This document shows positions 1 through 64,000 of a stretch of 64,000 nt of DNA, piece after piece. Numbering within the stretch: the stretch's first letter is position 1; each line of letters begins with the position of its first letter. Position numbers and translations under genes: made by a program. This stretch comes from Nautilus pompilius (Eukaryota; Mollusca; Cephalopoda; Nautilida; Nautilidae), in assembly GCA_018389105.1 (NCBI GenBank), contig JACATO010001085.1, positions 186,001 to 250,000 of the forward strand. The letters run 5' to 3'. Below the pieces are notes generated by a model, which was given only the letters and a program-made list of their open reading frames with translations, ran no database searches and had not been told where the DNA came from.

Positions 1-1284
1 CTTATAAACATTTTCCTTAATTTTTGCATTTTGTGGTAAAATGATGCTTCAGATTTTTTCCCTAATCTCTCTCACTGTTGTACGAAAGAGGCAAAACTGC
101 GTGCACAGCTAGTGTTGACAGATTATATATGAGTTTTTTATTATTTCGCTGTTGCTTTTACTCAGAATGTTTATAAGCTTTTAATGACAGGAAAAATGTC
201 TGGCTTCAACATAAAAATATTTCCATCATATTATACATATACTTCAGGCAGCCTTTCAGATAAATGTCAGACACCAGATATTTTATAAGGAGCAGTGTTC
301 TGGGTGGCCATGTTTTTTAGCTTGCTTCATCTTCTCACTGCTGGGAACTTCTAGCATTTCAGCAGGAGTCTGTTCTTTGTCATGATCTTGGAGAAAACTA
401 TATAAACATCTGCCATTCTGTACAGGAGTACAATCAGTTGTGGCCTCTTCTATACTAGGAATTTACGAGGTGTTTGATATTTTTTTTGCTGTTGCCACTT
501 TTTTTTTTTTAGTTGCCATTGATGGCTTAGATGCTTGAATTGCCATAATAGAGGTTCCTAAAATTTTGGACACTACTATCAATTTTGGCTTCACTAAGAT
601 TTGGGTAACATTTAATTAAGCAACTTAACACTATTGTACTTGATATCTTTCAGCTTTAATTAGATGGGCTTTTTTGAAATGATATTAAGATGGAGTTCAG
701 TAGTTCTGTGTTGGCTAATGGCATATTTCCCTTACCTGTTACCAATTTTTGATTTCTGAAATTGACTTTTTTTTTTTCTGTTTACTTTTACAAATCTTAA
801 AGACAAACAACTCATTTAGGAAAATTATGGTTCATTAAAATTAAAACAAAAAAACCTCAAATTCATTTTTAGATCACTTGAATTTAGAAAACAAGACAAG
901 GAAAAAACTTCATTTAACCCTGATGACTGATGTAAAAGTTCTCATTAATTTCCTCCCCCTTGATATCCGATGTTACATTTCTATTTTTAATCTGGAAACT
1001 GTAGAATATTGTTTATCACTTGATGAACTTCTTGAATTGTCCATGAACTGTTCAAGAATCTTTATGAATAAATGATCTGTGGATTTATGAGATAAATCTA
1101 TTTAAATTGAGTCATCATTAGTTTTGAATTATTTGTAGCCTTTTTATGGACCTTAAATGGAACATTTGTCAAAGTTGACATTTTGTAATAGTTAATCAAT
1201 TATTGAACAGCAGTTTTATGTTAATATTTGAAAAAAAATCTAAGAATAGTAGTTGAAATTTTAAAATATGTGTGTGTAAACTGC

Positions 1285-1470
1285 TCTGGTGGGTAAACTA
1301 CTGAATTCCTAAGGTCAAGAAGGGCCCGAGTCATGCTCTTACCTTCCTTGGTGGGGTTTCATCTTGCTCCTCTCCACCAGCTCGCTGTGTGGGTTTCCTC
1401 TGGTTTCTTTCCAGATCTAAAATTGAAGAGTTCCTAGTAAGGACATCTGCTAGTTATCCCCCCCTCCCAC
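1285..1470 (+). repeat. tRNA-SINE body fragment
   Basis: This carries the body typical of the SINE family repeated in this window: a 'ggtttcatcttgctcctctccaccag' type block, then a 'tgtgtgggtttcctctgg' block, then 'agatctaaaattgaagagtt'. The same blocks recur in the same order near 7.8, 14.2, 16.3, 24.4, 55.3 and 58.3 kb, and inverted near 39.2 kb. The tRNA-like head is only faintly visible upstream, so this copy is old or truncated. Confidence 0.55.
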
Positions 1471-3242
1471 CACTGTGAAATATTGGTGCAAAGCACATAA
1501 TCCCTCATCTCATAACACAGATAGGGTCACATATCTCTCTACTTGGGATATTCAAATACAACTCGGTTGAAATGCATCGTCATAATGGTATCTGACCAGG
1601 TTTCATTTGACCGTTCAAAGTATGTAGCACCTTAGTCTGACTAACAGAATTGAGCTGCTGAGATTAACAAGTACTTTAAACTAGACAAAAATAGCCATCT
1701 TGTGTATAGTGAGCTAACTTTTAGTTCACTCAGGAATAGAGCAGTGGGATCAGATTATTTTGTTGCTAAGTGCTCATACTGGTATTTGTTTTGTTTTTTT
1801 CTTTCTTTAAATAGTTAATGAATAACCACAGCCCTTGAAATGCTATTTTACCAAGAGAGTTTTTGATTCTAAAGTTCTCTGATAGTTCAAACACTGTACT
1901 TCTAAGCCCTTTTCTTGGTTGTACTTTACTGGATGGACCATTAAGAAGATTCACTTGACATCTGACCTTTGCAGAGGTTTTCTCTGCAAGTCAGTTATTT
2001 ATGGTCAGTCACTTGAGAAACAATAATGAAGCTAAAGCTTTTCAAGGGGAAAATATTGTTACAGGGCAATTAGAAGATTTTCTAACCATTGGCATTTTTA
2101 ATTGCAACCATTATATTTTTTTGCTTTTTTGAGCACTATATATTTACCCTTTTATCATAATGAATATCTCATTTCTTTTCCTTTCACTTTTCAAAGTGTT
2201 AATTTTTTTTCATTTATATTTTTAGTCCACATACATGCAGGGACGGGTGTTTTTGTAATTGTTTTTTTGGTTGAGATTTCCTGTATCTGTGTATGAGAAG
2301 GCTGAATACCAGCAACTTCAGTCTAATATGCAATGGGAGAAAACTGGAGTACTCTGGAGAAACTTTCACAGAATGAGCTGGTACATACACAAGCACACTA
2401 CAACATTCTAATGTTTCTATTAACATGATCACTCATTTTATCCTATGGGAAAATTCAGCAATAGAATTTTAGAAATGTTTGTATATTTTCCTGCAGGAAG
2501 TAAAACAAGATGGAGGAGATACAAGTAAGCAGGTTTATGAAGACATTCATGGGTGCTGAAATCGTTTGCCCAAACTTTATGCGGATCAGTAGAACAACCA
2601 GATCTACTTTGATGATTGCTTAAGTTAAAAGTGAGAAAATAAATTCAAAGAGATGGATAATTGTTAACTAAGAAAAAATATTATGTAATAGAAAAAATAA
2701 AAATAATTACAATATAGGTAATAACTATAAGAAAAACAGGACAATTAAAAATGGGGGGGAGACTAAATACAGTGGAAAATATTGAACTGTCAAAAAGTCA
2801 TTGAGTAATAGCTTATGGTGTAGGTAGCTCTTTGGTGTCTTAAAATACAAAATGTCAAAAGTAGACAATTTATTTTAAAATGCCAAAATATTTGTTTTAT
2901 TAAGAAATTGAGAGGAGTGGTTAAACCCTAATTTTCTAAAATCTTCCATTGAGAAACTCTGCAGGAACAGAATTACACACATGGCTATTGTATGTCAGGT
3001 AACCTTGCAATAAAGCAATATGTGATTGATACTTTGTAGGTCTTATGTATTCATATTTAACAAGTGACCTTAGATCTATTTGTATTTGAACAGCAGGCAT
3101 TTTTTCCTGACAAATTGCTTTATCTGACTTACACTATTGTATTTTCTTGATTTTTTTTCTTTTTTAAATACAGTAGTCTACTATAAGTTTTTCAACAAAC
3201 TTTTGTACACTAAGCAGTACATTTTAAACAAATTGTGAATAA

Positions 3243-3370
3243 AAACCATCAAGAGCCTGAGTTTAGATCCTAGTTGGGACTGACTTGGTTTGTTAAACCT
3301 CCCTGGCATGGTTTATTTTTGTTTGTTTTCACTAACTGGCCGTAAGTCTAAGCTCTCTCAGCAGGGTTGT
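3243..3370 (+). repeat. tRNA-SINE fragment
   Basis: A B-box-like segment (gagtttagatcctagttggg) is followed by 'gacttggtttgttaaacctccctggcatggttta'-like sequence, which closely follows the equivalent part of the better copy at 14105-14400. The downstream body fades out after about 3370. Confidence 0.5.
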
Positions 3371-4489
3371 TTCCCTCATAGGCATCGATGTATGGAAAAA
3401 AATGTATATATTGATGAGGTTAGGCAAAAAAAAATTAACCACTTAATGAAGCCAACAAGAAAAGAACTTTTTTTAAAATTGTGTAATAGATGTTAATTTC
3501 CAAAAAAAATTAAGAAATAACAGATAGAATTTACATGCGGTTTTCATTTTTGAATGATTTCTTATATCATAACTGTCCACTAGGCACACTGCTGTCTTGA
3601 TGTGCACATTGCGATGGGAACAATGTTTCTCAGTGGTGGTTCTCTGTGTATATGCAATGTCCTCTGTCTGTCAGGATTAGAATACAGTTTATATTTTCTT
3701 CACTACTTTGTTTGAAAGGAGAGAGATTCTGCTTGTTTGACATTTGTGAAATGCATGCAACCAAAATTTGCTTTGTTAGCAAAAATAGTACTTTCAGTAT
3801 TTACAGGAGATCTCATAGTCAAGGGGCTTAATTGCTATACTTCTGTCAGGTCAAAAACCAAAAAGAAAAAATGCAGAAGAAACAAGAGAAAATTTGCCAT
3901 CAAGGAACTCTGAATTATATCTCAAAACTGGAAGTCATCCAGCAATAAAAAGGAGAAGGTTAACATACATATGTCATGTTGAAAATAACTTGATAAATCT
4001 TAAAATCATTTTCCAAAATAGCTTTTTTTATTTTAAGCTAAGTGACTTTAAATATGTTTAGGAGTATAAATACTTATAATTTTAAATTTAAGGCTAAAAG
4101 GGTTAATTTAAACACTATACCTTTGCACATTTTATTTGGGAAAGATTGAGAAATTGATTTATTCATTTCTGAAGTTAATTGTAGTTTCAATTTTAATAAC
4201 TTTGCTTTTGAATTGAATTTAAACATGTCATATATAATATATACTGATATTGAGTATTACAAACAAACTATATGAAAACATGACTATTTGGCTTTTCAAC
4301 ACTTTATTGTTATATCAGAACATGTAAACCAATAATTGTTGTGTTGTTATCACTTCAAGATTTTTAAAAATCAAAATAGCCACTTTTCATAGGAATATCT
4401 GTTGCACATATTTTGAGCATCCTGTTTGGCAACTTTTCAAAATATTGTCTTATAAGTAATCCAGTCTGGATTTAGTATTGTGGTGGCCC

Positions 4490-5480
4490 TGGTGCAGCAC
4501 CATTTGCACCATAGTATATCCATCCCTGAAGTAACCCCAGTTTCTCTTTGCAAGTAGTTTTACAGCTGACTGACACTGCTTGGACCCTTTTCCTTGACTC
4601 TTCGATCTAGTTCATCTCACATGTTCATTGGGGCTCAGATATAAAGATTGAGGGACCAAATCATGGTTTTGTAAAAAGGCCTTCTGATTATTTTCTCTCT
4701 TGTGTATTAAGTTTAGCAGTGTGTTTCAGATCATTATCTTGTCGCAGTACAAACCCATCACCTATCATCAATGTCCTGATGGAAATGCATGGCATTGCAG
4801 AACATTGTGATCTCTCTCTTTTTTGTGAGAATTCCATTAATGTGTATCAAGTCACTAGTCAAATAACCAACGAAACATACTTTCACATTTTCACCATAGT
4901 GCTAAACCATAGGGCAGACCCAGCTTTCTTTGTACTTTTCTCCAAATTTTCTTCTAGCATAATGTTATCACTAAGAACCAAATATTTCAAACCTGCTCCC
5001 ATCCAAGCACAATTCATTGTTCCAAAGTAGAGTCCTGATCTTTTTTTTGCCAGTCAACTTGCTTTTTCTTTTTTTCTAGCTGTTACTCAGCCAGTCTTTT
5101 GGTGATGCAGGTGGAGGTATCACTGTTGCAGAGGAATTGTGGTCAGAAGTTAATTGACTATTTGTCAATGAAGGGTCGCTCTAGACTTTCAAACCAGCAA
5201 CCTATCTTCCTATCTTTGGTTTTCTCTTTCTTCCTTAGCCCTCTAAATTTATGGCTGAGCCAGTATTTCATTCTATAAATGGCTGTTCACATACCACTCT
5301 GTAAATTCATCTTTCTCCACAATTTTCCCAATGGGAGTAACCAGCTTCATGAAGGACAAGAAGGGATGACGTTTTTTTCACAAAGAACTTAATATTCTAC
5401 TAAACAAATATGTAGCAGTCCTCAATAATGATATTCATCACCATTTATACACAAGCCTAGTATGAGCTAACAATTGTTTA
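4490..5480 (-). pseudogene. Tc1/mariner transposase relic
   Basis: Read on the minus strand, a degenerate transposase can be followed across several frames. The clearest segment, near 4700-4760, reads FVLRQDNDLKHTAKL, the DNDPKHTA-type motif around the second catalytic Asp of Tc1 transposases. It is preceded (higher coordinates) by a segment beginning GTMNCAWMGAG and one ending LEENLEKS, which are in the expected order. After the motif come an ISEPQ-like remnant of the SPDLNP region and a C-terminal tail. Stops and frameshifts are frequent, so the copy is dead. The ends and inverted repeats were not identified; bounds are approximate. Confidence 0.7.
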
Positions 5481-6529
5481 GATATTGTTAGTAGTAAGAA
5501 ACAATATCATACAAACATGATAACATCATGCTTTTAATATGAACTAAATTTATATCTTAGAGTAGTACTGTTCTGTGGCACCAATGAGATATCTCATCTT
5601 TACTCTTGATCATACAGCTCCTTCCAAGATGGTGCATTATTTAAGCGAATGAACCTAGAACCATACTGACCTGATGGGACCATAATTACGCAGAAAGCTT
5701 GAAGTGATGGCAAGGTGTTGCAATTAATGGTTTATATGTTTTGATGCATTGTTCATCTGATTTTTTATATTATTTTTCACTGACATAATGCATTTTCATT
5801 AACAATAACATGTTGAGAGAGCAGATAACAGTGCTTTTGTATGATAGGCTTATAATTTTTAATTCCAGAGTATGTATAATAATAAATGGCTGCGCAAGGA
5901 GACCCACTTGTCTCCCACATTTATACATAGCAGATTGTGGTTTGTAGATCAGCTTGGTTTTGTATTTGCCATAACTAGGCACTAAGGGAACTGTATGTTT
6001 TAGGGTACAGTGAGCAGGAAACTAAACATGACCCTTTATAAAGCTGTGTTGAACTTTGTGTGTTCCAAGCAGGATGTTATAAGCAGGGTCAGTATGGAGG
6101 ATCTATTAACACCAGACCTGGAGAAATGTTTTCATTCAAAGATATGTCCTCCTGTCAAGAGCAAGTCAGACAGGGACATTTATTATGAACGGCCTCCCCC
6201 CATTGCTTATGTAGTTAATAGGCTTGCTGTGATATTTCAAAGGCTGCTTGTAACAAGAGCTGGAATTTATTAGGTTGCTTGTATGCTTTAATTAAAGTTG
6301 TTAATACTTTTTCTGCTAAGAAAAAGAAAATAATTACAAGTATTTAATGGCTTCATGTTTTAAATATGCTGTTGATTACCATACAGGGCCAGGGCCAGAT
6401 GTTATTTCATGTATCTTGAAGTTCTACTATTGATTAAGCAAATTGTCTAATTCCACAAGGGAGATGATCCTAGTGAAAGAGCATAGTGCTGCAGTTGTCC
6501 ACTAAAATGTGTCACAAGGGGCCTAGCAC

Positions 6530-6705
6530 TTCTGTCTTTGGCAGGAGATTGGAAAGCAGCCCCAAGGAAACCCAGGCAGTCAGCTGATGAAGACCAGGCG
6601 AGGAAAGTATGCCAAACAAAGTTGTTCTTGACCAGAGCTTGAACTCAGGCCATTAACTTAGTAGTCCAGAAGGCTAACCACTGGACCACTGCTCCGCCAG
6701 TTAAC
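6530..6705 (-). repeat. tRNA-derived SINE, inverted copy
   Basis: On the minus strand the sequence near 6703-6640 reads as a tRNA-like head: an A-box-like 'gtggtccagtggttagcc', an anticodon-arm-like stretch ('ttctggactac') and a B-box-like 'gagttcaagctctgg'. This RNA polymerase III promoter layout marks it as a tRNA-derived SINE. The body downstream (lower coordinates, to about 6530) matches the other copies only loosely. Confidence 0.6.
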
Positions 6706-7734
6706 CAAGCGATGACTGTAAAGATGAAATAATAGAATACAAGAATAATTCAGTACATCCACTTGAATTTAACTGTAATGAAAAGCAAGATTTTTTTAAC
6801 AAAAACACGGATGAATTAACTTGTTTTTCAAATAAGAAACAAAACACCAACTGCACTTTTTAAACATGTTTTTGTAAAATACTATTTGATTTAAAATTGA
6901 TAAAATAGTTTTGATTATATGCAATTATAAGTGCAAAGAAAAAAGAATAATGAAGATATTTGAAAGTACTGAGGAAATCTTTTAATTTCAATCTCTGCTT
7001 AATGACAGACATTTTTATAAAGAATTTATCACTAATACATAAAATTTGTTTATGGAAGAAAATAATTTTTGAATGTACTCTGCACATTCTTATTTTTTCA
7101 AATCAAAGATACCTAAATGTTTTAATTATTTCTATTAAATAATAGAAATATAGCCCTTTTATGGGAACCATTTGTTTATTTTTAGAATAAGATCTTTTAT
7201 TGTATATTACACATTTGTGATTAACTAAATGGAATCATCTGTTCTTCAGTCTTGTTAATTTGAGTTCATACATGGGAACATTGAGCGAGGGGCTTTAGTG
7301 AATGCTGGCAGAAAATCATCGTTCTACTACTATAATGCTTTCCTATCTTTAATCTAGTCATTCACTTACAATGTTCAGCCATTAATAATCTAATTTTTGT
7401 TATTTTTATTTATGATAAAGAATTAAATAAAAACGATAAACAGGGATAATTCAAATTGAACATTAAAAAATAAATTGTTTTTAATTCCATAATCTTTTAC
7501 TGCCTCCTAGCACATTATATTGCATACTTTAGGTATAGTAGAACAGGATATGCCCCCCTTCTCTCTCTCTCTCCTGCTTGGCAAGGGAAGTACAGTTTTA
7601 AATTGTTTATTTTAAACCTTTTTTGAAGGACCTAGAAAGTTGATTAATCCATTAAATTTGTTTCTTCTTTTTCTACATAACAATAATAATGGTTGCCTCA
7701 CATAATTGAAGATGGCCATTCACAAATTACATTT

Positions 7735-7990
7735 GAACATCTGGGTGCATAAGTTTAGTTTGTTATGGCTGAGGCCCTGAGTTCAAATCTCTGGCCTGGT
7801 TTCTTGCTTTTCTTCTAGAGCTGGTTGAATAGATTTCTCCCAGGTGCTTGGGTTTCCTCCCACATCTAAAAATTGGGTTTTTCCAGGTACTTCTAGTGGA
7901 GTGCACACATCAGAGTTACACCTCCTAAAAGTGTTGTTGCTATACAGACAGTAGCTCCTACACTAATAACATTCTAGCCCCTGTATCATG
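7735..7990 (+). repeat. tRNA-derived SINE copy
   Basis: B-box-like 'tgagttcaaatctctggcc' at about 7780 is followed by a degenerate version of the family body, including 'gcttgggtttcctcccacat' then 'ctaaaaattgggttttt' around 7848-7885. The 3' part ends in 'ctcctacactaataacattctagcccctgta', which resembles the tail of the copy at 16190-16510. Confidence 0.6.
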
Positions 7991-9994
7991 TTTATATACA
8001 TTTCTGATTTGCGATTTCATTTTTTTTATTTATGAAACTTATTTAAAATTACAAAAAAGAAGAAAAAATAGATATCTATAAAAAACTAATTTTACTTTGG
8101 CTTTAAGATGTGGAGAGGACTTATGCAGCTGCAAGAGAAAAATCAATTCATGCATCTTGCTGTTGCTGATTTTGTTTTTAAATTGGAAAAAAAGAAGATT
8201 TTGTTGTTTTAGGGTGGCTCAGTACTTGAGGAAATGAAAGCCAAACATTTCATCTTTGCCTACAGTTGCTTTCAATTTCAGATTGTCCAACATTAGGTTT
8301 GTGAGGACTGAAAAGGAGTGATGGGCAAATTTTCTCCCTACCGGTGCCATTGGTGTACACTAACAAAACCAACCGTAAATATGACTAGTAGCTATCTCAT
8401 TACCAGTTGTAGCAGCAGATAAGACAGATTTCTTATAGAAAATAGACTTACCAATGAAATGTTGGGATGCTGACAGAAACACAAGGCAGTATAACGAAAA
8501 GTGTCTCTATCCACCATCAGAGGGGACTTTATTATAATAAGTATCAGCTAATGTACTAGCAGTATCTAAAATATTAAATTAGTGAAAACTGAAATAAAAA
8601 TTACTCTGAAGAAAAATCAATTTAAACTTCTGTTTATAGTTCCAACATTTGACTGTTAATTTGTGTTGCTTTTTTCAGTCTTTTAATAGTTCACTAACAA
8701 TAGTTAATTAGTTATGAAGTCATCCATGATGTCTTTATCTTAAGTTAGTCAATATGGATGCTTCTAGACGAATAGTTCACACGTATGGGCTTCCTATTAT
8801 ATGATTTAGAAAATAGTTTGAAAAATTTTCTTTTTCAAAACTTTTTCTTACTGTTTTGTTAAATAACATCTAATGATATTTATAATGATTTATAGATGTA
8901 TTGTTTCAATTTCCTGAAAAGGACTAGATACAAAGAGTGTCTGTTGTATATGATGTTTATTTATTAGCCAAGTGGCTCTCTGCTTGTACACACCTGAAAT
9001 AATATGAGATGACAGTTTCTTAATAAAGCTACTGTTTATGTCCATAAATCAGAAGTTGTCACAGGTTAATTGGATGCTAGAGTATTTGGTCTAATGCTTG
9101 CTTTACCATGAACATCAGCTATTAAAACAATTGGCAGCAATTTAGTTTTATTAATTTTAGAGCTTAAGGGTTATCCTAAGTAGATGAGGTTTGATTTACA
9201 ATGGCAGACTTCCGTTTTAGAACCATCTGCTTTGTTCTTTGGATTTACTTCTGTGACTCATGAGTGTTAATAAGAGTTAGAATGTGTTTGTGTGGATGAG
9301 GGGATTTGTCAATGGATAAGCAGGTTCTGAGACAGTCCTTGACATCTTGTAGCAGTTGTTAACGTTGAATGAAAAAGAGTTGGTCAGGGTTGGACGTTTT
9401 AGTGTGGGTACAACACCTGGACAGGTGCTTTGTGGCAGGTGTTAAATGATGTGATTTGACTTGCTGATGTTTATATTTGAAACCAGAAACTGGAGACCAA
9501 ATCTGTGTAAGAAAGCCATCTGGAAACAAGAAGCCTTGTAAATATTGAATGCTAATGATTTCGAGGGACACGGAATATTTCATGCTGATAGAATAACAAA
9601 CAGTATTTGTTTTTAACAAAGTTGATTGTGGAAATGAATTTGTTAGAATATGTTTGTGGTATTTTTAAAGGTGACTGGATAAGCGATAAATGGTGATGTG
9701 TGTTATTGTACCATTTTCAATTTAAATTGCTGTAGATGGAGAAAAATGTGACTGCCAGCAAATGGCGAGGAGAGTTTGAGGACCGTTCTCTTTTGCTATG
9801 AGTGGTTTTGCTTGATAATAGAAAATAAACACACATGACCACTCTGTTCTACCCCAGGCCCCTCTTGTGTGAATATATTTCCATGAATAAAACTTGCTTT
9901 CCATCTGCCATGGTTTCTGGCAGCCATCAGAGAACAAATGTTATTATTTAAATGATTTTGTAGCCATGTCTAGAATATAACCGGTTAACTGGAC

Positions 9995-10090
9995 ATGAGA
10001 CTTGCAGAAGGGGGTTCACATACTGTATACCCTGAATGGTAAATGAGACTTGCAGAAGGGGGTTCACATACTGTATACCCTGAATGGTAA
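9995..10090. repeat. Perfect 48-bp tandem duplication
   Basis: Two identical, directly adjacent 48-bp units occupy 9995-10042 and 10043-10090. The unit begins atgagacttgcagaaggggg and ends ccctgaatggtaa. I compared the two copies base by base and saw no difference, so the duplication is recent. On the minus strand the unit is 16 codons long and lies inside a 62-codon open frame, giving a repeated peptide, but nothing else suggests that frame is a gene. Confidence 0.9.
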
Positions 10091-10559
10091 CGGTATTGTC
10101 AGCTTTTATCAGTCCCAGTAGTACAGTTTTTGACATTTTTAGTGACCTTTTACTTTGCCCTTTAAACTGATCAGAAGTTACTGATTACAGCTTTGTCTTT
10201 CACAATGTGGTGTCACTTGGGGTGTATGGTACTGCGGAACATCTCATAGGCCATGTCTTTGATTAAATTACAACATGTGCTTCACTGATTGAATTGGTTA
10301 ATTTTTAATTTGGTTATCTGAATGTTCTTAAAGTCAACTTTTCTAGATAGCATTCTTACAGACTGATGCTACTTAATTATTTATTTCTCTATTTTAAGTT
10401 GTTTTACATAACATTTGAGAACTTTAGGATTAACAGTTTTAATTAGGTAGAAATATATATATTTTTTTTTTATGGTGAAAGAACCTCCATTTTGTTCCAT
10501 AAATCATTTGGGTTGACTAAGTATTTTGTTTGTGTGTTGAGTGGGGGGGTTGTTGTATC

Positions 10560-11174
10560 AGATGCCTTATTTTATAATAGATATCATGGCATGATGCCTG
10601 TTATTAACGTCAGAACAGACCCCTCCCTCCCTTTTATAATGCCAACAATGCTTGATTATAATAAAGGTGAGGCAGAAGGTGATTTAAGGCCGAGGAACTT
10701 GCTTTGCAGGTTTGCTCTACACTGTGGGTGGGTGGGTGGGTGTGTGGCTAGTTGTCCCCAGCTCCCTATTAATGGCCATTCAATGGATAAGGACTGTTGG
10801 AGTGGAATCCCTGAAACGCCCACTGCTTGAAAGATAGTGGTGGAGTGAAATGAGGCTGCTCCCACCTGCCTTCGTCTTTGTTTCCCTCCATTTCAAGGAC
10901 AACTAGTTAGTTCCACCTTCTCCAGCAGAGTGTAATTAGCAAAATTAGGTCCACGATTTCAGCAAGTCATGTGATGCTCACTGTAATGCCATGCGCGCTA
11001 TTGTTATGGATGAGAGAAGCTCATTGAAGAGGCATTCATTATGTTTGTTTCTATGTCAGCAGCAGTGGCTGGTAACAACTGTGGGAGCAGGGTAACACCT
11101 TGTGCGGAGTATTAGGCAGGACTAGGCTAATGTTTACCTGCTCCGCTTATTGGTGCCCACGTTAAAAGACAGCC
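10560..11174 (+). promoter_or_regulatory. Possible promoter/5' UTR region of NSP-family gene
   Basis: This block is visibly less AT-rich than its surroundings, with a ggtgggtgggtggg run near 10727, a CpG-containing patch near 10991 (catgcgcgct) and another near 11104 (tgtgcggag). It ends at the candidate initiator ATG of the NSP-family gene at 11175, preceded by an in-frame TAA at 11163. Together these suggest a transcription start region and 5' UTR. No TATA box or defined start site can be assigned. Confidence 0.35.
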
Positions 11175-11251
11175 ATGTACGAGTGTTTGGATTATAATAA
11201 CTTGTTGCATCAGTCTCCAAATGACAAGAGAAATACCAATGATCTTTGCAG
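11175..11251 (+). CDS. BCAR3: Candidate first coding exon, NSP-family (BCAR3-like) adaptor
   Basis: An ATG at 11175 opens 25 codons (MYECLDYNNLLHQSP... ending NDLC) and stops at a strong donor, GCAG|gtaggt, leaving two bases (AG) of the next codon. An in-frame TAA lies 12 bases upstream, as expected for a true start with a 5' UTR. The phase-2 exit is exactly what the SAM exon at 18090 needs (it starts with one base, giving Arg). With this exon the CDS through 36399 totals 2601 nt, divisible by three. The peptide has no motif I recognise. The call rests on donor quality, phase match, upstream stop and local composition; transcript data are needed. The alternative start would be the ATG at 18124. 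Confidence 0.45.
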
Positions 11252-12526
11252 GTAGGTTGTTAAAAGTTTCATTGTAGTGCCCTTTATCAGTGGACTCTGT
11301 TAAAGATTTTCATCCGTCATGCATTTCTCAGAATTCCCTCCTAAAAAAAAAATACTCAAAACCACGCTCTCTCTCTCTACTCCCTTATATTTGTTTGCTT
11401 TTAAATAAGCAAAAAATTAAAGCCTTTAGTTTTGATAAAAAACTCTCCCCTTTTTTTAGATATGCAGTAATTATGTGATTATGGTATAAGGTTGAGTTGT
11501 TGCTATTTTAGTTACCTTAAATTTCAAAACTATTGTTTCTTTCTGTCCCACACTTAGTCACCTTTTTCGGCTTGTTTTGTCACATGAACAGACACAGACA
11601 CCGACCAGACATGCAGTATGTGACAAATCTGATTAAGGATCACTTAAACAGATATTTGTCCAAAGGTTTTGCTGGCCCACTTCTGAGTGGCGCAGCAAAA
11701 AGTTTATTTAAAGAAGAAAAAAACAAACAATACTTTTTTATAAAACTAAAAAGTCTTTTCAGCATTTGCAAAATTCTCTTTACTGGCATCAAATTTTAAC
11801 TTATAATTGAGAGAGGAAAGAAAATCATTCTTTCCAAATTCTCTTTCTTTCTTTTCTCTTTATAAATAATTTGTTTGCTCTGCGTGGAGAAACATTGTGT
11901 CAGTGGATAATCAGGACAAACAGGCAAGTTTCTGATTTTTGTATGTTTGGAGTCACTACAAAGATGGTTTCTTTATAAATCTAGGGTAAACTTACACAAT
12001 GACCTGCAAAACAGGGGGACTTTCTCTGGCTACCTATTTTGAGACTTACAAAGCTACTCTCAAATACATCAGTATGAATTTTTTTCTGTATTATCTAATT
12101 ATTGTTGATACAGTTTCGCTTTAATAATTCAGTTTTTTTTTTTTTTTAAGTTAGTTTAAAATTAAAACAATAGTTTAGAGTTTTGAGTGTGTGGATAGTT
12201 GACAAGAATTCTTGCAGATCTCTACTTAAAAAAAATATTAGGGTCATACATATAAATTGACTAAAGTGTGTGCATAATTTGATATAAAAAGAACAAACAA
12301 AAAACATTAATAATAGAATGTGAATGAATGAGATAAACTGCTGCTTGTAGTGATAATTATTTGCTAAAAAACTAGTTTAAAAATTATATTGGCAAGGATT
12401 TTTTTTTCCTTTCCCTTGGGCTTGTTTTTACTTGTCTTGTGACAAACTAAACCAGCCTCAGTACATGTGTACACATTATGATAATTGAAGAGAGATCTCA
12501 TAGGTTCTTATCAAATGTTTAATCTG

Positions 12527-12542
12527 CTCTCTCTCTCTCTCT
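12527..12542. repeat. (CT)n microsatellite
   Basis: About eight uninterrupted CT units; a shorter CT run lies near 11368-11380 and another near 7560-7573. Confidence 0.9.
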
Positions 12543-12897
12543 TTTGCATACTTAACAGTTTTACATACTTTAAATGGTGTTTCTACAAAAAATTCTTCAA
12601 ATATCTGTACATCAGTTAAAATCTTTGTAGATGGCCTTTAAACCTACCGAGTAAACACATGGATAACTTGCATTAAAAGAAATGAAACTGACCACTAGTA
12701 AGTGAACAGAATTTATTCTTGCATTCCTATTTTTACCAACATTGATTGATTTATTTAACTAAGTGTCCTTTAGTTCCATTTTATTTTAAAATAATAAATA
12801 CATTAATTAAACAAATTCTAATAACCCTCTATTATATTTTGCATGTCTGCACATTGATTGTGAGGGTCAGGAGTAAGCAGACCCGTTTGATGGGATC

Positions 12898-12899
12898 AA

Positions 12900-12930
<31 letters not shown>

Positions 12931-12931
12931 T
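12898..12931. repeat. (AAT)n microsatellite
   Basis: About eleven uninterrupted ATA/AAT units, followed by a gagagagag/ggggg patch at 12943-12960. Confidence 0.95.
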
Positions 12932-14104
12932 GTGAAATCACAGAGAGAGAGAGGGGGGGAGGAGAGGAAATTCTGTGCCATATACGAGTATGATGTATAG
13001 CTTTAACATTTCAGTGACAATAGAATTTTAAAATTACATTTTAAAAACAAAAACAACCGTGATGTAGATATAAGTGGATCTTTTGTGCACTAGTTTATGC
13101 TTATTTACATGTATGCAAGATGTAAATCGTTTAGAGATGGGAAAAGACTCCTGTAATTTTTGATGGCTACATCTTCAAAGACAAACTGGACATCACATTT
13201 ATAGATTTTATATAGCCATGCTTTAAAAAAAAAAAGGAGTAATGTTTACATGTAATTGTTATAAGGATTGAAACTTCTTTTTTCTTTATGGCCATGATGA
13301 TCAATTACTGTCTGTGTAGTGGAAGCTTGGTTTAGTTTTCTGGACTGAAAAGCAAATTAGAGCCCATAACTGATGACTCCCACAGAAAATTTGCAGTTAG
13401 AGAAATGCTGCTACAGCTTTAACTTACATGGGATTTCCATTAGTGATGCAGAAATGAAATACTGGAGCAAGGAAGACATCTGGCAAATGGTAGCTGTTGA
13501 TTTAATAGGCCTAAGTAGTTTTTATTTTTACAATTACCATATTTGTACCCTTGTTTTATATGACCATCTGTTTTATATAAAAGATGTAGCTACTTGCCAA
13601 GATGTGTGCACCCTGTCTAATTGTGTCAAATTAATATCATATATTAGGTACAGCGCAAAAAGGGAATTAACATTCCAAAATTTCTAATTATCCAGGAAAA
13701 TTGGTGGATGATTAACTTAATTTGCTGTTTCTAAAAGTTCATAATTACCTTGGAGAAATTTTGATGAAAGTTTAGTGTTTTGCTATTACAATATAATCTG
13801 AGGTAATAAACCTATGAAGGTTATATAAACTGATTAGAAGTCAGACTTATATGTACATCAGACTTGATTGAGTTAGAATATAAAATGTTTTTTTCCAATA
13901 AAGGAACTGAATTTTTTAAAATAATTTTTATTATTATTAGCTTTTTTTAAAAATAAAGATAAGAATTTAATATAAATACTTGTAATTAACTTTTTAAAAT
14001 TTACATTCAAGTTAACTATATTTGATCAAATTCCATTGTTTTCATGATAAATGTGAGAATATTTTATGAATCTTTAAATATCTTATAAATTGGAATTGTT
14101 AGTT

Positions 14105-14400
14105 TGTTTTGGTGGCATAATAGTCTAGTGGTTAGGTACTGGACTGTTGGGGTCAAGAACCTGAGTTTGCTTTTTGTAATGGCTTGGTTTGCTGAAGGAA
14201 CCTTCCTGGCATGGTTTCTTCTTGCTCCCCTTCACCAGCTGTCCAAATAGGCTTCCTCCCGCATCTGAAGTTTTTCAGTGGGCACCATTGGCCGGTTTTT
14301 AAGGCTGGCTAAAACCATTTTTCTGCTGGCCTTAGTTTCCAACATCACAGTCCCGCCTGGCTAGTGTTCTGAATCGGGAGCATGGCAATAACAGTAGCGC
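14105..14400 (+). repeat. Best-preserved tRNA-derived SINE copy
   Basis: The head 'ggtggcataatagtctagtg' continues with 'gttaggtactggactgttgg', a good A-box region that resembles an Asp/Glu-type tRNA 5' half. It is followed by a weak B-box ('aacctgagtttgct') and a tRNA-unrelated body: 'ccttcctggcatggtttctt', 'cttgctccccttcaccagct', then 'ggcttcctcccgcatctgaa'. This order defines the family used to recognise the other copies. The 3' end is ill-defined; I stop it where similarity to the 16190 copy fades. Confidence 0.75.
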
Positions 14401-14761
14401 TTGTTTGTGTGATGTTTTTGTACAATTTTAGGTGATGTTTAATGCAGTGTAAACTTTTATGTTTGTGCGTGTGCGTGACTTTAAAAAGAAACAACTATTT
14501 AAATACAATTTGACTGAACCAACTGATCATGTCTCTATGGAATCTACTTGAGTCAAGCTTAGTCAACAACATATAAGACTGTTGTGAAATATTTTGTTAC
14601 CATTATATAATTGCATTTTGTTGTTGTTGCTGTTTTAATATTTGCACAATTACATGTTAAATGTTCGCCACATTTGAGAATCTATAAGTTGTAGCTCAAG
14701 TTTGATTCTGATTGCCCCCCCCCCCTCTCCCACTGGCAGTGGGATAATATTAACTGTTCAG

Positions 14762-15182
14762 CAGGGCCAACTCTAGGGTTGTCAGTGCCCTGGGCAAATG
14801 GAATTTCAGAGCCCTTAAGACTTAACATTTTCACATTTTTTTATAATCATAAAAAATTACAGATATAAGAATGAATAATTTATTACAAATATTAAAGTAA
14901 ATAATCAGTCCTGAGGCACCCAGCCCAAGTGAGCATCAGGACCATTCCTTTATACCTGTGTGTGATAATATGGCGCTGCTGACATCCATGATGCTTTTCT
15001 TATCTCTCACCTCAACAATAAGAATCACACACTCCTGAATATTTTGACTGCACGTCAGATAGTTTTTATATTTTCTTTTTTTTTATTTTTTAAGTTTTTT
15101 CTCTCCACTTTTTGGCCCCCTCCCCCCAAGCACATGGCATTCTAGACAACCGTCAGGTTATCCAGGCCTTAAGTTGGCCCTG
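14762..15182. mobile_element. Candidate hAT-like non-autonomous DNA element
   Basis: The left end reads CAGGGCCAACTctaggg and the right end reads AGTTGGCCCTG, an 11-bp perfect terminal inverted repeat 421 bp apart. Ends beginning CAGGG, and an internal 'gtgccctgggcaaatgg' patch, recall widespread hAT-type non-autonomous families. The 8-bp flanks (ctgttcag and ggaatagt) do not match, so no target-site duplication supports the exact borders. The interior is AT-rich and non-coding. Confidence 0.5.
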
Positions 15183-15528
15183 GGAATAGTTTTTAAAGAA
15201 AGAAAGAAATAGAGAAGGCGAAACATTTAAAGTTTTTACTTGAATCATGACAACATTTTTTTTGTTACTGAAAGAAGAGAACCATTCTTTAACACTTTGC
15301 CGGTTAGATTTAACTTTTCTGGATACTAGGAATTCTGTTTTGTATTTTCTTTTTCATATTTATTTTGCATGGGGGTGACATTCAACAAACTTAGAGCAGA
15401 CTTTTGTCTTCCAAAAATATAAACAAGCACGCGGCAGGTTTAATTTATGGTCACCGATTGCTACCACACTATTCATAGTGCTGAATAAGTATTTGGCGAC
15501 TTTGCACCAAAAATTTTTTTTCCTCTAG

Positions 15529-15615
15529 GTTGGTTCTTCAAGTAAACGGTTCTATCGCACCAGTCACAGAGAGCATTGTGGGTGACGGAGGACCAAACTT
15601 AAGTCGTGTAGAAAG
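15529..15615 (+). CDS. Possible cassette exon of NSP-family gene
   Basis: A very good acceptor (pyrimidine tract then ttcctctag) precedes 87 nt that are open in the one frame compatible with the flanking exons: one base, then 28 codons starting LVLQVNGSIAP and ending LSRVE, then two bases. It is a multiple of three and phase-symmetric, so it could be included or skipped without disturbing the SAM exon. Its first codons (LVLQ) match the start of the next exon at 18090 (LVLQRG). The donor AAAG|gttacc is weak, and an open frame of this length is not rare by chance. The surrounding 15425-15660 is less AT-rich than the rest of the intron. Confidence 0.3.
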
Positions 15616-16189
15616 GTTACCCCTGTCACTGGCAGGAAAATAACTATACCTCCCCTCTTTTAGCAAATCCAAACATTTGGCAGGATGTGGTTTAGGGAGT
15701 CAACAACAAAAACAATAACAAAAAAGTAAAAGTTTGAAAGTGAAACTAGCTATAAAGGGCAGCAGTCCCAGGCAAATTTGTCAAGAGAAATCCTGATAAT
15801 TAACTAAGTGACTTAGATTTGCCACAGAAGATTTGTGGCTGCTTAGATGTTTGTGGTCCCCCAATAGGAACATGCCAAGCTAAGAATATCTGAAAGATCA
15901 TGAGAAGGAGAAGACTTTCAATTTATTTAGTGTTTTTTTTTTTAATATGCATTTTTAAGAGAGGAAGGTGAATGACAAAAAACCACATAACATGGAGCTT
16001 GTAATTGAATGTGTTTTCCCCCACATCTAATTTCCCTGCCAAAGTTGGAAATGCCTGACCCCTTATGACCCAAGTTAACACTGGTTTAGAAACACTGGTC
16101 TAAACACCCAGCACACTCTGAAACGTGACTTGTTTTGTACTGTAAAGCCAATGTGGCTTATTTACTCCCTTTTCTTACAAATTGAACGT

Positions 16190-16510
16190 GGTAGTGTAGT
16201 AGTCTGCTGGTTAGATCATCGGCTAAAGATAAGGGCTCAAGTTTGAATCCCAGTTGGGAATGGCTTAGTTTTGCACATCTCCATAGCATGGTTTTTCTTT
16301 CTCTTCCCCATACAGTTGCATGGGTTTCCTCCCAGAGTTAAAAACCAAGAGTTTTAGAGGGAACTTTGCTTTTGGCAGAGTTGCCGGGTCGGAATGCACA
16401 TGACCTTAGTTCCAGGGACTGGTCTTGTACCTTCTCTTTCCCCACTCAGCTAGCATTCCAGCTCTCAACCTATGTTAACCATCAGCTCCAACACTGATAA
16501 GAACTAATTC
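16190..16510 (+). repeat. tRNA-derived SINE copy
   Basis: Head 'gtggtagtgtagtagtctgc' continues with 'tggttagatcatcggc'. B-box 'agtttgaatcccagttggg' is followed by 'aatggcttagttttgcacat' and a body containing 'ttgcatgggtttcctcccag'. This copy has the clearest B-box of the family. Its tail includes 'agctagcattccagctctca', similar to the tail of the 7735 copy. Confidence 0.75.
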
Positions 16511-18089
16511 ATCACTTTGTTTTGTAGAAGAATCCTAAGATGTATTTTTAGAGGAAAAAGAGAATAAAATTTTGAAAAACATTTCAGATATCTTGGATGA
16601 TTCTTATTACTCAATTGTTTTTTTTGTTTTTGTGTTTTTTTAACCTCTTACATATTAAAATTGATAAAGGGAGATAACTTATGCAAAAACATTTTTTAGA
16701 CTTTTCGAAGATGAATTTTTTTGATGATTTTAAGCATAATTAATCTTGACAAAAATTGTAGAAATTTCAATTTGGAAATGTGATTTAGAAATGTGGGGTG
16801 TGGTTGAAATTATTGAATGTGCTAGAGACATAAATCCTTATTTATTTTCTGTCTTAGCTGGGCCACTTGTGTATTCACAGCTGCTGGTTTTGTAGTAGAG
16901 GCAGCCATTAATCATTTTGGCCTGGGATGAGTTGAAAGGAAAGTCAGTGTGTCACATCACCCATTTAGTTGGAAAGTTGTTTTTTTTTTTATGTATTGTG
17001 TTTTTTTGTCTTTTTTTTTAAATAGCTTCCTGAGTCTGGTTGGTCATTTAGTAGGATAGGCAACTTTTATTGACACATCAACAGATAAATAAGGGCATCT
17101 TGGCTGTTCACCCTTTGAATAGCTAGAGAGTACTTTTATCATACATTCAAACCTCCCAGAAAACAACAACAAATAAACAGCTGAAGCCTTTCCAGTTCCA
17201 ATGTTTAGAATAGCATTTATTACACCAGTCCCTGATTTTTCTACACGGTGACAGACATTTGGTTTAGCTAAAAAAAAGACATCCACAAAAATCTAGGTAT
17301 TTTCCTTTTATTTATCAATTTTTACTACAGAAATCACAGGGGTGAGCTTTTCAAAGAATTAATGGATATCCAGAATTGAAATCATTGTGTATGTGAGGAC
17401 TTTTAGCAGCATTGAAATTTACTAAGTTTAAAATTAATGCTAAAATTTTACATTGACTATTTGCTTTTTTATTTATTCCAGTTTTTTTTTTTCTTTTTTA
17501 AAATATTTATTCAGTGGAAAGCCACAACTTTGAAACTGTATAGTAAACATATCCCAGGATGTTGAAGTGCTAGTCGATAAGCCATTTATTTATTAAAAAA
17601 TGAAATTATATGCAATAATTTTCTCTAAAATATTTGGAAGTCACATCAGAAATGTTTTGTTTGTATAACATCTAATGGCTTATCTGTGTTTTTCATATGG
17701 TGATTTCTGTTTTTCTTTAGTATTTCCATTAGCAGGATAGGAAATCCAACTCCACATCACAGGGACAGTATATTAACTTTCAGAGATAATGTTATCTTAC
17801 TTTTTATGAGAAAATTACATTGAATATACTGCATGGAAAATTTTAAAATTAATTTTAAAATCAGTTTATGTTAAAATTAAAGTCATTCAGAAGATAGTTT
17901 GCAACAACATTCTTAATGGCTCTGTGTGGGCTTCATTCTTTATTAAAACTCTCCATATAAGTTTAAAAAGTTGGTATTTAAAAAAATCTTTAATTTGCAT
18001 GTATTTCTTAAATAAAATGTATGCTCGCTCAAACTCAATTCATATTCAAATGAAAACTAGAATTAGTAACTCTTTTTTTTAAATTGTAG

Positions 18090-18216
18090 ATTGGTTCTGC
18101 AGCGAGGCATCAATCATCAAATAATGACAGGTAAACACCTGGAGGTAGAAACCTGGCTTGGAGCTCTTGCTCTAAAGGAGTATCTCTCTTTGTTCAGCAG
18201 GTACTCTGGGGTGGAG
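18090..18216 (+). CDS. BCAR3: NSP-family adaptor, exon with SAM domain N-terminal half
   Basis: After an acceptor (tttaaattgtag) the exon supplies one base and 42 codons and ends at GTGGAG|gtacgt in phase 0. Residues beginning at LEVETWLGALALKEY show the first helices of a sterile alpha motif: a Trp, then a Leu/Tyr pattern, then FSRYSGVE. The next exon continues directly with the remainder of the domain. SAM domains mediate protein-protein association and often form oligomers. Human BCAR3, SH2D3A and SH2D3C as I remember them start with unstructured sequence before SH2, so a SAM here would be an invertebrate arrangement or a loss in vertebrates. An internal ATG at 18124 is a fallback start if the 11175 exon is wrong. 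Confidence 0.8.
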
Positions 18217-18337
18217 GTACGTTCTTTTTTTTTTGAATCTTTTGCATAAACAATCACAGATATTGCTCATATTGCAACCTTGTATATTAGTTATTTAAAA
18301 AAATTGAGTATGTTTCATGTATAGTTTAGTTATTCAA

Positions 18338-18395
18338 GGAAGCAGGAAGCCATCATGGCTTATACAAAGTTCCCTTCCATCCCCGGGGAGAAGAG
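18338..18395 (+). repeat. Short dispersed repeat, copy A
   Basis: 'gcaggaagccatcatggctt' followed by 'atacaaagttccc' resembles 'gcaggaagctaccatggctt' followed by 'atgtaagagcccc' at 23168-23210, and more weakly 28140-28172. The family is unknown to me. Confidence 0.4.
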
Positions 18396-19569
18396 ATGCT
18401 TCTCAGAACAATATTTAAAAAACTAATTTTCATTTTTTAACAGTTCCGTTACTTTTCTTAAGCCATGTTGAGACTAGAGTCATTTTTAAATTATGACCCC
18501 TATTTTTGATAACTTTAAATAAGCCAAAGTAATCTCTCTCCTTTTTTTTTTTCACTATTTTATTAACTTATTTTAATGTTAATTTTGTTTCAATATGAAA
18601 ACTCATGTATTGAAGATGAGAACATTGATCTACCCCTGCTGACTGCAGCTGTGCTGGTGTAGTTGCTGGTTAGCTGTATGAAACAAACTTCAGTTTAAGT
18701 GGAAAAAACAACACAATTTTTATTACTTTATCAGTAAAACTATGGTTAAATTGAAAAATATTGTTACAAACCAGCATTTAGTGGTTTCCAATTTACAACT
18801 TATTTTGTTGTTAACCCTTTAAGTTTTAGAATTATATTCTTTTGATGTTTAGATGTGTAATCTCTCAAAACAACAAAAAACAAGGAATCTACAGAAAACC
18901 CACCAAAAACAGCAGTTAATCTGATATATGAAGTAATGACCTTAACATGTATTCTGATTTATATACTTTTTTGTGTTATTGTTACCATATTTTTTGTAAA
19001 ATCTTCATAATTTAATTATAAGTATCATGATATAAAGTGAAAGTAAAAACCAAAAATTTGCATAATATGTTTTATTTAACATATTACTTTTTTCTTAGAT
19101 AGTGTGTTATTCTTTTGCTAAGGTCCTTTCAGGCTGAAGAATGCGCTATTATCCCTCCTCAGTTGGATTTTATAGGCCCCCTGGTAAAGTTCAGGAAATG
19201 TCCTTGTGTCATCTTCAAAAGTTGACAGCTCTGAGTCATGGCAAGACTATCTGAACCTATGTAGTACAGTGACAGGCTGGCAGAAAGAAAGTGGACTGGT
19301 TATTGCCAAAATGTTCTTATCTCTTTCTAATTAATGGGTTCCAAGTTTGTTTTGTTTTTAATGTAAATAACTTGTGCCAGATTTACTTGTCTTATTTTAA
19401 TGTGGATGTGTGTACCACACACGCACAAAATGTGTTTACTCGAAAAAAATAATGCTACAATTTTTGTCTTTTATTTCTTTTTATTTTTTAAGTAAATTAA
19501 AGCAAATTTTGATGAGTTAGTTGCTGTTAAAATTACCAAGTTGAAAAATTTAGTTAATTATCTTGGTTT

Positions 19570-19720
19570 GTCTTTTGTATGTATCTCTGTATGTCTGTCT
19601 GTAGGAATGTCTGTATACATGTCTGTCTGAATGTCTGTATACATGTATTTCTATGTATATGTGTGTGTCTGTATACTTGCACGTCTATCTGTATGTTTGT
19701 ATACATGTATGTCTGTGACA
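19570..19720. repeat. Degenerate GTCTGTATACAT-type tandem repeat
   Basis: Imperfect units of 'tgtctgtatacatg' and 'gtatgtctgtctg' alternate for about 150 bp with many substitutions. No coding sense is visible. Confidence 0.7.
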
Positions 19721-22700
19721 CTCGCAAGTAGCAGATGAAAAATTTAGTCTGATGAAAGTGATTTGGTATATCTGTAGCCCAGGGAGGGCCAAAATAAAAA
19801 TGGGTTGAGAGAATTTGTACATAAAGACGATTTCTTTTTGTTGGTTTGGATGAAATGAATCAGAATAGCCAGGTGGAAAACAATTTTTTTTTCTTTAACT
19901 TTAAAGTAAAAATAAAGTTTTTCACACAAAAGTATTGAATCAGAATTCATTACCAGTATGGTGGCATTAATCTGAATTTTGTTACTGCACATCATGTACC
20001 AGAAAAACCTAAAAATTCAACCATGAAGTTGTATTCTTTGAATCAGAGCAATGTTGGAACGGGTGAATCATTTTGAAATGGCATCTGCGTTTTGTAAATT
20101 TAAGCTCCCACTTGATATTGGAAAAGATTAGCATAAGAAGACTTCATCAATGTTTAAAATCCACCATTTGATATATTATTCGGCATATCTGCTATTTATT
20201 CTAAGCATACAAATGCTACATGCTAATAGAAATACAACTTCAATTTACCAGATTCCTGAGTACATTTTTCATGTAGCTTTTTAAATTACATAGGAAAGCC
20301 TTTTTAAAATTATTTGTTGTCTTTGAATATCACTGGATCTGCTGGAATATAGATTAATTTCTCTTCAGACTTTCTTAATGTTTGTTCTGGTAGCAGTTAG
20401 GGAACTTGCTTACTGCCAGTGGGTCCAAAACATGTTTTCATGACACACTCAGATTCTCTTGCCTTTCTGTAATCCTGGTCTCCAGCCAGCTTTATCTCTC
20501 TCACTTCTAATCAGCAGGGATTCCCTGGATAGCTTGCTTTGCCCATAATCTTTGATGCCTTCTCCAGTGTAAACATCAGATGAATAAAAAGAAAAAAATT
20601 CATAAACTTATTGTTATTTTTTGTATGTGTTTTGGGTGAATTAATAATCTGGATGTTGATAATAGTTAGAGCTGTAAACAAGATTCTTCTGATGTAATAA
20701 GTCAGGTTCCAAGTGGTGTAAAGTATAAACAACAACAACATGTGAGAAACTCCTTCACTCCTGTGAAAGCCAATAATCTAAATTCCTCAAGATCAAAAGT
20801 TTCTGAAAAATCCTTAATTCCAATTTGTCATAATTTTGAAAACCTTTTTTTTTAAGCTGCAAATCTATTGCTATGTCCATTGGGTAAGGACCAAAAAATC
20901 TGAACTATTGACAAGCTCACAATGGCCCCACTTTGTTGCCATATTTTTTTGAATTTAGCCTTTCTATGTAAACAAACAGTAGTTGCTAATTTAATGAATA
21001 TTTAATAATGTCTGTTAGCTTTTGATGAACTGGACCTAGAAACATGGTTTTATTATATCCTACCACGCAACACACCTTAAATTCCACATGAGTGGTCGAT
21101 GAATTTATTGGGGAAGTATGGCTGATAAACAAATACTGCTCAATGCCATCACTGGTGTGTCACCTAGTGCAGCCTTCTCCAGTGAGCTGAAGTATATAGT
21201 GCAGAATAGCTACTCACAGAAAAGGGACAAGGCGGTGGATTGTTAAAACTGCCTCTAACCATTACGAAGACCAGATGATTTTTCATGTGGCATTACAGTG
21301 TGTCTACTAGAGTTGCACAAAAAAAGAGAAAAGAATTCAGTGAAACAGAGAAAAGTTTTAATGATTTACAATGCTTCATACTACTGACAGTCTGATTTAT
21401 ATAGGATGCCACTCATTTATTGGGTGAGCAAGAATTAAAGGAAACACCACTTGGCAAAAATTGTTTAAAAAATTGCATTAAAGATAAGTTTTTTTGTAAT
21501 AATTAAAAATTTTAATTATTTAATCCAAACTTCTTAAGAATTTGTTTGAGTATAATGTGGCAAGAATTCAGATCACGAATAACTTTAGTTGGGTGACCGA
21601 CCTTTACTTGCAAAGATTTCTGTATAAAGGTAAATATGGAATGAGATTCTTCATCATTTTGATATTTTCTTCAAGTAACTTTTTGTAGGAATAAAATATT
21701 AAAGAAAAGATTCAAGAGAAAAAGAAAACCTAGAAAAATGCATGTTTAGGGCAGACTGGGAGCTAGTTGTTAGAAGATAAAGCACCAGTAATTCATAATT
21801 AAACAAATGGATGAGCTGTAATCCCTGACTTGTTTGATTTCCTTTGCAAGGAAACAGTGGGGAGTGGGTGAAGGAGAGAGAAGAGTAACGCTAAAAAAAA
21901 CAGGACAATTATCAAAGTCAGCAGACTGCAGAATAACACATTTAGTCAACGTTACCATTAGAAACCTATCATCTAGTGAAAAACTATTGTTGATGTATCT
22001 CTCATATTAAAAATTTCTCAACTCTCTTTTAAAAAGAGAAAACCTTTAAAGCACAGCAGGGCTGTTCATCAGCTAACCCCTCCCCCAACACACACATGCA
22101 CATTGAGTTATCTTGGCTAGACTCCATAAAACTTATGGCAGCTAAGTGACATATTATGCCTGCTTTTGTAGAAACTCTCACAAATCAATAGGATATTTAA
22201 TGTCTTGAGGGATAAGATCAGGAGGGCTAGAAATGGCTATCAGTGTTTACAGTGATACCACTTAGAATCTTACAAGTTTGAGTTTAGCTGTCATTTTCTC
22301 TGTAAAATAAGAATGCTTTTATTTAAAAATGCACTTGTATTTCATTGCTGAATGGTGTATAGAGAAACATCTTGATGAGCCAATCTAAATTATGGGGCAT
22401 TTTCAGTAACCTTATATGTAAAGTAATAGATGTGACCCAATTAACCTTCAAATTGTCCAAGGGTGGATAATTCCTAAAATGTACGTCTTTGAAATACCCA
22501 AGCTAAAGTTACTTATATCTGTTTTATAAAAGTTTAAAAATCTGTTATTCATTAGAGATTTAGCTCAGTGTCATGTAAAAATCATATCATAGTAGAAAGT
22601 ATCCATAAAAACATTTTTATCAAAAACAGATATGGACCTTTCTTTGAGTGAAACATGAACTGGACCAGGGAGAGATATCTCTGGGGGGGGGCAATGGACT

Positions 22701-23159
22701 ACAGAGCATTTCTCTATGTTACTCTGGGCAAATTTCATGTAAATGGCACTGACATTTTGTAACCCTTTGACTGTGGGATGGATCATTTACAGAATCTTGT
22801 TCAACAAAGTGTTCTGTTGTTTTCACCACGCATCTGCACGTCCAGGTTGATTTAAAGCTTAAAATGATTGGTTTATTCAAAATAATTAAAGATCCATTAT
22901 GATCAGTTCATTTTACTTTTAGGCAGATTAGCTTCTGAAGGACAAAAGGTAAAATGGATGTGGTCCTGTGCCACAGCAAAACCCCATAGAAGAAAGAGAG
23001 CTTAAGGGTTCTTCACAATAATTTGTTGTTCCAGATTTTATTTCAAAATCTGTTTTTCAGAAACACTGCTTCTGTGTATGCAACATCATACACTGCATTA
23101 ATACATAGAAAATGATTGTATAATCACAGTAGACAGACTTTGATATAAATTTTATTTTT

Positions 23160-23235
23160 GAGGAGGAGGCAGGCAGGAAGCTACCATGGCTTATGTAAGA
23201 GCCCCTAGAAAAGATAAATGGCTGCCATCTGTACC
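23160..23235 (+). repeat. Short dispersed repeat, copy B
   Basis: Partner of the block at 18338-18395: 'gaggcaggcaggaagctacc' then 'atggcttatgtaagagcccc'. Only about 45 bases are comparable. Confidence 0.4.
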
Positions 23236-24284
23236 ATTCTTAAATTGATTAACTACACTCACTGGTAATTAACAGTCATATTACTGAACAAAAAAATGGT
23301 TCTGATAATTAACTGTGTCAGAAACTTAGCTAATTTATAATTATGATTCTTGAAGGCACCAAGCAAATTTTGAATTTTAATTATGCTCACTTTTTACATA
23401 GAAAATCACCATGGAGAGAAAGGAAGAGAGATTGAGAGAGAGAGATTGCTGAAGTAGAGTTAAGAGAAAAAAAAACACAAAATACAACTTTTTTCTGCTT
23501 TTCCAGAAAATAACTGCAATTAATTTTGTTAATAAGTCTTTTCTCTTGTTGTTTGAGCACTTATGTAACTTCATGAAATTCACTTTCTTGCTAAAAGGGA
23601 CAAAATACAAAGGTAAATGTTGGTTATGAAGTTAATGAAGTCCATACTCTACAATCTACAGTACTTCAATTCTTACACACAACTTTATTACTGCTTCTGG
23701 GACTATTTGTTGTTGTATAGTGCTTAGTGTTGTTTGCAGTTATCATGGGTTAAGTTTTATTGAAATCAAATGAAAAATCCAAGAAGTAGATGTGGTTTAG
23801 AATTGCATTAAAGAGTAACTGTCATTTTGTCAGATGTGTATTAACTTTGTGAAAATAATGTGTACTTAATTTATGTTTGTGGGGAATCACATCTTTGATA
23901 TTATAACTACAAAACATCATATAATTTTGGTTGTGATGAATGTAAATTAACTATTTTTTTACTATGTCTATGTTCTTTAGTAATTATAATTGGTAAAGAC
24001 AAGTTTTATTGGTTTTTGTTTTTGTTTTTTTGGTTTTGGGTACAGTCTTAATCACAAGATTACTTGTGTAAATAATATTATTATACTGCAATTAAAAAGC
24101 CTTTATTGGTGATTAATGTAACATTTGATTCCTTCAAAACCATTTTAGGTTAAACAAAATATTTTAAAAAATAAATAAGTATTGAATAATCTATACTAGG
24201 GACATTCAAATAAAATCTGGGGATCAGATATCATTATGATGATGCTAATATAGTCAGGTTTTATTTGAATATCTCTGGTATATA

Positions 24285-24580
24285 CAGGTTGGCATTGTGA
24301 TTTATTGGTAGACTGCTGGACTGCCATGGTTGGGGGCCTGTGTTTGAATCCTGGTCAGAATCGGCTCAGTTTGACATCATACCTTTCTAGTGTGATTTAT
24401 TCTTGCTCTTCTTTCCCAATCAGCCATGTGAGTTTTCTCTAGACACTCCAGTTTCTTCCCTCAGCATTCTAGTATGGGCTTTTGATTGTGGCCTGCCATG
24501 TTGAGAAATAGTTGGGCAACCCACTCAGTATGTAAGCACCAAGATAGGGATCCATAAATGTGGAAGCATGCATCAAGACA
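24285..24580 (+). repeat. tRNA-derived SINE copy
   Basis: Head 'ttggcattgtgatttattgg' continues with 'tagactgctggactgcc', then B-box 'tgtttgaatcctggtcagaa'. The body keeps 'cttgctcttctttcccaatc' and 'agccatgtgagttttctcta'. It ends shortly upstream of the second SAM exon, about 200 bp from its acceptor. Confidence 0.7.
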
Positions 24581-24777
24581 AACACACACGTGCGCACACA
24601 TGCGTGCATATATATAAAGTTGAAATACATATCTTTGAAGTGTTTATTTTTATTTTTTTAGTCTCTGTCATTAATGAGGTTTTCAGAATTTTCATGAACT
24701 CCATAAAGCAAGCAAATAAACTAATGTGACTTCCCCTGGGCTTTCGTCTATATTCTTGTAACTTTTTTTCTTTACAG

Positions 24778-24895
24778 GAATTGCTTAACTTTACTGAGGC
24801 TGAAATCCGTGATCTTGGTGTGAAAAATAGTGCACACCGAGCCAAGATAATATCAAGCTTGGGATATCTTCGGGAGAAGTATGAAAAGTCTTCTG
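24778..24895 (+). CDS. BCAR3: NSP-family adaptor, exon with SAM domain C-terminal half
   Basis: The acceptor tctttacag is followed by 39 codons plus one base, ending TCTTCTG|gtaaat (phase 1). The peptide ELLNFTEAEIRDLGV, then KNSAHRAKIISSLGYLRE, carries the classic SAM second half: a Leu-Leu, TEAEIRDLG (the L-x-x-LG turn), AHRAKI and the long last helix. It joins the 18090 exon in phase 0 without loss of the fold. The frame runs past the donor into the intron before stopping, which is read-through rather than coding. Confidence 0.85.
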
Positions 24896-25499
24896 GTAAA
24901 TTTGTTTATATACTAGTTGCTAAGATATATATAGTCTCAAGATTTACATTTTCTTCTGAAGTCTTCTATAAATTTGCTGGTAATTTATACTTTTGTAGGT
25001 TTTAAAATACATTTCAGAAAAATGACTTTTAGTAGTTTGATTTCTGCCATTAACTTGTGAGAGAGAGAGAGAGTGGAAATAAATCTTATTGGATAACTGA
25101 TTACCTGGAAATCTCATTAATGTGGTATCAATTAATGCAAATTCCTCAATATTACAAAGCAATTTCTGAGCCCTGACAAAAAGTAGGCATGCCAATAATA
25201 ATAAAAAATTTGTTGTATATGAAATACGTGTACCACAATTAAAGTTTCTGTTTTCCCAATGAACAACTTGCATTCTTTTGAGGCCAGTTAATATAAAACA
25301 CACTTGCACACTTGGCAATCTGTCAGTGCGCCTTAGATGGTTGCTAAACATTTGGTCTTGAACCATGATGTCACATCTGGCTAACAGACAGCAGGTTTGC
25401 CATGAAATCAAAAACATGGTGCTAAATATGAAGAGGGGAGAAAGATTATTTGAGTAGTTTGTCTACATGTGCTTTGTAAATTTACTGCTGTCTAGCTTC

Positions 25500-26050
25500 A
25501 TAAAGGAAGGTGGCTGCAGCATTTTCAAGAGAAGCACAAACTTGTCTCCTTACATATTTGCGAGGATGTGGCAAAAGAGTGGTTGGAGTCAGTGCAACCA
25601 ATTCTAGTAGAGTATGAAGCAAAAGACATATTTAACATGGACGAGATTAGCCATGTTTCATTATTTGCTGTCAGGTAGAACTCTATTGTTTTCTGTGAGA
25701 TTTGCCGTGGTGGGAGATGGAATAAGGATCACCTAACAGTACTTTTGTGCTGCAACTTAGATGGCAGTCAACCTTATTAGATGCTATGGCTGTGTGGGAT
25801 AGCACTCTGATCACTATCATTGCCATCTGTTTTGCCAAGACAGGTTTTGATTTTGCTAATGAAGGCCCAGAATAAACTACCAATGACACTGAAAAGTATT
25901 AAAGGCTGGGAAGTAATTTGGACAGGTCTGGACTTCAGTGGCAGTTTTGAAGAGTATGTTCATGTGGACGATAATGTTGCCACTATTGCTGCGCCAAATG
26001 AGGAAGAACTGTTGATGGAAATGGTTCCAACAGATGCCAAAAGTGAGTGA
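25500..26050 (+). pseudogene. Tigger/pogo-type DDE transposase relic
   Basis: Fragments of a JRK/TIGD-like transposase occur in order across frames: EYEAKDIFNMDEIS near 25610-25650 (the first catalytic Asp region), GGRWNKDHLTVLLCCNLDGS near 25705-25765 (the KDR-TVLLCAN-type strand), and a C-terminal KGWEVIW segment followed by SFEEYVHVDDNVAT near 25905-25985. At least two stops or frameshifts separate them, and the central catalytic part appears deleted, so it is a dead copy of a DNA transposon. The open frame at 25820-26050 is only its tail. Confidence 0.75.
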
Positions 26051-26449
26051 TGGAAGCGATGGTACCAGACCAGCCTACAAGTTACCAAGTTGAAAGGATG
26101 CATTTGGTGCACTGAATGTGAGTGAAAACATTATGTGCAATGTTATCAGCTCTGATGTGTTAAACAAGTTCGACCAAATTTGTGGTTTTGTGAAATTTGT
26201 ATATGCAAAGCATGAATTAATCCAAATTTCACACAGAAAAAACTTTTATGTACTGATTGTTTATAAAGCTACTCTTTTTAATTGTTGCATTCAGTATTAA
26301 CATTATTATTATAAACCTTGTTAGTACAACATAACAATTTTTTGGATTTGTTCAGTTTTGTATTGAGGTTGACGATTGAATGTGTTGAGGTGAGCAATTA
26401 CATCCATTAGGAAAGACAATGAACAAAGAAACTTTGGATCTTTCAGATA

Positions 26450-27430
26450 CTCTTAAAATTGGTTGGTGTTGCTTATTTTCTTATCTTTAAGAAATGTGAG
26501 GATCTTCTTTCAAAGGGAAAAGAAATACAAAAAACATTTTCCTTCACTCATTTGTCAGACTTCTGAATGGAGAGTCAAATTTCCATTTCAGCACTCAATT
26601 CTTTGATAAATGTCATATTTTCTGTTTCTGAGTGCTGTTTGCTTCTCAGATGTTGGCCAGTTTGGTAGCACTAGACATCACATCACTCATTTTTACATAT
26701 TTTCAGAGCTTTGTATGTAAATGTAATTCAGGGTAAGATATTTAAAACTCTTTCCTTTGAACAGCCATCGCTTTTGTGCCATCTGTCACTATGCATGAAC
26801 ACTAATGAAATCCACTATATTTACTCAGAAAATGCAAGCACTTTGTGAGTATCCACTCCTCTCGTGCTACTTCTAAGCAGAATTCATCTCTAACAATTCT
26901 TCATGCACTGAGAAATTGTCATCAATGGTTTGAATGAAAATTATCAGTTGGCTGTGCTCTCGTTTAGTGCTATTGAAGTGTAATTGCAGTCTTTAACAGT
27001 TGCCTTTAGTTTATGGAACAGTTTTGTGAGACACGGTCACACGTTAAAAAATGTCTGCCATTTTTTAATCCCTGAACAGACAGGCCATCTTGGCTGCATA
27101 CCTTTTTTACCATTCACCATCCCTGGCTAGTTTGAGGCAGACCTCATAAGGTGCAGTAAGACTAGCAGTTTGTACTGCCTGCTGCAGGTTTTGTAATTTT
27201 GCTTTTTTTTTGCCTCTGAAGTTTGTTTTTCAAGTCATTAACAAGAGCAGTACATGATTCTCCTGTGTACTTGCCATACTTATTTGAAAAATTCCTTTGA
27301 CACTTCCAGTGTTTGAAGAGATTGTGATTGTCTATTCAATTCTGTAAACAAGTAATTATCTTCCCACTTTGGAATGCTCTGTTCTCTGCATCAGCTTTTC
27401 GTTTCTTATTAGGATTCATTGTATTTTGTG
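26450..27430 (-). pseudogene. hAT-family transposase relic (ZBED5/GTF2IRD2-like)
   Basis: On the minus strand, near 26960-26890, the sequence reads IFIQTIDDNFSVHEELLEM, preceded by a short ALNES-like remnant. This corresponds to the DESTD....LLIFIRGVD..F.V.EELL region of hAT transposases domesticated or related to ZBED5 and GTF2IRD2. Higher coordinates give degraded N-terminal pieces (for example KLARDGEW near 27130). Many stops and shifts are present. It is adjacent to the oppositely oriented Tigger relic, so this intron has taken repeated insertions. Confidence 0.6.
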
Positions 27431-29739
27431 TTTAACTTTCATGCTTTAAAACCTACAGTAAAAGTCTGATATGGTGTGTATTCGAAATGAAAACTGCCTG
27501 TGTATATACAGTATCAGGTAAACCCACATGGCAGGAATCAAACTGGAAGTAACACCTTAGTGTTTTTTCTGTTCTGTTTGGCAAGCCACATCTTCAACCA
27601 TGGATTGGTTTCAGGCATATATCAGATCAGTTCAAAACACTGGATTCAAAAGCTTAAATTTAGTGAAAATTGCCATGAATGTAGGCAAGTGGAAAGAAGA
27701 TTTTACAGAAGGAAGTTATGAGATTGATAACAGAGTACACGAAAAGTATCAGTCGGTCAGTCAAATGAAATTTGGATTGGCAACTCAAATGACAAACATA
27801 ACTTAAGATTTTCATGTTGAACTCAAACTTTATTACTTTATTCACTCCAATTTTGTTTAGACCTGGCAGATATATAAGCAATTTGGCTGGAAAAAAAAAA
27901 TAAATTGCACAGGCTAGATATAATCATTTTGTGGGCTGCCTGTTGGACTTGGTCTAAGGTATCAAAAAGTGTACAGGCAAACATGGTGTCTTGTGTCTGG
28001 GTTATGGGGTTACTATAGCAACCATCCTATGATTATGTAAGTGCAGATAAACTTTCAGCTTAACTGGTGGAAATTACAATAAAGTATTGATTACTGTGCC
28101 GGTATTACTTTATTGTATTAGTCTAGTAGTACAAAAAGGCAGAAAAGAGTTGTGGCTTACACAAGGGCTATGGTAAAAAAAAAAATATTTGATGTGTGTT
28201 TTGAAATGGTTGACGCTGTTATGTTACTAACCACTACTGCTGCTAATTTATCTATCCAAATTTCTGTTTACATAATAAGAAATAACTTCTAGCGTCAAGT
28301 ACATATTTCATGATGATGAATGTATGGATTGTAACATATATTTTCACCCAACTACGAAAATGCTTTTCTAGCATTAGAATTGTTAATCAGTAGAATAGAT
28401 TACTGGCAAACATTATTAGTGAGAGCATAAATCAGTTTAAAAACTGTGGTGAAATAAATATTTCTCTTCTCTGGGAATTGTGTGGCTTTCTGCCGCCTCA
28501 TAGCTACTAAACTAGACTAATAGCAGAAATTTTTTAATGTGGAAATCAAACACTGGAATGGTAGGTGGAATTCTGCAATCTCACTAGTGCATACTGGCTT
28601 CAAAGACATGAAAGCTATATGGAAAACTGTGTATTGTACACGGTCCAGACTAGTGCCACAAAGTAATGGCAAAAACAAAATTTGAAAAGTATGAGCAGAT
28701 TGAAGGTAAAAAACAAATGAAAAAAAAAAAAAGACAATGCCAGATCTAATTAACTTTGAGGCTATCAATCTATTAAAATGCACTATCTATTGCTTATTCA
28801 TTTTATCAATGGTTTCATCATCCGTTCTCCCAATTATAGTTGTTCCATTATTTATATATATCACTGAAAACATTTTTGTTCTTTTGTTCTATGCACATGG
28901 CTTGGTTCAGATAATTAGATTATTTATAATAGGTAATCAACATATGCACTGCATATTTAAGATGTAGTTGAATGAAAAGAGTTTCAAACCAACACTTGGA
29001 ATGCTCTACAAAATGTGTTTAAACTGAAATGATGAACCAGTTTAAAATTACTTTGTTGTTATCTCATTTTCTGAATGGCAAAATACAAGCCTCAGATCTA
29101 ATTAACAACTGAAAGGAAAAGGAAATCAGTTGACTGAAAACTATAAGAATGAAAGGAGTTTACTTACACCTGTTGTCATTGTCAGCAGTAATGTGAATTA
29201 TCCAGAACCATCAGTTCAACAAATTCTATAAAAACATTTTTAGCAAAAAACCCCAGCAGCTTGCTTATTTTCCAAGATCTGACAGTGAAGATAAATAATT
29301 TACCTAAACTGATATCTACCAATTTACCTGACTTGATTGATCAGTGACTTATAAATAAATACCTATGCATTTATGTGTATAGTTATTGTTTATTTGAGCT
29401 TTGTTGGTATATATTTCTTTCTAACCCACACCTTCACTGCTTTTGTGAAATGAATAGAAGGCTTACGTTTTCTAATCAGTGCTGTTCTTTAGCGTGCATG
29501 CGCACATTTACAGAGTTCCAAAATTGTTTTAAAATTTGGTAGCCAGCAAAATTTCTAGCTTTTAACTAAAACAGGATCACAGTAGGGGAAGTCTAGTGAA
29601 TTTGTTTGCCTCATAGGCAGCCCAAAAGCTTGGTTAATTAACCAAATATCTGAAAATTTCTTTCTGTTGCTCACTTTTGAGTTTTTGATTGCATATTTTT
29701 TGTGTACATATCTTCAGAAAAGGATTTTGGTTGGATTGG

Positions 29740-29820
29740 ATTTGCTGTCCTCTAAAGTTGTGCGGCTACTCCAAACTGCCGGCTGAGCAGTGGAGACTGG
29801 AAAGTTTGAAAGATGATCAA
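29740..29820 (-). pseudogene. LINE ORF2 3'-end fragment
   Basis: Read on the minus strand, the segment gives LSNFPVSTAQPAVW followed by TTLEDSKSNPTK, aligning with the end of the LINE ORF at 62588 (LSNFLVFTAQRIAW, then KALEGGQPTSPK, stop). The similarity covers about 28 codons and the expected order is kept, so this is an older relative of the same element. I cannot follow it further upstream. Confidence 0.5.
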
Positions 29821-30979
29821 CAACACCTCACAGATCTTAGTCTCTGACTCTTCCAAGTCATGCAGTTTTGCTGCATACACTTTTTTTTAAATTTTTTGCC
29901 CATCACAATAAGAAAAAGACACAGGGGGTTAGCTCTGGGCTCCTGGCAGGCTATTCTGTGGGGCCTTGCCTAGAAATTCAGTGGCCAACATTCAACTGCT
30001 GGGGCTCTCTTTGGCTCCCCCTTAAACAAAACCTCAGTAGACTGGCATAAAATTGTCTTTAAATGACACAAGAATGGAGTTTTTATCCAAATTAGAACAA
30101 AAACTAAAATTTTTTTAGACAAGGCATCACCCTGTATGTATATGTATATGCATGCATTGGCCCACACACACAGTATATAACTATAGAAAGAGTGTGGAAT
30201 AGTTTTAAATAAAGAGCACACAAAATAAAATTGTACAAAATCTGGACCTTGTCTTCCAAAGTCCCCTGATTTGTTCAAGCATCAATCAATTTATATAAAA
30301 AAATGGTTGAGTTAGCTGAAAATTACTTTAGTTAAAGTAAAAATTTAGGCATTTTTAAAAACTTTATTTCTTATACTTTGATGTTATGTTGGTTTATTGA
30401 TTTTTAAGTTTTCTAACAAACTTGAATTTGCATACAAATATATCAAATGGTATATTTAAAGGGATAATAATACTTCAAAAAATAAATGCTAGTAATTTGA
30501 TGCTGTGCCCACATGGTTATGTATGCTTTTATTTTTAGTTAATTTTATATTTTTGTGGTTAGTTAGGGGTTACCACAATATGTGTAGATTTTGCTTTGTT
30601 AATGGTACTGTATGGATTTGTTTACCACCATTTGAAAAAATTTGAAATTGGGAAAGATGCCTTGAAATACCCAAAAACAAAAGCAGCTTTTAGAGTGCAC
30701 AGCTACTGTATATGAGTAAATACGGGGCTCAGCAGAACTATTGCTAGACTGATTAGGCAACTTGACTCTACCATAATGGAGCTGGTGTGGGGAAGCTAAT
30801 TTTTTTGATGTGAGACGTCTATAGGCAAATTGCGAGTTTGACGGTCCCTGATAAATACTACAGAAATAAGATAGTGGCTGGAATTCACTTGTGTTGCGAT
30901 CCACTTGATGCAGCACTTAGATTTAGAACTTTACATATCTTTGAGAAATTTATTTAATCTTCTTTATATCATTTCATAG

Positions 30980-31025
30980 GGAAAAGAAATTCCTGGACCC
31001 AGTTTCCTCACCTTCCATATCAACA
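30980..31025 (+). CDS. BCAR3: NSP-family adaptor, 46-nt micro-exon
   Basis: Located between an acceptor (atttcatag) and a consensus donor (CAACA|gtaagt). Read from the phase-1 exit of the SAM exon, it gives G-KRNSWTQFPHLPYQ and leaves two bases, which combine with the first base of the SH2 exon at 32231 to give Gln. The 46-nt length is just what is needed to convert phase 1 to phase 2, so the SAM exons and the SH2 exon are only in frame if this exon (or an equivalent) is used. It links SAM to SH2 in the linker and has no motif of its own. Confidence 0.7.
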
Positions 31026-32230
31026 GTAAGTGGTATGCTCTTGTTACCTCTCCTTGTTGCTGCATTATTGACTGACTTAGTTGTATTTATTTGGAGAGAA
31101 AGTGAATGGTTGATGATGATAAACATTGAAGTCATTTTACAGACTTAATTCATAACTAATGTAATTTTTTTAATAACCCAGCTATATCATTAATTTCAAA
31201 GTAATCTCATGAAATTTAAACACCACTTTTTGCAGTAGCTTTTCTAAGGAAAACAACCTACAGTGTGATGCTGATGAAGTTATATATTTTCTGACAGAAG
31301 ATTTGATAATGTCAACAAATACACAAAGCAGGATTTGCAAGTTTTTTTTTTTTAATGTTCATTTTTGGTTTTGTCCACCATAAACAGCTAAAAACAGCAA
31401 AAGAATTTTTTTTTTTTTACATGAAAAGTATGAATGATTGTTCTTTTTTGAAGCTCTACCACAGATGACAAAACCGACCAAGCAACTAGAGACTGCAACG
31501 AGCCTGGATGTGCCATAGTGTTATGGAACACCATTATTTAAAACTGTGGACATCAAATGTTGAGCTGTATTGTTGTGGATGTCCATTAACATTTGAATTT
31601 CAGTTCTGCCAGTTTTCATATGAATATTGCTATTGCTTATTAATTATATCATTGGCAACATTTCCACCACCACTACCATGCACAGATGGCATGCACACAC
31701 CAGATTTCTGTTCATCTAGAACATGGACAGCTACATCAGTTTAAATTATTTAGTTTAGGCATTATAAAACAAATTGAAAAAAACTTGGGCGACATATAAC
31801 GGAACCAGAGTCAGGAATGAAATGTAGTCTTCACAAACTTCTGTCTGTCTGTTTTATTGAAAGTCAATGTATCTGTTTGAAAATCTGCACAGCTTCTGCT
31901 CCACAACTCTTACATGCAAATGACAGACTTTTTTTAGAGTACAAAATATGATAACTATCAGCAGCCTTTGTTGTTGGTAAAACTTTCTGCCTGTCTGTAC
32001 AGTACAGTCTATTGGTAGCGGGCTGCATTGTTATCTGAATCCTGATTGTCTGCTAATCACTTAATTTTGTACGGATAGCACATCTTGTTGGATTGTTAAT
32101 TAATTGGTTGTTTTATGTTGGTGATTACACTGATCTTGCATTAAACTGCTTTTTTTCTGATGATAATCTTGCTTATGTTTAATTATTTTTTTTTGGTTTA
32201 TGTTTGTTTGTTTTTTTTTTTTTTTTGTAG
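31026..32230 (+). other. Intron before the SH2 exon
   Basis: Mostly AT-rich. At about 31456, after a T-rich tract ending tttgaag, there is a stretch open in the phase needed to follow the 46-nt exon for 29 codons before a TAA at 31540; it might be an alternative last exon, but the support is weak. The intron ends in a long T-run and ttgtag acceptor. Confidence 0.5.
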
Positions 32231-33790
32231 AATTGTCTCACCTGTTGCTCCTGTTTCTCCTGATATCCAGCCGGTGGATATTTCCTTGGATAAACTGCAG
32301 CAGGATCTTTTTCTGGAGCTCCAAGGAGATCCATCAGAGATGCACAGCAATGCTTGGTACCACGGTGTTATCTCCCGGCAGCGAGCAGAAAAACTGGTTA
32401 CCAACAATGGAGATTTTTTGGTTCGTGACAGCATGTCACACCCAGGTGATTTTGTCCTGACCTGTTGTTGGCATGGGGTACCATTACACTTTCTTCTAAA
32501 TTCTAGAGTCATCCAATGTGGAACCCAGCTACCAAGAGTGATCTATCATTTTGAAGATGATGACTACAGTTCCGTTCAAGATTTGATACATTTTTACATG
32601 AACAATGCCAAACCAATCACCCAGTCTTCTAATGCAGTGTTGAAGAACCCAATTTCCCGATCAATGCCTTTGAGTTTTTATGACACTAAGTATGGGGCTT
32701 TGTCTGTTTTGAATTCCAAGTGTGGAATGGGCTCATACACGCCAAATGTAAGCCCCAAAGCAAGTCCATTTAACACCCCTATTGGGAGCCCATCAGGAAG
32801 TCCAGGAAGCAAACGGCGTATTCCCAAACGTACAGGAAGTCAGCCATTGATTTCATTAGATGATAATGAAAATATTAATCCAAACTTGCTTGGACGCTGT
32901 GACAGCGTACCATCCATTGGTGGAGGAGTTACTCACAATAGCCACCAATCTCAGGAGAGTTCTGATCCTACTACGTACCGCCATCTGCGGTCTGGGAGTG
33001 AGCCTATACTGACACCAATCGCAGAAAACACAAGATTTTCCTACCTGACCCTCCCTAACAGCTGGATGACACCAGCAAGCTCAGAAAGCAGTCTGACTAA
33101 ACCCCCTCCTCCAAAACCAAGTCGAGTGCCCTCTGTGAAGTATAAGCAGAGACCAACTATCAAAATAAGGAACTTTGCGCTCTATGAAGATGATGACAGG
33201 GATTATAGTGAATATGACCAGGTGGTGTCATCACCAAGCTGGCTAAAGAAACAGCCAATGGACAAGCTTTATCCTAACTTTCCAACCAATAAAAACCTTC
33301 CTAACGGAACTGCCAATCAAGGCTTGTACGACAACAGTGCACTCTCAAACTCTGTAGATAAAAAATTAAAGAACAATAATAGGAATAAACCTGCTCAGGT
33401 GTCAGAAATTTCAATAATGGATGCAATTGATTCTCCAAAGGAAAAGGCAGTTGATGAGGAAAGCGTGAATTATATCTACGACAGTAATTATCTAAAAACT
33501 AGAAAAATCAGTGTTCCAAATCTGGACTCTCAGATGAGTTGCAATCTTGAGAGGTTTTACTCAGTTTTGCTCTGTGAAGGAAACAAACCTCTGGATGCTT
33601 CAGTGATTGTGACAGTTCGCAATATTATCTTTGAAAATGATGCCAGGAAGCTGGCACAACATTTAACCAAAGCTGAGGTAGATTTTTTAAAAGTAACAGA
33701 GGAAACAGATTTTGGGGTTGGAGTTCAGTCTGGTCTGGAACTGATCACATTACCTCAAGGAAAACAGTTTAGGCAGCAGATTATTGAAAG
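32231..33790 (+). CDS. BCAR3: NSP-family adaptor (BCAR3/SH2D3-like): SH2 domain, linker and start of CDC25-like domain
   Basis: This is the main exon of the gene: one base, 519 codons, two bases. Upstream residues in the open frame (a Phe-rich stretch before 32231) are intron and not protein. Counting from ATG 11175, the SH2 domain spans about residues 163-260, opening NAWYHGVISRQRAEKL. Its GDFLVRDS strand carries the phosphotyrosine-binding Arg (about residue 188). A low-complexity Ser/Pro linker follows with SGSEPILTP, a Pro-rich KPPPPKPSRVP patch and VNYIYDSNY, each with a counterpart in human BCAR3. The last 60 residues (DARKLAQHLTKAEVDFL, then GVGVQSGLELITLPQGKQFR) begin the CDC25/RasGEF-like domain, which in NSP proteins binds the C-terminal FAT-like domain of p130Cas rather than acting as an ordinary exchange factor. 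The exon ends GAAAG|gtaaga. The NSP-family assignment is very safe; the choice between BCAR3 and its vertebrate paralogues is not meaningful for an invertebrate. Confidence 0.95.
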
Positions 33791-34721
33791 GTAAGAGAAC
33801 CTTTGCAAGGTCTTTGACTCTTAATCTCGAGTTTCTGTCAAAAATGTAAAATTTAATCCTTAAAATTGAGGGAAGAAGAGGAAGAGTTGGGTATTTCTGT
33901 ACCTGGTAGTAAAATATAAATTAGGGTCAGTATATGAGGAAATTTGAATTTAATTGAACTATTTGAAATCACTGTTTTGGTAAGGACAAGTTTTAAATTG
34001 GAAATAAAGAAAGGAAAAAATGTTTTAAAAGTTTGATAGACTAGGGGGAAATAACTGTAACAGGCTGATGAGCTAGTGAATAAAAGATGTTAATACTTGT
34101 TAAAGATTGCCTTTCCTGTTGAAAGCCAATTCTGAGAATTAAACTTGTTCATTTGTTATTTTCAGTTTCTGTTTGTTTTTTTAAAAATTTATGTGAAAAG
34201 AAAAAGTGGTGAGTTTGTGTTTGTGAAGTTATTCACAGCTGGATCTGGCTATTATTATTATTTTTGCTTTATTCGTTTGAATTTAAGAATAAAGAGAACT
34301 TAGATTTTATCAAGAAAGCCTTTTTTAATATATGGATGCAACTTATAATTTGAAGTCGTCATTGATACAATGTTTAATTGCTTTGTGAATGTCAGTTACA
34401 TAGATGTTGGCCAAGAACTAAACAGAAAGTTGACTTCTAATTTTCATTCCTATTGCAAAAATAAAAGAGAGAAAGAGAAAAAGCAGCAAAGACTTCACCA
34501 GTGTTTGTGTCAGGGTCTGTAAGGAAGCTGTTACTTACAGGACAAACAATGATTTTTGCGTTGTTGATGAGTACAGATGCAGATACCAGGTATTAAACTT
34601 TTACTTTTGATGGAATATGCAAATGGTGACTGGGGGAAAGAAATGCATCTATGAAATAAATTCCTTGAAGAAAGTCACAATAAATGGTGGTATTTATTTT
34701 CGCTTCTTTCTTATTCACCAG
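33791..34721 (+). other. Intron
   Basis: Consensus donor gtaaga and acceptor ttcttattcaccag; AT-rich interior with no other feature seen. Confidence 0.85.
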
Positions 34722-34890
34722 GTGCCATTGCATGAAGTTGTTTGTGGCCGTGATGGTTCTCAGCTGTGGTACAGTGACAGAGCGATCTCAAATGTTAAGT
34801 AAATGGATTCAGATAGCTATGGAGCTAAAAGCAACCATGGGAAATCTCTTTAGCTACGTAAATATTTTGGAAGGGATGAATCTCAAGCAG
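34722..34890 (+). CDS. BCAR3: NSP-family adaptor, CDC25-like domain exon
   Basis: One base completes Arg from the preceding exon, then 56 codons end in phase 0 at CTCAAGCAG|gtttgt. The peptide contains LSCGTVTERSQMLSKWIQIA, MELKATMGNLFSYVNIL and EGMNLKQ. It corresponds to the human NSP segment running from the ILGCTGT motif through AVELKDSMGDLYSFSALMKAL. The donor gtttgt is non-optimal but is the only one compatible with the next exon, which begins IKRLKDTW, the expected continuation (human ITRLEKTW). Confidence 0.95.
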
Positions 34891-35895
34891 GTTTGTATTT
34901 CTTGTGAGATCATTTATTGCCCACTTCTGTACTACATGGTTGCTGGAAAGTCTAGATAGAGATGTTTTTAGTTGAACACTTAGCACAGTAATAATGATCT
35001 GATTAGAATGTTTCCATACATCCACATTCAGAGTCTATTGTAAGATAGATGTTAGTAGGTACTGGATTTTAGATTTGTAAAATTTTAATCTGCCTTTAAT
35101 GTGTATAGTTTTCAAAACAATATAGTAATTTTTTGTTTTTCTTTAAATATTTAGCTAGTTAAAGAAGTTACCATCCACCCATTCAAAGTATTTGATAAGT
35201 ATATCTCTCAAACTCATGTTCAACCCTTTCTGGCATCTGATTAAAATTAAAAGGCTACCAGCTTTAATCTTACTGGACAAATGTTCATCTTTAATAACTA
35301 AAGTAAAAAAACCAAAAGATCATCTTTATGTCAGTATTTAAAGATGAATTATCACTGGATTATAATTGTTTATTTCTTACTCAACTCAGCATGCTTGTGA
35401 AGAAAGTTTATATGCAAAATGTAGACATGGCTGCAGTTGGGAGGGGCAGAAAGGAAGTCTCTTTGACTAATAATCCCCAGGGGACTTCCAGTCTGCTGTA
35501 TTAACAACGTGATTACTAAAGATATTTTCTCTAAACTAGTAAAATAAAGCATACCTGGAAACAATGTCTTACATAAACAAAAAATAACAACTGGTGCACA
35601 TTAGAGCTTCAACTACAACCCTGACTTTCCAACTAAAATTGGCAATAACAACAAAAAAATTAGCTTTTTGTGATTAGGACAACGTTCATCATTTAAAATG
35701 AAACCAACAACTTATTTTTATTAGGTAATTCCTGAAAATTAGTATGACTTTTTATCATTTTCAACTTTAGCTGAAATTTTGAAGTTTTTTGTTTTTTTTT
35801 TTAAAAAACTGATACAGTTGAAAATAAATCTACCAATTTTTGTTGAAAATATTTAAAAGTTACTGCTAATGAGATTTAATGTCTTGTTATTTCAG
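34891..35895 (+). other. Intron
   Basis: AT-rich, no feature seen; ends with a weakly pyrimidine-rich acceptor gtcttgttatttcag. Confidence 0.85.
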
Positions 35896-36399
35896 ATTAA
35901 GCGACTGAAAGATACTTGGCTCATTCTACGACAAAACCATACCAGCAGTGCCATGTTGTATGATACAATACTCCGCCTGGCATACCGGACTCTCAATGAT
36001 GGTACCAAAACTCTTCCATTACAGAACATTAGCATACCCAACATTTCTCCAATAGTCCATGTGCTTGAACGAACTTCTGACTCTTTGGCAGACCTGTTGC
36101 CATGGGAACAAAATAGTGCCGACTCAGGTCTGACCAGTCTCCTCATACACCTGGATACAGCCAGAGTTATTGCATCACAATTTAACCTCTACCAGATTTG
36201 CGGTCAGGCTGTAGTGAACAACATGAAAGTAGACCCAGAGATTAAGGAACTGTTTCAGACAGAGTTTCATCTGAAGCTCTTGTGGGGCTCCAAGGGGGCA
36301 GGAGTGATAAGATCTGATCGATATGGCATATTTGAGCGAATCTTGACTGCCCTATCAAACCAGAAGGAGCCTCCTGGTGACAATGGTACAGCGGTTTGA
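35896..36399 (+). CDS. BCAR3: NSP-family adaptor, terminal coding exon (Cas-binding CDC25-like domain C-terminus)
   Basis: Starts in phase 0 at IKRLKDTWLILRQNH and ends with TGA at 36397-36399 after NGTAV, giving 167 codons. Conserved landmarks are the LPLQNISIPNISPIVHVLER segment, the acidic/Trp loop LPWEQN, LDTARVIASQFNLYQ, and the family's most conserved C-terminal block TEFHLKLLWGSKGAG then RYGIFERILTALSNQKEPP. This block contributes to the surface that holds the Cas FAT-like domain in vertebrate BCAR3 and SH2D3C. The stop lies about 11 residues after the KEPP motif, close to the human C-terminus, so the gene is complete at its 3' end. Confidence 0.97.
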   Translation: MKRLKDTWLILRQNHTSSAMLYDTILRLAYRTLNDGTKTLPLQNISIPNISPIVHVLERTSDSLADLLPWEQNSADSGLTSLLIHLDTARVIASQFNLYQICGQAVVNNMKVDPEIKELFQTEFHLKLLWGSKGAGVIRSDRYGIFERILTALSNQKEPPGDNGTAV

Positions 36400-37590
36400 T
36401 TTCCTCTTTCCCATGATCATCTTCCAGTATCAGAAGCTCCACACTTATCCTTGTATCTTTTAATACTATCATTATGAGGAATATACCTATTTTTACTAAT
36501 TAAACTCTGCACATGTAATGAGAAAACAGTTGTGTACAGTAATCACAGACTACAATGGTGCTACAAGTAGTGGCAATGCTAAGCCTAATACAAGTTTAAA
36601 AAGACAATTCTTTTTTTAGCATTTTTGTTTATGATGTCATCGCTTTCAACTGTAAATGTACAGTAAATAGAAAAATATTGAAAAACAAATATAATAAATA
36701 TCGTAAGGCTTTAATCTGGTGTAATCACCTTTGAATGGACAGAGTGAAAATCAAACAAAGAGAAAGATAGTAAAAATAATCAAATTAAAGCTTCTTTCAC
36801 ATTGCAGAGAAAAGCTGCCTTTGTGTGGTCACCTGCCTGTTGACATTTCTTGGTTCAAATACGAATCATGTTGGGGGCTGAGGTACAATCCAGACAGACG
36901 CATGCGCACACACTCCCGTGTGCTACAACCTCTGATGACAGTTGGCACGTGGGTAGTAGCATGTTGCACCTTTTCAGGCAGTTCTCTTTCAATACTTTTT
37001 AAACATAAGACTGTAAGACTGCAGAAAAGACATGCACACATCCACATTGTTATACAGTCTGGTCTGTGGCTAGGCATGCCCCTTTCTATTATTTTTCTTT
37101 CTTGGTTCAAAAGAGCTAAGAATCACAAGATGGTGATGCTGAAGTACCACACGAGGATATAATGAATTCTTGTATGCATTTGATAATTTGTGATGACCAG
37201 TTTAGTATTGAGAATGATTCAGAATTAGCAGTAACATGTTAAAACTGTGGGATCCACTGTTCCTTTAACAGCACACAGTTTTCTCGTTAACTGTGAGGAA
37301 CCGCCTTGAGGGAGTGGGTGGTTGTATTGGACCCAGTCGAATAAACCACTGTAAACCTTAAAGAGCCATCTGCGTGAATGCTGCTTGGCTGTGCTACCTC
37401 GTATTACTTCCAGGATTTTAACAGAATGAGCAAATTATTTATACCCAAGTGTTGAAAGTCCTTTTTGCTAAATGTTTCTGTGATGTTCTAAACAATCACC
37501 TAACACCATGAAGAAGGTTACTTTGTAAATATGACATTCAGGATGTATCGATTTTTTAATAAGGAATAAAGTCTTATATCATTTCTTTCT
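36400..37590 (+). other. 3' UTR of NSP-family gene (approximate)
   Basis: After the stop codon the sequence continues without host exons. AATAAA hexamers occur at 36693-36698, 37340-37345 and 37565-37570, and the last is followed by T/GT-rich sequence, so I place the probable end near 37590. Two long open frames lie inside (36731-37162 plus, 36829-37110 minus) but have no motif. A further AATAAA is at 38061-38066. Confidence 0.5.
37565..37570 (+). terminator. Candidate polyadenylation signal
   Basis: AATAAA hexamer about 1.17 kb past the NSP-family stop codon, followed within 30 bases by T-rich sequence. Chosen over hexamers at 36693 and 37340 only because of its downstream context; alternative sites are quite possible. 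Confidence 0.4.
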
Positions 37591-39059
37591 CATTTTGCAT
37601 CTGTTTTTAAATCATGGTTCCTCCATCTTAGTATGAGACAATAACTGTTGTTTCAGGGATTACTTTTCCAGAAATCAAATCCACTTACAAACTTCAGACA
37701 AAAACAAAAATGTGTTTGTTTTATTGTATTTCAAGATCACTATTTAAGAAAATTTAGTTAGTGCCACTGCTAAGGAAAGTTGAGGAGTGGAATTTTAACC
37801 ACTGTTTTGATCTACTAATAATTGGGGGAAGAAAAAAAAGATTCCCACAATGCAATGCTACATTTCGCTTAGCTATGGTAAAACGTTTGATGATGCAGAT
37901 CTTAGATTCTGTGGTTGCAATAATAATTACAATTTACAAAAAAAACAAACAAAAAGGGATTGTCTACATGTTTAATTTAGGTACATCAGCTTTATTCCTC
38001 CTCAAATTGTCACCAACTGTACATAGAGAACTGACTTCATTGTTTAACTTTTCAATGGGGAATAAATGTTAAAGCAGGTACAGTTTTGTTAATGTTAAGT
38101 TTTGTAAAAATACTGTAAAACATGGTGTCCAGTTGCTTCACATTTAAGCATTTTAAATTTAGATGGTTTTTCTCATGTTTTTGAACTCAAAGATAGTAAC
38201 TAAGAACATGCTTGCTGCTACATTGCTCACAGACTTTGTATTGTTGGTATGTCTACCCTAAACAGCAGCCAGGTAGGGAATCAAAAGCCATGAACCAATG
38301 AAAAAATTCCTGATGTGAGCTGAGTTTGACCACTTGAAAATTGCTAGAAATCTTCTGATTAAGAGTGAGAAAAACCCAAAGAATCCAGAATACAGCAAGT
38401 ACTGGGCTGGTACAGAAGAGAAAAGGAAATGACATCATTTCTAGCTCCCAGAGCATCAAAAACAAAAACTATAAATGCACAGCACTAGGCAGAGAGCTCA
38501 AGTTTCCTAAGCTAATTATTTTATTGCTTCATTTTCTTTTGTTTTCCGTAATAATAATGTTTAAAAACTGTCATTAAATTAAAGATCGCTTAAATAATAT
38601 ATCGAATAAATTTCTTATTTACTTATTCCATTTGTACAGATAGTCAAACAATTTATAAATTACATTTTTCCTGTCAACAATTATAAACTCTGCTCATTTT
38701 TTTGAGATAATATGTAATTTGATGCAAAATGGAGAGAGTGAATTTAGAGCAATTGTTTTTGGGGATTCTAGTTGTACAAAGCTCAAGGTGAGCAAAACAG
38801 AAATGAAAATTTTCTTTTACAACTGATAAGATATTTAGCCTTGTTTTAACAAACAAATTTCTGCATACTGACATTGGCAAATATTTTTGTCTTGGTCACG
38901 AAAAATTCTGATTTCATGTAGATGTAAATTTTTTAAAACATTTTAACCATTCAGTGTAGGGAAGAAACTTGTCTTTTAAATTTACTCAAATAATTTCCTT
39001 ATACAGTATGCATGTGCAAACACCTGTCCTGACTTTCAGGGTCTACAGACAAGGAGGAT

Positions 39060-39360
39060 ATGTTAGTATTATCAATTTTGGTGACTGAGCAGGTTGTTAC
39101 TTGGGTAAGGTTTGGGGGGGGGGACTCTCGAGTGGTGGTAAAGGGTTATCTGCAGAACTTTCATGCTTACCTGGCAAACCCTACTAGAACTCTTCATTGT
39201 CAGATGTGGGAGGAAGCCCATTTGGCTGGCTGGTGAAGGAGAGCAAGAAGAAACCATGGCATGGAGGTACATCAGACTGAGCCAGTCTTGGAGCCCCTTT
39301 AATATGTAGTCTACCACTGGGCCAACAGTCACTCTAATACTCATCTCAAAATGCGTATCT
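39060..39360 (-). repeat. tRNA-derived SINE, inverted copy
   Basis: On the minus strand: 'cactgttggcccagtggtag' begins an A-box-like head, and 'gactggctcagtctgatgta' continues to 'cctccatgccatggtttctt' and 'cttgctctccttcaccagcc'. It then reads 'aatgggcttcctcccacatc' and 'tgacaatgaagagttctagt'. All body blocks of the 14105 copy are present in the same order, making this one of the fullest copies. Confidence 0.75.
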
Positions 39361-40239
39361 GTCATAATTTCACTCGTTTTCTTTTGTAATTTTTAAAAAT
39401 TATTTATTAGTTTGATAGTTATTGTGATTCTTACATGATAAGCATATAAACTGGCATATCGTTTGACATTGCACACTTTTCCTTTACTGTTTTATCCTGT
39501 TATTTATATCTAGCTAAACTAGGGATTAGAGATGGTAATTTGCATTCTATGTTTTTCTCAGATTCATATGCACATCAAATGTATTTTCATCGTGCTATCT
39601 GAGAGCTTGGACAATATCCAATGTTACAAAGATTTCTGAGTGCTAAAAATTCCAGAACAGTGGTAAGATCAGAATTAATGCACCTTCTAAAAGGGAATCT
39701 GACTGCATTAAGATAGCAGAAACAAGTTTAAGTTAATTTTCCGATTCAGACATCCCAAAAATGCACAAAAATACCAAACTGGCACCTACCTAACTAACCA
39801 ATTTTAATCAAGGGAGGACGACAAGAAGTTGTTCCTAAAAGAACAGCAAATTTGACATTATGTAGTTGACATGAGATTTTAACTACAGTATTATAATCTC
39901 TTTCTCTATTTGGTTGTAATCATGTGAAATTAGTCCAATCATTTTGGTTTTTTTTATTATTATTATTTTTTAGAGAAAGGCGAGTAATAAAAGCAAGTTG
40001 TGAAAATGTGGACTATTTTAGAATAATAATTTCTTTTATTATCAATGCAGAACTGTTCTCCATAATGCATATTACAGGGTGGCATAGTGTGGTGTACATT
40101 CTATTACGTCAGCAGCATTAAAAAATGTTTGTAAATTGAAAATTAAAGAATTGGGTCGTTGATCCAACACTTTTTAAACTGACTTGTGTACAGAGTCAGT
40201 TGGAGTAGAGGGTGCAACAAACAAGTTGCCTAAGAGTTT

Positions 40240-40440
40240 ATCAACTATTTACTAGGATCTCTCTGCTGTAAAACCAGTCTCCTTGAGCAGTCACCCAAGC
40301 GCTGACTAACCCTAGCCCCACACCTGCAAGGGCAACCCATTACCCCATCACACAGCTCTCCCCATTTACACAGGCTGGGTGGCAGGCCCCACCAGTCATT
40401 AACACTAGAGCTGGGCTGCCAGAGTGGAGATAACGCCAGA
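40240..40440. repeat. GC-richer block, possible unclassified repeat
   Basis: About 200 bp with markedly higher GC than its surroundings (for example 'gcgctgactaaccctagccc' and 'ggctgggtggcaggccccac'). No open frame persists. No second copy was found in the window, so repeat status is inferred from composition alone. Confidence 0.25.
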
Positions 40441-43400
40441 CAAACAGATCAGCAGATTAAAGCCTATTGAAAATATAGCAATGTGTCAATATGCGTATTT
40501 CAGTGTTCACACGAGCCTCCAGTAGCTAGACATCTGCATTCTGTTTCTCTTAGATTACACCAACAATAATATCACATCTACTCTCTCCCATTCCGAATTT
40601 CAAAGCAAAATTTATTTAAATTTTATATATATATCCTAAAATACTGCTTAAATATAATCCAGCAAAATTCCGATCTGGATCTGGAAACTAGTGTGTCCGC
40701 TTTAGTTCCAGTTCCTGCAGATTGTTTAACTTGCTCATAGGTTCTCTGATGGTTTCTTGAATATTCTAACACACCAGTGTGATCCCATTTAGTTTCGTAG
40801 CAAATTTAACATACAGTATTATTACCAAATTTAATGTACCCCTGGGAATCTGTGCTTGTCCATCAAGACCCACAAATTGATTGGCGCCTGACGAATATTC
40901 TTAAAGAAATATGTGACACTGGGTGGGAAAAAATTTTGGTTGAGGTTAAAGAAACTTCTGAACACGCTTATTGACAGTGAGATCCCTGAAAAAAAGGAAA
41001 AGGACTTTTCTGTATCTGTTAATGATGGGCTTGCTCCTGAACAACCATTCAAAATTGGAGTAAACAATGTGCTTTAGTTACACACTTAAACTGAAGGCAA
41101 GAGTGCTTAAAAGACAGTTCTACTGATGTTTAGTTCTGTGTTTGTTGACATGGGTGTTGAAGAAGTAAAAAAATAGCAGATGATCTAGTATTAAAATACA
41201 GAGACTCGGATGCTTATGATTTTTAAGTGAAATAGAAGTTAAAATTCTAAGCTTTATTAGTAATACCTGATGTAAAGTGTATATAACTTTACTTTCCCTC
41301 CAGAGTATGTGTGACTACTGCCTGAATTGTATCCTAGCATTAAACACATCTAACTTTACAAGCAACTGGGATCTCACATGAATAAAGCTTTAGTAAGTTA
41401 ATCATAACACATCTCATGTCAACTGTAGGCCAGAAACAGCTTTCAAACCTAGCAATCCTCTCCATTGAACATGAGAGGAAAGAATATAGACTATGATAAA
41501 ATAATCAACGAATTTGCTTTTAAATGATGTATAGTTCTTGACACTACTGATGCCCACGTAATTGAAAAACTTGTTTATTTAACATTTTAATTAATATAAA
41601 AATAGTAATTCATTGATATCATTGTTATAAGTCTTGATTGTCCTCGTCTTCAGGTATCCTAAATAAAGGCAATGAAAAACCAAAAGTCGTTGCATTTTGT
41701 ACGCACAAGATTTTTTCAAAAGTCAAAACAATTTAAACAACAATATTCAGCCTATGTTTAAGGAGACAAGCAAAAATCAGTACGTTGCCTTGAGCATACA
41801 ATTGCCTAATTGCCGCACTGCTTTAGAAGACGTGACTTTAATCTTTTTTATATATATAAATAGGTTTTAGAACTACTGAAATTTTTCTTTGTTTGCCACC
41901 ATCAACTTGCAGTTTCAAAATGTCCACCACTGACATTGAGGGCAGTGCTAGAGAATGGAGATGGCTTTAGGTTGCACCTGCTTTAATTCAACATTTCTTG
42001 GTGTTCTTGGTCCACATTGTGTTTCAAAACTTTCCAAAAACAGAAATCTGGAAATATTTTGACAATCATGCAGAGAGCTAAATCTGCTGTTCTCCATCAT
42101 CATCATGTCCAGTGTTCAGAAAATCTCTCATTCCAGATAAGCAGGTACTTTTCAACTGTCAACTGCAAACCACACCGATGATGTTTACCGATATGATGAC
42201 TGGTTGTTGAGATGCATATGCAGTCACATGAAGCCAATGATGTATATATTATTTTTTGCACCACAGCATCCATAAATCAGTTTTAACAAGGGAAATGCAC
42301 ATCTACCTTTTGTCCTATTAACAGTATGTATAATTTAAAATGAGGCAACAGGGTGATGCTATGTGTAGGTAAAGAAAAGAATTTGTGAAAATTTACTTAA
42401 AAAATACAGCAGCAGCAGTTTTAATGCTATAGTAGCAAAGTTAAAGAAGATCTGAGGCTTGACCAATCAGGATATACATGGAGGCCAAGAAAGGCACTCA
42501 TGCATCTGTTGATAGTCAAGACTCGAGCCAGTCTACAAATAATCCAGGTATTTTAGATAAACAAAATAGGCAGTTTATAAATAATTACTTTTAACAAAAA
42601 AAAAAAAAAAGGTGTCTAAACATTTAGGATTGTCTGGTTTGGTAAATAAATTAATGTTTTCAGAGTTACTGAGAAGTTTAAAACCTCTGCTCGAACCATT
42701 CATATCTTGTGCGTCTGTGAGTTGTATATGTGGCGCGCACATCCTAAGTTTAAAAATTCACACCCAGTGAAAGCATTAAAATGTGAATTCTTCATCTGGT
42801 AAATTGTTGATGACAAATTTGCTAATTGTTCATTAGAAAAAAAATTTTTTTTCTATATAATCTTTAGATAGTTTGTATAAGTCAGGAGCAGTATTCAGGT
42901 AATCAATTATTATTTTGAATTCTACTATGCAGTACAACTCTGTATCAGCCTGAACTACAATTTGTTTGTTTATGCGAGCGCCATTTTTGTTTTTTTTTAG
43001 CATTCTAAGCTGCTCTCGTTGGAGTTCTACATTGATTTTTTCTTTTATCCAAATGAAATTCCATTCATACATATTTCTCTTGTATAAACTGTGATGTTTC
43101 ACTGTAAGGACTAGATAATAATTAAATCATCTAATAGCACCTGGAACTCAAGAAAGTAAAAGATAATACGTTGATGTATAATTATCATAACAAAGGGAAA
43201 CAACTTCTAACGCAGCGCTTCAGTGGCATTTAAGTGAAATAATATAACCGAAGGGAGACAACTGCTTATTTTTATTTATTAATAGCATTTACAAACAACT
43301 GAACAACTGTACAAGATCACATCGCATTAAATGATTGGGTGTTATTTTGGAAAATGAAGCATTTGCTGAGTAAAAATTACTTCAATTATTTATATTAAAT

Positions 43401-45079
43401 GTAATAGATGCACTTAAAAATGGCTTTCTTTTTCTAACCAAAATTGGCTTCTCTCATTGCAATCTTGTTTCTACGTTTACAACTAAAGAAACAATGTTAC
43501 TTGGAGGCAACCATTTTCTTGGTTGACCGTCTAACGTGGTTCATATAAAACTAGGAACTGGTAGCTGACCTGACTTATACAAAACCATCACACATTAACT
43601 TAATAATAATGTTTATTTTAAAGGAAAGAATACTTCTTTTTTTTCATATTCCTAAAAATATTCTTGTAGAGGAAACACAATATTTTAAAAAATACATCAA
43701 AATGTCACAATTCTTGATGAATCAGCACCATTTTGTTGCCTTAACCTGATTACATATGAAGCTCTATTTTTTTTAGCTTTCATAATACGTATTGATCCTG
43801 ATGAACAGTTGCCATGGCAACCATTCCAGTCTAAATTTACCATTAGGTTTTGCACTCCTGAACCAAAGTATATTGATTGGTATTGGTAATAATACTGTAT
43901 GTTAAATATAATTACATTAACTCACAAAATATGAATTGATTTATTCATTTATTAATCTGGTTCTGAAGCAAGCTGATTTCTCTATTTATAGAATAGTAAA
44001 CAGCAATCTGTGGATGAATGATTTATATAGGATAGAAATTTATTTAATTTGTAGTTTTTGAAAAGAAACAGCATCTCCCCCCTCCCTGAGTATTTTGGTT
44101 GTTTCTGGTAAAACTGAAGTGCAATTTATGCATTTTGCTTAGTTATAGTACCATAGTGTAGCATCTGATCTGATGGAGAGAATAGTCCAAGACAAAGCTT
44201 TTAGTCAGGCAGTCTATTTTACGTACCAACCACCTTATTACTAAAGAAAATTGTATAAACATCCAATTTACAGCTTAAAAGAGTTAACTACACTGAAGCG
44301 CTACCTATAAGATTGTCAGTTATTGGATAAAAAAAACAGTGCCACCTATAAAATTTGTTGATACCATGAACTCTATGTTTTTAAAATTTATTTACCAACG
44401 CAAATCATTCTTTACTTTTTTGGTTTATCTGAAATTATGTCAAATGAGCTTTCACTCATTCTACTTGATATGCTGATTTTACTTCAACTAGAATCATTAC
44501 TTTCAGTGATTTTTTGACAAAAACTATCAAAGCTTTCTATTTTTGAAAGAACCACTTCCAAGATTGTTGGTGTTGTCAGTTTTCCTTTGTGGAGAGTATG
44601 TTTTAGAGATGCCACTTTGCAATTTCTTAAATGTTTTTCACATTACCTTATTCTCATTATTTATTAAAAGCTTAAGTGCTAATATCACTTTTCTCCACTT
44701 TCTCTTAGTCAAACTCTGTAACCAGCAGCACTGTTTGCACAACATATGACAAATTCTTCACACTTTCCATTAAATGAATGAATTTTTGTATTTGTTCCAA
44801 GATTAATATAGTTTCACAAGTTAGACTATCTTATATAGTATAACCATAACTTTTGCTTTTATGCTTGATCCGAGTTAGCATAATCCAAATTTTATTATTT
44901 TTATGATTGTTTGACATTCTTAAATCCAATGATAGTTGCTCTTAGATTGTTTGTGTGCTTCAAATGATGCAACATTTTCTAACCTATATTCTGTCCATGT
45001 GCAAAACATTCACCGATGAACTAAAAATATCTGGCAGAAAGCTCAAATGAGTTGATGGTTGGATGATAACTCAAACTTT

Positions 45080-45500
45080 TGATCTTTTGCCAGCAAACAC
45101 TTTATTGTGCCAAAGTCATTTTTCTGTTATATCATAGATAAATAGAAGAACAAAAGAGATTCTGATGCCGATCCATGGAGCACTCACTGGTATTGCTCAC
45201 ATATTGCCATTTAGACTACCCACTGACTCTAATTTTAAAGTTTGCCAAGTAAAGCCCCACCACCCAATGCAAGTAATTTTTTAAAGATGGTACAAAAAAT
45301 GTCTTTTGCTTTTATCAAGTTGTACTAAAATCAAAATATACCTGATATTTACTTTGGCTCTCTATCCATTATTTGACTGACATCTAAGAGATTTCTTAGA
45401 AAAGATTAATCTGATTAAAAGCCTCATGTAGAATCTTTTTCAAGCATTGATTAAAAGAATTTTCTTACTACAATCATTTGTTTCTACTTTCCCAAAAGTT
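45080..45500 (-). pseudogene. Non-LTR reverse transcriptase relic
   Basis: On the minus strand the pieces VYFDFSTT, LKNYLHWVVGLYLANFKIRVSG and SKWQYVSN follow each other, then after a frameshift VLLFIYDI. These correspond to the YLDFSKAFD strand, the WI..YL..R.V.VNG..S.W..V.SG segment and the LLFLIYINDL strand of jockey/CR1-type reverse transcriptases. Stops interrupt it repeatedly. It belongs to a different LINE lineage from the L1/Tx1-like element at the right edge. Confidence 0.5.
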
Positions 45501-45849
45501 TTGTTTTCCTTTTAATATAGAAGACAAGCATCCTTTCATTTTCTTGCACTTAGTTAGCTAATTCACTCAGCTGCTAGTCATACAACCCTAGGATTAACTG
45601 TTCCCATTTGTTGGTCTCTAATAAGTAAAGATGGCAGTGCTCATCAAATGTTCAAGATTTTGGAACTGTCTCATTCTTTCTGATTTTAAATACTCCAGTG
45701 GTAAAACAGACTTGGTGATGAACTGAGCTAATCAATAATAATAGTATCTTCTATACTTAAAAAGCAATTGCATGTTTTATAATCTTGAACATAGAAATAC
45801 TGTCACTATTATCATTCACCTCTGATATACAGAGCCACGCTAGAATAAA

Positions 45850-46750
45850 ATGAGTATCCATCAAAAGGTCGTGTGCTCAGGCTGTAAACAGTCGGTGTAT
45901 GAGACAATAGAGCTGGTGGAATGTTTTGAATGCCTCATACAGTTGACACTTGGGATATATCACCTTTTACACAAGGTTGCACAATTGATGATTAGACTAT
46001 GTCAAAGTGATAGTGTGGAAGCATCGACTAGGGCAGCCATCACTGGTTACAGAACAAACTGAAAGAGCCCTCCTTTGACAGGTAAGGTCAGATCAATGCA
46101 CAAGTTTTGCAGACATTGCCAATACCATAAATGTGTCATAACATACAGCCTGACATTATTTGCATAAATAGATGTGTTGCTTAATCAAAAAGTTCCTGCT
46201 TATGGAAGCCAAGGCACAGAGTTGCATGAGCTAAGGAATGATACACAAACCTATGGCATTTTAGATGCCTGTTCTGTTCTCTGATGAGTCCCAGTTGCAT
46301 CACTTCATGTCAAATGAATGAACATTTGTGTATGGAGAAAGGTCATCAGGAGGTCTGCTTACAGCCCATTGCTTGACATGGTGATTTTAGAGTAATAGTG
46401 TAGGCAGCAATTTGGGATGCTGAAAAGACTGACCTTATGTCATGAAAGAACATTAGAATTCTGCTGCATACACATCCTTCTCAATAACCATCTTACGCCA
46501 CTTTTCCAACAAGAGGTTTTGCAGTTCAAGGTATATTTGCTGCAAGAAGAGTGCCACTTTTCACACCTCTAAACCACAACTCCATGGAAGAGGCAGGAGG
46601 TTCTTCCCTGGGCACTAGAAGCCCTGACATGAATCCAGTTGAAAGCATCTGAAACATTTTGATCACGACACAATTTTGGTCATGCTATCATACAGACATC
46701 ATACAGCCATTCCACGTGGAAAAGCTACTAGATCTTAATTTCGTGTTTTC
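45850..46750 (+). pseudogene. Tc1-like transposase relic
   Basis: Fragments in order: an open stretch at 45850-46062 without clear motif, FSDESQLHHF at about 46277-46306 (the FSDES motif with the first or second catalytic Asp), a degraded VYGERSSGG (the VWRRPGE region), LFQQEVLQF near 46500 (LQQDNA region) and PDMNPVESI at about 46623 followed by a stop (the SPDLNPIENLW motif). Stops and shifts are frequent. It is in the opposite orientation to, and more diverged from, the relic at 4490-5480. Confidence 0.6.
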
Positions 46751-47799
46751 TACTACTTTGTATGACTTTTAAGAGTAAATACATACTACAGTAAAAAATT
46801 ACTTGTGCTTCAAGCACCAGCAGATTTGCATAGAGATGACTTTGGTGCAGTGGTGCCCACCCTGTTCCAATGTTGTTTGGCTATTTTTTAATGTTGGTTT
46901 TTAATGATGGATGTGGCCTCTGAACATGATAATAAAGTCTGCTTCCTGTTTCTTAACCTCTATTTTTTCCAAAAAATATATTATCTGCAGAGGAAACAGT
47001 CAAATGGAAATAGCTAACCCTAAAATCAGCCATCACTCTGATTGGTCACTTGTCCATCCATAGACCAATTAAACAGCACATCGGAATTTTGCTCCTGTTT
47101 GTTGATTGCCATATTGAATAGATGACACTGCTGCCAATATCCAAAAATGCAGCCAATTTAGTTTACCTTCATAAAGCCAACAGGTAATTAAGACCTTTTC
47201 AATGTTTTACAAAGTAATTCTTCATTTTTTTACCTCATTTTTCTTATTATATTACCTGTAAATTACTAGGAAAAAGCATGACCAGTAGTCTAAGATGCTA
47301 AAACATTTGGCTGCTAATAATGTTTTTAACTGGAATATTAGCTTTATGTGGATCACGCTGGTCCTAAGCAAGAGATATTTGAAAGGGATGTTACCCTGAA
47401 TCAAACACATATACTTCATGGTAAGTCTTGAGCATACATTTGATGTTTCCCACATTATCATCAGCCATTCAATAAATAAGCAGGAGCTTATGCATGGTAT
47501 GACCTCTGGTATATATGCATATATTTGTTACATATAAATGTTACATAATTTAATCATCTATCGTATTATTTTAATTTTTTCATGGAATTATGCATAATAA
47601 AACACTTTTCAGTCTCATAATAAAGTTTATATTGTTTTTTAAGTAAATAATTTTTGTATACTCACATTGCAAACACATCCAAGCACAGATATTATACATA
47701 AGTACGCCATCAAGAAAAAATGCAGTAATTTACCTGAAACAAGTCTTGTATTATATTTACTTATTCTTTTTTATTTTAGTTTTGCCAACTTTGTGTGCA

Positions 47800-49360
47800 C
47801 TCCCACTGCCAGGATCATTGTTACAAAGCAAACCGAGCAAGATAACTTTACAACAAAGCAGGTGCTGGCTTTCTTCCAACAAGGTCTACTTTGGATAAAG
47901 CAACAGGCTGACACATCACCCTCCCAGTTGGCTGCTCTGAAAGAAATGTCAGTTTGTTGAATTAAAACTGCAACCAGAGTCGGAGATCACCCACCTTCAA
48001 ACTATATCCAATGCACTACAAATCTGAACATCCTAACCAAGAAACATTTTCAACTTATCTGATGTTCCTTCGACTGATTATAAAAACCTGTGCTCCCTCA
48101 AACGTAATATTATCTGGCAAAGAATATAAAGATAAGAGAAAGAAGAGTGTCTCCTTCAAGCTCTGCTGCCAGAGAAAATGGTTCAGAGAGTACCACTGGT
48201 CAGCTTACAGTCTCTCCACAAGAACTAGCATGCTTGGCATGTTGTCTTTTCCCATTTGATGGCAAACTTGAAAGGGCAGAAATCCTTTTACTACTGAGTA
48301 TTACATCATATCGAAAGCAAAAAATGAAAGGGTTTATTGCAACAATAAATTGGCCAGAAGGTTGAATTGACAGTATCCTAGCTATAGAAGAGCAGAACAC
48401 GGAGAAAAATAGTAAATTGCAAAATAAATTATCAGAGCCCTAATATTGTGTGGCAGAGATGATGTTTCACTGAGAGGCCACCATGATGACCAACTTTGCA
48501 GTGATCTGGAGAATAAGGGTGTATTTTCTGAGATGTTGTGACATGATTTAATCAGGTTGCACTGCACTAGAAGAACACTTTCAGAAGTCTCAAGAAATTG
48601 TATCTATGCTTCTAAGTCAGCGCAAAATGAACTTCTGGATTTCATCGGGTGGTCCACCAATCTCTCATAGTGCAGAAGATTAAGGAACAAGGAATTAGGT
48701 CTCTCTACTTGATAAGTGCAGAATAAGTCAGATGTAACCAACTAGTAGTGACTTGCATTGGTTGTTTGCTTCATCAAGAATGGGGCACCAAAAGAACAAC
48801 TTTTTACTTTCTTGCAGTGCAAGAACATTACTGAAAAACAATCACACATAGTGCTGTGATGTCTACACTAAAGGATGTTGGACTCGATCCAAAAGATTGT
48901 AGGTTTCAAAACTGTATTGGTGTCCAATAGCCAGATTTAATGCTGTAGAGGAGAGGGGAAAGAGTGACCTTGTGGTCAGTATTTTTGGAGATGCTGAACT
49001 GCATGCTTCAGGAAATGAATCACAGGTTTGATGAAATAGCCCAAACTGCTCTGCTGAGGTGTTGCTTGTTACCATCAAATGTTAACCAGCTTACACCAGA
49101 AAATGAGAGCAAATTATAGATTTCCATCGCAGAAACCATCCATCAACAACAACGGCTAGACAGGAATCGCTGCATTAAGACCCTGTGGAGGAATGTGGTT
49201 ACCAAACCACAACGATCCAGCGCATGCTACAGCTGGAGTCCTGGTAGATTTACAAACAGTCACAATGCTTCAAGTTATGGTGCTGGCTCCAGTTAGTAGT
49301 TCCCATGTAGAAAGGGCAAATTCAACCCTGAAGTTTATGAAGTCAGACGAATGAAAACTG
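47800..49360 (+). pseudogene. hAT-superfamily transposase relic (ZMYM/DUF4371-like)
   Basis: Two diagnostic pieces lie 840 bp apart on the same strand: GRDDVSLRGHHDD near 48450-48490, followed by NKGVFSEML and CIYASKSAQNELLDFI (the ALRGHRDD ... GNF..LL ... TY.S...QNELI region of DUF4371-type hAT transposases), and VLAPVSSSHVERANSTLKFMKSDE ending in TGA at 49354 (the C-terminal hAT dimerisation motif, PVSSA..ER.FS.LK..K). Stops between them rule out a functional protein. The upstream part (47800-48370) has longer open stretches that I only tentatively include. The relic ends about 230 bp before the flotillin promoter region. Confidence 0.65.
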
Positions 49361-49839
49361 ATTTAATTTACTTTTACTTTTGCTTGTTGAGATATAGAAA
49401 CGAACTCAGATATGATTATTAACACGTTCTCCTTAAGATGGCCAGTACACATGCAGCCACAACTTCCCTTTAATTAATATACTGTTACAGTTTGTCCTGT
49501 TATTATTATTCACAATGTTTTCACAAAATAAAAATATAGAAGTTCGATCGTTTTTTGCTTTCTGTCCCACAATTGTAAAGTAAACAACGATGCATTGTTC
49601 TATAAACCGACCTCCGGCTGACGGACTTCTCCTGCTCGTGTCTCACCGGGGCGGGACACCGCCTCCGACTCGGTCGAACAAGAGGCCAGTCATCCAAGAC
49701 GGCGGGTTTATGTTAATGAGCGCCTCGTTTTCGACTAATGACCAGCCGCTGATGTCGTACGTCGTCGTCGTCTCGCCTCGAGCAGCCGTCCTCTAAGTGC
49801 AGTCTCAGAAACCGGGGAGCGAGAGGGGGAGGAAAAAAT

Positions 49840-49891
49840 AGAGAGAGAGAGAGAGAGAAGAAGAAGAAGAAGAGAAAAAACAAAAACAAAA
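49840..49891 (+). repeat. (GA)n(GAA)n purine tract abutting start codon
   Basis: A GA run (49841-49859), GAA units (about 49858-49875) and an A-rich caaaaacaaaa stretch run up to the flotillin ATG. The tract is probably in the 5' UTR; it may also be GAGA-type promoter sequence. Confidence 0.8.
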
Positions 49892-49937
49892 ATGGGCTTC
49901 GAGACGTGCGGCCCCAATGAAGTGATGGTGGTGTCAG
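49892..49937 (+). CDS. FLOT1: Flotillin-1, coding exon 1
   Basis: ATG at 49892 opens MGFETCGPNEVMVVS and stops after one base of Gly at GTGTCAG|gtaact. The TCGPNE..VVSG start is diagnostic of flotillins, scaffold proteins on the cytosolic face of the plasma membrane and endosomes that assemble flotillin-1/flotillin-2 oligomers in cholesterol-rich domains. Residue 2 is Gly, as in N-myristoylated flotillin-2, but the following Phe is unfavourable for N-myristoyltransferase. Gene model: this exon, 51370-51445, one of two alternatives (53442-53532 or 56058-56148), 58983-59126, 59792-59911. The 159 residues seen are roughly 37% of the usual 425-430; the coiled-coil C-terminal part lies beyond the window. 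Confidence 0.95.
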
Positions 49938-51369
49938 GTAACTAAGGTTCTGCGTAGAATTCGTGTAGCCCTGTTGTCAGGGGTCGTCCAGCTAGCTAAC
50001 CCTGCGCTTCTGGTGCTGGTAGCCCCTCCCTCTCCCTGCTTAGATAAGCGTCTTTTAAAAATACAATAACAACTCGGCTAGTTATTCTCCCCGCCCCTGC
50101 TGGCTGTGTTGGGTTTAATTTATTTGGGAACATCTCGAGCACTGCCTGGGTTAGGCACGCCCGGCCGGAGTAGCCTGACAGCTAACGGCACCCGGACGGG
50201 CCTCGTTTAAATGTCTGGTAACTGCATTATGCTCGGAATGTAATCCCGGGGATGGTCGGTCGGCCGGACTGCTGCGAGCTACCAACTAACCGATGGAAGC
50301 CGACGCGCAGACGAGGCAGGAATGCAAAGTATGCCCGTCATGACTGGCACTGGTTCGCAGCCCGCCGCGATAGATGTCAACAAGTGGTCTGCCTCATTCA
50401 CCGTCTCCGAGCGGTCGGGCCGCGCTGCTAGTCTGTGTCGGGAACCGTCAGCCGGTGTTGGTTCCAGTTTTGCTCGATCACGCGCGGTTACTTTCTTACC
50501 GATGAATTTAATATTTGTACGGGATTGTTATGAGTCACGTGTAATTTGATTCCAGTTGTGATGATCTAAATTGTCCGTGAAAGAATTCCACTTATCCTAC
50601 ACGGGTTGGTTGGGTCGCCTCAGGGAATTAAGTATGAAGAAAGTATAAAAAAAATTGAGGTGCACTATATGTGTTTATAGATATATAAACGACATACTTT
50701 GGGAACAAGACTAAAGTTTAAAGGTCCGACTCGTTACGGCTAGCAGCGGCTCTAGGCCGTGAGTGGTGAATCTGGCGGTTTACCCCATTTGACACACGTG
50801 CTGTCAAGTGAAGGCGAGAGCGACTCCCCTGACAAGATTCTGTAACCTCTAGTAAGCCACATCTCCCTAGGAAAAAACACCAGGATAGGTGGGCCAGGTT
50901 GTTGAGGTGTTAGTCATCCACTCGTTTTTCTGTTGTGTGTGTGTTTTTAAAAAAAAATTAAAGCAAACCATTTTGGACCCTTTAATTTTTGTTTATGTTC
51001 TTGATGTAGGGGGGGGGTACGCTCACTACTCGCCGATCGACATTTTATGAACGGATTAGAGGCTGAGGGAGAATGTGCGACACGGGCCGGCGGATGAAGC
51101 GAGTCCGGATTTGTCGCCAATCGGGAGGCGAACGGTCTCCTCCATGTGGCGTGGACACTGGATCTTGAGAGATCTGCCCAGGTTGGGAGAGGGCGATCTC
51201 GATGTCTAGCTATTCCTCAGTGATACGTCAACATATGTTCTCCCCGGAGAGAACACTCGCGGATAGTGTATACAGATCGGACAATGAGCAACCGAAATAA
51301 CACGTTTTTTATTCGAATGATTTACCTGACTGGCTTGATTTAATAACCCTATTTTGTTTAAAAAAATAG
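49938..51369 (+). other. Flotillin-1 intron 1
   Basis: CpG-rich for most of its length, then AT-rich. The open frame at 50322-50549 has no motif. Acceptor is aaaaaatag, unusually poor in pyrimidines, but the exon that follows is unmistakable. Confidence 0.8.
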
Positions 51370-51445
51370 GATGCTGTCATTCACATTCCTTGTTTGTGCG
51401 AGGCGGTCGTGTCTTTGTATGGCCAGGAATGCAGAAACTTCAGAA
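51370..51445 (+). CDS. FLOT1: Flotillin-1, coding exon 2
   Basis: Two bases complete Gly16, then 24 codons CCHSHSLFVRGGRVFVW followed by PGMQKLQ, then AA of Lys41 at CAGAA|gtaagt. GGRVFVWPG matches the GGRVFVLPC region of human flotillin-1, the beginning of the SPFH/PHB domain. The human palmitoylated Cys34 is replaced by Gly here (residue 35), while a Cys-Cys pair sits at 17-18, as in the SGGCC start of flotillin-2. If palmitoylation anchors this protein, Cys17/18 (or Cys6) are the likelier sites; that is inference. Confidence 0.93.
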
Positions 51446-53441
51446 GTAAGTTCTGTTTTGTTTTTGTTTTTAATTTTTGAAACATTTAAAAAAAACCTGC
51501 CTTCTGTATCCTAGTCGGTGAGATCTTGTATGTTCCTTTAAAAAAACACCAGACTGACTGAGAAAAGATGGGTGTAAGAATTTGAAATTCAGTCTGGTAA
51601 TTTTCTAAGGAGGTTCTGTATGAGAATCTCGAGCGGGATGATGTGGTGAAACGTTTAGGTGGTGCTATAGAATTTGGGATCCAGTTGCAATGTTATAATT
51701 TTACTACGTCAGGGTGTGATGGTGTGTTTGCATAATTTAGGAACAGTCGATCAGTATTTGTTGGCAGCATACAGGGTGGCTTCAAATTTTGCAGTGCTGG
51801 TATTTTGCCACAGGTGAATGGGTGGGTAACGCAGCGCAAGCTATCATTGGTGGGTGACAGTTTTTGCTGTAGCTCGATGGCACCCTGACCAATTTTCAAG
51901 TTAATGAATCTACTTAATTGGGCAGTTCTTTCCCATTTCGCTGCTTGTTTCCTTGATAGTTTCATGGTAGACTTTAAAATTTAACTTTTGAAGTTGGCCA
52001 CTATGCAAAAAAAAAAAAACTGGCTTATGCTCTTATCTTTTCAAAGTCCTCATCTCAGAAACAGGTGAGTGCAGCAAATATCTGATCTTCTGTGTGAGGG
52101 TCCTGTTGGCTCAGGAATAAAATGGTATCAGGGTTGGTGCTCGAACTGGGAGATTTCTCTTTTGTAGATTATTTTTTACTAAGTTAAAAAAATAAATAAA
52201 ACCTTGATGGGAAGATCTGCTGTTGTGCTATATGTAGCATTCATGAAAATGGCTTACATGACCCAGTCCTTGTTGGATACACCTGCTGACCAGACTGTGA
52301 TTCTCTCTTTGGTGGAGTTACCAGCTGTCTGCCCTTTTTAAGCTAGTGTTTAAAGCAGCTAATGAATTTTAAAAAGAAATAAAAAATGATGTAGTTGGTG
52401 ATTGAACATCAGAGACTAAAGGGAATGACATTTATGCAGGAAACTCAGTCTTGTAATTACCAAACTGTCATACTCCACAAAAAAAAATTTTTTTAACCAC
52501 TTTTAAAATAGATTTTAGTGGAAGAAGAGAGAGAAAGAGATTGTGTGTGTGTGTGTGTGTGTTAAATTTCTTAGCATCTCAAGTACATACAGTGGTCCGC
52601 GAGGTAGAAATTCAAGTCAAGGATAATAGGTTCAAACAAGAGATAAAACAACAGTGTATTCTGTCAGCCCCAACACTCGATACTATAATCGGCAGTTCTT
52701 GGTGTAATAATAGTAACTATTTCAGAATGGTATCGTATAGCTTGCTTGATCAAACAAGGTTTCTTTTTGATGTTGGGGATGTCTTAGTTCAGCATTTTAC
52801 CCCCCCCCCCCTTTATGGTATTAAGGAATCTGGTTATTCACTTATTCACCAGCTTAGCTAAGTTTTGTATCTATATGCTCTCTTGGAGAAAACAGCTGTA
52901 GCATCTTTTAGAATCAAGTCATGAAACTAAATAGATTAATGCATTTTATTTCTGTCCGTCAAGATCAGAGGTGTTGGTTACATTTAAAACGATACCTTTT
53001 GAAGCATAGTGTTTAACCTTTAACAGCATACCACATTCTCTCATTTTCCCCACTTGTTTAAAATGAGGTAAAAACCTTTTATGTATAAGTATTCATTTTT
53101 TTTTTTTTTTTTACTATCCAGCAAATAATACTGAAAAAACAACAACAATTTTTTTGACTTAGCCATGACGTGAAATGACCACATGAACAACCTGTTGAAT
53201 GATGTTATCGTCATCATACTGGTTTCAGATTAGTAACCTGATAGATATCTGAAAACTGATCTACCCAACCCCAGAGCTGCACATGTGGTGGGGTGTTACC
53301 CACAGCATGTCACATTTTAACTATGTACAAAAAAAGAAATTGGTTCTCTTTGATGTTCTATAACTTAGCTGTAAAATATTCTCAGAAATTTTTTAATTAA
53401 AACTTCAAATTATATATATTTTTTGTGTATACTTTTTAAAG
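51446..53441 (+). other. Flotillin-1 intron 2
   Basis: Contains a (TG)n run (52542-52561), a C10 run near 52801, and near 52085-52160 a stretch that on the minus strand has a B-box-like 'cccagttcgagcaccaaccc', perhaps an unrelated old SINE. No exon seen. Confidence 0.7.
52542..52561. repeat. (TG)n microsatellite
   Basis: About ten uninterrupted TG units. Confidence 0.95.
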
Positions 53442-53532
53442 AATGACTCTCAACACACTGACATTGACCATTGAGAGTTCTCATGTGTACACTAAACATG
53501 GAGTAGCAATATCTGTTACTGGAATCGCTCAA
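53442..53532 (+). CDS. FLOT1: Flotillin-1, alternative exon 3A (mutually exclusive)
   Basis: After acceptor actttttaaag, one A completes Lys41 and 30 codons follow: [15 protein letters not shown], then [15 protein letters not shown], ending CAA|gtaagt in phase 0. The exon belongs to the SPFH/PHB domain and joins perfectly to VKIQGSNEE in the exon at 58983. A second exon with the same length, phases and fold position lies 2.5 kb downstream. 3A is the more divergent of the two from flotillin-1 of other animals as I remember them ([22 protein letters not shown]) and carries extra basic residues (His55, Lys59, His60). Its acceptor has a purine-interrupted tract and looks weaker than that of 3B, which suggests regulated inclusion. 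Confidence 0.9.
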
Positions 53533-56057
53533 GTAAGTGCAGTAGTACATCAAACTTTGTTTGTTCATTTATTTTTCTGCATGTAATGCTTGCCTTTATA
53601 TCCTTTCTGTCATCTGTTTTTGTGGTAGTTTGGGGAAAAAATAGACAAAAACAGATGAAAGGTGGGTGGAATAGTGAGATCTGGGTGGTGTATGTATATT
53701 AGTTACACACCTTGGAAATTCTTTTCTTCATGGCTTTTAGTGAGAGAGAGAAGATTCTTTACTTATAGTAAAGATTTCTAATGCAGACATTTTATGTTCA
53801 GGCTTTTTTTTTTTTTTTTTAGAATAGAATGTGAATAATAAAGTCTAAATGCATAAGATGAATTATGAAAGGCTGTTAGAAGATACCAGATTTTCGATTC
53901 AGAAGTTTGGATATTGTTGCCTCGCTCTAATTAAACATCTTGGCATAAGTTAAGCACCATCAGATCTTCTTTCCTTAATGAACCAAAAGTAAAATGTTGC
54001 AGCAGGAATAAGCTGTGCGTTGCTCAATTTCATACTTCTGGTATATTCCGATTGCATATGTGTGTTGGATTAGCTGTAGAAAAATGAATTATAATATCTT
54101 GATTGTGTGGGTGCTAAGCAAAATAATGTCAGGTTGTTGCATGACTAAAACTGCAACTATGGCACAGAGGTCCTTTTACAGAACAAGAAATGACAGACAA
54201 TTGGAATGAAAAATCTTGGAGGGGAATCTTTGTACAACACTCAGTTTTCTTGTTGTTAAACATAAATGGCTCCAAGAGAAAATAATTCAAGAATTGATTC
54301 ACAACCCTTCACCAATGCCACTGACTTGAGGAACTGTCCAACAAATAGAATGGCCTTCATTACCATGCCCATTGCCCTGGGAAATGTCCAGATTGACATA
54401 AGCAAGTCAGATGTAATTGGACTGATGCTCATTTTTTGAGTTTGTTGGGGAGGATGCACTGGTTCAGCGAAAGTGAATGTTGATGGTTACACGAGAGTTT
54501 GGTAGTACGGGGGGAGGGGAGTTTAAAACTAAGGAAACATTGCTGTTACTGTTGAGGCTGGTCTGTCATACAGATGTGTATCCTAAGATTGAATCTTGTT
54601 GACAGGTACCATGAAAACGTTTTTGAGCCTATCATTGTTTCTCATTTTAACAATCATCCACTTGCTACTAGACAGCCATGTGGCTGCAGTGGTGTGGTAT
54701 TGTGATCGAGTCTGCTGTTTGGTTGGCTATGAGTCTGATTTGATTTGAATCTGAGTGATCAGATCAGGACCAGTGCAATGGCAAGAAATTTTCCTATTCA
54801 GAACTGGCTCCGCTTTTCTGCAATGAGTGAGGCTACCGTGGACTTGCATTTGGCTACTGTGGTAGTTCATCTCCCTTAACAGAACCGAAGTTTATTGTAT
54901 TATGATGTCACTTGCTCAACATGTGATCGGGATGGCAGAAAGATGACAGCATGAAGAGGTGTAAGAAAATTATCCATACAAGGGGAGGTTAAGTGACATT
55001 TTCATTGTAAAATACTGATATATCTAACCATGTGCTTTGTAATACTGCAAAAATAAATAATTTAATTTTCTGTTTATTTCCATAACATCATTACCTTGTT
55101 GCATTAGGTTAATTTTAAATGCATTTCTCACTAAGAAGTATGCAACAGTTCTACAGGAAATGTGTGTATAAAAAATTTGGCTTTAACTGATGTCAAGGGG
55201 TATATATTTAAAAAAGAAAAAGAAAAATGATTTTTGATTTGATGTGATGATGGGTGATGAGCCTACCTTGCATGGCTTCTCTATTACTACCAGCCAGCTG
55301 TGTGGGGTTTCTTCTACATCTAACAATGAAGAGTTCTAATATGGCATTTTTGAGGTTCTGCGGTAACTCAACTAGCCTGCCTCTTTGCCACTGCCTGAGA
55401 GCTGGACCCAGATAACTTGCTTGGTCACAAGGTCTGACATCCCGCACCTTCGCTCTCACCCATGAGCTGTCTGTCCCTATACCTCGACAGTCAAGATGGA
55501 GTTTGACAACAAGAAGAATATGATGGTGAAGATTTGTTAGTCTGGATAATTGGTTATGGTTGAATGTTATTAAATTTGCATTGTATTTTAATTTAAGAAT
55601 GTAATCAGTTTGTTTATCGTTAGAACAGGACTCTAAAGAATTTGAAAGGAAATAGAAACATAGAACTGACTTTTTTAAAATTAGTAATGTATTGGTGTTA
55701 TAAAGCCTGAGATGGTGAGTGAAAGGCTATGGTCTGTTCTGTTTGCACTTATTATTTTATCAGTTGGTGGCAAAATCGTCATTAGGAAAGAAAGGAATGA
55801 CAAAACAACATCTAAAGAATGAGAAAAGATGGCTATAACATTTGATTCTCAAACTTTAAAACTATGAATTAACCAAAAACCTGAAAGCTTCACACTTTCA
55901 GGATATTATAATTGACTCTTTTGGAAATAGAAAACATTTTCTTCTAAATGGAAATGTCAGGGTGAAATAACCATGAAGAGAGGATCCTCACTTGAATACA
56001 TTTTTTTTTTGCATGACTTAATTTGTTGATGTAGTTTGAATGTGGCTTGCTTTTCAG
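53533..56057 (+). other. Intron between the alternative flotillin exons
   Basis: 2525 bp, far longer than needed to sterically block splicing of 3A to 3B. It holds a SINE copy (55225-55500) and a weak SINE-like patch near 54660-54790; otherwise AT-rich with no further exon copy found. Confidence 0.75.
55225..55500 (+). repeat. tRNA-SINE body copy
   Basis: Starts abruptly with 'gatgagcctaccttgcatgg', then 'cttctctattactaccagcc', 'agctgtgtggggtttcttct' and 'acatctaacaatgaagagtt', the family body in order. The tRNA-like head is missing, so it is 5'-truncated. It lies between the two mutually exclusive exons. Confidence 0.65.
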
Positions 56058-56148
56058 ATTATCTTTAAACACTATGACTTTGACAATAGAAAGCCCACAG
56101 GTATATACGCAGATGGGTGTTGCTATATCAGTAACTGGCATTGCACAG
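56058..56148 (+). CDS. FLOT1: Flotillin-1, alternative exon 3B (mutually exclusive)
   Basis: After a strong acceptor (ggcttgcttttcag), one A completes Lys41 and 30 codons follow: [15 protein letters not shown], then [15 protein letters not shown], ending CACAG|gtaaga in phase 0. Length, phases and position in the SPFH/PHB domain are identical to 3A; 23 of 30 residues match. The differences are M/L42, T/S43, L/M47, S/P54, H/Q55, K/Q59 and H/M60. 3B resembles the ordinary flotillin-1 sequence more closely (SLNTMTL, ESP.VYT) and has the better splice sites, so it is probably the default form. The minus-strand open frame overlapping it (55944-56141) is a shadow. Confidence 0.93.
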
Positions 56149-58982
56149 GTAAGATACAGCTGACAAGAGGATTTTTTTTTGTTTTAAGATAGCTTTGTAT
56201 AACAACCTCTGCTCATCTGTTGTGTACAGGTCCATTTGCAATTGGGTCTCTGGTTGAGATTTGACAAAACAATGACAAAAGATGAAGAAAATTTATTTTT
56301 TTTTTTTTAAAATCAGGTAGATTACCCATATGCTCATAATGATTAAGCTTCCCTACCCTCAAAGACTTGAGTCCCTGGAACCCCATGTTCTATATCACTG
56401 ATGTTCATAATGGAATTTCAATGTATGGAATTTACTGTTGACACTAAGTTGTAGCAGGGGAGGGTCTCTAACGACTGAGTGGACGTTAAGCTTTTAATAT
56501 CATATCAAAGTTGGTAACCAGTTGGTCTTAATACTAATGCACTGCCTCTTAATATGAACTACTAACATCACATTTTTGCTTGCATTCTTTTTAACACTTG
56601 GAAACAGGGCTAATCTAAAGAAGAAATGTTTTATATTTTTAAACACTAATTGCAGTACAGAATAACTGCCATTAGCACATTTTATTTTCGTGTATCTCAC
56701 CCAAGTGTTGATCAAAGAAAGTGACAGTGTTTGTTCCTCTCTGGAGAGGAAAACCATGTGTTTTTAACTTGAATTTATTTTGCATTCTGCTATCACCACC
56801 GGTCTGAAAATGAGGCAGTTTCCATTGTTGGCTGCTCATGATTAACTTGCAATAAAACTAGCACGTTAAGCATGATATTGTTTTTTAAATACTACTACTA
56901 TTTTTATTTGCTTGTTTACTAAAGCAGGAATATCATAAGAAGTTTCTCATGTTTTTATTGCATTATTTAGTTAGTTTGTTTCTCTTGTTAACTCTTCAAA
57001 CTAATTAAGTTTACTTTTTAAAACAACGTTAACATAAACCTCCACAAGACACTACTCAAAATATTTATTTTCTTCTTGCCACATCAACTGGGAGACGGTT
57101 TCTGTATTTTGGTTTTGTTACCACCATCTTTCAATGTTGTTGAAATGAAGCCGGCCGAAAATATAATCAGCATAACTGTATCCGACTGGTTTTCATTTTA
57201 AAACCCTCCCCTAGTTAGTTAAATTTTGTTTTCTTGAGTTAATTTTTCTTTTTGTTTAATATAAATGTATATTAAATCAGAAGAAGAAATATTTGAGTTG
57301 CTTTGGGTAACTTAAGAATTATTTGCAAAGATTTCACTATTTGATGAAGAGTCTGTCTGTACCAAGTGAGCAAGTGGCTTCAGCACAATCCTTAAATTAG
57401 GAGTGCATGGATGGGCCCTGCTGGGATCTCTGTACACACTAACTTTATATATTGAATAGTTATAGTTTGTGGCCTGGGGAGGAGGTAATATAAAAAAAAA
57501 AAAGCTATTAAGATGTCTCCGTGTGTTATCACAAATATGATTACAAAAATATTCAACAGTATTTAGAATTAAGTTTCTGATTTAAGAGTAATTTTTCTGT
57601 TTGTAATTAGCAATGGTCCAGGTTTGTTTTTAAATGTTTTCAAAAAAAAGTTTATTTTGATTGGATGTTTGCAACTGCTGATCATCTACAAGCCATCATT
57701 AGAAGATTTTTCAGTAGCTTGAGAAAAATGGATTAAAAAATAAACATTTTTAAAGAAACCTGCTGACATCAGCACAAGGCTTCCCAGTGTCCAGGAATGA
57801 TCTTTTGTAACTGCTACAGAACCTAGTACACATGGAACAGACTTTCAAGAAATGAAATAGGTACTGGGAAATGGCGAGGGGCCATGTCGATTCAGGGAAT
57901 GAATTTGTAAATAGCAGAAAAGTAATGTTAAGATTAAGTTCTGTTTGAAAACCTTGATGTTTTGACATTTGCTAGGCTGTATGTGATTTTTCACTGCTTT
58001 GGTGAGCTTTAGCCATGTATGTTGTACTGTAGTATTGGGATGTTTGGCTGCAGTAATTTCACTGTTTACATTTTAACCAGACAGGTAAATGACAATAACT
58101 TCTCTGTTTATATGAATAAATTGTTTAGAACTTGTTTTGATGTGATTAATAGTAAAAAATCTGTACCCTTTCATTTGTTACGTAATGTGCTTAAACTGAC
58201 ATCATGCTGCTCCAGACTGGGATGAAAATGTGATCTTTATATTTTCTTTTCAACTTTAAATATGTTAAAAATGGCAGTGCAATCTTCCATTCCCATAGGG
58301 GCTGACTCTGTTGGGTGCTGCTCCTCACTTTCTGGCCTTGTGGGTTTCCTCTGGGGACGCTGGTTCCCCTCCCCCCACATCTAAAAAGTGAAGAGTTTTC
58401 ATAGGCATTCTGAAGTGCCAGGTTCTTTGTGGCATAGAATTGCCAACACTTCCCAGTGGACGACCGCAGCACTGAACTCCCTCACCAGTTTTTTTTCCCT
58501 TGTAGGCAACGGTGTACAATTAAAAAAACAAGGGAAAATTTAAATTACATTTGGTTGGTTGGTTTTCCCTCGATCTTGAAATTGCTATAAACAAAGGAGA
58601 ACAAGAACAAATTGAAAATAGTTTTTGTTTTTATTCTTTATAGTAATCTTTATAATTAATATGGAAGCTTGGAACCTGAAAACTGTATCCAGGTACCAAC
58701 TTCTGTGGACCGTCTTGAGGCTAAGTTAAAAAATGATGATGTTTTGAATTTTCAGTCCCCATTTGTTTAGTTCCCTGTATTATTTTTGCCATAAATGGTA
58801 TGTTTTTGGCTCCATTGTATATGCAACAGGTGAAATCCATTAAATCACAGCTGCTGCAAATTCAGTAGATTTCCCCTTTGTTTAAAAACATTTTCTAATG
58901 ACATTTACTGGTTTTGTTTGTGTGTAAGTGCTTTTTCTTTTCTTTTTTCCTAAATATTTCTTTCTTGAAAAAAATTTGAAAG
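56149..58982 (+). other. Flotillin-1 intron 3
   Basis: AT-rich; contains a SINE (58285-58520). Open frames at 57750-57968 and 58191-58472 are motif-less. No third copy of exon 3 was found here. Confidence 0.75.
58285..58520 (+). repeat. tRNA-SINE body copy
   Basis: Body blocks 'cccataggggctgactctgt', 'cttgtgggtttcctctgggg', 'ccccccacatctaaaaagtg' and 'aagagttttcataggcattc' follow the family order. The tail 'gccaacacttcccagtggac' continues to about 58520. No tRNA head remains. Confidence 0.6.
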
Positions 58983-59126
58983 GTTAAAATTCAAGGGTCC
59001 AATGAAGAGATGCTGTGTACCGCTTGTGAGCTTTTTCTCGGGAAAAGCGAGCGTGAAATCCAGAAAGTTGCTCAAGAAACACTGGAGGGCCATCAGCGCG
59101 CTATTATGGGGAACATGACAGTGGAG
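58983..59126 (+). CDS. FLOT1: Flotillin-1, coding exon 4
   Basis: Exactly 48 codons, phase 0 to 0, between tttgaaag and GTGGAG|gtatgt. The peptide runs [48 protein letters not shown]. The VKIQG...ML..AC..FLGK and [15 protein letters not shown] blocks are among the most conserved stretches of flotillin-1 and leave no doubt about identity. Residues 72-119 of the model. The upstream context aaaaatttgaaag is a weak pyrimidine tract. Confidence 0.97.
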
Positions 59127-59791
59127 GTATGTTGATGGAATTTGGAGAAAGTTGCAACACTAATAGAAATTTCATAAAGCGTACATGTGAGAATGTCCAG
59201 TTTTGCGTTTTTGCTGTCACATAAGTACAAGGTGCTCTCGTGCGCTTAGCTGGGTGGGGTTCTCAATAATTTATGAAAAAAAAAACTGTAAATTGCAACA
59301 GGTTAACAATTTCTGCTAAAGAGAGCGATTTGTGTTTTGCAATTGAATGCGGATTGGCTGGCGATCCGTTGTCATTTTTTACCAATGGACTAGCTGAAAG
59401 TATCGTGTCTGCTCAGAGTTCATGCGGAAGATGAAACCAGCAAAGCGATAGTTGGCCTGTACGATAGAAGTACTAAGACAGCTGACAAAGGACTCATTTG
59501 GGATGGAGCTGGACTGGTGCAGAAGCCAGATTGATTTGTGTGAACAAATTAGCTTGAATGCATGCGTTTATTTAGTTGTGGGTTGTTGTATAAAAAAAAA
59601 TATATATTAATGTGTTAATGAAATATAAATAAATGTATTTATGTGAAGTAACTTATTCTTCAGATCAAGAAAAAAAATTTACATTGGTTTTAGAAATGAG
59701 ATTGTGAAAGTAGCAAAATTAAAGTTACCACAAGCATTCTGATTTGCAATGTATATTTTAAATTTATCTAATTTATTTATTAAAATAATAG
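59127..59791 (+). other. Flotillin-1 intron 4
   Basis: About 665 bp; contains a moderately GC-rich patch (59340-59520) without a consistent frame. Nothing else seen. Confidence 0.85.
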
Positions 59792-59911
59792 GAGATTTAC
59801 AAGGACAGAAAGAAGTTCTCCAAAGCTGTTTTTGAAGTGGCTTCCTCTGATTTGGTCAATATGGGGATCTGTGTGGTCAGTTACACATTGAAAGACATTC
59901 GAGATGATGAG
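59792..59911 (+). CDS. FLOT1: Flotillin-1, coding exon 5
   Basis: Exactly 40 codons, phase 0 to 0, from [20 protein letters not shown] to [20 protein letters not shown], then |gtaaaa. This is the end of the SPFH/PHB domain; [31 protein letters not shown] is nearly invariant in animal flotillin-1. Residues 120-159. The next expected residues (a YL.SLG..RTAQV block at the start of the coiled coil) are not found before 64000, so at least 4 kb of intron follows. Confidence 0.97.
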
Positions 59912-61369
59912 GTAAAACATTCTTTTTACCAATTTTTTTTCTTTTTCTAAATTATTCCTAACTGATAATCAGAATTTATAATATAACAGCAGAAGAAATG
60001 CAGTGTCTCTCAAAAATGTTTTAAATTTTTTTTATATATACATGAGGCTGGAATAAATTAGTGTCAGGTGTGAGTTTCTTTTAAGGCAAATTTTTTTATT
60101 TCCCTAACTCACGTGAGTCTAACTACTAGTATGTAGCATGATTCTTTATACTAAGCACTCATGAGATGTACTTTAGTGGTGGATGCAACTTAGTAGTTTC
60201 TTATTGTAGCATGTTAGTTATGATTAGCTTAGTGCTCTGTGATTATGTTTGTTTACGTATTACTATAGTGTGCCTTCGCCTGTATTGGACAGGTGCTAGA
60301 TGTTTAATCTTTTATTCCCAACCCTGTCTCACATTCACTCATTTCACTCTCTATGATTTTTAGAGGATGGGGAGCATTACACTATTAGATTGATTTCCAT
60401 TATGATTCCTCATTTGTTTGTTTTTTAAAGAAATTCTGTGCACTCTAAGTGAATTATTTTAACAAGTGTTGCCTTTTTGTTGAATTTGGTAGACATGTTT
60501 TGAAAATGTTAGCTTGCATGATGGCGCCTGTGGCATTGCTTGTATATTTTTACACACGCTGGTGCCCTGTGAAAACAACAGCACAAATAATTTTATTTCA
60601 TGTTTGTGATGCTGTGACTAACACACGTCAAGAGGTTATCAGAATGCTGCTGAATGTTGGCATGGCAATTATCAGCATTGCTCAGGTATTTAACATCAAC
60701 TCTACAGCATATTGTCTGCATTCTTATGTAAGAGCATCAGTACCTGTTGAAGACTGACCACATTCAGGTGTCTCATGCAACATCCTTGAAATAGATTTCA
60801 GACTGAAAAAATCACTGCTGATTGTCTTATTGGTGCCAGAGGAGGAATGAGTTAGTGAGGAACTGGTCTGTGAGATTTATTTGTTGCTAACATCTTTTCC
60901 TTGTGATCAGATACTGTTTCATCAATAGTATTTGGCAATACAACATTAGGCTTTAAATTAAAGAAACCAGAGTCCAAGTTTGGTTTGAGGTTATATTTTC
61001 TGGTGAATTCACATCTAATGTAAGCTTGCAGATGAATATACCAGAGTTTGACATGAGAGGTTTGCTTAGCACACTGATCTCTTGATAAGGAACCATATGG
61101 AGCACTGTTGTGTAGTAAATCACTGCCACCATGTGTTTAGACTAAAAAGCCTCATGTTGATTTCTTCTGTGGTAGATGGCCAGCCAGAAGTGGTCAGCAT
61201 GCAATTACAGGGCCCCATTTTTATTCTGTGCAAAACACACGCATCATGATTAAGAATCCAGTCATTCTGCTCAAAATCTCACTGAATGCATTTATATCTC
61301 ACTTTATGGAGATTGCCTTCCTGTTCTCGATGAGAATCAACCCTAGAGTTCTCGGGAACCGTGTTTCTA
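59912..61369 (+). other. Flotillin-1 intron 5, left part
   Basis: AT-rich, with no exon called. A short stretch ending GMAIISIAQ|gta at 60685 faintly recalls the end of exon 3 but is out of order and of the wrong length (see findings). Confidence 0.65.
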
Positions 61370-61387
61370 TTTTTTTTTTTTTTTTTT
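61370..61387 (-). repeat. Poly(T) run, possible poly(A) tail of the minus-strand LINE
   Basis: Eighteen consecutive T on the + strand. On the minus strand this would be the A-tail ending the LINE whose coding region lies at 62588-64000. The approximately 1.2 kb between would be its 3' UTR. No target-site duplication was identified, so the link is inferred. Confidence 0.4.
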
Positions 61388-62587
61388 GGTGTTGTGTGGT
61401 GTTTAGGGGTGTGTTTGTGAAGTTGCATATGTATGTGTGGTGTAGCAGGATCGGTTCCACGACCGGCCGTCACAGCTGTTTACAAGTGATGTCTTATTTT
61501 GGCCTGTGTATTGTTTAGGGTGTACCTCAGCCTAGCGAGAGCAGCGGGCTACCCAACTCCTTCGTATTGCACACAGGAGGGGTAGGTTTATCCTGGCTGG
61601 ACTCTCTAAGACAGAGTTTTCTCTCTGTATGACCTTGTTCTGGAGGGGAAGTTTGGGCCACTGTTTATTTTTCAAGTTTCCAAGTGGAAGGATGGAGAGA
61701 GTTCTATTTTTATTTTGCAGGACGATGGATGGAGACATGTTCTCCCGTTTTTTTAGTATCTTTTATTTAGTCCTCCCTCGTGGGGGAATCAGAGATTCCC
61801 TTGATGAATTAAAAGCAAAACAAAAAGTCTTTATGACTTATGTTTTCTTTCTTCCAACGTAGGGGGACCGGCGGTTCCCTGGCAGGTGGTCAAACCGGGA
61901 AGTAGCACGTCTGCTGTGGTGTTTAGTCATCACAGCATTCGCTGCCCCATTCCACACCACATTAGTTGAATCTGTGATCTTCTTTTATTTGGACTAAGTA
62001 GTGTGTTGTATTAAACGAAGAAAGACTCATGGTTAGTCCATGTGAGCATTATAGGGGTGGATTGCTTTATAAATAAATAGAGGCTTACACTGAAGAAGGG
62101 GAGGGGGTGGGAATTTAGTTTGGTAATTTTTATCATAAGTAAGTTTAGTTTTAAAGTGATCAATGATCACTTAAGAGTTGAATAATAATATATAATTAAT
62201 TAACCAATAAGGAAATCCTTTAAGGATTTATTGCATGATTTAAATATAATATAGTGCAAAAGAAAGAAAGAATAAAGAGAGAGCAAAGGAGAAGCAGACT
62301 AAGAAAGAAGAGAGAAGAGAGAATCTTCTTTTCCAGGAACCTAAATTAATTCAAATGCAAAGAAAAACATTTAAATTAGATGTAGGGGTGACTCAGGGTG
62401 GTCGATCTAAGCTAAGAGTTGAGTTTGAGGAATTGTCAATGTGTATGTGTAAATTTTTATTTGTGGTGATGTATCCTAGTGCGTTATTAATTAACCAAGT
62501 GGAAGAGAAAATTAGTCTGTCATTTATACTAGATTTCATGACTGCATATTTTTGATGTAACCAATTAGTTACATAGTTTTGGAATAG
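61388..62587 (-). mobile_element. Possible 3' UTR of the LINE
   Basis: Lies between the poly(T) run and the end of the LINE ORF. Composition is more GC-rich than the surrounding intron at 61440-62000 (for example 'ccacgaccggccgtcacagc' and 'gggggaccggcggttccctg') and purine-rich at 62255-62335. No coding sense is seen. Part of it may be ordinary intron or another insertion. Confidence 0.35.
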
Positions 62588-64000
62588 TTATTTTGGTGAG
62601 GTAGGCTGACCGCCTTCTAAAGCCTTCCAGCTACCCCAAGCGATCCGCTGAGCGGTGAAAACCAGAAAGTTCGAAAGACAGTCCTTCTTAGTTCTGTTAT
62701 TAAAGCCAAAGATGCGCCAGAACGACGTAAGTTTGTTCTGGGGACTTTTAATTTTAAAAATCAAGTCTCGGACTGGGCACCATAGTTCTATGTTCAGTGG
62801 ACACGAGAACAAGCAATGGATTGCCGTTTCATCCTCCTCGTGACAAGCGAGGCATTTGGGAGAATTAATTAATTTCCATTTATGTTTGTTTTCCCTTGTG
62901 GGGAGAACATTCCTTAGTAATTTCCAGTGTATGTCAGATGTATATCCGTCCACGAGACGATTAATGGAGCTAGTCCAAATCCTGCCCCATGGAAGTGTTC
63001 CTGAATTGAGGGTACCTTCCCACCTCTTCCTGTAATTCGGTTCCCCGATGGGTCGTGACGACAGGAAGAGGTATATGTCTCGCTGGGATAATTTGTCTAG
63101 TTCTATTTTAGTATCTCCTAGGCTTACAATGTTATCTGTTCCTATAGAGATATTACTAGTGATCCATTGCTGGAGTGCGGTTATGTGGTAGTCAGTAAGT
63201 TTTTCTGTGCTCTATATAGTTTTAGTTTGTTAGTGAGAACACTGACCCCGTCAAGGGTGTCGAATGCTTTCCCTAAACGGGAAATGATGAGTTTTTGCCA
63301 TCTTGGCCTATCGTTTACGTTTTTTATGATATCTATTATATTTAGTATTTGTTGAGCACCTATTTTGCTCTCTAGATTTATTAGATTTAGTCCGCCTTGG
63401 CTCCGAGGGGGTCTAATTATTTGTTTATTTGCCAGGTGTTTGTGCCCTTGCCACAGAAACCGAGTTAACTCAGCATCTATGGCATTGTGCACCCAGCCTG
63501 GCATTCCTATGATTTTAGATTTATAATAGATTTTGGGGGCAAGGTATGCATTGACTAATTCGGTTTTAGTAAAGAAGGAAAGGTTCAGCGATGACCATGT
63601 GGTTAGTAAAGCATTGACTTTATTAATTACAGGTTGCCAGTTGTCATGCAGCGTATTAGTATTATATTTTACTGGGAAGTAGATTCCCAGTAACTTAATT
63701 TTGTCTTCCACCCAGTTGATGTTGTGTTGACGCAGGGGTTTGTTATTGCCCCCTAGCCATGCTGCGGTGGTCTTCCTTTTGTTTATCTTTGTCCCAGAGG
63801 CCCTTTCATAGACCTTTAGGACTTTAAATGCTGCGTCCAAGCTGGCCGCATCCTTTAACAGGAGGGTGGTGTCATCAGCGTATTGCTGGATTTTGACACC
63901 ATTTATCCCCCTGATTGTTTGGTCTTTTCGGATCATGGCGGCCAGCGGTTCTGCAGTCAGAACATATAGCATGGCGCTTAGGGGACACCCCTGCCTGATG
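62588..64000 (-). pseudogene. L1/Tx1-like LINE ORF2, 3' part (RT to C-terminus), partial and frameshifted
   Basis: The frame enters from beyond 64000 and reads IRQGCPLSAMLYVLTAEPLA, the RT motif preceding the catalytic site, then QQYADDTTLLLKD (YADD, with the catalytic Asp pair). It continues with YERASGTKINKRKT and AWLGG, then GIYF; this order is typical of the L1/Tx1 group of non-LTR retrotransposons. The frame ends at a stop at 63181-63183 after KNLLTTT. Just before it, at an A5 run near 63200, the next frame takes over (LTDYHITALQQWITS) and stays open through DIYLFLSSRPIGEPNYRKRW, RIWTSSINRLVDGYTSDIHW and KCLACHEEDETAIHCLFSCP to a stop at 62588. That last piece holds a CLAC..E.ET..H..F.C zinc-knuckle-like motif. 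A single indel at the A-run therefore separates two otherwise intact halves, so the copy is young. It lies antisense in flotillin-1 intron 5. Confidence 0.88.

Follow-up and report, generated by a model that had tools for sequence, protein, structure and literature searches.

Two old copies of exon 3 as probable mutually exclusive alternatives in the flotillin-1 gene of Nautilus pompilius

The membrane-scaffold protein flotillin-1 is commonly regarded as having a single, unvarying form. In Nautilus pompilius the flotillin-1 gene (FLOT1) contains two versions of exon 3, 3A and 3B, which raises the question of whether one of the two is chosen for each transcript, how such a choice could be made and what it would change in the protein. 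The two copies are very probably genuine mutually exclusive exons of molluscan FLOT1 that arose by tandem duplication, probably before the living molluscs diverged, and are both under selection; each would be joined between exons 2 and 4 and would supply residues 42-71 of the SPFH1 domain. The anatomy of the exons is read directly from the DNA and the swaps are annotated in relatives, from which we infer use in Nautilus pompilius. The window, i.e., the whole stretch of DNA that was analysed (64,000 nucleotides), includes the following features.

49892-49937, plus strand: FLOT1 exon 1, coding part from the ATG, from virtual splicing
51370-51445, plus strand: FLOT1 exon 2, whose last bases AA start the shared Lys41 codon
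53442-53532, plus strand: exon 3A, 91 nt, residues 42-71, type A (M42, K59, H60)
53578-53583, plus strand: TGCATG (Rbfox-type), starting 46 nt past the last base of 3A; candidate enhancer of 3A, putative function
56010-56015, plus strand: TGCATG (Rbfox-type), ending 43 nt ahead of the first base of 3B; candidate silencer of 3B, putative function
56058-56148, plus strand: exon 3B, 91 nt, residues 42-71, type B (L42, Q59, M60)
58983-59126, plus strand: FLOT1 exon 4, containing the stops for double inclusion (TAA at 58985) and double skipping (TGA at 59116)
59792-59911, plus strand: FLOT1 exon 5, ending with residue 159 and lying directly 5' of a second stretch that is swapped in relatives

The window covers exons 1-5 only, and the remainder of the gene, including exon 6, lies past position 64000; a tblastn search with 65 exon-6 strings of relatives found no credible exon 6 in the window (best E 0.014). 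The encoded N-terminal part of the protein scores 236.8 bits against the FLOT1 chain and 136.7 against FLOT2, identifying the gene as FLOT1, and its residues 3-159 align without gaps to residues 2-158 of human FLOT1 (PDB 9bq2, 9l3g; PMC11260169; E 8.3e-70). A FLOT1 tree of 129 residues places it in a group with gastropod, bivalve and cephalopod sequences (support 97/94). The Pfam Band_7/SPFH domain (PF01145) is matched with either 3A or 3B (65.4 and 68.0 bits, respectively; cut-off 23.6). Elsewhere in the window, a minus-strand open reading frame at 62588-63211 carries a reverse-transcriptase zinc-binding domain (PF13966, E 2.1e-11) and is likely a LINE-type element in the intron after exon 5. 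A long plus-strand frame at 32145-33794 contains an SH2 domain (PF00017, E 3.9e-15) and may resemble the BCAR3/SH2D3 adaptors, and the frame at 35857-36399 has no Pfam match.

An earlier note on this DNA had claimed that the two exons agree in length, phase and splice sites, and re-derivation gave the same anatomy: both measure 91 nt, complete Lys41 (AA in exon 2, A in exon 3), exit in phase 0 and encode 30 residues, 23 of which are identical. Exon 3A is preceded by AAAG and followed by GTAAGT, exon 3B by TCAG and GTAAGA, respectively. Each donor matches 8 of the 9 consensus positions, and both are U2-like, so incompatibility between U2 and U12 sites was rejected as the cause of exclusion. Steric exclusion was likewise rejected, since the intron between the copies spans 2525 nt and is far from very short. 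Mutually exclusive exons are recognized by homology, similar length, same phase and intact splice sites (the accessible part of PMC3228551), and all four are found in 3A and 3B.

Virtual splicing of exons 1-2-3A-4-5 and of exons 1-2-3B-4-5 yields an open frame of 159 residues in each case. The note's further claim that any other combination breaks the frame is borne out. When both copies are included, translation runs on through the frameshifted 3B before it meets TAA at 58985-58987, the first full codon inside exon 4; when both are skipped, it ends at TGA 59116-59118, 8 nt from the end of that exon. Exclusivity at the protein level thus follows from the exon length of 91 nt, because inclusion of both or neither shifts the frame into an early stop, and the resulting transcripts would be expected to trigger nonsense-mediated decay. 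The frame would in this way act as a filter, by which a single copy leads to protein, and both or neither to an early stop and decay. That the exons are "strictly" exclusive, as the note put it, therefore holds for the reading frame; for regulation in Nautilus pompilius the word is better replaced by "presumably."

The early stops in exon 4 would also suit a dosage control, in which regulated joint inclusion or skipping lowers FLOT1 by decay; the pair would then act mainly as a poison device, with no functional difference between the two proteins. This explanation is very unlikely, given that each copy is productive alone, that both are selected, and that the type-specific residues 42, 59 and 60 are common to the copies of other species.

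The divergence between the copies bears on their age and use. They differ at 32 of 91 bases, with 7/30 differences at first, 1/30 at second and 24/30 at third codon positions, and the concentration of 24 of the 32 at third positions departs from an even spread (binomial P 1.7e-6). The Nei-Gojobori estimates are pS 0.96, which is saturated, and pN 0.15. Since the silent sites are saturated while the protein is kept, 3A and 3B appear to be two old copies, both under selection. When the window was searched with the cassettes of relatives, the two copies were matched at E 4.3e-14 and 2.6e-15, and the best remaining exon-3 hit in the 64 kb is not credible (E 0.010; tblastn, 87 exon-3 strings); this gap indicates that exactly two copies of exon 3 are detectable in the window. 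The same type of search with 82 exon-2 strings of relatives found no alternative exon 2 in the window, and a repeat search of introns 2 to 4 returned only short, mostly A/T-rich repeats, with no long repeat common to the flanking introns.

These data speak against two other accounts of the pair. An assembly duplicate, or a very recent duplication without function, has only the similarity of the copies in its favor and is close to impossible, in view of the saturated silent sites, the lack of a long repeat common to the flanking introns and the fact that each copy is nearer to copies of other species than to its neighbor. A leftover copy, i.e., one exon that is rarely or never used in Nautilus pompilius, could find a parallel in oysters, which have one cassette only among the listed entries; it is nonetheless highly improbable, for both exons retain intact frames, AG/GT sites and donors with 8/9 consensus, show few residue changes although their silent sites are saturated, and have close counterparts in other species. 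Assembly duplicate and dead copy were accordingly rejected on divergence, the repeat search and cross-species distances.

The choice of exon 3 can be followed in the proteins of relatives. A search with the window peptide produced 1809 matches, of which 120 were listed, and two further searches, based on the cassette region, found 85 and 54. The pooled listed set comprises 182 proteins, 179 with the full cassette, and 89 distinct cassettes; the isoforms in it are automated annotations, and database clustering may hide others. Mollusc and brachiopod FLOT1 isoforms named X1, X2 and so on (Haliotis, Mytilus, Sinanodonta, Lingula) swap this same 30-residue cassette and are otherwise equal, bar other swapped stretches. 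Among 15 named species with at least two listed entries, 7 have entries that swap residues 42-71. Three entries of Sinanodonta woodiana under one locus tag (P0007, P0008, P0013) carry three cassettes that differ at 9-10 of 30 residues inside and at 0 of 397 outside, and a fourth entry (P0006) is without residues 160-191. The listed cassettes number five in Haliotis rufescens, three each in H. cracherodii, Mytilus californianus and Lingula, and two each in M. trossulus and Bradybaena. In the swapping species other than Sinanodonta one further stretch is swapped (160-191; in Lingula 17-41), and there are no other differences. Compared with these relatives, the window has two detectable copies, whereas Haliotis rufescens has as many as five cassettes; in contrast to annotated isoforms, the window also lets the exons be read in genomic DNA together with their splice sites and the motifs of the introns.

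No exon-3 swap occurs among the listed entries of the other 8 species (Littorina, Biomphalaria, Saccostrea echinata, Crassostrea virginica, C. angulata, Ostrea, Babylonia, Centruroides); all six listed entries of Crassostrea virginica have a single cassette. The listed isoforms of oysters (P0041-P0057) show one exon-3 cassette, together with optional insertions, at most about 16 residues long, exactly at the hinge border between 159 and 160. The two entries of Babylonia areolata (P0012 and P0025) differ throughout, as if from two genes.

Three jgi contigs (P0108, P0109, P0112) differ at 11/30 residues in the exon-3 stretch and at 0-2/420 elsewhere. P0108 and P0112 (1849 and 1848 bases, each with an unbroken frame of 450 residues) differ at 11/30 inside the cassette and at 0/420 elsewhere, and by their length of about 1.85 kb and uninterrupted frames they look like transcripts, which makes them the nearest thing to RNA evidence for an exon-3 swap. 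All three contigs are putatively copepod-like and possibly represent a switch at the same site in another phylum, with an independent origin.

As far as annotated sequences tell, the exon-3 choice is no two-way oddity of one species, and relatives have up to five alternatives as well as further swapped stretches. The proposal of the earlier note that the exons offer a choice between SPFH variants gains from these swaps between entries of the same species, and from 3A being nearer to foreign A cassettes than to 3B. By our own labels, type A has M42 and K or R at 59, as in 3A, and type B is 3B-like, with L42 and mostly Q59. M42 together with a basic residue 59 is present in 15 of the 179 listed proteins, from 12 species that are all molluscs: Plakobranchus, two Haliotis, Bradybaena, Lymnaea, Nucella, Lottia, Sinanodonta, Mercenaria, Dreissena, Mya and the chiton Liolophura. 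Over 30 residues, 3A differs from Haliotis A at 3, from Lottia at 4, from Nucella at 5 and from its own 3B at 7; 3B differs from Plakobranchus B at 2, from Bradybaena B and Haliotis B1 at 3, and from Haliotis A and Bradybaena A at 4. Mean differences are 5.55 for A-A between species (66 pairs), 4.63 for B-B (30) and 7.12 for A-B in the same species (8).

In a tree of 33 cassettes over 30 columns, from which Lymnaea A was excluded because its sequence equals that of Bradybaena A, the 11 A rows and Octopus form one group (support 81/83; the 11 A rows without Octopus, 64/65), and the window's 3A pairs with Haliotis A (97/87). The A-like group includes gastropods and bivalves as well as a chiton and an octopus, so the pair is probably older than the living molluscs; an exon duplication before these diverged is probable from the sequences and, with only thirty columns in the tree, not proven. 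Two gene models contain both types in tandem. Plakobranchus P0002 reads through A, 13 residues that look intron-derived and then B, and Nucella P0062 through A and then 12 residues resembling the end of B. These fused models look like annotation artefacts, and their exon order, A before B, is that of the window. The Plakobranchus cassette in the pooled alignment is a mixture made by the aligner, and segments from the gene model were used for the distances and the tree.

Exon 3 is not the only stretch of FLOT1 that is swapped. Residues ~160-191 occur in two forms (KRT[AE]EV and [AS]RTAQV) in Haliotis, Mytilus, Bradybaena, Littorina and Biomphalaria (P0003-P0005, P0010, P0011, P0014, P0015, P0020, P0021, P0027-P0037, P0060-P0077), and 7 of the 10 possible combinations of exon 3 with this stretch are found among the listed entries of Haliotis rufescens. 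The six listed isoforms of the brachiopod Lingula anatina (P0085, P0095, P0101, P0105, P0137, P0140) combine two forms of the exon-2 stretch (17-41) with three forms of exon 3. In vertebrates the tyrosine of the hinge is phosphorylated by Fyn. The 160-191 stretch starts at the exon 5 border of the window's gene, at the hinge between SPFH and coiled coil, and contains the equivalent of human Tyr160. Human Tyr160 is placed at the hinge in the accessible part of PMC11260169, where earlier work is cited for a link to Fyn and endocytosis.

How one copy might be selected is suggested by the introns. Rbfox proteins follow a positional rule, by which a site downstream of an exon favors its inclusion and an upstream site favors skipping, and in C. 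elegans the exclusive exons 5A and 5B of egl-15 have UGCAUG in the intron between them. The window contains 25 TGCATG on the plus strand. From that frequency, the chance of finding the motif in both of the 60-nt flanks concerned, after 3A and before 3B, is P 4.6e-4, and in any two of four flanks 0.0027; the motif was selected after being seen, and these odds are post hoc. Only three hexamers are common to the two flanks, the other two being T-rich. Intron 3 has four TGCATG (0.99 expected, P 0.018, post hoc), two of them further sites deep inside it, introns 1-2 have none, and introns 4 and 5 have one each.

The direction of Rbfox effects depends on binding upstream or downstream of the exon (the portion of PMC8742874 available). 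In FGFR2, Fox2 acts via UGCAUG ahead of exon 9 to repress exon 9 and promote exon 8 (PMC2880598, in the text available), which fits the positional rule and, if applied here, would give 3A at high Rbfox and 3B at low Rbfox. Exons 8 and 9 likewise form an exclusive pair with UGCAUG in the intron between them, ahead of the downstream exon (same portion of PMC2880598). FGFR2 differs in being an unrelated gene, and here a second UGCAUG stands directly after the upstream exon and the regulator is a candidate only. Rbfox bound to UGCAUG after 3A and before 3B would include 3A and silence 3B where it is abundant, and 3B would be used elsewhere; that an Rbfox protein makes the choice through the flanking UGCAUG is quite possible, somewhat short of likely. 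A single pair of UGCAUG does not by itself account for the selection of one cassette out of three to five.

Competing RNA pairing between docking and selector sites, as in Dscam, could take the place of a protein such as Rbfox. Such pairing is known for other exclusive exons and would also accommodate sets of alternatives larger than a pair, such as those of Haliotis. The best ungapped intronic complementarity in the single genome at hand scores 37 against shuffle bests of 32-42 (n=20), and because conserved pairing is not visible in one genome this is weak evidence against the mechanism, which we consider unlikely. In Dscam, more than one exclusive cluster per gene gives combinations. The FLOT1 of relatives resembles Dscam-type clusters in this respect, and differs in having far fewer alternatives; in the window, intronic pairing is not above that of shuffles.

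The consequence for the protein was considered on a structure model of the Haliotis A form P0005 (28-sequence alignment, mean pLDDT 70.9, pTM 0.38), in which pLDDT reaches 82-84 over residues 51-70. In this model the cassette includes the last part of strand 37-43, the whole of strand 47-57 and of loop 58-62, and the greater part of strand 63-74. Within the loop, residues 59-60 are K-H in 3A and Q-M in 3B; among type A cassettes they are a basic and a mostly polar residue, and among type B mostly Q followed by L or M. Human and coral FLOT1 have R-H, which is 3A-like. SPFH1 dips into one membrane leaflet (PMC11260169, in its accessible part), and from strand alternation in the model the hairpin loop 58-62 may face the membrane. 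The swap alters a β-hairpin loop (at 59-60) in a membrane-dipping domain and may so tune contacts of the flotillin cage with membrane or partners, a role that we put forward tentatively.

Published accounts of flotillin splicing, in the parts available, include skipping, mis-splicing and a retained intron for FLOT1 and isoform switching for FLOT2, with no exclusive pair (PMC10940349, PMC7790816, PMC9205547, PMC12809084), and the available part of PMC9803972 does not mention flotillin. Exclusive FLOT1 exons are not described in the literature searched on flotillin splicing and on exclusive exons of molluscs, as far as its text was accessible (few subscription papers). Mutually exclusive exons are a well-known kind of arrangement, of which the FLOT1 pair is probably an ancient case, apparently undescribed in that literature.

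By its retention in gastropods and bivalves, in a chiton and perhaps in an octopus, the switch shows which 30 residues evolution varies. Molluscs may have two old switches, one in the SPFH1 hairpin (exon 3, via Rbfox) and one in the hinge (160-191), which together would make FLOT1 combinatorial and let individual cells adjust how the 44-subunit flotillin cage contacts and bends the membrane; this wider picture is conceivable and, taken as a whole, doubtful. The hairpin loop and the hinge are directly testable spots in the solved flotillin cage, and 3A and 3B provide natural paired variants for asking what role SPFH1 plays at the membrane.
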